DNA from: Symbiodinium sp. CCMP2592
Lineage: Eukaryota > Sar > Dinophyceae > Suessiales > Symbiodiniaceae
DNA: 64,000 bases
Assembly: GCA_905221615.1 (NCBI GenBank)
Contig: CAJNDT010006020.1
Span: 186,001-250,000, forward strand
Reading direction: 5' to 3'
How positions within the stretch are numbered: position 1 is the stretch's first letter; each line of letters opens with the position of its first letter. Positions 1-64,000 of the stretch are shown here, piece after piece. Under the pieces are notes generated by a model. The model searched no databases and was not told the DNA's origin. It worked only from the letters and a program-made list of their open reading frames with translations. The position numbers and the translations under genes are program-made.

Positions 1-1892
1 ACCATCCAAAGGCACGCAGGCCCCATTTCTCTCTATGATCTGTTTCAAACCGTCCTAGTCCTAGTTAGGTTCAGTTAGGCACATCTGTAAACTCAGATGT
101 GTAAACACCGCCATGGTGCAAGGAGGCTGTAGATTACATACTGCAGTGATGCTGCCATGCATTGCGTGCTGGTCAACACATTAAGGAACTGCAGGAACCC
201 ATGTTGTTGTTGTTGTTGCATCACTCTGAAGCCGTCAGATGTTAACCTGAAGTTCGGAAGTTGAAGGTGAAAAGCTACTGCGACGCAAGCTGCACCTGAA
301 CAAAGCTGCCTTCTTAGTAGTACGCTCACTGCGCGAGTCCGTAGCAAAAATGCTGACTTCTTGCTTTCCCACGCCTTCAATAGGCACGTTCTGCTTGCGC
401 GAGTGTACCAACGTTCTCTATCTTGCAGCTCCTTTGCTTTGCATGGTATCTTTGCTGGATTCTCAGCCCCTGCTGCAGGGTTCCCGCACTGCCAGCTTCA
501 TTGGCCTTTTTGGTTGCGGCTACACGAGGTGGCCATTCGGCCAAAGCAAATCCTGGGCACCTGTCCATGTAAGCCATGCTTTGCTTGCTGGTTTTTGTTC
601 GGGACGGGCACGAATCCAGATGTTCAGGGCCACATCCTTGCTGATAATTTCACCGCTAACAAAGGGCACCGCGGCTATGTGGCATGGACCTTGACGTATC
701 AACTGGCATTCTCTTCTGCTTCCTATTTAAACTATTACAGCATTCGGTGAACAAGTACTCCTCATCATGGCAAGTTCCCTTCAGAAGACCGTCAGTAGTG
801 ACGCTGTTGGACACAACCAGAATGACACATTGTCCCGCCGTCAATTCCTTTAACGGAAGGTCACCAAACATTGCGCAAATGCCACCGAGCGTTCTGTTGC
901 TACCAGCTACACCTTGGGAGGAGCTTGGGAACCTGATTGAGAAACCTTGTGCCTTTACTGGGCTTCCTTATATAAATGCTAGTATTTTGGGGCTATATTA
1001 ATCAGGTTCCTACATTAGTATGGTATTTTGCAGGGTTGGGAGGGTTGCAGGTCAACCCATACGCTGCCCTGAAACCCTGAGAGCTTTCTGCCCTACGCGT
1101 GGTTCCTAACCCGGCCACGGTCTCCGAACAGTGGGTTCTGGATCGTAAACCTCAGAGCCGAAGCGCTAAACCGGTACTTTGAATCCTAAATCCTAAACCC
1201 TCTGGGCCAAGTCCCTAAGCCTTACTAGGTAGGCCGTTGGGATACTTTATGTTTTCACTATTTTTCACTTATTGGGCTTAGTAGGACCCTCATTGACGAA
1301 TACTTGTCAGAGGCTTCAAAGGCCCTAGGCCTTAGATCCTTGAACCCTCGGAGCTCCCCAAGCCAGGCGTCGGCCAACGCCTGCATGAGGTTCCAAGGAC
1401 GCGAGAGGCGACAGCCGCGCCGAGCAGGCACACAGGGTCAGGGGTTGGCTTAGTCTAGGGATCTGAATACGATAGTCTACCCCAAAAGCCTGTTTCTTCA
1501 TTTCGGGTGTCGTTTGAAGTTTGAGCAACCCCCAAAACCTAAACCCAAAACCCTAGACTCCAAACCTTCCCTAGACCCAGAACCCACCAAAACCCAAAGC
1601 CCTAAACCCCAAAGCCTAAGCCGTAAATCTTACACCCCAAACCGTAAACCCTGAACCCCGAACCCGCAGCTCTAAACCCGAAAACTTCAAACCTTCAGCC
1701 CTACAAGGAATAATCACGATAACCCGGAAAGAAACCCCGAACCCAAAAAGGAGTAAACCGAGCCCTAGGGGATAAATGAAGCCTGAAAGAAACTCGAAAC
1801 CCTGAAAGGAGTGAACCAACTACAAACAGACACCCAGCGCCAACCGGACCAGCACAAGGACGGCCCCAGAGTAAAGTTGGGCCAGAACCGTT
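1..1892. other. No gene recognised
   Basis: Several overlapping short ORFs on both strands, none with a recognisable domain, splice context or repeat homology. From about 1030 the DNA becomes degenerate telomere-like text (many CCTAAACCC and AAACCCGAA words), most regular at 1510-1700. Confidence 0.5.
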
Positions 1893-2002
1893 ACTTGGAG
1901 GGTCATGGGACTTAGTAAGTAAGGTTACAAGTACCCGAATTGGGGTTGTACATATAGTTACACCGAAAATCATTCTAGCGGTAAGTCCCATGATCCTTTA
2001 AG
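1893..2002. mobile_element. MITE family A copy 1
   Basis: Terminal inverted repeats: left arm begins ACTTGGAGGGTCATGGGACT, right arm ends AAGTCCCATGATCCTTTAAG. The approximately 50 bp centre has the usual ATAAGTACCC...GGGGTT text of the family. Non-autonomous; no ORF. Confidence 0.85.
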
Positions 2003-3400
2003 GAGAGGAGTAAGATAGAAGGAACCCGAAACCTGAAACACGCACAGAGAATACTGTACCCAAAACAAGACGCAGATAATCCAGTGAGCATCCCAAAGCG
2101 TGGCAGGTCCCACCAAACCGCGAACGACAGACGCAGATAAGTCACCAAAAAGCGCAGATAAGTCTGAACTGGAGTCAGAATAATCTTATGGCCATTTTTA
2201 CGCATTCTGCGACCTTGATTGAATCCTAAGCCGATGTTTCGCTTAAATCTGAAGGCCGGTTCTTCACAGACGCGGCCTCGGTCTTAGGATGAGCAAGATG
2301 TAGGGGAGGGTTTTTTTTGACAGTTTGACGGGTCTTTCTTTGCCTTTGAGGTTAGGAACTGGGCCTCGTGTCCGGAGTTATACGTGGGCCGGTGAGGGCG
2401 GGTGTTGCGTGCGTTTGCTTGCGGAAAAGCTGCAGGATGAACCCATTCAGACGGGGAATTGGAGTGCTGAGGCGAGCGCCCGTGCAGACGGATAAACTTG
2501 ACGATCGCTGAAAGGCAGCAGTTGCCCATTGTGCTTGTCAAGCCGTGTCCGGAATTCCGAGACGACCTTCAAAGCCTCAGTGTCCTTGAAGACCCGACGC
2601 CCTGCACACGGTCTTTCCTTTCGAAGGTTTGCGCCACCCGCTCTGTGCTCTCGCTCTTGCTCTCCCCATCTTTTTTAACGCTTTGTTCTTCGTGCAACGG
2701 CTGGCCTGCTCTTTGAGGGTGCAGTTCCGGTGTGGGACCGTGCTGTGCCTGGCGTCCGGCTCCGTTCAGCTCCGAGGGCGGCGATTCTGTGCTTGCGTGC
2801 TTCGCGTCGAGGAGGCCCGTGAGCGCTCGTGTAGACAGGAGCAGTGCTCTTGAAGCAGAGGTCTGGCTGAGTTTTTAGGGTAGCGGCTAGCATCTGCACA
2901 GCTTTGGGACTTAGGTCGGACGACGGAGGCCCCGATGTCCACGCCGGAGAGGGCCAGGACGATGATGATCTGATTCGGAAGAAAATTGCTCGTGCTTGTG
3001 TTCTGAAGCATTGAGGGTTTCGGCTTTGGTCCGATACCGTTCCTTTTGAGCAATAACACGTTCAGAAAAGGTTTCAGCTTCTCGCAGCCGTAGCTTCGTC
3101 GTGAGTTCGTTAGCAAGCAGCTGAGTGACCTTGGCATGCTTCCGCTGCACGTGTCGCAGCCAAGCTCCTCGGGACCTTGCGCCGATATCCGAAGCATAAA
3201 GCCTAAGCCCCGAATCCCTGAGCCCAGCCTTAGCCCCCTAATAAGCTCAAAGCACATCCCAAGATTTCATTAAGCCTTCCTGAATGGTAGGAAACAGGCA
3301 TGCAAAGAGTAGCCGGCCCTTGCCGGCAGCAGGTCATAGCCTTTCTCAGATGTTTGCTTCAAGGTGGACGGTCTCAGCCGCGTCGGCTCAAAGTGTGACG
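2003..3400. other. No gene recognised
   Basis: More GC-rich than the flanks and poor in repeats. Minus-strand ORFs at 2284-2541 and 2766-3257 have no recognisable domain and low-complexity flanks. I see no supported gene. Confidence 0.4.
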
Positions 3401-3425
3401 TACTTTTCTATCCTCTTACCGTCAG
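3400..3425 (+). promoter_or_regulatory. 3' splice acceptor directly before the start codon
   Basis: A pyrimidine-rich run (TACTTTTCTATCCTCTTACC) leads to GTCAG immediately before the ATG at 3426. In dinoflagellates nuclear mRNAs receive a trans-spliced leader at an AG upstream of the start, so this is a plausible trans-splice acceptor giving almost no gene-encoded 5' UTR. It could also be a cis acceptor. Inference from position and composition only. Confidence 0.45.
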
Positions 3426-3629
3426 ATGGCTGCTCCACTGCGATGCAGCCCTCTCCTTGTGGTTCTGGTTTTCCCCTGCGTGGTTGGCACCGGAGCCCGG
3501 GAGTGTCCAACCGAAGGCTGCCAGGCCTCCAAGGGCGGGAGCTTGCTGCAGGCGAAGGCTGCGCAGAGCCGCCTGCTCCTGAACCTTTCTCAGGCGGAGT
3601 TTAGCTTGAAAAGCTTTGAGGAGGAGCAC
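3426..3629 (+). CDS. Exon 1: signal peptide and N-terminus
   Basis: The ATG follows a pyrimidine tract and AG. Residues 1-7 (MAAPLRC) form a short basic n-region, residues 8-24 a hydrophobic core rich in Leu/Val, with cleavage plausible after GTGA. The mature start ECPTEGCQASKGGSLLQAKA has two cysteines and the SLLQ word that I associate with secreted dinoflagellate proteins. The frame is open to a stop at 3657; I place the donor at GTTGGGGTT (3630) after residue 68, but an earlier GA donor is possible. Predicted entry into the secretory pathway. Confidence 0.6.
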
Positions 3630-6600
3630 GTTGGGGTTGACTTGTCAATTCTACACTAAGGCTCTTTTTGTGGTGATTTCGGGTGCATTCGATTCTTGTA
3701 TTGTATTTCAGTGCCACGCGGCTTTCGGGGTGGAAGAACAAACACTTTGTTCAACCCCAAGCCTTTGCAGGCAGACGGCAGAAGCCTCGCCCTTCACCGC
3801 CGTGCTTCGCGGGCTCGAGCAGCGGCGAAAGGCTCACGTATAGTGGGAGACGGTACAGGGGCTTATTTATTGTTCAGGGTTTAACGTGGAGTTTAAGGCA
3901 ACCGTTATAGTAATCCGTCGGGTTCTCACCGGATCGAGTTGTTCCGGGACATGCTGCTTGCCGGCCGTGCACAGCCGAGAATTCTAAGCGAACACACGAC
4001 AAGATACTACAATATTTTCGAAATACTACACTACAATGGACTGTAACCTACTGTAACATACCATAATATGCCGTAGACCCTAATACAGTACCCTAAATAA
4101 TAGGATCCTTATTATAAGGACCCCCAAAATCAGGTATAATATACCATAATATACCATAACATACCATAATACTATACCATAATAATACCATAATATGCCA
4201 TAACAATACATTAGACTTTGTCCAGCCCCGAAGGCCGAGGCAAAGAGCGCAGCCGAGAGGAGACTCTGGATGCCGCCGTGGCCTCCAAGGCCTTTGACCT
4301 TACTCTTGGTTAGTAGAAAAATGGAAGAATGGTAGTAATAGTACTTATATGGTAGTAATATGATAGCAATATGGTAGTAATAGTAGTTATGGGTTTTGGG
4401 TTTAGGGTTTAGGGTTTATGGAAGAATGGTAGTACTTGTAGTTATAGCATTCCCTACTAACCAAGGCCTTTGACTGGGTGGACGACGTTGTGGACGCGGG
4501 GGACTTGGACTTCTTGGGTTTAGGGTTAAGGGTTTGGGAGTTGTATATATATATATATATATATATGTACACACACACACACACATGCGAACCCACGGAT
4601 GCATGTATGCATGCATACTTGCACACTTCATGTATTCACATGCATACATGCATGCGCGCATGCATGCACACATACATGCAGGCAAACCCGTTAATGCAAT
4701 CCGCAATGAACGCTTTCCTGAAAGCCAACACTCCTAAGTCTCAACTCTCAGTCTGAAGCCCCAAAGCCCTCACCCGAAGCCACAAGTCCAGAGCCCTGCG
4801 GAGTGAAACGCACATCCCAGCATGAACACAAAATACCTCAATTACCACACAATCCCGTTGATAATATTTGCATTCCGTTCCTGAAAGACTTCTCTAAGCC
4901 CTAGACCCTGAACCCCTCCACCTGCCTTAAGTCCGTGTATGGTTATCATATGATAACATATGATGTAACATGGTATAGTATATGTATGGTATAACATAGT
5001 ACAATACGAGATAATATGATATACAATGACGAGTATGGTGGTTCCTTATTCTGACTGTAGTATAATACACCCCAAAACCCTATTCTAATTATTAATTATA
5101 GAACCCTACTATAGACCCCTTCTAGATCCCTGTTAAGGAACCCCTTAAAGGAACCCCAAATTAAGGCCCCTTTTTCTACATCCAATCCCGAGCGGGAAGC
5201 TCAGTCCATGGTCGATGTCGCGAACACCGTGGCCGACTATGGCAGCCAGATCGGCACCGAGCTGGCGGATGTTGGGCTCCAGGTGCGACCCTAAACCCTA
5301 AACCCGTCAGTGTTTATAAACCCAAGCTCTACGGTGAGGACCCGACGACTCAGGATATATATATATATATATATATATATAGGATCTATTTGGTTCCAAA
5401 TTAAGGTAAGTTTGCTAAGGATACCAATATTTCGGATTTTGCCCCCTGGTGGCATCTGAAGCTCCGGTAGGTCCTCAGGGTCTTAGAACTTAGGCAGCAG
5501 GGCTCAGCGCGCCGCTCAAAGAAAGCTTTGCCTTGTGATCCAGGCAGCTCTTTGGGTTTAGGGTTACAGTTTAGGGCCTAGGGGGCTTTGAGGATGTCTT
5601 GGGGGGTCCTTATGTAGTATATAGTGGCCGTAATCATTAGAATCGGGTTGTGGTATAGAATGCTATAGTTAAAGAAGGGCTCCTATATCCCGAGAATCCC
5701 TAGAGCTTAGAGAGCAGAGACCCTAACAAGCAGAATAGGGTTTTGAGGGTATACTGTACTAGTCGTGTGGGGGCTAGAAGGGTAGACTCTTCCTAACCAG
5801 CCAGACCGAAGTATTACACCCTGATTCCCTTCACCCCCACAGAGCCTGCACAGAGGCCGGCAGCGTCGCCGGAAATTCTGCGCTCGTCATCGGAAAGTCG
5901 GTGCCTTGCCGGGTTTGGGATTTAAGGTTTAAGCTTTAGTTTGTGTAGCTGTATTCATGATCGCACAACATCTCGCATCAGGTAGCATTTTCCACAACCT
6001 TTTGTGTTTTCGTTGCGTCTTCTGCTCGACGTGTTCTAAACACTTCTACGCCCTACAGCCTAAGCAGCAAAGCCTCACACTAGACACTACGCCATGTCCT
6101 ACAGTCGAAGACCGGAACCTGTCAAAGGGTCGCCTGCTTCAGGCGTCAAACCTTGGAATGGCTTTCAAGGGTTATTTACAGGGGCCTTGAGAATTAGATT
6201 AGGGTTCCCTTTAAAGGGGTCTATAAGGGATCTATAGTAGGGTTCTATGGTATAAGGGGGAGGCCTGAACAGCTGAGGCTTAAGGGCCTTCAGGGTTTAG
6301 GGTTTATGCTAACCTTGGGTTTAGGCCCGAAGTTTACGGGATGCAAACCTGGTTTTCGGGGATATCCAAGGTGGTGACCGTTGCGGAGCAGACCTACAAA
6401 GCTGTGCCCAGCGAGATCAAAGCAGCGGCCAGCACGTTGGGAAGCGAGGTGCAGATCCGCAGATCATCGTTTGGGGGCAACCCAAAGCCCAAAACCCCTG
6501 AGCTCTTGAACCCTGAACCCAGACCCTAGAACCTGAACCGTAGAACCCTAAACTAACCCCTAAACCCTAAACCGTAAACCCTAAACCCTAAAGCCCTAAA

Positions 6601-9600
6601 GCCCTGCAGGTGCTGAGTGCGGGAGTTCTTGTTGTCAGCAAGCCGGCCTGCACTTCGAGTGTGAGCGTTGCGGAGTCTTCTGGGTTTAGGGTTTAGGGGA
6701 TTAGGGTTTTTTGGGTTTAGGGTTGAGGTTTAGGGTTTAGGGTTAGGGTTTAGGGTTTAGGGTTTAGGGTTCGGGGTTAGGGTTTAGGGTTTAGGGGTTT
6801 AAGGTTTCTTTGTGCTACATTTCGTTTTATTCTTCGCATCCTATTCTTATCTATTATGTTCCATTCTTGGGGTTTGGAGTGGGGGGGGGCTCTCGACCAT
6901 TAAACCCTAAACCCTAAACCCTAAACCCTCAACCCAAAACCCTAAACCCTAAACCCTAAACCCTCAACCCTCAACCTTAAACCCTCAACCCTAAACCCTA
7001 AACCCCAAACCCTAAACCCTAAACCCTAAACCCTCAACCCTCAACCCTCAACCTTAAACACAAAACCCTAAACCTCTCTTTCATATGATAATTTAAACCC
7101 TAATACCCTTAGTCGTTTAAGGTCAGCCGGGGCCACATTCTGCAGCAAAACAGGGCCGTTCTTTTCGTGTGCCTGCTCTAAGGCCTTAGTCGTTTAAGGT
7201 CAGACCTTAAACGACTAAGGGTTTGACCTTAAACGACTAAGGGAACCCGTAGTCGTTTAAGGTCAAACCCTTAGTCGTTTAAGGTCAAACCCTTAGTCGT
7301 TTAAGGTCGAACCCTTAGTCGTCAAATCCTTAGTCGTTTAAGGTCAAACCCTTAGACGTTTAAGGTCATTAGGGTTTAGGGCCTAGGGTTTGGGCTTTAG
7401 GGTTTAGGGCCTAGGGTTTGGGCTTTAGGGTTTAGGGTCTAGGGTTTGGGCTTTAGGGTTTAGGGCCTAGGGTTTGGGCTTTAGGGTTTAGGGCCTAGGG
7501 TTTGGGCTCTAGGGTTTAGGGCCTAGGGTTTGGGCTTTAGGGTTTAGGGCCTAGTTTGACAAGCCAAGTTGCAGGTAGAACTCGCTGAATGATGATGAAG
7601 GACTTTATATGGCTTATGTTATGGGATTCTAAGGGTGGGTGGGTGTTATTTCTAAACCGTAAATACAACTCTACTTTAGAACTGCTCGATCCGGAGCTGC
7701 TGAACCCTAAACCCTAAACCCTAAACCCTCAACCCTCAACCCTCAACCTTAAACCCTAAACCCCTAAACCCTAAACCCTAAAAACCTAAACCGTGGCCCG
7801 GACCCGCAAACTTCCAAGCCTGAAAGGCTCAGGGTCCCAGGGTCTGTAGGGTTTTGGGCTTTGAGTACTTGGAGGTTCATGGGTAGTTATAAGGGTTCCT
7901 TTAAGGGTGCCTTTAAAGGGATTTATAGGGATTCCATAAGGGTATAGGGTTTAGGGCCTACTTGGAGGTTCATGGGTAGTTCTACGTGGGGTTAGAGATA
8001 TGGGTTATAACTGTAGTTATCCTACTTAGAACCCTACTTGTAACTCCCCATGAACCTCCAAGTAGGACGAAGTGCTGCACAGACATCCAGAGAGCCCAAT
8101 ACCCCTTAATTAAGGAATATACCTTAAATCATAATATTAAGGCCCCTAGAATTTAAGCAGTCTTCCTTAATTAAGGGATATTGGGCTCTCTGGGCATGCC
8201 ATCAGCTTCCATCTGCTCCTCGCTTTCGGAGGGAAGGAGAAGCCGATCCGGGGGGGAGGTTTGAGAGTGGCTTAGGGTTTAGGGTTTAGGGTTTAGGGTT
8301 TAGGTTTTAGGGTTTAGGGTTTAGGGTTTAGGATTTAGGGCTTAGCCACAGCTCAACCCCAAGCCCTAAACCCCAAGTGCTGAAGCCCTGAACCTTGAAA
8401 AACTGAACTCGAAGCCCCTAAATCCCGAACCCGGCACTCAAGAGACGTAAAACATCCGCGAACCACCCAAAAGCCGGTCACCTAAACTACGGTTGATGAT
8501 ATAAATCTTGCATTATTCCCACAGTTTAGGGCCCTTAATGTAGTGCAGGATTAATATCATCAACCGTACCTAAACTCAAGTCTTGATCTGCTAATCTGCC
8601 CCAGGCGTGGGGGAGGCCGCAGCAAAGGCCGCCAGCCGCCTCAGCCAGGACTCTGCGAAGCCTTGTGTTTTGTGGGTTTAGGGTTTAGGGTCATGATCAT
8701 GTCCAACGATACTAATGCATACATGCTTGTATGCATGCACATAGTTGCATATGTATGGTTACATATATTATATTTCGGGCTGTACATTCATGGTCAAAGG
8801 GGCTTCGAAAGCCATCGCTCAACCCTGAACCCGAAACTCTAAAACCCTAAATCCTAAACCCTAAACCCTAATCCGAAAATCCTACGACCTGATTCGAGCC
8901 GCCAGGAGGGGCTCCAGAAGGCTGCCCAGAGCTTGGAGCAGGGCGTCAAGCTCGCTGGCAAGGTGGCCCAGGCGCGCCGCGTCGCTGGGCGTGGGTGTTT
9001 TTGACGGGTTCTTAGGGTTTTTTTTGGGGTCAGGGTACTCTAAACCCTAAACCCTAAACCCTAAACCGTGTGGGCTTGGTTTCGGGACTTTGGGGTTAGA
9101 GGTCAAGGGTTGCACTGGTTGGAGAGCTGGGAGATTCAAAGTCCACCAGTAGTTGCGCCGACTACACGAGCTCCCTTAAAGGGATCTATAGGGTTCCTTT
9201 AAAGGGATCTATAACAGAATCTATAAGGTTTAGGGTTTAAAGGGAGCTCCAGAAAGTTGGAATATGGTAGATCCCTTAATGGGGGTTCCTATAAAGTACC
9301 CTTAGTAGTATAGATCCCCAAATTAAAGGGAGCTCCAGAAAGTTGGAATATGGATTAATGGTAGGATCCCCTATAATTTACCTTAAAGGGGCTACGATAA
9401 TGATATTCCAACTTTCTGGCTTCTACTGTATGATTGAATCCTGTTTACAGCAAAAAGACACCGTTTAAGCACGGAGCATCCAGGCCCGGAAGCCACAGTC
9501 TGCAAAGTCTGAGCCCCGGAGCAACAAGCCCAAGCCCGGAGCCCACGCTCCGCGCTCCGCCGAAATGCAAGAAAGCCCAGACGTTTCAAGTAATACCGGA

Positions 9601-12600
9601 AGGAATCACCTACTTGACCACAGAGGGGTGCATCGCACTCTAGAAGATCCGTGGCACACCTCAGACTCCGCAAGACAATCCGTCCTTAAATTCTTCCCTT
9701 GAGCTCTCCATCCTTCTGTAAATCTTGAACTCTTATAAGCCTTAGAACTCCCTTTGCCCCAGACCCCCAAAGCCCTAACCCACCTTAAAGTAAAAGCCAG
9801 AAAGTTGGAATATGATTATCCTAAACCCTTTATGGTAAATTATATGGTAAATCCTACCCTTAAACCATATTCCCTAAACCTTAAATCCTAAACCCTTTCT
9901 GGAGTTCCCTTTAAAGCCCAAGCTTCCAGAGGATGTTGCGGCAAAGGCCGCAGACCTCGGGGCGGAGGCGGTCAACATCCGGGTTCTGGTTTTGCTAACT
10001 TTTGGTTAGTAGGGAATGGAAGGGGCCTTATAAAGGGGGCAAAAAGGGTAACTATAAGGGATCTATAAGGGTACTATAATATAGGGGTCTTAATCATCCT
10101 ATGGCTTACCTTTGGTTAGTAGGGAATGGAAGAATAGTAGTAATAGTAGCTATACTTGTACCCCATTCCTCCATTCCCTACGAACCAAAGGTAAGGTTGA
10201 GGCCAGCCCGGAGCCTTCAAAAGGGAAGCCCCATGCGTGGGCTGAGAAGTAGTTACACTATAATGTGTAGCCCCCCACCCTCTAAGCTATATTCGGGCCT
10301 TGCACGGTTCTATGATTGCTGAAGTTCCTGGCTCTAAAGGGTCACGGCCAAAGATCGAGATCTCGAGGCGCAGCTCCCTATTGCCACACCCGTTTGCCCG
10401 CGCAGCACCATCTCGAAACAAAGACTAAAAACCCCAAAAAGCGGAATGTTGAGTTCCTTAAAACCCAAAATCGTAAACCCTAAGGCCTAAACCCTAAATC
10501 CTAAAACCCAAAATCCTAAACCCTAAAGCCTCAACTGACTAACATGAGCAACCCTGGGGAGCCGACGGCAGCTTGAGATGCCCGGCCAGTGAGGAAGCTG
10601 AAAACCCAAGCTACGGGTTTAGGGTTTAGGGGTTTAGGGTTTAGGGGTTTAGGATATAGGGGTTTAGGGTTTAGGGGTTTAGGGTTTAGGGTTTAGGGCG
10701 GTGTACTGTTTCGGGGTCTAGGGTTTAGGTTTAGGAGCTGAAAACCCAGCTGCCACTATGAAGAAGATGGATCCCTTACTATCCTTCCGCATCAAGATAG
10801 CTTATTCTGAAAAGCTACCACTATAATGAAGATGGATCCTTTACTATTCTTTCCGAATCAGGGTAAGTTGTTTTGACAAGCGCCATGAGTTATAAGATGT
10901 TACAAGTCAAGATAAGGTTGCTTGTTTTGCGTTCTGCGTCAAACCCTAAACACTGAACCCTTCAACCTAAACCATAAAACCTTGGCTTTTTTCCGAGTTC
11001 CCGACACCCTCGCCCACTTCTTCACGTTTCAGGTAGGGAAGCTGGGTGCCATGGCTGTCGCATTGGCCGCCGACGCGTGGAACGTCATCAAGGAGCCTTC
11101 AGAATGAGGTTTCACACGTTCATAAAATAAGGTTCACTCGTTCTTTTTGGGGTCTAGGCGTCTGTCAAGGTTTTGATATCGTGGGTCTGTGAAGGAATTC
11201 CTTGGTTCAAGGGTTTCCACGTCGGTTATGAGGTGTTGATGTATGGGCCTGTATGGGCTTTCTAACTGGAGTAGGGATGTGGGGTGTCTATATGGAGACT
11301 TAGGAGGGCCCATAATGGTAACTGGGTCTATCCCAAAATGCTATGGCACCCCTGTAAACAGGAACCTGACAGGGGCCCTATTTTTCGAGAACCACCCAAA
11401 TCTTAAACCCCTCCCCCCAACCCCCAAAAACGTTTTTCGTTTCGGAGCGCCCTCCCCAGAGACTCCAATGTCCCTTGGTTAAAGAATATACCTTAAATCA
11501 TAGTAGGGATCCCTACTATAATTTAAAGTATATTCCGTAGTTACGGGATATTGGAGTCCCTGGGTCTCGCCAGGAGCTCGTTCGCTGCTTTCTCAAGATG
11601 ATCTCGTCGATGTGCACCTTATTTCTGGAGGAGTCTACTTAAAGGATCATGGGACTTGGTAACTAGGGGTATTATTAGGGTAACCATACTTATGACCCCA
11701 ATTGGGGTACTTATAACCTTACTTACTGAGTCCCATGATCCTCCAAGTAGGAGCCCTTCTGTTAGACTGTATAACGGCAAACTGTGAGGGTGGTATAACA
11801 CGCGCTTTTGGGTTTAGGGTTAAGTACAGTCTGCGGGCATCTGTAGTTAGAAGAGGGTTTCCGGGTACAGTATTACAGTTTACCTATATGGAAGTTTCAA
11901 AGAGGGGACCCTAATGTAGTACCCTAGATAGTAGGAAACTGATTATCAGGACCCCAAGATAAGACACCCTCCTAATTTTGGAAACTCCCATAATATGGGG
12001 GGAATGTGCGACTGAATGATGATTTGTTCCTGGAGGATGCCTGCGACTGCAACGCGGGCAGCTACCTGACCCTGTCCACCTCGAAGATCTCCGCGAGGTT
12101 CCACGAAACACGGTACCTCCAAGTAAGACACAATCTCCACCCACAAAGCCCTAAACTTCTGATCCGCTCAGAAATCCGCCTGAAAGCCCTGAAGCCCTAA
12201 ACGGCTAAACCCTACACTGAGCCCTGAAGCCCTATACCATTGCTGCAAACTAAACTAAACTCTAAATCCCCAAGGACCCCCCGCTACTAATTCGTCTCGC
12301 CGCCAGGTGCGTCTTCAAGGCCGACAACTTCACACAAGGCTTCGGCCTGTCTGCTGGTGGCCAGTTCGGCGAGGCCAGAACGGGGCCAATGTAGCTTGCT
12401 TAAAGGATCATGGGACTTAGTAACTAGTTTCATTGCTTGAATTAGGGTAATGATACGTATAACCACTGATAACCCCAATTAGGGTACTTATAAACCTTAC
12501 TCACTAAGTCCCATGATCCTCCAACTTGGCCCAAACCCTAAACCCTGAAAACCCCAAACCCCAAACCCTAGACCCCAAACCTTAAACCCGGAGGCCAAAA

Positions 12601-15600
12601 CGAAATGCCTGCTTAAAGTATCATGGGACCCGAGTAGCCAATGTGCTTGATGGCTGTGGTACCCGGATCCTCGCCTGCTTCTCTAGTTGTGAGTGCTGAA
12701 AAGGGGGGGGGGTAGCCAAGTCCTACCGGACCTACCGGGGTTGAGGGTTTAGGGTGAAGGATCTCCGAAACTCCTCCCTAGGGTTTAGGGCTTAGGGTTG
12801 AGGGTTTAGGATGAAGGAGCTGGCCAAGCTTCACGGAAACTGCAGCTTCTGCGAGATTCTTTTGGGGGGGCGGATGTGGGTACCCCTTGAAGTCCTGACG
12901 GACCCTAAACCCCAAAAACCCTAAACCCCATAAACCCTATAAAGCCTGTAAACCCCAAAACCCAAAACTCTAAAACTCTAAACCCTAAAACCCTACAAAC
13001 CCTAAAAGCCCTAAACCCATTGGGGGTCCTGAAGGCAGACGAAAGCAGCAGTGGCAAGCCGAAGTTGCCGGGAAGCGCCTTGGCTGTGATCAGTCGAGGC
13101 GTGGGTCCGCAACTCCTTGCAGAAAGGGGGCCAGGGTTTAACGGGGCTTATAGGGTTTATAGGGTTTAGGGTTGTTAGGGTTTAGAGGGTTTATAGGGTT
13201 CAGAGGGTTTAGAGGGTTTATAGGGTTTAGGGTTGTTAGGGTTTAGGGTTTAGAGGGTTCAGAGGGTTTAGAGGGTTTAGAGGGTTTAGAGGGTTTATAG
13301 GGTTTACAGGGTTTAGAGGGTTTAGAGGGTTTATAGGGTTCAGAGGGTTTATAGGGTTTACAGGGTTTAGAGGGTTTAGAGGGTTTATAGGGTTTACGGT
13401 TTGGGGACCACAAGACGCAGCTCTGTGCTTCTAGCTTTAACTGTTGTCGTATCGCGTATGGTCTAAAATTCCCTAAACCCTAAACCCTTACGTTTTTTAA
13501 GCTTCCTTGCGTAATTGTGGTATCGCGTGCTACAGCGGCCTCAGTCGTTACCAAGACTATTTTGGAGGTTCCTTATTGTAGTTATAGTATAATGGGCCCC
13601 AAATCCCTACATTATGATCTAAATTGCTTTAGCCTGTATCTTCTCAACTCCGAGCCCAAAAGTTCTGAAGCTGCTGCTGGGCTGCAGTGACCCATGAGCC
13701 TTCATTAGATGCAAGAAACCCCTAAGACTCAAGTCCGTACACCCTAAACCCCTCAAGCCAGAAACCCCCTTTGAAATGATAATAACTATCAGGCGCCTCC
13801 CTGCCGAAGCCCTGTGTAACTTAAGGTCTCTTCCTAAATGGGAGTTTCCGAAAATAGGGGACCCTAATATAGTACCCCAAATAGCATTATCCTTATTATG
13901 AGGCCCCTTAAATAAGGTACCCCTATTTTCGGAAACTCCCAAATCAAGGGGCCCCTTTGCTTGGTCTCTCTGGTCATAGGGATCCTTAGGGGTTTAGGGG
14001 GAGGGGGGGGTAGGGGGCCTTAAGGCCCATAATAAGGACTAATAAGGCCTATTTAAGGAAATATAGTCCCCTAACCCCTAACCCTAAACCCTAAACCCTA
14101 AACCCTAAACCCTAAACCCTAAACCGTACCCTAAGGATCCCTATGATCTGGTAACCCGCGAGCAAACCGGGCTCAAGGTTCCTCGGTGCAGGATCGCCGT
14201 GGCCCTCTCCAAGAGCTGAAGGAGAAGAAGTCACTGAGGCCCTGCTACCCAGAGCCTCCAAAACCCCTTCATTAAGGAATAGACCTTAAATCATATTAAG
14301 GATCCCACTATATTTTAAGGTATATTCCTTAATTAAGGGGTTTTGGAGGCCCTGCTAGGTGAGCTTGTTTCGGGGCCTTCGAAGAGTGTTGAAGGCGCTT
14401 TTTGTTTGCACTACTTCTGGTCTTTTTCAAGAGGACCTGCTGGTGAGGGTCAAGGTGTGGAGCTTTCAGGTAAAGATTGGCTAGTTTGGGTTCCCACGGA
14501 CATTGACACTGCAGTGTTTCTGCTTCGGAGTGGTCTCGTCTGCGTCTCATCCGGCACTTGGAGCCAACTCGGGTTCTTGTTGAGGAACGTACGTGAAGTT
14601 TCCTTCACAAGAAAGCATACTGTTTATAATGAGCATGTCCATCAAGGTAGTGCCAATTGCGTTCCGCAAGAGGAGCACAGAACTGTGCTCCTGACGTTTT
14701 CATCACGCTCCTGAGTCTCTTTCGGAAGGAGGTTGGCCCCAATGGGTAACAAAGAGGCCATCAGCCCCTTTCGATCCCTCACGTCTTCCTCCCTTGTGCA
14801 GGCATGAGCGCACGTCTGAAGCCCACCTGCGCTAGCTCACTGCGCTCCAGATCCCACGAGAGAAGACGGCCTAAATGATGCTCATGATGTGGCCGAGACG
14901 GAGGTTGCTGTTTCGCTGCCCCGCCTCAAGGCCTACTGATACTCATGATGCTGGCTCAAGTTGCTCGGCAAAAGCAGTCCAGTAACCGATCCGCCGCGCC
15001 AACGGCCCAAATGATGCTCATATAGATCCCGTAAAAGGAGCCCTACAGATCCCTGAAAAGGAGCCCTATATCCTACTAAACCCCCGTTTCTAAGGCTCTC
15101 CTGTGCTGCTTCAGGTCGAGCCTCGCCCTGGCACCAGAGGGCAGCTGCAGCGGGCACATGCCCCTTTTGCCCGAAGAGGGGTGGAGTTTTAGGGTTTAGG
15201 GGTCAGGGTTTTGGTGGGGTTTAGGGTTTAGGGCTTTAAGGGTTTAGGGTTTAGGGTTGTTAGGGGGCCCCTTAACCCGATTGAAATCATTAAGACCCCT
15301 ACATTAAGTTGAGGAGTGGAGCCTAGAACTGAGATTCCACAGCCTGCAACTGAGCCCCAAACTCTAAACCGGTAAGGAGAATTATGCAGTTGTCAAAAGA
15401 ACAGATCGAAATAAAGGAATTATAGCCTCTGCTACCACAAAACTGGCAACTCTATCACCTTGACTACCGTCCCACCAGACAGTTTTGGGGTTCCCATCTT
15501 CTTTTTATGGCTTTCGCCTCCCTCCCTACACGCATCCCCCCCCCTCCGCCACCCGAGGCAGTTAGCGGTTGACGGGCTCGTGCAGTGCCCGGGCCTGCAG

Positions 15601-18600
15601 CACGAAGCTTTCTCCCTCCCAGAGACTCCGATGTCCCTGAATTAAAGAACATACGCCTTAAACTATAGCAGGGATCCCTACTATCATTTAAGGTATATTC
15701 CTTAAGGAGGGATGTTGGAGTCCTTGGGCTGGTTCTCAGTCGGGGATGGGGGAAAAATGGATCCAAAGGATAGAGCCCTTTAAGGTCCCTTAGAAAGAGG
15801 TCCGTTTTGGTAGTCCCCAGAGCTTCGCAAGTTCCGACACCAAGACTCCGCTTGTCGGTTTTGTAGTAGTTTTTTTTGGAAGTTACTTTAAGGCGACTAG
15901 GAAGGTTTAGGGTTTTAGGGTTGTGGATTCCGAAATGGCGGGCTCCTTAAATAGGCCCCAAGCAAAGGTTCGAGCCGGCTGTGGAGCTGAGCGTGGACAC
16001 GGGGGGAGACACCGTGGTCGCCGTGAGCACCCTGGCGCGCATCAGTGGAGTTTGGAGGAGTTTGGGGTGTAGAGCGTGAGGACGAGGGATGTGGGTCATG
16101 TGGGGTGTTTCGGGTCTGAGCGTTGGGGGGCAGCTCTTCTTTCAAGTCTTTTGGGAGTTCTTAGGGATGTCCAGGGTTCTGGGTTAAGGGCTCTGGGGAA
16201 GCCCTTAAAAATCCCGTCAAAGCCACCCCCACTTGAGGCGGAACCGTGCGGGTCAGCGTGGAGGCCTTGGTGGAGGCTCCGGATCGCAGTGCTCCCAGAA
16301 ACTCCCATATCCCTTAATTAAGGGCTATTCTTTAGATTGTAATAGGATCCCTTATATGACTTAAGGTATATTCCTTAATTAAGGGATATTGGAGTCTCTG
16401 GGCTTTCGGAACTTTTAGGGCGGGCCTTATGGTTTTGGATCCAGGGCTTTTAGGGCCATTGGGTCTTTCTACCTAGGATTCGGAGCCTCCACGCTGGAAG
16501 CCCATCCCAAACCATCAACCCGACATGCTCGACCCTGAAGCCACACGGAACGAACACCTTAATTCTTCATGTCCTTTCACCGCCCCTGCACAAGAGCAAA
16601 TCCGAACGCCTAGACCCGAAACCCTAATCCCCCAAACTTAAAAAGCACCCAAACACCAAAACTCCCCCGAGAAGCCCTAGGCCCTAAACTCCCTTGACTC
16701 CCTAAAGCTCCCAACCTAGCAACGGAACTGACAAGCGCACCCTGAACCCTAAACCCTATAGATCCTAAAAGCCCTAAACCCCTAAACCCCGAAGTTCCAA
16801 CCCTAGAAATCCTATAAACCCCCCAAACCCCTAAACCCAAAGCCCCAAACCCAAAAAATTCGAAAAGCCCCGCTACTGGCGCCCTTCCCGGAGGCTGAGG
16901 GCTCCTGCGCTTTCTTGTCGGAGCGCCGCTTCCCGAAGACGCCGAAGACCAAGGCAAATTGGGAGTTTCCGAAAATTAGGGGTACCTCGAAAGGGATCTA
17001 TAAGGGTTCCTTAAAGGGATTTATAAGGGTTCTATAAAGGGTTTAGGGTTTAGAGTTTCCGAAAATTAGGGATATTCTATTTTAGGGCCCTTATAATAAG
17101 GATCCTATTATTTAGGGTACTACTAGTTTCCCCCATTTCCCCCCCCCCCCAAATTGGGTGTTGATGAGGGCCTAGGGTTTAGGGGTTTAGGAACTTAGGG
17201 TGTCAGTTGCCTATGGCCGCGATTCTTGACCATCTCCGGATCCCTGCGACACCGACCTGGAGCATTGCGGGTAACGCTGAACTCCCTCCTAAGCACGAAG
17301 CCTGGAGCCACTGGAGCCCTATGCCCCAGAGTATAATATACTATAATATACTGTAATATGATGTACTATACTATACTATACTATAATATCATATAATAGA
17401 ATACAAAAAATATGTATATGTATAGTGTGCATGTGTGAATCCCCAGGCCCATTTTACCCGAGTGCCAGGTCTTCTGCGGCGGCTTTGTTTGCGTCGCCGT
17501 GGTCCTGCAGATGCTGGCCGAGCTGGAGGCCCACCACCAAACGCCCCTAAGGCCTCTTCTTCCCTTCGGTTAGTAGGGAATGGAAGAATGGTTGTAATAG
17601 TAGTTATAATTGTACCCCATTCCTAACCAAAGGTAAGTCTTAGGCCCTAAGCTTCCGTTTTCTGGGCTTCAGGATTCTTTACGGCTCTTGGGCTCTCCTA
17701 GGGCCCTCTTCTGGGACCCTAAGAGTCCTTGCTTTGGGTGAAGCCAGGGATTCGGAGTTCATGGCTTTGAGGCCGGAGAGCTTCGGGCAAAGGCTCTAAA
17801 ACGCGTCAGCACTGATAGGTTGTCCCAAGGGTTTAGGGTTTTGTATTTTACCCCCCAAGAGGGGATGTATACTAGGGCTCTATTTTCGGGACCTTGACAA
17901 TTAGAAGAGGGTTTTTGGGGATATAATACTAAAACCAAAAAACCAACGAGTTGAGTTTAGAGGACCAGACCTAAACGAATCCTTCTTAAGGGACCTTCAA
18001 AGTGAACCCGTAAGCCACAGAGCTTTTTCTATCCCTTCTAGCATCCCTCCAGGTAACCCTTGAAGGAGTCAACATTGGAACCTTTAAGCCGTTTAACTTA
18101 ACCTTTCAAAGAACCCTCAACGGGACCCCTAAACGCTACTTGGAGGACCATGGGACTTAGTAAGTAAGGTTATAAATTGTTATAATTCGTTATGAGTATA
18201 ATCACCCAAATAATGACCCTAGTTACCAAGTCCCATGATCCTTTAAACCCTAGAACCCACATAGATCCCTTATAGAGCCCTTTAGAGAGCCCTAGCCCTT
18301 TAAGTTACTAAGTTCATGATCCTCGCCATAGAACTCTTATAGAACCCTATAAATCCTTAGTAGATCCCTTTAAGGAACCCTTTAAGGAACTTTACTGACT
18401 AAGCCCCATGATCCTCCTTATAGAACTCTAAAGAAACCCTATAGATCCTTTTTTAGGAACCCTATATTAAGTTACTAAGTCCCATGATCCTTTAAGTAGA
18501 GCCGGAGAGGTGGCCGGCACTCTGACGGGCAGTGCCGAGCTGACCGCTAGTGCTGACTTCGAGGTGAACAGCAGGAGAGCGCTATTTTGAGAACGGGTTT

Positions 18601-21600
18601 GGCTTTGCAAGGTTTCTAGAGGGTTTCGGTAGTGGTTTTCTGGGGTTCTGTATGTGGCGTAGAGTATAGGTTTGCGTTTAAAATAGGTTTCCCTAGGGTT
18701 TTTCGCGAGTTTTGTTGTGTCCTTTTTCGGGTTTTCGAGGCAACCTCGGGGTCCAAAAAACTAGAACCGGATCCATTTATTGCTCGTATTCTTGAAGTTA
18801 CTGCGATTCGTTTTCTTGTTGCTAGTAGGAGTGTTGTTGCTGGAGATGTTGCCGTGCTGGCATGATGAAGCTGCCGCTGCTGCTGTTGTTGCCGCCACTG
18901 CTGCTGTTGCTGCAACTGCTGCTGCTATTGCCCATTATCACAGGTTGTTCACTTTCAGTATTTGGGCTTCAGTCCATGTTGTTGCTCATTGCATCACCGC
19001 CATTGTTGTGGGCATCCGCAATGCCGCCATGATTATTGTATGAGGTCTATGTAGTCTTGCTACCATCCTCTTCGAATCCTAAACCCAAGATCACCAAATG
19101 CTTTGTAAAGGACAGACCGGACCGCGTCATTAATACAGGAGCCTACATAATTACCAACACTATTGTGGGGTGCCTTATCATTACTATAGTATAATGGGCA
19201 CCGAAACGACATTCCAATTATTAAGGCCCTTATATCACAACCTATGGATCCCCTATAGACCCCTGTTTAAATGAACTCTTTCAAGGGAACCCTACTCTAA
19301 TAAGGCCCGAAACCCTAAACCCTAAACCCCAAACCCTAAACCCTAAACCCTAAACCTTAAACCCTAAACCCCTAAACCTTAAACCGTAAACCCTGTTTCC
19401 ACTTGGCAGCAGGACCACGGTGAATCCGACGGGCAAGGCTGAGGTGGAAGTGCCCCAGCACAAGGGTTGCCAAACCCAAGAACAGTGGAGTTTTAGATGT
19501 GTAGAGGCCTTACTTTAAGGATCATGGGACTTCGTAACAGGGGTATAATTGGGGTAGTGCTACTTATTTTCTTGCGTATGATGCTTACTGCCTTGCTTAC
19601 TACCTCCCATGACCCTCCAAGTAGACTTTGAATCCCTCTGCTACGCCTGAGCCTTATAAGTTCAAAGGCCATCTCTCCAAGCCTAGGCTTCAAACTCCGA
19701 GCATCTTGCCCTCCAACCCGCAGGGCGTATACCCGTTTGAGCCCAAGCCCTACACTGAAGACTTCTGCCGTCTGAGCCCTTGCTCACCCCAGCTAAACCT
19801 TCTAACACGCGCGAAGCCTTCGTTTCCCCAAGCTTTAAACCTTCGAAGCGCCATAGTTGTCACATATTCAAGACCGTAGCCACTTCAATGCTGGTTTCAG
19901 CCCGGATGAGCTGTAACGGAGCCTTAACTACGCGCTACAGCAATGAACCCTAGTCGAACCGTACTGTGCCGCAGACATTCCGACTGCAACTGAACACCAC
20001 GGCTTGTCTGCCACGAAGCCCTAGACCCTGAAAGCAGAGCGGTCCAGCCAGTTTTGTAGATGCCCTGAGCTTGAAGCGCCAAGCTTAACCCTCGACTCTG
20101 TAGCTTCAAAATACTTCCAAGACCTTGAAACTAAATCTTTCCAGTTTTTTAGCTGGCCCTGACCCTGAACAGTTAACCGTAAGTGAACCATCTCTTCCAC
20201 GTTTAGATTTCAGAAAGCCGTAAAGAGCCCTTAGGCACCCCTTAAAAAAGTTAGCGAATACCATTTCCGTTTTCTAACCATGCCACCCCCCCTAGGCCAC
20301 CCAAAGACCCAAAACCATAACAACCTAGCGCTACAACGACAACTACAAATTCGTCTCACAGTCTTCTGCCATCGTTTGCCTCTGCAGTGCCTCTGCCCTC
20401 TTGTCATGCCTTGGCGATCCCAGGCAGGGGCTAGTCTTTGCAGCATGTGTGGGCCAGCCGAAGCTGCACCTCTTCGACACGTGGAACTATGCAAAAGACG
20501 CTGCCGTCCCCGAACCCCGTGAACGTCTCATGCTCTCCTCCCGTGTGCAGGAGAATTCACCTCCTTCGACTTGCGACCGCATGTGCCAGACCAGGCAGGA
20601 AATGGCAGACTGTCCAACTCACGAAACGACGAAACCTGGCCGCCATGACGGAGGGGATCCTAGCCGAGCTCTGAAAAGCTCTCAGATCTGGAGGCGCAGT
20701 TTGTAGCCTTCAGCCCCTGTGGCAAGTACCTGCTGGCTCGGACAAGGCTGGGACACTTTGTCTAGCCGATTCATTCCCTTCATATGTCTGACTTCGCCGG
20801 ACGAGTCAGGCATTGAGTGATTGGGGGAGGATGTGGGAAGGAAGCAGGGGCGGGATGGATGATGGACGGAGCGAGGATAAACTGACGGATATGGGCGCTG
20901 TCCCTGGATCAGCTTACCAGCATGTAGCGCAATAGGTTCAACAGCAGATGTTTGTTCAGGGGACTTTGTCGATCTCAAAATGCCGAGGCCGCAGATGGTC
21001 CTGATCGATGCCTTCGATGGCGAGCACCTCGCCTTGACCAGCCAAGTAGTGACAGAGTGCTACCATTGAGCTTCAAGCAATCGGTCACGAGTCACGACCA
21101 TGCCACTTGGCGCTGGGATCGGGAGCACTCCTGAGTGGCTAAGGCTCATCTGCGAGTATCCCGAGGAAGCGCCACAGAGCACTCCGAGCACAGGAAGCGC
21201 CGCCCCCGTCGCCTCTGTTCCGAGCTTCCCCCCGGACTCCCAGTGCCCCTGCCAAATGGGGGGTGCTTGCAGACAGCTCGCGGGGCATGCCCGCTCCGAG
21301 GCACTAGTCAACTCGTAGGATTGCATAAAGTGGCCCAACAAGGCACAGAACCATCAGCACTCCAGGCCCGCCTGCCTGCTTGCATAGGCCGGCTCTGCAC
21401 AAAAACGTGTGTCACTGCCGTGTCGAGCGAAGCCGAATGTCCGCTGCTTGAGACTTTACGACCGCCGCCATGACGTCTTCAGTGAAGGACACGCTTCGAA
21501 ACCCTAAACCCTAAACCCTTGGGTGCTACGTTTCGGGTTCCGCTTGGAGTGCAGAGTGCGCCAGTGAAATCACCTGACAAAGAGTGCCATGCATTAGTCA

Positions 21601-24600
21601 AGAGCAACAACATTGGGCATATCGCAAGGTTTCGTGTCAAGTCACGACACAAATCTCGGTCACACCACAGAGGCAAGAAAGGACATGCTTAATCGTAGAT
21701 AGGCAATGGCAGACAAACACTACCGTGCTTGCATAGGTCAGCAGCATGACGCCACTCGGGTCCTGAATGGTCATTGCCCAGCTGTTGCTCATGGAGTCGC
21801 AAAGAGGGTCGTCTTTCACCGGTCGAAAATTTGAAGTTGCCGTCGTGCTTGCAATGGAACGGATGGGCTTCACGGTGCAGGGCGCAGATTCGATGCCCAA
21901 ATGTGACAGAAGTGGATGTGATGGCCCAAATCGGTGCTCTGACAGAAGTAGAGGCAGCATCCGAGGATCGATTCAGCGGCTTCTCCCTTGGTGGAACCCG
22001 CCAGAGCATCCGTGACTTTGGCCAGCTGCTGCCTTGTTTTACAATGGTCGTGATTCCAAAGCAGCACCTCCGGTGTGGCAGAACTTGCCAGATAACAGTA
22101 TTCTGATGATGCAGTTCCTGCAGTCCGAGGTCTGGGCCCTGCCGTTAAATCTGATGCGAGACCAGCGAGATGCGAAAGATCGGGTAATTCATGAAAAAGA
22201 TGCTGTGATTCGGTGCTGGACGGTGGCCACCGTTGCTCTTGCACTGTGTTTGGTTGTCGCTCTGGCTCGGAACGGTCGGAGTCGCTGAAGTCGTCATGCG
22301 TAGGCAGTAGGCAGTATGTACAGTTGTTGCCTAGAAACCTGTGCTTTCAAGAGCAGTCTGCAGTGTCAAATCTGCGCAGTTGCCCCTGTCCCCTTTTAGT
22401 CGTTTGCCTAACCGTGATCAGTCTGTTCCCCTGTTCCGTTTTTCGCTTCCCCCACTGTTGCGTGCGGAAGTATGGGAGTATGTGGCGGTCTTTGCATCTT
22501 GCATGCTGGACTGCTTCTGCTCTCCGACTGCGCTGTAAAATGGAAGTTTGACGCCTCTCCGCCGGTCGTCGGAGCCTGTCGTTCGCGAGCTTCCCGGAAC
22601 CCTAAACTGTTACCCTACACTCCACATCATCCTTAAACCCACTCCCTTATCCCCATGCACCCTCAGGTCCATAAACCCCTTCGCGATCTCGATCTTCACC
22701 TTCTCGTCAGCCTTTATACTCCTTAAACCGCGTGTAAAGATGTTCCCTAAATCCGTGTAAAATGTCATTAACCCTCAACCTTACCCGCAACCCCTATACT
22801 TTTTCCATGGGATTTTTTTTTGTCCGCCCCCACCCACCCCACCTCCTAGTTCACTTTTAGTTGCCGGCTTGTCCCGTGAGGTCCAAGGCCCCCAGGTGCG
22901 GCATCGCTCGGCCTTCGGTTTTGCGGCTTCGGCCTCCGCGGCACTTTGGCCCGTTTTTACTTTGCTTTTTGGGTTTGCGGTTCATGTTCTGTGGGGTCTA
23001 GGGGGTGTAGAGAGGGTGTAGCGGTTTTTTGTGACATTTACAGGGTTTTAATTTTCTCGTGAGTGTTTCGGGGACTTTGGGCGGTCTTCAGGAGGTTTAG
23101 TGAGCTCTCCGGCTGTTATGACATTTTGCGCTTAGTTTGTGTGGGTTTGGGTGTGTTTTTCAAAGACGACATGTAAAGGTCTTGCGAAGACTCATGGCCA
23201 AATCTCTTCGCTCACTTCGTCTAAGCATGTCCGAGCCACAGCCATGAATTCGTTCGAAGATGTGGACAACCTAAGTTTACACCCTTCAATACCTTACAGC
23301 ACAAGGAAAGGCCTCTATCAGCCTCTCTGGTTGAAGGTCTTCGTCGCCCCACACCTCAGAAAGCTTTCAGTTGAGCTTTATACACACAGCCCTGATAATT
23401 TGAGACAATTCCACCCCCCAAACCGTAAACCGTAAACCATCCTAAATCCCAAACCCGAAAAGCCCCAAACTCGAAACCTTACCCAGTCTGTGCAAAGCAA
23501 AGCCGAGCAGTTCTTTGAAAATGTTTTGCTGAGGTGCTTCGCCTTGGCATGGGCAGGGACCTCAGCCCTGCTCCCCGAGCTCGCCATTATGCTATTGCAG
23601 GGCTGGGGCTCGGGGTTTTGGCTTGTGGTTTAGGGTTGACGATTTGGGTTTGGGGTTTTAGGTTCGGATTTTGAGGTTTCGGTCTGGGGTTTGGGATCGC
23701 GGCTTTGGGCAGTATCCAGCTATTCAGTCGAAGTATCCATGGCTACCACGGTCCCAGTGATAGGTTTGAGTCACATTTTCACAACTTGTTCACGTGGCAT
23801 TCATACTCGATTGTACCTCAAACATGTTCGTCACATCCGTATGCTCATGGTATTCGTAATCCTTGTCATTCAGTGTCGATCACCGGCCGAATCTGTACTC
23901 CAACCCACCAGGGCCGACGCGGTAAACCCAGATCCTGATGCCATCAATCTTACACCCCAAGCCCTGAGTCTGAAGCCTCGATGATAGCCTGAAGCACGAG
24001 CGGCCCCAAGCCCCCATCATGACACGCCATGACACCCCATTTGCCCTTGCCCTGAAGCCACACCATCCCATGGAGCGCAGCAAGCTGTAGAAGTTTCAGG
24101 CCCTGTCCTCACAGTTTGGCCCATGCCTGGTGTGCCGGTGACGGTGAACCCCATGCCTCTCGTTCTGGCTTTGTGTTTTTTCTTTGGTCCTCTAGCCAGC
24201 CTTGGTGGCTAGAGGATGTGGATGCAGAATGTCGCAAGATCTTCAACCTGAATAAACCCAGAACATTCATTCAAATCCATCCAACATCTTTTGAATGCCA
24301 CCTGCAGCAAGGACCTGTTCAATGCCTCAGTCCCGAAACCTAAACCCTCGAACCCCAAACTGTTGAGAATCCTTCAAAGCCCGAAGCTTTCAACTCACGG
24401 CCCTTTAGCTGTCAAGGAAGTTGTTGCGGTGTTCTGGAACCCCCCAAATCCCAGGCCGACTCTAAAACTCCCATCTGAAAGACCTGCCAGAAGAGTCCAT
24501 AATCTGCAACGTTTAGAGATCTCTATGATGTCCGGCCCTGCTCAAAACATCTAGGGCACCTTGGAGGTATCTTTTCGTGAGATCCTCCCGGCACACCCGA

Positions 24601-26025
24601 GATGCAGAACCCAACACCTTCCCATCAAAAGCCTATATAGTTTCTCTATAACCAGACCCCTACGAAGCCCCATCAAAAGCCCCAGCTGTAAACACCATAA
24701 ACTAAAACCCGAAAACCTAAACCTTAAAGCACCAAATCCCTAAACCCCTAATCCCCTGAATCCCTGTATCCCCTAAATCTCCACACCCCACAAACCCCAA
24801 AGCCCTGCCTACTTGGAGGTTCATGGGTAGTCATAAGCGGGGTTATAAATAAGACAAGTATAGCTACAATCCATATTACAAAAGTTACAACCTACAACCC
24901 TACTTATAACTAACTATATAGGGGCCTGAATGATTACCAATCCTGTTTTGGGGGTTCCTTATCGCAATTACAGTATAACTAGATAATATACCCCAAAACC
25001 CAACTCTAATTTCTTAGGCCCCTATATTACCCATGAACCTCCACGTACACCTAAACCCTAAACCCCTAAACCCTAAATCCTAAACCCCTAAACCCTAAAC
25101 CCCTAAACCCGTAAACCACCTAAATCCCATAGACCCTAGATCCCCGAAGTCCCCTAAACCAAGTACACCTGTGGACTCCGAGGATGAACGCCGAACTGCG
25201 AGGCCAGGCCACAGTGGAGATCTCCGGCGCGGCGCTGCTGCTCGGCTTCGCTGGAACGCAGGGCTTCGTCTACAGGGTTTATTAAGGCTTTTGGGGTTTG
25301 CAGGGTTTTGGGTTAAAGGTCTAAGGTTCAGGGTTGTTTAAGGTTTAAGGTTGAAAGGTTTAGGGTTTAGTTTAGGGTTTTGGGTTTGGACGGTTTGGAA
25401 CATGAACGCCCGGGAGGGTTTGAGCTTTACGGTTTTGCTTAGGGCCGTGATGTTTTTTGTTTTAGGATATCCAGGGGCTACGGTCTATACGGAGTCTATG
25501 GTTCATTCTGGTTTTGGTGGCAGATATGATTAAAACATACGTTTGGAATGTGTATTATCAAGAGTTTGCACATGCACAGCTATGTGCAATCGTTTACAGC
25601 AAGAGTAGTATGTTTTTTTGGGGTAGTCGCTTACGGTTTGTCTACACGGATCCAGTATTGCGCGCATTGTTTGGGTCCGTACTTACTTCCGCCCAGTTGC
25701 ATGCCCCTGTTCCCAGAGCCTCCAAAACCCCTTAATTAAGGAATATACTTTAAAGTATACTAGGATCCCTAATATGATTTAAGGTATAGTCCTTAGTTAA
25801 GGGGTTTTGGAGGCTGTGGGTTCTTAGATTGTCACGCCCGTAAACCTTAGCGCTGCATCAGAGGCTGCAGGATTTCCTGACGAGGCCTTCGGCCCAGAAG
25901 CAAAACTTCAGCATCGCGGATGTGCTTGATTAGAGCAGGGCATCTCGCCAAAAGTGGCACTGAAGGTGTGCAAGATCATATTTCGATCATTTTTGTGGAT
26001 AAAGACCAAGACTGTACGAAGAGAG

Positions 26026-26062
<37 letters not shown>

Positions 26063-27662
26063 CTCATGCATGCTGAAGTCATGTCGTCGTGAATGAGGAA
26101 CCCTGGTAACCATACTTACTGATCATACTGTCACTCCTTCAACCTAGAAACCAGGGGGAAAACATTCACCTTTTCACACTCCTCCAAAAGCCCCCGCAAA
26201 CATCGGGGGGGCCGAGGGGTTTCGAACTCCCCCCGTGCCCCGGGGGAAGAAGATGGTCTTATGTGTCCAAGCCCAGGCTCCAGAAAGAGCAAAGCGAGCA
26301 GTTTCTGCAGCCTGCTGTGCGGAGTCCGGAGCACCGCCACTGCACCGTCTACGAAGCTTGGGATCTCTTTGAGAAGGGACTCGTCAGGGTTTGGGCTTAT
26401 CTTGTTGGGTTCAAGATTGATTTGAGCCTTTAGGCTTTTTTACAGGAAGGGCGGGAAGCCAGGGTTTCAGCATCCAGGGAGGCTTCTGTAGGAGGAGAAT
26501 AGGGCCTTTCAGAAAGGCGCCCGGCCCGGTGTTTGTTGCTTGATCTTCATCTTGGTAGGCGACACCTATCGAGCCTTAATGCCAAGCGAGTTACGCCGTA
26601 GAGCTTCTCCGATACCCCATCTCCGATGCGCTCTATAGACTTCTCTTCTTTCTAGACGCTATACCGTAAAGCTGCAAAAATGTCGCCTGGGCTCCGTCTC
26701 TCCGTCGTGTTAGATGCTTCGCTGAGGAGCAGTGGCGCAAGCGCTGGCTTGGAAGCCATGTCGCACCTGGGTTGCTTTCCAGAAGTTTTGCTAGCGCCTT
26801 TAAACTTAAGACAACAAGCTTGTAGACCCACATCTGAGATCTACATCTGGATAGATAACCCTTAAAGCAATAAGCTTCTAGACCCAGATTTGGATAGATA
26901 ACTGACTATTGACGGTCAAATCTGGAAGCATCTCTTTGGGATTGCTTTCTTCGAGCCTGAAGCCTGTTCCCGAAGCACGAACGCGGACCGTAAACACCAA
27001 TGCAGTTGAGGGTGGTTCAGGTTTACGGTTAAGGCGGTCACAGGATCTTAATCCCCGTAGGTCCCAGCTCATCAAGTAGATAGCCCCAAGTCCTGAGCCA
27101 ATACCGCTCTCAATAGCCAGGCCAGGCGTGGCATTAGCGTAGAGCAGCTGGGAGGCTTTTGTGTAGCTCCATGCGAGTCCTTCAAACCGAAAGCCCAAAA
27201 CCTACACCCCAGAAGCCCTAAACTCTAAACCCCAGAAGCCCTAAACACCAAAACCCAAAACACGCAGAGCCCTGATTCAAAGCCCTGAGCCCTGAGCCCC
27301 TTCGAAAGTCCCAGGAGAAACTCCAAAAATCCCCGAAGCCGCATCAACCCTACAGCCCTCATTAAACCCTAAACCTAAACCCTACTATAAACCCTAAACC
27401 CTATAAACCCTAAACCCTAAACCCTAAACCCTATAAACCCTAAACCCTAAACCCTAAACCCTAAACCCTTAACCCTAAGCCCTAAACCCTAAACCCTAAA
27501 CCCTAAGCCCTAAACCCTAAACCCTATAAACCCTTAACCCTACAGCCCGAACGCCCAAAGCCCCAAAGCCTCAGGAGATGCCCCTCGGCTCGACGCCCTA
27601 TGGAGCCAACGTGGGGACTTGGGAGGCGGCATAGAGAGAGAGAGAGAGAGAGAGAGAAAGAG

Positions 27663-27699
<37 letters not shown>

Positions 27700-28831
27700 T
27701 ATTTATATTTATATTATATTATATTATATTATATTATTTTATTTTATATTCTATTCTATTCTATTATATTATATTATATTACATTATATTATATTACATT
27801 ATATTATATTACATTATATTATATCACATTATATTATACTACATTATATTATATTACATTATATTATATTACATTATATTATATTACATTATATTATATT
27901 ACATTATATTACATTATATTATATTACATTATATTATATTACATTATATTATATTACATTATATTATATTACATTATATTATATTACATTATATTATATT
28001 TACCTTTGTTTTTATTATTACCTATTTTATAAATCCAATTATTATTATATTATAATATATTTATATTTTATTATATTTTATTATATTTTTATTATATATT
28101 ATTTATATTATATACATTCTATTATATTCACATTATTATTATATGACTTAATATCTACATTATATTTTTTTTTTTTTTTGGATATTTTACATTATATGTT
28201 TTCTCATTTGTAATAATTATATTACATTATAGTATATTACATTATATTATATTACATTATATTATATTACATTATATTATATTACATTATATTATATTAC
28301 ATTATATTATATTACATTATATTATATTATATTGTATTATATTATATTATATTACATTATATTACATTACATTACATTATATTATATTATATTATTTTTA
28401 TTTTATTATATTATATTATATTATATTATATACATTTATATGATATACATTATATTTACATTACATTATATACATACATTATATTACATAATTTATATAC
28501 ATATTACTATATTACTATATTATATACATATATTATATTACATATATTAATAACATTATAGTATATTACATTATATTATATACATTTATATTTTATATTA
28601 CATTATATTTTATACATTACATTATTTATATTGATATATTATATTATATTACATTATCTTTACATTAACATACATTATATTATATTATATTATTTATTTT
28701 TATATATTATTATTATATTAGATTATATGACGCAGTATATATATAGATATATATACAGATATACGTAGAGAGAGATGAGAGAGAGAGGAGAGAGAGAGAG
28801 ATGGCGAGAGAGAGAGAGGAGATGAGAGGAT

Positions 28832-28881
<50 letters not shown>

Positions 28882-31800
28882 GCAGGCCCGGAGTTGTAAT
28901 ATAGGGGCCTGACTGATTACCAATATTAGTGCCTTACTAAAAAGCTAGTATAATACGCCCCAAAGCCCTATTCTATCTAGGTTTGAGGCCGAAAACTGGG
29001 TGTTCGTGCTTCTGGCTGTCAGGGCTTTCGGGTTTGTAGTTTCGCGCTGCGGCTTAAGGTTGAGATGTGTTTGGGCTTTGGGTTTTTTTGACATACTGGA
29101 GATCAGGAAGAAGGGAGATTGGGAAGCTAGTGCTGTAATCAGAGAGTACGAAAAGCCTACTTCGATCCCAAAGCCCTGAAAGTTGGACTCTTCCGAGGCG
29201 TGCTTGGACCTCTGCCGGGACACCACGGGCTGCGAGCAAGTGGCATCGTGACATGCACTTGCAGACTTCATCGAATATTGGGGTTGGGGCCTAAGCAATT
29301 ACCAATACTACTTTGGGAGTTCCTTCTTCTAAGTATGGTGTCACCAAAACTCTATTCTAATTATTCAGGCCCCTATACTACGCTCTAAGCTTGTTGGCCT
29401 CCCAGCCTAGAAACCGTAGACCCCTTAACCTCTCAACGTAGGATTTTTGAAGTGGGCCTTCATGATCCCGAGGAGTGTTGACTAAGGCTCCACAACAAGC
29501 CGCAGACCCCAAAGGCCCTGAGCCCCCTATAAGCCCTAAGCCCCTGAGCCCTGAGCCCTAAACCCTAAACCCTAAACCCTAAACCCCTAAGCCCCTAAGC
29601 CCTAAGCACGAGCCACTCAGGTCTACCGGGATGGGTACTGCTACGGCATGAGCGAGTCCTCCGACGAGGACTGTCGGGTTCAGGGCTTGGCGTTCAAGGT
29701 CCATTTGGGTAGTTCTCCAAATTGGGGTCCCGTGGGTGCCGTACACTGTTTTGGGGAGGAATACGGGACCCAACTTTAGGGAACTACCCGTATGGATGAG
29801 GGTACCTTGAGGTGTATTATGGGTTCAGGATCTGAGGTTGAGGGTTCAAGTTTGGGGGTTTAGGGTCTAGCTGGACCCTGAATAACCTATCTCTGTTAAA
29901 GATTTACGTAACAAGAAATCATACTAAGGAGCTCTAAAGCGGGAGGCTCTTTACTTGGAGGTTCATGGTGAGTTACTCTCCCCGGGAGTGTATAAGTAGG
30001 GTTAAAAAGTACCCTACTGAGGGTTTTAGTTATACTTATCTTACTTATAGCTCATTTAAAACTACCCATGAACCTCCGTCCAAGTAGGGTCTTGCACGTA
30101 GGGCTTCGGGAAGTGTCGCAGACCTCTGGATCTGCTCCCGTGGAGCTCTAGGTTGCGGGGTGGACACTACAATTCCGCTTCGGGTTAGAGTAGGGGGGTT
30201 AAGGGTTTAAGGGTTTAGGGGTTTAGGGTTTAGGGGTTTAGGGTTTAGGGTTTGGGTTTCGGGTTTAGGCCAGGGATTCGGGTAGGGGGGTTTAGGGATA
30301 GGGTTGGGGTTTCGGGTTTAGGGATTCACGCTTTATGGTTTGTGGCGTCATCCAAAAACCCTGAACCCTAAACCCGAAGCCCTGAACTCTAAAATCCTAA
30401 ACCCTAAAGCCGTACCCGAAGCGCTCCAGAAGTGTTCCAGGACCCTAAACCCTAAACTCCTTCAAGCCCTACATCCCAAGCTCTGAAATCCTAAACCCCA
30501 AAGCCCTACAAACCCTAAACCCTAAACCAGAAGTGTTCCAGGACCAGGATGGGCTGGGCGGCAGCAATGAGCACTACACCTCCGCCCACTGCACTTCTGC
30601 GCCTCCCGGACCCAAAAATTCCCAGCGCCCGTCCGTCAAGAACTAGACCTGAGATTGCAGGTTTTGTTTTTTCTAGGGTGTTTATGCAGGAAATAATTTA
30701 AAGTCTCAAAGTTTAGGGGGCTTAATTTTATGTGATGTTTGTTCCTTGATTGAGCGGCTCCCACCCCGGGCAGCGTCAACCCTAAAATCCTTTTTCTGGG
30801 GCGTTGATGTTGGGGCTACCGTTAGATTAAGGATTCAGAGATGTAGGTTTGTTTTTAAGACGTCTATGGTTGACGGAAGCTCCAGGAACACCATCGAGAT
30901 GTGCGCAGCTGCGGCCTTGAACCTGCTCTTGGGCAGCCCTTGGGAGTTCGGGGTCTCTGCGTCTTAAGGGGGTCCATGGATCTTGATAGTTAGAATAGGG
31001 TTTGGGGTATATTATACCAGAAGTACAATAAGGGACGCTCAAATGATTCAGGCCCCTATATGACCTCCGTAGGAACTTGTTTCAGGCTTGAGTATATATT
31101 GTTTTTGGTACATGGACCTTACAGACGGGGATGCATGCAAAGGCAGCAAGAGATAAGCATTATTCCAGCTGAAGGAACAAGACACCTTCCCAGAACAGTC
31201 AAACCTCAAGAGATCGGTCATCCAACGCTTAAAACGAGACCACCTTGCACTTGGCGGCCTTCTGCGTTAATTCGGCAAACCCACTCGATAGCCCCGTAAG
31301 CTTCGAGGCCCTACACGCTAAGCCTTGAGACCCCCAAACCTTGAAATCGCCACACCTACCCTGAAAAAGCCCTCAGTCCCAAAGTCCCAAGAACGTCGAA
31401 CACCCAACACCCTAAAGCCCGATCAAAAAAGCCGAAAAGCCGGTAAAAAACACAGGAAAAGCTTTATAGGAATTCCTTCACAAACCCGCCCCTCCCCCAC
31501 CCCTTAAACCCTAAGCCCCGAACCCTAAACCCTAAACTCCCCCGCCCCGAGGTACACGGACGTGGAAATCCAGGGCTTCGCCTTTCCGAAGGCTCTGCAG
31601 GTGTCCCTGGACTCCAAGTGGCTGGAGGAGGGGCGTTGTGGCGTAGTTCTCTTCTCTTTTCTTGGGGGGGGTTTAGATTCTTGTTAGGGGTCTTGAGGTA
31701 GCATTTCTGTTTTGAAGGGGTTGTTGTGGTTTTAGAGATTTCTTGGCTCTAGGGGCTTTGGGCTTTTAAGGGTGTTCAGAGCTTTAGGGTGTAGCTCTCT

Positions 31801-32180
31801 TTCGGTTTCAGGGGTCTGTGGAGTTTGGGACTGAGGTTTAGGGCCCCTAAGCTCTAAACCCTAAACCCAAGTTAGGGTTTAGGGGTTTAGGGGTTTAGGG
31901 GTTTAGGGTTTAGGGTTTAGGGTTTAGGGTTTAGGGAAGCTGAGGCCTTGGTCTTGAGCTTGGAGAGCTCGCTGTGTCTTCTTCTCTCTCTCGGTTCAAG
32001 GCCCGCCTTGCGCGATGGCATAAAGCCAAGGCATGGGCACAACTGACTTCTTACCTTACCAGGCTCCTATATATATATATATATATATACATACACACAC
32101 AGATAGAAATAGACATATAAATAAATACGAAAATTCATAAATGCATGTGTGTATATATATACATATGCATATTTGCATGT

Positions 32181-32228
<48 letters not shown>

Positions 32229-35200
32229 GCAGACCCCCGAAGCCATACTCGGTTCTCGAGGTTAGTTTAGCTGTTTAGCTCACAGAGGCAGCAGTGCCAT
32301 TGCAATGCACGGCTTTTTGAGGAAGTGCCACTGTTGGGAAAGGGCCTGAAGGTTGAAAGCCGAGACCACAGGTGTACTTGGAAGTTCATGGGTAATATAG
32401 GGGCCTTAATAATTAGAATAGGTTTTGGGGGGTATATTTTACTATAGTTGTAATATGGAACCCAGCTTTGGCGAAGGATGCCCTGGAAGATGCCATTCTG
32501 CTGGGCGCGCCTGGGCGAGAACCTGGGGACCCCAAGGTTGTTGGATTGAAGAGGAGAACGCCCGAAGCTCCGAGCAGCTGAAGCACTGCTGACCTTAGTG
32601 CAGCAGTAGGGCCTGTGGGTAGGTGACGTCGCTGTGGGTTTATTTTAGGCATCTAGGGTTTCATGGCCTTCTGCTGCAAAGCAAAGGGCAGGTTCTAGAG
32701 CCTGTGGAGCTGAATCCAGCTCAGGCACAAGCCATGATCGACATGATGATTGGCCCTGCTGCCGGCTTGCACAGTTTCGGAAGAACGGTTTAGGGTTTAG
32801 GGTTATGCAGCAACTTAAACCCCTAAATCCTCAACCGAAGGCCGCAGCAGCACCTGGAACATGCAACCCTAAACCCCAAACCCTGAACCACAAACCCTGA
32901 ACCACAAAACCATTCAGAGAACCCTTTGTCCCAAACCCTAAACCTCGAACCGTAAAGCTCTAAAGCCTAACTCTGAAAGGGAACCCTAAGTAGCCAGACG
33001 CTCTTGGCTTTAGGCTGCTTGCATTCCGGGGGCCAACTACGCCACGCGCAAGATCTCGGAAGTGGCTCAGGGCGCGGTCGGCTTGGTGAAGGAACCGGGG
33101 CTTTCAGGGTTGTCACCGCTTGGGTGGTGTATTTGTCTGAGTCCTGGGTCTAGGGCATAGGGTCCCGAGCTTGGGTTGAGGGTTTAAGCACGGAGCTTTG
33201 GGCCTGAAGGCTGAGGGTGTTGGCGCATGTCTTTTTGTGTTGTGATTTGGTGGTTTGGCTTTAGACTGCCCAGGTTCTGACTCAACATCCCGCTCCCAAC
33301 CCAATCGATAACACACACAGCTTCGGGCTCTTACCTTTGGGTAGTAATAGGGAATGGAGGAATGGGGTACAAGTATAACTACTATTACTACCATTCTTCA
33401 ATTCCCTACTAACCAAAGGTTAGTACTCTCCAGGGCCTGATTCCTGATCTCAGCCTCGACTTCTCGACGCCCTCCATGGTGCTGCTGGCGCCCAAGAAGC
33501 TCAGCAGCCTTCGGCTTCTTTTGGGGCTTCCCAGCGACTCCAATACCCCTTCGTCAAGGAATATATCTTAAATTATAGTAGGATCCTTAATATGATTTAT
33601 GGTAGAGATCCTTAATTAAGGGATCTTGGAGTTCCCTTAAGGGATAACGGAGTCTTTGGGGCTTCGGTGCTCTTGAGCTTTTTGGGGCCCCAGACCCGGC
33701 CAATCGGCTAAGCCCCGAGCGCTCCAGACCCGAGCCGAAGAAACTCTAGCCCCTCTAAACCCTACCCTAAGGGTCCAGGTATCCTTTAGAAACCCGAAAC
33801 TCTACACCCTAAACCGTAAACCCGACACCCTAAACCCTATAGTAGAAGCCAGAAACTTGGAATATCATTATCGTAAACCCTTTATGGTAAATTACAAGGT
33901 ATCCTACCCTGAAATCATATTCCAACTTTCTGGAGTTCCCTTTAAACCCTAAGGGTCCAGGTATCTCCCTAGAAAGGTCCGGAACCTCCAGGGAGAGTCC
34001 ATGGGTCTCTTTGGGGTTTCAGAAACCCTGCATTTTGAGGGTCCCCAATTTGTTAGGACCCTTAGGGTAACCTCCCTGAAAAACCCTAACACTTAAACTC
34101 CTTGAAGCCCTAAACTCCCGAAAGCCTAAACTCTAAACTCCTTAAAGCCCTAAACTCCCTAAACTCTAGACCCTAAGCCCCTCCCAACCCCTAAACTTCC
34201 GAAGCCGTGAACTCTGAGCCCAGAACTCCACAAAAGGCCCCCAAGAAACCTCGAAGCCAAAAGATCCGACGAACCCTAAACCCTAAACCCTAAACCCTTG
34301 CAGCCTTGAGCCCCGAAAGCATGAAGCCAATGAAGCCCTTCAGTTCCTGACTTTCTGGGGGGGTTTCAGGGTTTCAGGGTTTCAGGGTTTCAGGGTTTCA
34401 GGGTTTCAGGGTTTCAGGGTTTCAGGGTTTAGGGTTTAGGGTTTAGGGTTTAGGGAGGGTTTCAGGGTTTTGGGGTTTGAGAGTTTGGGGCTTTAGGGTT
34501 TGAGCCATGACCACAAACTTGGGTCTAGGATAGTAGCCTTAAGAACCTTCAACACATCTAGAACCAACCCGAGACAAGGAAGCTCTTCTGCGTCGAGGCC
34601 GCCGGGAGGGAGGGGATGACGTACTGGGGTTCATTAGGGGTTGGGGTTCGGGTTTAGGTTTTGGAGTCTATTCAGCGTTTGATTGGAGTTTGGTGTGTAG
34701 GGTGGGTTTAGGATTTGGGTTTCTTGGGCTCGTGTCATGGGCTTTTGGGATTCTCAGAGACTCCACCTTTCCTCTACTTGAGGATCCCCTATTCAGGATG
34801 TTTACTGACGTCTGACGACTATTCTTGGATTTGAGGGTGTGGGTCTTTGTATTTACAAGCTGGCCTATGAGTGCTCATTACACAAAAACCCAACGTGGAA
34901 GTGCACATGAACCTGTGCCGTATCTCCACATATTTATTCCGTGGCATTGCAATGTGCTGAGTGTCTGAAGGAGGCGAAAGGCATGAATCACCTGGAAGTA
35001 CGGCGTGAGGTATTGAAATGACGACTGGAATCAGTGCAGGACTGAAAAGCCCGATGCATGAATGAAAGTGTGATTGCATGCATGCTGCTATACCATGGGT
35101 ACATGCATGTACTCATGACTGCGCCTGTGCGTGCTTTTGCTGCTTCTTCGTCTTTTTCTCTTTTGTTTGTTCTTCGTCTGCTTTGTTTTCCTCAGCGGGC

Positions 35201-38200
35201 AGCTAAGCGCAGACTTCACCCCTCCCCCCTCCCACCCGAACAAGCCTTCCCAAGCTCTTATGTCTGCACATGAGCTATGTTCCATCACACTCCTCCAACC
35301 ACTCGAAACCTTATATGTTTTGCTAGAGGTCGCCAAAACGCCTGGCTTTGATACAGCACCTTGCAATGCTGAGCTCGGCTGCAGCCACGCAGGCCAGAGT
35401 TGGGTTTCGGTGGCCTCAATTCTTAGTAGCAGGGTGGATACACTTGACACTTTTTGGGATAATATTACTCAAAAACAAAACTGAAAGTGGGGCTTATGAA
35501 ATATGCAACTAAGACTTGGCACTTCCCAAGAGCCACACCCTAAACCGCCCCTAGCCCACATGCTCATATGAAACGCCGGTTTCACTTTCAGCAAGGACGG
35601 GACCTTTGCATGGACATGGCTTTCACAGTGGATTTGTAGTTCGCAAAAAGAGCCTCCCCAAAAACGTCCCAAGCCACTTTCGTCCACTTCTGGGAGGTCG
35701 TGGCACGCCGCAGCTCGCACAGCAGAAGGACGTGGAGATGGAGGCCGGGGAGGATGAAGGGAGACTCCGTTTTCCAAGTCGTCGAGCTTGTGAGCTCTTG
35801 CCGAAGCAACTGCAAACTGCTTGAAAACGGCATGCCTAAAGGCAACCATATTATGTGCTGCAGAGATAGGCCAGGGTACAGGGGACATCTGTCAAGTCAG
35901 CAGTTGTGGCCTTCGTGGCCGTGGCCGAAATGCACAAAGATCTAACTTTCCGACAAGGTGCGCGAGGGGCCGAAATAATTAGCACTGCTATTTTGGGGGC
36001 TTCTTACTATAATTATAGTATAATGGGCCCCAAAGCCCTATTCTAGTTATTCAGGCCCCAATATTATTGCGTCAAACCCAGAACCCCAAACCTTTGACCC
36101 TAAACCCTGTTTCCCGCCGTCCAGGCAGAGCCCGCCGAACTGTTGCAGCTTGCTGGGGACGCTGCTCCCACGAGGACCTGCACCCGGGCCAAAAGAGGAG
36201 GAATATGGTATAAAGGGATCTATACGGGTACCTTGAAGGGGTTCCGTTTTGGGATCCATTGGGTTTTAGGGTGTATAGGGTTTAGGTTGATGAAAATCCT
36301 GCACCGCCTTAAGGACCCTAAACTATGGGAGTATTCCCTATTATGGGTAGTGCAGGAATTATATTGTCAACTGTAAGGTCTGCAGCGGTTTTGGGTGCCA
36401 GGGTTGAGAGCTTACGGCTCCTCCATGGCTGTCGCGACTGTTTAGGGTTTAGGGTTTAGGGTTTAGGGTTTAGTAATATTAGGGACACAAAAAGGGACCA
36501 TAATTTTGATAACCACCCATGTCGAGAAGGTTCGGCGCGCTAGGAGATGTCCTCGCTGATTGGATAAACGGGAGGGTCTCGACCATGAAGGCGCAGGTTT
36601 CGCGCAGCGCTTCGGGTCCTTGTGATCAAGAACGGTGTCGAACATGTCTACGCTCGCCCTAAACCGCTGCCCGCAATCCCTGCTGCTCAGAGCATTCGGA
36701 GCGAACTCGCCCAGGCACTGTGTACAAGAAGTGGCGCATGCGCTGGCTTGGCAGTCATGTGGAAGCTCGATGTTCTTGAGCATTACTTTTGCCTTTTGCA
36801 TGTGTGCGCTGCCAATCTTCAACCCCAAGCCCTAGTGCTGCGGCTGTAGTTTGGGACGCAAAACTTACAACCCCAAAGCCTAGATCCTGAACCCCCCGAT
36901 CCTAGTGCCCCTGCCCCAGGCCCCAAGACCCCACACCCGAGAAGCCCCACATTTTTCAGGAAATGCCGTTGGGCTCTACGCCGTACGGAGCCAATGTAGG
37001 CACCTGGGAGGCCTGCTCCTAGGCTTCTCAGAGCAGATTTTCCTTCGAAGGGTCTTCAAACACAAAGTTCTCACTGGTAAAACACACACATTTACAACAA
37101 CTCACGCATGCATGCATGGGTGTCCGGGTGGATGGATGGAGGGAGGGAGGGATGGATGGATGGATGGATGGATGGAGGGAGGGAGGGAGGGAGGGATGGA
37201 TGGATGCGCACACAGTGTCACGTCGTCAAACCCTTGGAACTGACTTCCTCGACATCCCAGGTTTGGGTCTTTGCCAGACGACAGAGGGCTGCCGGCAGGC
37301 GGGCTTGGGCGGGTTTGAGGTGCAGGGTTTTAGGCTTTCATATATTGTATTTTATGTTATATTGTAATCTACTAATCTACTATATTATGTTATATTATAT
37401 GATGTTATATTATGTTATATGATATTCTATTATGTTAGATTATATTATATTAGGTTATATTGTGTTATCATTACACTATTAGGCAGTAGGTTTTGGTGGG
37501 CAGGCTTCTGGCGTTTGGGTGCGAAGTTCAGGGTCAGCCATTTTCAGGGACTATACCAAGACCCCCCACGTGCCCTCTAATATACCCCAAATACCCACTA
37601 TTAAGGGTCCTAGGGACTCGATTAAAGGGCCCTTGGTGGGTCTTGGTATGGACTTTCGATTTAACTCAGGTGGTCTACGTCGCTGGGCACTGCTACGGCA
37701 TGAGTGTGGCGTCCAACGAAGACCAGGACAAGCTTCCAGATCGCAGCTCCCAGCACAAGAAGACTTCCGCCCACATCTCCGGTCTCTAAACCATAAACGG
37801 AAAGCCCCTAACCTTAAAGCCCGAACCCCTAAGCCTTGAATCCCTAAACCCTACACGCCTAAACCCCAAACCACAAATCCCGAGCCCAGAATGCAGGACG
37901 GCTTGGGCGGCCACAACGATCTTTTCACCTCCGCCCACTGCATCGGTGCCGAGCGACACTGCGACATCTTCCTGACGCTTGGATTTTTTTGAGCCTGAAA
38001 CAAAAGCCATGAGAATGTAAGCGTCCCAAGTCCCAAGCTCGAGCACCCCAAGCAACAATACAACCTACACCTTGGGACCGAAAGCCAGAGTGCTTGAGGT
38101 GTAGACGGTCCGCCACTTGCAGCGAACTTGTAGAGGGCCTTCGGAATCCGCACCGAGGCGTTCCTAGTTTTCGGGTCTCTGCCAGGGTTTTCATCCAACA

Positions 38201-38319
38201 AAAAGACCAGATCATCGCAGTTCCAAAAAGTGGGACTTTCCGGAAATTAGGGGGGTCCCTTACTTGGGGAGTCCTAATAGTAAGGATCCTACTCTTCAGG
38301 GTACTATATATAAAGATAT

Positions 38320-38358
<39 letters not shown>

Positions 38359-41300
38359 CCCCTATTTTCGGAAACTCCCAAGTATCATGGGCCGTGAGCC
38401 CTGGAAAGTTCTTGGATTACCCCGGAGGGTCTCTAAATAAAGGATCATGGTTCTTCGTAACGTAAAGGTTCCTTAAAGAGATCCATAAGGAATCTATATG
38501 GGAATTAGGGTTTAAAGGATCATGGGACTTAGTAACTAGGGTTGTTATTCGGGTAATGATACTTATAACCACTTCTAGCCCCAATTAGGTTACCTATGAC
38601 CTTAGTTACCTAAGTCCCATGATCCTCCAAGTAGAGGGTCCTAGAAGAGGGCTCGGTAGCCTATGAAAGGGGTAGGGTTTTCTGCCTCCAGGCATGGTCC
38701 CGCATCCTGGCATTGGTACTCTAGGCGCCCCGCATCTCCATGCACAGGGTAGGTGGATGGGTACCCTAAAGCCTAAACCGATGGATGGTTCCTTCGGACC
38801 TCCATTATAGAGCCTATAGTATTGGAGCGTTTACCATACCCTACTTTTTTCAAGCAGCGGCCTCTGTGTTGGAGCTTGAAAGACCCTGCCCAGGAACTGG
38901 CGCATGGTCATGGTCCCGGGCTCCGGCATCAGTGTCCCGGCGTTTTTTTGCTTGTGGCATGAGGGCTCTCGGATGCGGTTCAGGGCTTAGGGCTTTTCCT
39001 ACCTTGGGGCTAGTAGGGAATGGAGGAATGGGGTAGAATTATAATTACTATTACTACCATTCTTCCATTCCCTACTAACCAAAAATGAGTTTGGTGCAGG
39101 GTCAACTTGGACCCCAAGGAACCTACGTTTTTTAGGGCTCTTTAAGATACTTTCTGTATATAAGGGGCTAAGGAAGGGCTTAGGATTGGAGGCTTAGAGC
39201 CATGTTCTTGGTGCTTTCTGTGGTTGGCTGCTGGTAGGATTCATGGATTCCGACCCTGACCGGCAATCCAAACTCGTGAATTGCAAGATTTGCAAGCCCC
39301 GCAATCACAACTTGCACGTATATGCCTCAACCTTTGGGAAACCTCTCTACCCTAAACCCGGCCTAGTCTAAAGAAATAAAGAAAACCATCGAATGAGTTT
39401 AGGTGCTAAACCCTAAAAGGAATAGGTTTGGGTGGTTTGGCCGCCTTAGACGGCGTGGGGTGGGAGAGTTAAAAGAAAGAGCCATCCACCATCAGGCTCC
39501 AACAGCTAATCGTCATATTACGACGCACTCGACAATACACTGTCGCAAGCTACTTCCGCTTCTGCGCCACTCTACGGCAAACCCTAAACCCTAAACCCTA
39601 AACCCTAAACCCTAAAGCCAGGCCTGGGCAGCCTCCCCTACGGAGAGTTCAGTGGTGGCTGGTTCCGCTGCCTGGAGCTCTGCAAGGAGACGCCGGCCTG
39701 CCAGCAGGCCTCGGGGCCCGAATAGAGGGCTCCTTAAAGGGATCTATTGGGCTCCTTAAAGGGATCTAAAGGGGCCTAAATGGTTTAGGGTTTAGGGTTT
39801 ATACGATCTTCGAATATACTGTAGTGGCCCAAACAATTACCAATACCATTTCTGGGGTTCCTTATGATAATTCTGGTATAATGCGCCCCAAAACCCTATT
39901 CTAATTATTCAGGCCCCTATATTAGGGGCCTAAATAATTAATTACCAATACTACCTTGAAGGCTTTTATCTGAAACCCTTATAAGCTATAAGACCCTGTA
40001 CCTTAACCCCCGAACCCCAAGCCCCAACGGACCAGATCAGCAGGTCACCTACACCGCGGAGGGGCGGTGCTTCGGCATGGGCGCTCGTACCCACCAGGCT
40101 CGGGGTGCTTGTGTGTTTTGGGGCTGAGGGTTTTGGGTTTAGGGCGCAGCAGTTGGGCTGTTGGTTTCCCACCTTGAATTCATACAGGAGTCCGGTGCAA
40201 GTCGCCGCCGTAAGGTTTGATTTGCTTCTGTGGGCGATCATGCCTTGCAGCAAGCCGTGTCTAATGCTGCATAGCGATGAATCTGCTTTCCTCATCACCA
40301 GCAAGCAGGCTTTGAAGACCCCAGAACAACTTACACCCTAGACCCCTAAGCAGTAACCCTGACGATGATCCTTAATTGACGCCAGACTACAGGAGCCGAA
40401 ATCTTTACCAATACCATTGTGGGGGCTCCTGGCTATAATTATGGTATGGTGGGCCCCAAAACCCTACTCCAATTCTTAAGGCCCCTTAACCCTAAACCCT
40501 AAACCCTACTCTAATTCTTAAGGCCCCTTCACCCTAAACCCTAAACCCTATTCTAATTCTTAAGGCCCCTTAACCCTAAACCCTAAACCCTACTCTAATT
40601 CTTAAGGCCCCCTAACCCTAAACCCTAAACCCTACTCTAATTCTTAAGGCCCCTTCACTCTAAACCCTAAACCCTACTCTAATTCTTAAGGCCCCTTAAC
40701 CCTAAACCCTACTCTAATTCTGATGGCCCCCTAACCCTAAACCCTAAACCCTACTCTAATTCTTAAGGCCCCTTCACTCTAAACCCTAAACCCTACTCTA
40801 ATTCTTAAGGCCCCTTAACCCTAAACCCTACTCTAATTCTGATGGCCCCCTAACCCTAAACCCTAAACCCTACTCTAATTCTTAAGGCCCCTTCACTCTA
40901 AACCCTAAACCCTACTCTAATTCTTAAGGCCCCTTAACCCTAAACCCTACTCTAATTCTTGGCCCCCTAACCCTAAACCCTAAACCCTACTCTAATTCTT
41001 AAGGCCCCTTCACTCTAAACCCTAAACCCTACTCTAATTCTTAAGGCCCCTTAACCCTAAACCCTACTCTAATTCTTAAGGCCCCTTAACCCCAAACCCT
41101 AAACCCTACTCTAATTCCCAGCCTCCCAAGCCGGAGTGTTTCAAGTTGGTCTCAGGATGCCAATGGCCTCGCCGGGACCAACTGGGGCTTCACCACCGCC
41201 CACTGTTACGGCGAGGCGGGGCCTCTCAAGCTTCCAGGGACTCCAATATCCCTTAATTAAGGAATATACCTTAAATTATAGTAGGACCCTTGTAGCAGTT

Positions 41301-44300
41301 GTGGTAGTAGTAGAAGTAGGTAGTCGTACAAGTAGTAGTGGAAGTAGTAGTAGTCATAGTAAGATGAGGAGTAGCAGTAGCAATAACAGTAATGGTAATA
41401 ATCATAGTAATAGCAGCAGTAGCAGTAGCAATTTTACTAGTAGTAAAAGCAAGAGTAACAGTCATAGAAATGGTAATAGTAATAGCAGTAGTAATAGTAA
41501 TAGCAAAAGTAGTAAGAATAATGATAAAAGTAATGGTGACAGTAATAGTACTCGTACAAGTAGAGTACTGGTAATAGAAACAATAATAGTAATCGTGATA
41601 GAGATAATAATCGTAAGAGTACTAGTAATAATACTAGTAGTAGTGACTTAGTAGTGATAGTAAGTGTAATATCGTAATAGCAATAGTAATAGCCGCAACA
41701 GCAATAATAGTAGTAACAGTATAATAACGGTAAGGGTCAGAATAAGATTAATAGTAATAATAACAGTAACAGTGATAGTCATAGTAAAAGTAATAGCAAT
41801 GGTAGTAATAATACTAGCACTAGTAGTATAATATTCATAGTTAGAATAATAATAGTAATAGTCATAATCATAGTTACTATAATTTAAGGTATATTCCTTA
41901 ATTAAGGGATATTGGAGTCTCAAGCTTCTTGCTGGGCACAGCAACAGCACCAACAGCCTGCAAAACCCAGCATTTCCGAGGGCCTTTAAAATGAAACCCG
42001 AAACCCCTAAACCCTAACCCCTAAACCCTAAGCCCTAAACCCTGAGCCCTAAACCCTAAAGCCCTTTAGCTTTAGAGGTCAATCCGAAACCCGAAACCGT
42101 TTAGGGCTCCGGGGCTCCGGGGGGGCTCGGCCGTGAGGTGAGCGGTCCGTCCGTGGTGATGCAGAGCCCGGGCTGCCCGAATGTGCGCCTTGCTTGGGAT
42201 TTGGGGCGTACGATAGGGGCCTTAATGGTTACTCTAGGGTTCCTTTAAAGGGGTCTATAAGGGTTACTATAAGGGGATCAATTGCAGGGTTCTATAGTAT
42301 GGGGGGCCTTAATGATTACTTTTTGCAATTTTAGTGGATTCCTGATTATAATGTGCAGTGTAATGGGCTCCGAAACCCTATTCTAGTTTTTAGGCCCCTA
42401 AATTAGGGTTCCGGGTTTGAGTTTAGGGGCTGTGGACTTTGAGGTCTGAGGCTATGGCCTGTGGGGCTTGAGAGTGCTGTAGGTTGAGGCCTCAGAAAAA
42501 TGAATGGCTCACGAAGAAGCACTCACCCAGGGCCATGCAACTGAGGTGCCGAGCTGGACTAGCTTGCTTCGAAGCTTAAATCCGCCCACCAAATCCAATC
42601 CTCAACCCCAGAACACCCAACGCCTAAAACCCTTGTGCATCAAGCCATGAAAATTTACGAAATACAGTTATTGTGGCTTAGGGATTTAAAACTCCAACTC
42701 CAACAAAGCCTCCGAGGTTCATGGGAGATCGGTTTTTGGACCTGGGCCCGTGGCGCCTGGCCGCCTGGGACGACAACCATCTCTCCATTGCCCACAAGAC
42801 GGGTCAGGCGGGCTTTTGGGTTTAGGGTTTAGGGTTTAGGGTTAGGGTTTAGGGGATTTTGGTTGTGAAGGTTATCGCTTTCTTCATGATTATCATTATC
42901 ATTAGCATTTTTACTACCCTGACTTTAGTGTTTTTTCTCTCAGTGGCGGGGTGCAAGGTTCTTTTGGGGCTGCTGGGTTAGAATCTGGTCTTTCGACATC
43001 AAGGAGTTTGGATCTAGGGCTTTAGGGTTGTGATGTTCTCTTGCAGGTGTCCTGTAACGCGAAGCGGACATGATGCGTCGGTGAGCTTCTTCGGGCTACT
43101 TCCCAGAGTGCTTAAGCTACATTCCTCAACTAATAGTAGTCCCTATATACTCCCCAATACTAGCCCCCCATACTCCATTCCCCCATTCCCTGCGCCTCAA
43201 CCAGACCAGGCTGTTGCTTCATATTATGATTTAAGCTATATTCCTGAATTAAGGGGTATTGGGCTCTCTGGGTTCCCAGAGTGCTTTAAGGTACATTCCT
43301 TAACCAGACCAGGATCTAGGAACTCGGTGCCTCGAGCCCTTGAGGGCTTGAGCCTGCTCAGGGCTTCAGGGCTTTGAGGGTTTTTTTGGTCCGTCGAGGT
43401 CTGGTGTTTCCAATTTACCGGGTCTTGTTTGGGATTTTCTTGGGGCCCGGTCCCTAAGACCAACAGGGATCCCTACAGTAGTCCCTAAAAAAAATCCCCA
43501 AGAATAGTCCCCATACTCCATTCCCCCATTCCCTACTGACAGAAGACCTCAGCCCTGCGCCTCAACCAGACCAGGCTGCCATCGTCTTCCGCAGCGACGG
43601 GGTGGTGCCGCTTGGCTGGGGAACAGAGTCCAAGTGAGCCTCACGCCTCTCCCAACCCCACACGCCCACTCTGAAAGATTTCCGACTCTTGGCGGAGCTA
43701 TCCCGGAACTTTACAGACCACTTAAGACTTAGCCCGACGAGCGGTGGATGCGACAACGATGGCTGCAGGTGGGGTGGGAGGAGGCTATGTCGAATCCTGA
43801 AGCCGACGCAACAACTCGGTGAGATATCTCGTTTGCGTACCCGTGAAAAATTCGAAACACTCCGTGTCGCTAGTCGTTCCTCTACCGATGCGCTTCTGGA
43901 GACCCAGCAAGACTCAATTGAGGAAAGCTCTTGAAAATCTGTTCGAGCCATCTCGGCCTGCTAGATTCCAGAACTGTCCCCAAAGCTGTTTCGTTCGCAC
44001 GACCGCTGCGCCGGGAAGCTCACCTCGGAAATTGGGAGCTTGGTCACTTAGTGCCCTGAAGCTCAGAACTAGTTTGTATCACACGATGGCTCAGGCTCCA
44101 CCAGCGGACGGATCTTCTGGCCTTCAGCCGCCCCGTCGCCCCGCCGAAAGGCAGGCACCGTCGAAGACCCAATTCAGTGACCCTTTACCCCAACCGGAAG
44201 CCCAGCTTTTCTGCCTTGAAGCTTCCTGTCTACGACTCCAGAGCCTCAAAGGCTTGAGCCCTCAAGCTTTATGGCTTTTTCCCGCTGCCCAGCCCCCGAC

Positions 44301-47300
44301 GCCCTCCAGGCATCAAGTTCGGCTTCCAGTTCATCCAGATCGGAGAATTCCGGCTGGGTGCAGTGAACGACAACCACTTCTCCATCCAGCACTCCGGTGG
44401 AAACACCGTGCAGGTGGCGCGGGGATGCGTAGGCCACCTAGGAAGAAGTCGCGCTGCAGCCTCCAAATCGTACCCCCAACTAGTGCAGGGGCCTAAATAT
44501 GTACCTATACTATTTTGGGTACTCCTGATTATAATTCTAGTATAATGGCCACCCAAACCCCATTCTAATTTTTATGAGGCCCCTATATCATAGAACCCTA
44601 CTATAGATCCCTTATAGTAACCCTTAAAGGACCCCTCAAACAGGAACCCCATTCAAATGATTTAGGGCGCCTAAACCCTAAGCCTTAAGCCCTAAACCCT
44701 AAACCCTTAAAGGACCCCTATTCTAATTATTATGAGGCCCCTATATCATAGAACCCTACTATAGATCCCTTAGGGCCCCTTTCGTTAGCCTCCAGAGCCG
44801 ACGCAAACTCCAGGCCTTCGGCTCAGATGGCGCCGTCTACCCGGGGCCCCTGGAGGACTTTGGGCCTCTCGGCTGCTTCGTCGAGGAAACTATACTTGGA
44901 GGGTCGGGGGACTTAGTAAGTAGTTATTTTAGGGACTTATAAGTACCATAACCCCAATTAGGTTCCCTTTTAGGGTACTTATAAGTCTACTTACTACCTA
45001 CTTACTAAGTCCCCCGACCCTCCAAGTAGGTTTCCCTCCCAAGGTGTGGGGTTTAGGGTTTAGGGGCGTTCGGACAAGCACTAACCTATACACTCCGGAA
45101 AAGCCCAAAACCGTCACACCACCGGGAATTTTGTGGTGTTTTGAGCCTAGGACGTTCGACCGCCCGGTCATGGCGGCCGAGGGCGTCAACTTCGGCGATG
45201 GCCCCCTGCGCTGCACCTGGCCGGTGTGCTGTTCAGGGTTGCTGTGTTGGGCTAAGTAGGGACGTAGTGATGCGAAGCTTCCCGTGTAGGAGCCCTCATA
45301 GTATCCCTTATAGGAACCCCAACCCCGACAGGAACCCTTTCGTAGTCCTTATTGTAGGAGCCCTTGTCGTAGCCTTTATGGTAGTAGTAGAATCCCAGAT
45401 GAGGCTTTCTCCAGATGGGCCGCTTCCGCCTGGTTGTGATCGGCTCTGATTTGGTTCTTTCTCACGGCAGTGGCAGCACCAACCAGGCCCGCATTACGGG
45501 TCTTGGGGGGTCTTGTCAGAGTCTGAGGCTGCATTGATACGTTCTGCAGAGCCTTTCCAAGCACCGTGAAGCAAGCCTTCGTTTCTTCACGGGTGCTATG
45601 CAAGTGGTTGGTGCAGTTTCCTGAAACCACTCCCAACAAGTCTTACAACCTCGTCCTGACAGGTGTGGAAGTCCGATGGCACTGCGCAGCCCGCCTCAGG
45701 GAGCCCGCATCTGGTAGCCGCCCTGCAGCCTGCGCCGTGGACCTGCAAAGATCTGCAGGAGCCAGTAGTAGTTAGTATTACATGGGTCACTCTAAGGTTG
45801 TTACTATGATCCTAGCTTTGAGCCCGGCAGACAACTGGGAAAGATCCCCAAGCTTCTTCAAATACCCCTTCTGGCTCCCTTGAAAGGAAGCCTTTTGGCA
45901 CCCCTCCTAGACCCTTCCTCAAGTATCTTAATGAATGGTATCCATGCTCCTTACAGTCTATGAATGGCTAGCTGAAGCAAGTCACTGCCGGCTTGGGGCT
46001 TTGGGTTGTGGAGTTTACTTAGAGGATCATGGGACTTAGTAAGTAAGGTTATAAGTACCCCAATTGGGGTTATAAGTATAGTTACCCTAATAATAACCCC
46101 AGTTACTAAGTCCCATGACCCTTTAAACCCTAATCCCCCATAGATCCCTTATAGATCCCTTTATAGATCCCTTAAAAGGAACCCTTTAAGTTACTAAGTC
46201 CCATGACCCTTTAAGTATGCCTCAGGTGCAGGCCTGGGGTTCGGGGTTTCGAAAGCCTAACACTGAGCAGGAGCTCGCCTTCGGCGCCTGCGGTGCCTTC
46301 GGCGCCTTTGGCGACCGCTTTGTGGAGCACACCGGGCAGCATTTCAGAGGATCGGCCGTTGTTTTGTGTACTGTTCTGCGGGTTTTCAAACTCTTGAATG
46401 CATGTGTCAGAATCCGACGAGCTTCAATCACAAGCTGAAGCCTTAGAGGTCCTAGAGCGTCAAGCATGCCTGAATCCTGCATGCAGTTCCTCGTAACCCA
46501 AGCCAACATTACTGAAAAAGCCCCAAAGCCCCCAAGCTCACAATCCAGGCTCGGGAATTGGCGCTTGGCGGCCATTGATGCGACACACTTGAGCATCTCT
46601 CACAAGGGCGGACAAACGCCACAGAATCCGGGAAGCACATTCAAAGGAGTTGAAGTCTAGGCAATGTGCGGAAGAGCAGCGACATCGAAGTCGTCAAACA
46701 CTGGTCATACGTTTGCCTCCTTGTCAGCTCACTCCAAGCCCCGACTGCTGGCAACGCCAGGCCTGAAATACATGTCAACTTACTCAGAGCTCACTGGGCC
46801 CTGCGTGGGATCAAGCTGGGCCTTTCTTAGGTTCAAGGTTCCAACAGAAGGGGTTTTAAAGAAGTTTCGTCGAAGCCTTCTTCGAAGAGTCCTATGCCGG
46901 AGGATCTACCGCGCAGACGGCGTGATGATCCCGGGGCGGCACGACTACAGCGCCTGGCATCGACCGCTGCTGGCTGGGGATGAGTACTGTTGTTCGTTCG
47001 GGTTCCTTATGAGAATATATGCTATGGTTCTATCAGATATATCCTCCAAGCCCAGTTCTACTTATTATAATTCTAGCATAATGGGCCCCGAGACCCTGTT
47101 CTAATTATTATGGCCCCTGTAGTATACCGTGAACCCCCATTCTGTAATTTCAGACCCTTCAAGACCAAAATGACCTCTCTCCCTCAACCCTAAATCCCAT
47201 CAATATCGGGTATTTTCATATCCCCAAAGCCCGATTCCACGATCTCAGACGCCTCGAGACTGCATGACTTCGGGGGATCCTTATTGAAATCAGAATGAAA

Positions 47301-50300
47301 ACGGAGCCCAAAACCCTATCCTAAATATGAAGGCCCCTATATTACATGTCTTCTCTCTGGCGGCCCAGGAAAGGCTTTCCCTCCGGCATCGTCTTCGGCA
47401 GCCGCTTCATTCAGAACCTTGGGCGTCTCTTGTAGGGGCTTCTCTTATCCCTTGTTATGGTGTCAGTCTTTTCTTTCGAAGGGCGGGGGGGTTGTGGTTG
47501 CGGGTATGGTGCTGTTTTATGAGTTTTGTTTCTTCTGGGGTGTGGTCTGGGCTCCAGGTTTTGCAGGTCAGGCATGGGATCTTGGCAGCGAGATCTCGAC
47601 TCCCAAACCCGCATCCACTCAATATACCTACCCGGAGCTTAACGGAAATTCTGAATCTTGCACCCCCCCCCTCCCCCCAACGCTCAACATCCAAAACCCG
47701 AAGCTTCAGAGCACCGCGAAGCCTTCGTCTCAAGTGCATAACTCTTGGTAGAGCTGCTACACCTCTGCGCCTTACACTTGGTCCTCCCGAGAACCCGAAA
47801 GCGCCCTAAGTGCACTCCTTGAGCTCTAAACCCCAAACCCTAAAACTTAAGCCCTAAACTCCATAAGCCCTAAACCCTAAACTCCTTAAGCCCTAAACCT
47901 TAAAACTTAAGCCCTAAGCCCCTCAAGCCCTAAACTCCTTCAGCTCGAACTCCTCCCTTCGGCGAAGCCGAAAAAGCCCAACTTGGAGGATCACGGGACT
48001 TAGTAAGTAAGGTTATAAGTATCCTATGTGGGGTTATAAGTATAGTTACCCTTAGTAATAACTCTACTTACTAATTCCCATGATGCTCCTTATAAGAACT
48101 CTTATAGAATCCTATAAATCCCTTATAGATCCCTTTAAGGAACCCTTTAAGGAACCTTACTTACTAATTCCCATGATCCTTTAAACCCTAAGACCCCATA
48201 GATCCCTTATAGATCCCTTTAAGGAACCCTCTATAAGTTACTAAGTCCCATGATCCTCTACGTAAGAAGGATTGGAAACTTCCGGCTCGGGGACGCGGAC
48301 GGGCACCACTTTTCCATCTCCCACGAGCTCTTCGGGTTTTGAAAAACAGAATCAGTGGGGTTTACGGGTTTAGGGCTTAGGGGTTTAGGGTTGTAGGGGT
48401 TTAGGGTTTAGGGCTTGGGGGTTCAGGGTTGTAGAGTTTGGGGTTTAGGGCTTTGGGTTTAGGGTCGAGCTCTTCGGCCGCAATATTCATTGGGGTTTAG
48501 GTGTTGGTAATATAGAAGCCTCGAGCGATTATCGAACACCATTCCGTAGGTAGTAGAATATGCCCCAAATCTTGTTTCCAACTATAAAGACCCCTACAGC
48601 ATTGGAAGTGGAAGGTTTTAGGGATTTGTGTTGGCGGGCTTTGGGCCTCTTGCGCGGGACCTTTGAGGATTGTCACCTAAACCCCGATCCCTGAAGCCCT
48701 AAGCCCTAAGCTGCGCCAGGAATGGAATCACCATCCAAATCTTCCGCAGCGACGGCAGCCAGGACCCAATTGCTTCGACTCTCCCTCCGAACCCTGAGCC
48801 CGATCCCCTGTGCTATGGAAGCCCAATACTTGCTGATACTCGTCCTGAAGGTTCCTAAGGTTTTTATGGTATAACATACCCCCAAACCCTATTCTATGTC
48901 GTAAGGCCACTAACAATCATAAATCATAAAGAAATCCCGAGGCACACTGCACCCTGGCCCGCGGCACGAGCTGAATCTCTGGTCGCGCACAGCAGGTCCA
49001 CCTCAGGCAAGGCTGCTTTTGGTGCCACCTTCCTGACTGTCAGTTTTCGTTTTTTCGGGTTTCCTGTGGAGCTAAGGGATGTCTGAGGGTATGTCGATTG
49101 GAAACGAAAAACGACATGCTGCGAATTGTGAACGCTTTGCGTCGTCCGCCTCGGCGGGGTAGCAGGTGCAGGGCCCAATTAGCAAGTTCAGCACGAGACG
49201 ACGAATGTGGGCGTGGGGAGCGGGTTGGGGGGCAGTTTACTCAAAGAGAGCTTCGGCCACTTCGGCCGGGGCCGAGGCGATTAAGGTTGCCGCAATAATC
49301 AATAGACATTTTCGTATCATATGGTTTAACACATAATCCAATGTAGTACAGTTATAGTGGAAAATAGTGTGGAATAGTATATTATAGTATAGTATAGTAT
49401 AGTATATTGTTTTTTAATAATGGTTTCTGTGATCTACTGCAACATACTATAAGATGATATTCTATAGTGTGACATCGTAGAGTAGAAAATGTATAATACA
49501 GCATTCTACAGAATTATTCTATTCCGAATCTTTTGTTGGATTGTACAATGGTAAATTATGTTGTGTTATGCTATTTTATGTTACCATATGTTATGTTATA
49601 CTATGTTCGATTATGTTCTATGATGTTGTATTATGTTCTGTTATGTTCTAGTCTGAGATCTTTACATGCATCAGTTCAGAAAGGTTTCTCCACAACGCAA
49701 GGAGTATTGCTGCATTGTGAGGTACTGGGTTCTTCGGGTTATGCCGTCGTGAATGCAGAGCTTCATGTTCCACTCTGAACAGAAGTTGACAGCAGCTGTC
49801 GTCGACTTCCGCAGAAGGGCATCCACAGACGGGGGTATTTTGCAGGGATTCCCGATACACCAATATGGGAGTTTCCGAAAATTAGGGGTAGCTTATTTGG
49901 GGGTCCTTATAACAAGGATCCTACTATTTGGGGTACTATATGAGGGTCCCCTATTTTCGGAAACTCCCATATCTACCATAATAAGCTTTCCATAATCCAC
50001 CATGTTTTGGTTACTGCAGGAAGCCCCCGAGCCTGATTGACGAGTTTGAGTAGCTCGTTCAGGAGGGAGCTTCCTCTCAGATAAGACATGCTACTGGGAA
50101 TACTGTAGTAGGGTGACCATAGCATACTGCAAAACATGTGACTATGATATACCACAGTAAGATCAGTAAATATACTGGTTGCGGATGCTCGGGATTGGTA
50201 GGCCAGAAATTTTTGGAAGCAGGCTGCACGGTGTAAGCGTAAGCGAAGCCAACGAGTCTGAGGGTGTACAGCTCCATTCACAGGGTTGTGGCCTGGTTTC

Positions 50301-53300
50301 AGCAGGCAGGTGCTGAAATATGCATTTGCTGCATTCTAGCCTTTCTTGAGTATCTCTCGTGTTGGGGCTCGATTTGGAGGGAGCAAGTCGGCCCACCCGC
50401 GGTGAGGCTGTCGACCTGTTCTTTCACGACTGCCAGCTAAAGCACTTAATACGTGCGCACGCCGCATCGACATTAGCACGGCGGTGCCATCTGAAAGCGT
50501 GTGATGCACGGGAGTTGACTTCAGGAGACATCCGCAACCGAAGTTCTACCAGTGTTTTTTGTCACAGACGTGCTGCTGAGACATGCTGCACATGCAGGCC
50601 CTTATTGAGTTTGCTTGATCGGATTGTGGCGAGGGCTGGGTGCCTGAGAGCTTTGAAAGATCTGGGGCCACACGCTTTGTCAAAATTTTTCGCGACATCG
50701 TTTCGTCTAAGTAAACTGATAACTGCCAAACCGATACAACTAAGCTCAGCTTTAGTCGTGCCGGACCTGCCCTGTACAAGCTTGGCAATTTGCCTTACGA
50801 CGCGGTTCTTCAGTCTGAACTTCTACCTACGCGCCGGTGCGAGCTAGCCTTCATGAGACCTTATGAGACCTTACATTGCCACGTCGGCATGCAACATGAG
50901 GAGGTTCGTTCAAGAGCTTTAGTAGTCGGGCGTCAGCCGAAACCTTCTGCCGCTTGCGTGTGTCTGTACAAATAGCGGTTATGGGTTGCTACACTCGGGG
51001 AATTCATGGGGCCATGTCACCCGTATTGATGGATCCCAACCCCCAAGCGCCATATGGGAGTTTCCGAAAATAGGAGACCCGAATATAGCACCTAAATAAA
51101 TAGTAGGATCCTTATTATCAGGACCCCAAATAAGATACCCCGAAGTTTCGGCAACCCCCATATCGGTGTATGAAGTTGCAATCTTTGCAGTTCGAAGCCC
51201 GAATGCTCGACAGGGTATCACTTTCGGGGATCGTTTCTTGGAAATTGGCCTGTGGCGCTTTGCAGATGTGTCTGGCCAGCATTGTGGCAACTTTATGTGT
51301 GTGTGTGTGTTATAGTGGCAGACAAGCATTGGGTTTTTTGCGATGCAGCATGCAGGAACACGGTTCATCGGTTTTTGTTGCGTGGTGACTAGTGAAAGCG
51401 GATGGAGCTGCAAGTCAATACTTTCCCAGTTGCCTTGGGCTTGTGCTTTCCCACCGGCCAGCATGTTCAAACTGTTGAGCCCAGTGCCTCGCACTGCATT
51501 GTTGGTCAGAACTGAAGTTGTAGCCACGCCGGCCGATTGTTCATTCAAGATGTAGCTTAGGTGGACGGCGAGCATTTCGCGCTTTCGCAGGCTCGGGCTG
51601 GCATTAAAGACCATGGGTCGAGATATGTTTTGGTGACAATTTCCGAACTCGGCACGAGCCGCACGTTTGATGTGCCGCAATTACGTATCCTCTCCAATTC
51701 AGCCTTCTGCCAGTTCCGAGTGTTTGTACGACCAATCTCCTCCACATACACCTGATCAGCAGAATACAGATTTTATCATCGAACTTCAGCTGCTTTCCGC
51801 AACGCATCAACAAAAAATATCAAACAGCCTAATATTTGCCACTACCATACGACCTTTACTACATCCCATCTTCAAAATTTATTGCTGGATTCCTCAGATA
51901 CATGTGAACCAACAGTCCGTCATTCTGATGGTCGTAAGGCCAAAACAAACGAAGTAACTTCAACAGGTAACTACTTAGTAACCTTGCAGGCCAATCTGCG
52001 ACGATTTCTGATTAAACAAGGAAGTACTGACTTGTGATTCAGTAGAAGCAGCAACGTCGTGGGAGTAGTAGCAAGGTCAGCAGCACTAATGTGAAACTAA
52101 ACCCTAAACCCCTAAACCCTAAACGGTCAATACCGAAGCTGGTCCAGGCGGGAGGGCAGACGGCTCAAATCTTCCGCAGCGACAATCGGCTGTTCCCGGG
52201 ACCGAACGCGCACTGGACCGGCGTGTTCGACAGGTTCGGCTGGGGCTTCGGTTGAGGTTGGAAGGCTTCGGACGATGTCTGCGACGATCAAAAAGCCCGA
52301 CTGAAACCCTAAACCCTAAACCCCTAAACCCCTGAACCTCCAAACCCCTAAACCCTAAACCCCTAAACCCCTAAACCCTAAACCCTAAACCCTAAACCCT
52401 AAACCCTAAACCCCTAAACCCCTTATCCCCTAAACCCTAAACCCCCAAACCCTCATCCTTTGGTGGTGTTGTGTGTGCTCGAATCTGCCTCGCGGGGCCC
52501 AACCAGGGCAAAAGGCTTCGGCTTCGGGTTTGGCAACATCTCAGGCACAGATCCATAATGTAGCAGGTTTAGGGGTTTAGGCTTTAGGGTTTAGGCTTTA
52601 GGGTTTAGGGTTTAGTGTTTAGGGTTCGGGCTTTAGGGTTTAGGGTTTAGGCTTTAGGGTTTAGGGTTTAGGGTTTAGTGGTTAGGGTATGGGCTTTAGG
52701 GTTTAGGGTTCAGGCTTTAGGGTTTAGGGTTTGGGCTTTAGGGTTTAGGGTTTAGGCTTTAGGGTTTAGGGTTCAGGCACTCATCCATACTGTAGCAGGT
52801 TTAGGGTTTAGGGTTCACGCACAGATCCATAATGTAGAGGTTCGAGAAATTATTCCCCAACTCATAAAGGTTGTCGCATGCCCGAAAAACCCTAAGTATT
52901 CGAAGTATGGAGGCCCCTGTACTAGCCGAAACACAAAAGCGGAGGATCTGCCAAGCCCTGTGCAACTTCCGAGAAGCTTCTTAAGTCCCCGAGAGCAGGG
53001 TGAAACATACCCAATGAGGGCCTTTAGGAGATTTTGGCGTGGTTTTGGGAATGGTCATAGAAAGCTTACTCAGTTGAAGGTTTTCGTTTTCGGGCTTTAA
53101 GCCCCAGGGTTTCGGTTCGAAGCGACAGGTATCCCGAGTACCACTGCGGCTCCATCCACTCCGTTTTTGGATCCTGCACCGGGCTTGTCACCGGTGATCG
53201 GTTCATCCAGCTCCTCTGAACCAAAGTTGTCAGGGCAGTACCCTAAGGCCCCAAAGTAGTTCCTTTTTGTTGTTCAAGAATCCTATAGGGTATTCCCAAA

Positions 53301-56300
53301 AAGGAACCACTTTGGGGCCTCTGGGTAACATGGTTGGAAACACGCAGCAAAGCAAGACCCTGCGTGCAACGCCGCTCCTCTGAGGTTGGGAGATTGGCGC
53401 CTTGCCGACATCGATGCTGGGTTCTTGTTAGAAGATGTACTTTAAGCTACCATAGTAAAAGAAATCATATTATTTGCTGTAGATCCCTAATATGGTAACT
53501 TTACTAAATCCTATTTGCTATAGATCCCTAATATGGTAACTTTACTTAAATCCTTGAGCAAGAATCCAGGATGGCAACCACTTCTCCCTGTCCTGCAAGA
53601 CGGGGCAGACTTCCCAGGTCTCCTGTCTGTGGCGGCATCGGAATTCAGGGTTCAGGGCTTGGGTCTGGATTTTGTAGTATAGAAGTAGTAATAAGAATAC
53701 ACTAACATCAATAGTAATAAAATAGTAGCAACATTAATAGTAATAGCAATAATCATAATACTAATAGTAAGGAGCCCTCAGGGATATGTCGGAGTCATAT
53801 CGGTGCTGCGGCTAAGGGTTCAAGCATTCGGGCTACGTCAGCTGCGCAGGCAATACAAGTCTTACGTTGAACATTGCAGGTGTGTTGCTTCTGAGCTTGG
53901 ACGTCGCCAAGCCCGAAGCCCTGAAGCCGTTGAGCCCTGAATCCAATCAGCCAATCAACCCTCAAACCCTGAAACCTTCGAACCCCGAAAGCCCTAGACA
54001 AAACCCAAACGCCTGTCGTGTCCTCATCACCTTCTTAGACCTCCAGTTTTATACAGGTATGTCCAGCATCCCTTTCATGGAGAGCCCTTAAGGGCTTAAA
54101 GGAACCCTCAAGTCCATATCCTTCTTAAACCTCCCTTGAAGATGGAGCCTCAAAGTGCCTTGAAGGCTTATTGTAGCCCTTGCATCGCCTCCGTAACTCC
54201 CGCGCTTCCAAGCGGAGTACGGAGGCTGAACCGAGCTTTTCTGCAACATCGGAGGGGGATCGATGCGTCCTTGGGTGAAGGACCCCACAATTTGGGGTGT
54301 ATCTTGGGGTCCTTAGCTGTCTTTTGACGGTGTTTTGGCGCTTGCTGTTGCTGTGTGTTAGGTATTCCACCGCGACGGCGCAGTGCTCCTTGGCAGTACT
54401 TGGCAAGTGGCCAAGGCGAAGGGTCTTCCCTTTGAGTAGCCGGAAATAGGAGCCTAAAAAAGAAAGTACCTATACTATTTTAGGGGGTCCTCATTGTAAT
54501 TATCTATCCCAAAACCCTATTCTAATTAGTAAGGCCCCTGTATTACACCACAGAAGGGCAGGGTTCAGGGAAGAAGGGGTGTCCAGGTCCAGGTTGTTGG
54601 GTAGCTTGTCTGCATAAGGGGCCGACAGATCTCTTCCACGCTCCTGAAACTCAGACTCAAGCAGAAAAGCCCGTCCCGACCAATAAATGACAACCTAACC
54701 TCACAGCTTCATCCTTGACCTTGGTTCTGCTTAGGGCAGATTTTGGGGTTCTTCCTAGGAGGAGTAGTTTCAACCAAAATGTTTACGTACATTAAACCCC
54801 AAAACCCCACATCCAAAAGTGAAATCACGGAGCCTTCAACCGCAAAAGCCCGACCCGAATTGTACTTCAGACCAACTTGAAGGCTCATGGGACTTAGTAA
54901 GTAAGGTTACAAGTAGGTTATAATCAGGATAACCCCACTTAGGGGACTTTTTACCCCAGTTATAACCTACTTACTAAGTCCCATGATCCTCTAAGAAGGA
55001 TGACCGGTCCTCGCACTGATTTCGGGGCCTGGAAGCGCGAGGCCCGGGAGGCTTCGGTTTGCAGGAGTTCTCGGGGTGCAGGGCTTTAGGGCTTAGGGTT
55101 TATAGGATTTAGGGTTTAGGGTGCAGGGCTTTAGGGCTTGCGGGGTCTAGGTTTCTATGGGACTTAGGGTTTAGGGTTAAGGGTTTATGGGCTAGGGGCT
55201 TAGTTTAGGTTTAGGGTGTAGGGTTTCAGGGTTTTTCTGGGTTTGGGTTTATGGATTTAGGGTTTTATTCCTGGTATCCGTAGCCATTTTGGCTCAAGGC
55301 GTCGCGGCTCGAGGCTATTGACCTGGTGTCTTTTCCCAAAGTGCCCTGGTCTTAGCTGCTTCCCGACCCCAGCTACTTTCCTGTTTCTGTAGCGCCATAG
55401 CTGGTCCCCGGTGGCCTCTATCTTGAGCTCCTGTTGCCTTGCGACTGAGCTCATCGCATTCGCAATCGTCACCGTTGACATTGCATATTGCACTGGTTGG
55501 TTATTTCGAGCTGGCCATTCGTCGTATCCACTGCGACTTGTTCCCTTTGATGTCATCGCTTACCGAGTGGGATGGTTTCTGCTGCCGCAAGCTCGATTCC
55601 GGGTTGCGGGCTCTGATCTTCCACATGCATTGTCTGTGCGGTTTCTGCTGCTCAATTGAACAGTACGACGCAATCAGCCACGACTGCCACCAGCACGGTG
55701 ACCAGCACGACGCCATCTACCAACACGGTGACCAAGGCCACTGCTTCAGGATGGAGACTACGACGCTGTCTACTACGGCTACTGCCACCAGTGCGGTGGC
55801 CCGTGCCAGCAGCACGGTGACCAGCACGACGCAGTCTACGATGACTGCGACGGTGACCACAGCCCCTGCCGCCAGTACGGTGACCGGCACGACACTGTCT
55901 ACCGCGCTGGTGGCCACGACCACTGCCACTAGCACGGTGACTAGTTCGACACTGTCTACCTTGACGACAACGGCCACTGTCACCAGCACGGTGACCAGTA
56001 CGCTGCAGTCTACTACGACGGTGACAACGGGCACCACAGCCAGCGTGCCCAGCACGACGCTGTCTACCACCTTGGTGAGAGGGCCCCGTCGTGACTTGTT
56101 CTTACAGTTTTCTGCCTTTTCCTCTGAATGCCTTGATTGGGGTCAGGCACTCAGGACTTTTGTGTTTGTTGGACAGACCCTGACTTTTGCGGGTAATTAA
56201 GTGCTGCCCGTGTCAGGTTGTTTTGCAGCACTGTGCTCTTTTCCAGTCAGCGGTGTTGCCGGTCTTTGCCTCGTGCTGTCAGGGGCGACCGCTGGTGCCG

Positions 56301-59288: not shown

Positions 59289-59333
59289 GTAAGCATCCGT
59301 TGTACGTCCGAGGCCCTGAATCACCTTACTGGT

Positions 59334-59554
59334 ACTTGAAGGCTCATGGGACTTAGTAAGTAAGGTTATAAGTAGGTTATAATTAGGATAACCCCACTTC
59401 GGGGACTTATAACCCCAGTTATAACCTACCTACTAAGTCCCACGATCCTCTAAGTAGACCCGAAACCCTAAACCCTATACTTCCCTTTAAGGAACCCTAT
59501 AGATCCCTTTAAGGAGCCCTTTAAGGAACCTCACTAAGTCCCACGATCCTCCAC
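59334..59554. mobile_element. MITE family A with two right arms
   Basis: Left ACTTGAAGGCTCATGGGACT; right arms TACTAAGTCCCACGATCCTC (about 59452) and CACTAAGTCCCACGATCCTC (about 59552) share a CATG-to-CACG change not present in the left arm. Confidence 0.85.
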
Positions 59555-59619
59555 TGGTAGCAGTTGCTCGTGCAAAAGGGACTCCTAAGTTTCGCGAGAC
59601 AACACCCTTGCGCCTAGAA

Positions 59620-59668
59620 GGGGTTTAGGGTTTAGGGTTTAGGGTTTAGGGGTTTAGGGTTTAGGGTA
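59620..59668. repeat. TTTAGGG array
   Basis: About six units. Confidence 0.9.
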
Positions 59669-60598
59669 ATTGGCTCACCTAAACCCTACACCGTTAAACC
59701 GTACCTTAAACTACCAAACCCTGCTTTTTTTTTTTTTGGTAGGTTCTTTCTATAAACCCGAAGATGGAATTTATAGGGGCCCTACAAAAAAAGGTAGGTG
59801 TTGGTAGGTTATAAGGTAAAGCCTGGAGAACTAGGGGGCCGGGCTTGGGGTGACTAAGCGGTTCGGGCTGGGGAGTGCCAGTAACTCCTAATTTTCCCTG
59901 AGGGTCCAAGTAGTCGTTGATCAGTGTTAGCCTGGACATTGTGCTGTTACTTTTTATGTGTATGCACATACCAAGTAGTCCTTAATGGATTCTGCTTCCG
60001 AAAAGGCCCTAAAGTCCTAAAATTAGGAGTACTTGGACCCTCTGGGTTTTGGTCGCCTGCAGGGAAGGCCAAGCTGCTAAACCTCAAGCCTCCTTAGCCT
60101 CTGCTTGGCAGGTCCATCACAGCACCTTGGGCCTGAGTGAGCACCTGTTTTCTTCAGTGAAAGAAGTTTGAGACCACGGCAGTGAGAGCCGCAATGCGGG
60201 AAGCACGCCGGAGAGGGTCGGAACCCAAGGCCGCTAAAACGTAAGACCGACACTTTGGCACTCTGTGGCTTAGCGACTGAATCAGGCTTTCCGCTTGAGG
60301 CGCTGAGGCAATTTTGTGGCGCGTAAGGCAGCCGTACAAAGTCCTTCCAACATCCTCCCGTCGCTGCAGATCCGATCCCAAGCGGTCACAGCCGCAGCCG
60401 GGAAACCATACCACGTATAAAATTTAGGGGGCTAGAACCCTCACTCATAGACCCCTAGACCCTCAACACCCCAAAAAGATCGCCCTTCCAGCCGAGGCGA
60501 CGGAACGCTCCTTCCCTCCGGCGCAAGCTCTCTGACCACCCTGGGCCGTCGCCTGGAAGAGTGCCAGCCCCTCTGAGGCCCCGAAGCTCTGAAACGAA
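59669..60598. other. No gene recognised
   Basis: Contains an imperfect inverted pair (TTAGGAGTACTTGGACCCTC at 60021 and GAGGGTCCAAGTAGTCGTTG-type text at 59901) that may be another MITE family. No module exon. Confidence 0.4.
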
Positions 60599-60599
60599 A

Positions 60600-60706
60600 T
60601 GGAGGTTTCCGAAATTACATAGGGGTACCTTGTTTGGTGGTCCTTATAATGGGGATCCTACTATTTAGGGTACGATATGAGGGTCCCCTATTTTCGGAAG
60701 CTCCCA
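60600..60706. mobile_element. MITE family D copy
   Basis: GGAGGTTTCCGAAATTACAT ... CCTATTTTCGGAAGCTCCC; AAAT on both sides. Confidence 0.9.
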
Positions 60707-61616
60707 AATAGAGCCGTTCGGCTTCACGAGCTGGGCTCTGATCATGGGCAGGGCAAGGGCAGAATAGGGTCTTTCCACACGACCGGATGTCTCGGCTGTG
60801 GAGCGGCCCTGAGTGCCTGCGACTTCGCGGAAAAAGGCGTCACTTCGAGGACTGTGGCGTGGCGGAGCTTGGGATTTGGAACTCGCAGTGTGTACCGTCA
60901 TGGGGCAGAACGACCTTTGCAAGTTCATGAGATGTCTCAAGGAATCACGGTTGCATGCTGCAAGAGCTCGCAAGAAATCGGTCCCAGGACCCACACCTCT
61001 GTGTTTCAAAGTTTCACTTCAACTCCGAGGCGTGAAGTCGCAGACCATGAATCGCATTCTCGAGTTACCACGGAAAACGATGCTCCCGGCCATGAAGGCG
61101 CATGCCCTGAACTATCCTGAACCTCTACAACCTTGAACCCAGCAAAGCCATGCCGAAGTCCTGAACCCTAAGTCGCCGCAAGCGCCGGCCTCTGCCAGCA
61201 ATGGCTGCTCCAACATCACTGCGGCCTGCAAGGCCGCAGTGTGCGATCTTCCTCTTCTTGCGGGGGTTACACGTGTTAACATGTCCGTACGTACACCCTC
61301 GATAGCAGCTCTGAGTTAGCAGTCCCCTGTCCGCTTGCTGGCTTCTTGAGTTCGCAAGCCCTGTCACCAGAAACACGCGAATCTGAGCTCGTGAAGGCTT
61401 CAGGGCAATGTAGCGCTGCGTCAGGGTTGAGGCTCTCTCTTCTGTTGAGGGTTGCAGGAATTCGGCCGCTTGAAATGCTCCTTCCCTGCCACCACGACAA
61501 CAAGGACTCGGCACGAACAATCATGGCCTGCTTACCAGTCCATCGAACTCTTGAGGCCTTTGGAGAATCGGGGGGGATTTGTCCTTGCAGGTCCTCTTTG
61601 CTTGCAAGTTTCGCGC
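60707..61616. other. Upstream region of the methyltransferase gene
   Basis: Overlapping ORFs (60677-61120, 61125-61520 minus, 61346-61717) without domains. Acceptor-like pyrimidine-AG sites stand at 61581-61590 (GTCCTTGCAG) and 61600-61607. Confidence 0.4.
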
Positions 61617-63068
61617 ATGGAGCTTCCCTGTGTCATTGCTGTCCTCTTTCGGCCAGTTCTGCTGCAGTTGGGTCTGGCAGCAATGGCGCGAGGGTCGTTG
61701 ACGCACAGCCGCGCTGATGCGATGGAGGCATGCTTCGGTGGTGCTGCATCGAAGGTATACAGCTACGAGTCTTGCTGTGCATGTGGCAACGAGTATGGCA
61801 ACTCCTCAGGGCGGAGCCATTGCTGGGTTGGACCCTTTGATTTATCTTACTGCTGCACCTTCTACGCCAGCAACGCGCGCCTGTTGCCCCATTTGCCTTG
61901 CTGGCGGGACGCCGACGGTCCCAAACACCGGGTGCAGTTTGAGCTTGCTGGGAGGGAGTGGAGACTCTGGCAGAAGCCCCGGGAGCCCTTCGACACACGA
62001 GGCGTCATGGCGCACGTGATGTGGCCTTCGGCCTATGCTTTGGCGGCTTGGATGCTGGACAAGACAGGGACCGCCGTAGATGCCATCGAAGGAAGGCACG
62101 TCCTTGAGCTTGGCTGCGGCTTGGCGCTGCCATCGCTGGCGGCGGCCTGGGGAGGTGCGGCCACGGCCCAAGGCACCGACATCGACCGGGACTGACCTGA
62201 TACAGCGGGAGTCTTGAGTTTGCTACTCTTCGAAGTTGTAGCCCACAGCAGCTTTGTGTAGCATCTGTTGCATCGTTTGTGTTGCTCTGACATCAGGACA
62301 GTCACAATCATCACAGCAGTACGGTGCAGATGGATGCCCTGTTGTTTTTTCCTCTCTCTCTCTCTCTCTTTCTCCGTATGTGTAGGTGCGGCATACATGT
62401 ATTGCAAGGGCGTGCCTGGTGCGAGGACGCGGTGCAACTGGCTCGGAGAGCTGCCCGGGCCAACCTGCCGGAGCTCTTTTTCTCGCGCTTTCGGGCGGAC
62501 GTTTTGGACTTCCGGGACGCGGCGTCTTTGGCGACGGTCGCTGCGAAGCCGCCGGGGGTGGACACGGTGCTGATTTCCGGGCAGCTCTACGAGGGAGCCC
62601 TCAGCATTCCTCTGCTGCATGCGCTGCAGACGCTCTGCTCCCCGGAAGCTCTGCACGGTCCTCATGGAGCCTGGGCCTGAAATCCCTAAGCCCCAAGCCC
62701 TCAACTGAAGCAAACCCTGAAGGAAAGAGCCGAGATGCTAGGGATCAGGAGCCCAAAGCTGAGCCTTAATTGCATTTTGCAGAAGTCCGAAACTGGCGTG
62801 GGGTAAGCAAACTGAACCCAACAACTCGGAGGTATTCTGGATCTCGATTGAGTTCTCACAGACGCAGATCGCGTTCTTGGATCGCATGAGCCACGTGGGC
62901 TTCAAGGTAGTGGACGACTTCGCTTGCCGCGAGCGCGGCTATGCGAACCCGGGCTCAATGTACGAATGCTACAGGTTCGAGAAAGCGAGTCCTCTCGGGC
63001 TATGGTTACTGTGGGTTCCTAAGAGGTGGTTGCTCTGTAGTAAGTGCAGTGCTTGTTCATGTCGTTGA
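61617..63068 (+). CDS. SAM-dependent methyltransferase (METTL21/Methyltransf_16-like) with secretory-type N-terminus
   Basis: Three exons, 61617-62189, 62426-62674 and 62832-63068, give 352 residues. Residues 1-24 (MELPCVIAVLFRPVLLQLGL...) look like a signal peptide or anchor. Residues 37-85 are Cys-rich with YSYESCCAC and CWVGPFDLSYCC, a pattern I recall beside enzyme domains in Symbiodinium proteins. The catalytic part has the WPSAYALAAWML helix, motif I VLELGCGLALPSLAAA, TDIDRDAVQLARRAARAN after it, and a C-terminal FLDRMSHVGFKVV strand-helix. This is the lysine methyltransferase-like family with SAM bound by motif I; substrate unknown. Motif I has Ala where a third Gly is usual. Intron 1 has a GA donor, intron 2 a GC donor (TGG|GCCTGA). 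ATG 61617 was chosen because an acceptor stands just upstream and it starts the hydrophobic segment. Confidence 0.7.
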
Positions 63069-64000
63069 GATGATGATAGTTGGAGTTAGCCTGGCCTGTA
63101 CAATGCATCATTCGAGGCACGCCAGCACCCGAAGCCAACACCGGAAACCCGAACCCAAGGCCCGGAACACTCAACGCCCAAACCTTAAACCTGAAACCCC
63201 AAAACCCTTGCAGTGACCTTGTCATTGTTGGCACACCAGTCTGCCATGTCTTGCTTCTTGCACCACCTGTACCTGCTGATGCGAGAGCTGAGGGTCGTAC
63301 AGGGTTTTTAGGGGTCTAGGATGATCTGGGGCTTACGTTTAGACAGTAGACTTAGGACTTCGGGGCCTGTAGGGTTTGAGGAATCTGGGTGTAGGGCGAG
63401 TATTTACGGAGAAGGCCCACAGGCTGAGCTTCAAGCCCCGGATTCCAATACTCCGAAAGCCGAAGCCTTCAGCTGTCGGAATTGGAGGGTCGGGTTGAAG
63501 GAGTTTAGGGGTTTAGAGGTTTAGGGTTTAATGCTTGGGGAGTTTAGGGCTTGCGTGAGAGAATGCTTTTGCTTGAGGCCGTAGTTTTCCTGAAGCCAGG
63601 TTGCCTGCTCCCTGGTGCCAGCGAGGAGACGATGTGCCACCCCAAGTCGGTTTAGGGTTTAGTTTCGCATCCGAACTCATCAGAAATTGGGACTTGTTCC
63701 ATCCAGCAGTCCTTGAGGCATAAGAGGAACGCGTGACGGTAGGTTTTCGGGATTTTGGGCAGCAGGCACGAACCGGTTTCGGAGTCTCTGTGTGCCGTGT
63801 CGGGTGTTTGGAAGATCTTCTGAGAGATCCGCTCCTTCACAGTTGCCGGAGCCCTCAGCTCGATGCATTTGCGAAACCAGCAGTGACACGATTCCGACGT
63901 TTCTGGGCCAGTGATGTCATGTAACTTACTCTTGGGTACTGCCCCCCACATAGTAACAGTTGGAGAATCTTCATAGTACACATATATATATATATATATA
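63069..64000. other. No gene recognised; ends in (TA)n
   Basis: Telomere-like words at 63130-63200 and 63500-63545, short ORFs without domains, and a TA microsatellite from about 63983 to the window end. Confidence 0.5.

Follow-up and report, generated by a model that had tools for sequence, protein, structure and literature searches.

A MITE-like element in a Symbiodinium repeat module as a probable GA-AG intron

Introduction

In Symbiodinium microadriaticum, introners of family 1 have a 4-bp target-site duplication (TSD) and terminal inverted repeats (TIRs), carry their own 3′ splice site and obtain the 5′ splice site from the TSD (Gozashti et al. 2022, PMC9860276, Fig. 2B). The example cited there spans scaffold positions 86725-86839 (115 bp), and GA donors reach shares of up to 40% in some introner families (PMC9860276). 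Introners have also been described in five dinoflagellate genomes, including that of Polarella glacialis (Roy et al. 2023, Curr Biol, as cited in PMC11453091), and in Amoebophrya, in which introner elements have inverted repeats and direct repeats of 3-5 nt at exon borders (Farhat et al. 2021, PMC7789003). The predominant donors in S. microadriaticum are GC, GT and GA (PMC5177918), GC-AG and GA-AG boundaries account for 25-74% in Symbiodiniaceae (PMC11453091) and gene-finding tools have been modified to accept GA (PMC8045281). Because Symbiodiniaceae ordinarily use GA, GC and GT donors, a GA donor requires no special explanation.

Here we describe a 153-bp element inside a repeat module, referred to as module 7, in a 64,000-nucleotide stretch of the Symbiodinium sp. 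CCMP2592 genome (the window). We propose, with a probability of about 80%, that a non-autonomous DNA transposon (MITE) with CTGG...CCAG ends entered a coding exon and duplicated the sequence GATG, and that the spliceosome would remove positions 53413-53569 as a GA-AG intron, a reading drawn from the genomic sequence. Likened by description only, the element shares with S. microadriaticum family 1 the 4-bp TSD, the TIRs and, as predicted here, the provision of the 3′ splice site by the element and of the 5′ splice site by the TSD; the 115 bp of the cited example are also close to the 111 bp common in the present family. The likeness to the dinoflagellate introners of Roy et al. 2023 (via PMC11453091) lies in introner-driven intron gain. 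Amoebophrya introners are looser relatives: they have inverted repeats and short direct repeats at exon borders too, but in PMC7789003 their splice motifs are described as very variable and their inverted repeats as lacking a family-specific motif, whereas one family end motif finishing in AG recurs here. The principle is thus already in print for S. microadriaticum, in the family 1 description of PMC9860276, and the first-pass annotation of this DNA had overstated its novelty. What the locus offers is a clean, readable case of transposon-made intron birth, in which, if the predicted splicing holds, a relaxed GA donor comes from the exon itself.

Results and discussion

On the forward strand, the letters at the site run GACATC, GATG, the 153-bp element (starting CTGGGTTCTTG and ending CAAGAATCCAG), GATG and GCAACCACTTC. 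Upstream of the insertion, the stretch of the module 7 coding exon at 53386-53412 reads LGDWRLADI and is followed by the first copy of the TSD (GATG, 53413-53416), whose GA is the proposed 5′ splice site. The element itself (53417-53569), which has the structure of a MITE or introner with TIRs, begins with a left TIR at 53417-53433 (CTGGGTTCTTGTTAGAA; family form CTGGGTTCTTGTTAAGG), contains an internal direct repeat at 53471-53549 (two 38-nt copies with a spacing of 41 nt) and closes with a right TIR at 53553-53569 that ends in CCAG, the AG being the proposed 3′ splice site. The second GATG (53570-53573) would be retained in the exon, the downstream part of which (53570-53620) reads (D)GNHFSLSCKTGQTSQV. 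Re-reading the letters confirmed a 153-bp element between two GATG copies at the coordinates that the first-pass annotation had given; its description of 11-bp inverted ends was nearly exact, with one mismatch, and the ends pair imperfectly at 10 of 11 and 12 of 17 bases. The window copy is longer than the 111-bp copy L028 by a block of 41 bases and one further base, and the two are identical at 89 of the 111 aligned bases. A second MITE-like element lies just upstream in the window (53239-53327), with 31-nt arms that are 90% complementary and 27 nt apart, and with TA at both outer ends.

In the mechanism that we propose, a transposase encoded elsewhere would move the element, and insertion would duplicate four exon bases, GATG in this case. 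The left copy of the duplication would then provide the 5′ splice site (here GA) and the terminal CAG of the element the 3′ splice site, and the right copy would restore the exon when the spliceosome removed 53413-53569. Read outward, each inverted end closes with CCAG, so a 3′ splice site would be available in either orientation, and any target that begins with G followed by A, C or T could supply the donor. The window copy and another copy, L002, have opposite internal orientations; the coding context of L002 looks PPR-like by eye without a Pfam match, and we set it aside as a PPR example.

We considered whether the element might be removed through its inverted-end hairpin, by an unusual mechanism of the kind proposed for Amoebophrya introners, rather than by ordinary spliceosomal splicing. 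The RNA of the element is predicted to fold into a long, stable hairpin (-42.9 kcal/mol, z = -2.73, with none of 200 shuffles equally stable), and the Amoebophrya introners likewise combine inverted repeats with direct repeats of 3-5 nt (PMC7789003). However, any element with inverted ends should form such a hairpin, and GA-AG boundaries have already been reported in these algae, so a special mechanism is unneeded; we give this route hardly any credence.

Removal of 53413-53569 (157 bp), as GA-AG splicing would achieve, turns the interrupted WRLADIDGNHF module into LGDWRLADIDGNHFSLSCKTGQTSQV, a module without gaps, whereas the unspliced reading frame meets a stop soon past the junction. Diverged GDRF-LGxWRL-DGxHFSISH modules form an array of about 16 kb in the window (at 42751, 44348, 46559, 48280, 51253, 57542 and 59109), and similar modules are found elsewhere in the genome, some of them within long open frames. 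The first-pass annotation had counted eight sister modules in the window and had used them as a pre-insertion control. The count was generous: seven other window modules scored against module 7, with scores of 34 to 81, those at 51253 and 57542 being weak, and two further fragments (46313 and 51546) are doubtful as modules. As to the control, the sister modules are paralogues and show the expected register, but not a true empty site. Genome-wide matches to the module are a better control than the modules of the window. Searching the genome with the module gave 54 matches at E values up to 10, counted by hand, many of which are weak and which include the downstream half of module 7 itself and two other window modules. 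None of the 18 full-length matches (all 26 residues) has a net gap, and among all 54 there are only two with a net difference, in each case one extra codon.

The same junction could also be read as a GC-AG intron at 53416-53569, formed by the last G of GATG and the C of the element. This intron would be in frame and would lengthen the protein by one Asp. In S. microadriaticum, GC donors are common (PMC5177918), and codon-adding introners are known elsewhere (PMC9860276). The added residue would nevertheless break the spacing kept by 52 of the 54 module matches, and the GC-AG version scored lower than the GA-AG version against all eight sister modules fetched from outside the window. We consider a GC-AG intron very unlikely, and the earlier proposal that GA-AG removal restores the motif is upheld. 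A comparison of module 7 with solved structures gave nothing useful (E = 1.4).

The element is part of a large MITE-like family with a 4-bp duplication. In the genome that we searched (1.10 Gb in 5383 contigs), the whole element has at least 40 scored matches, its own place included, this being a lower bound since there were 268 candidates at first look. The 17-base end motif, allowing up to one mismatch, was found at 4357 sites, compared with seven for a control. To these we can add a sample of paired copies drawn from 100 listed end-motif places, of which 90 loci (L041 to L130) were used; the remainder were eight places that are second ends of elements already represented, and the last two on the list. 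These loci gave 65 element pairs with one end exact, two of which share an end at L053, and 26 of the 90 loci yielded no new pair, in some cases since the element had already been counted. Alongside the TIRs, an exact 4-bp duplication was present in 27 of the 65 paired copies (1.3% with shuffled flanks), and three of the four duplication bases matched in a further 18 (8.0% with shuffled flanks). On these counts we reject both a chance origin and a single-copy element without relatives, the latter being the case that the first-pass annotation had named against itself. The end motif had no match in the literature searched.

We then asked which donors the family would provide genome-wide. Among 1435 exact end motifs, the first two of the four preceding bases were GH in 403, GG in 27, HG in 81 and HH in 924 (H being A, C or T), and the donor-specific pattern was not significant (odds ratio 1.31, p = 0.28). 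G is scarce at the second of the four bases whatever the first base (108/1435), which may reflect a target preference. A start compatible with a donor was present on at least one strand in 34 of 50 copies with exact duplications and on neither in 16. In these 50 copies, 23 of which had first been selected for having an exact duplication, the length of the open reading frame gave no signal of coding context: the donor-strand frame was the longer one in 14 of 26 untied cases, and there were five ties. An unselected Pfam test of 100 peptides, the longest junction-spanning open reading frame per strand of the 50 copies, gave a weak difference, with matches in 2 of 37 donor-strand peptides and 0 of 63 controls (p = 0.13); the longest-frame rule missed the module frame in the window copy (L001). 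Because donor-compatible duplications are not clearly enriched genome-wide, many copies may be plain insertions outside exons, with only the exonic ones acting as introns.

It is somewhat short of an even chance, in our judgement, that insertions of this family make introns irrespective of their orientation, an exact intron arising whenever the 4-bp target starts with GA, GC or GT. If this is true, acceptance of GA and GC donors would roughly triple the harmless target sites in dinoflagellates, and relaxed donors could explain the success of introners in this lineage. With its many insertions in a single genome, the family allows one to ask whether relaxed donors let introns spread.

Several copies chosen by eye lie in apparent coding exons other than that of module 7. 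In L049, whose duplication is GAAA and which lies in a proteasome beta-2-like gene, 45 proteasome beta chain sequences match the joined peptide (best E = 1.9e-17). Among five displayed alignments, two, with beta type-2 chains as partners, are gapless over query residues 9-76, a span that contains the junction at residue 36; a one-residue gap interrupts the remaining three, the best-scoring ones included, a few residues before the junction. One partner in a gapless alignment is named PUP1, a yeast gene name. A GC-AG intron is not an option in L049, because the duplication ends in A, and here the GA reading fits the PUP1 chain. For L004, which is read on the minus strand and whose coding-strand duplication is GAGG, peptide-synthetase adenylation domains align with the joined peptide over residues 20-97; the alignment crosses the junction, close to which the targets have insertions one or two residues long. 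Neither L049 nor L004 has a Pfam match that crosses the junction; in each, the match is confined to one side. L043 matches TMEM144 over residues 25-86, which passes the junction at residue 27 by three residues, and L042 matches ankyrin repeats over 9-45 with the junction at 40; three of the four duplication bases match in each of these two copies. L036 also has ankyrin repeat matches, the sole junction-spanning one being below Pfam's own cut-off. On the sequence, removal of the element restores the reading frame in different coding exons for L001, L049 and L004, all picked by eye, and less fully for L043, L042 and L036. In all six copies with protein evidence, the upstream duplication begins with the predicted donor bases on the coding strand (GA in five, GC in one) and the predicted acceptor is the last AG of the element, compared with donor-compatible bases at 403 of the 1435 end motifs genome-wide, a contrast that selection by eye makes weaker. 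Run on ten eye-picked peptides at a threshold of 0.01, Pfam gave a match in five and none in L002, L020, L064, L101 and module 7.

These copies bear on a further possibility, namely that the MITE merely broke up a single module in a repeat gene that is decaying, and that the element is left unspliced and the exon dead. The absence of a significant donor-specific bias of the family genome-wide would fit such a case, as would the degenerate state of some window modules, and the gene containing module 7 may indeed be decaying. Against it, the downstream half of module 7 is still open and module-like, and related copies occur in conserved genes, among them the proteasome subunit, in which the joined peptide stays in register with the PUP1 chain. 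We think a dead exon unlikely, and prefer the GA-AG intron.

The first-pass annotation had predicted that the family would recur inside exons with 4-bp duplications and GA, GC and GT donors. The eye-picked copies with protein matches bear this out for GA and, once, for GC, but GT appears only in weaker examples (L025 and L101). We discarded L101 as a nucleotidyltransferase example; its E value of 0.0093 and a match that starts two residues before the junction mean that it proves little. No homologue was found for L025 in the Pfam run that included it. Positions 985-1771 of L025 hold three family copies in an apparent single open coding stretch, with the duplications GCAA, GTTT and GCTT, an arrangement that is no more than suggestive.

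Two further observations concern base composition and the spliced leader, the latter marking the host as a dinoflagellate. The G+C content of the window is near one half, which, like the size of the genome, would fit the values given for Symbiodiniaceae in PMC11114475. The dinoflagellate spliced-leader sequence, its letters taken from PMC8045281, has no copies when the pattern is read backwards and 429 exact copies in the genome as written, 217 forward and 212 reverse.
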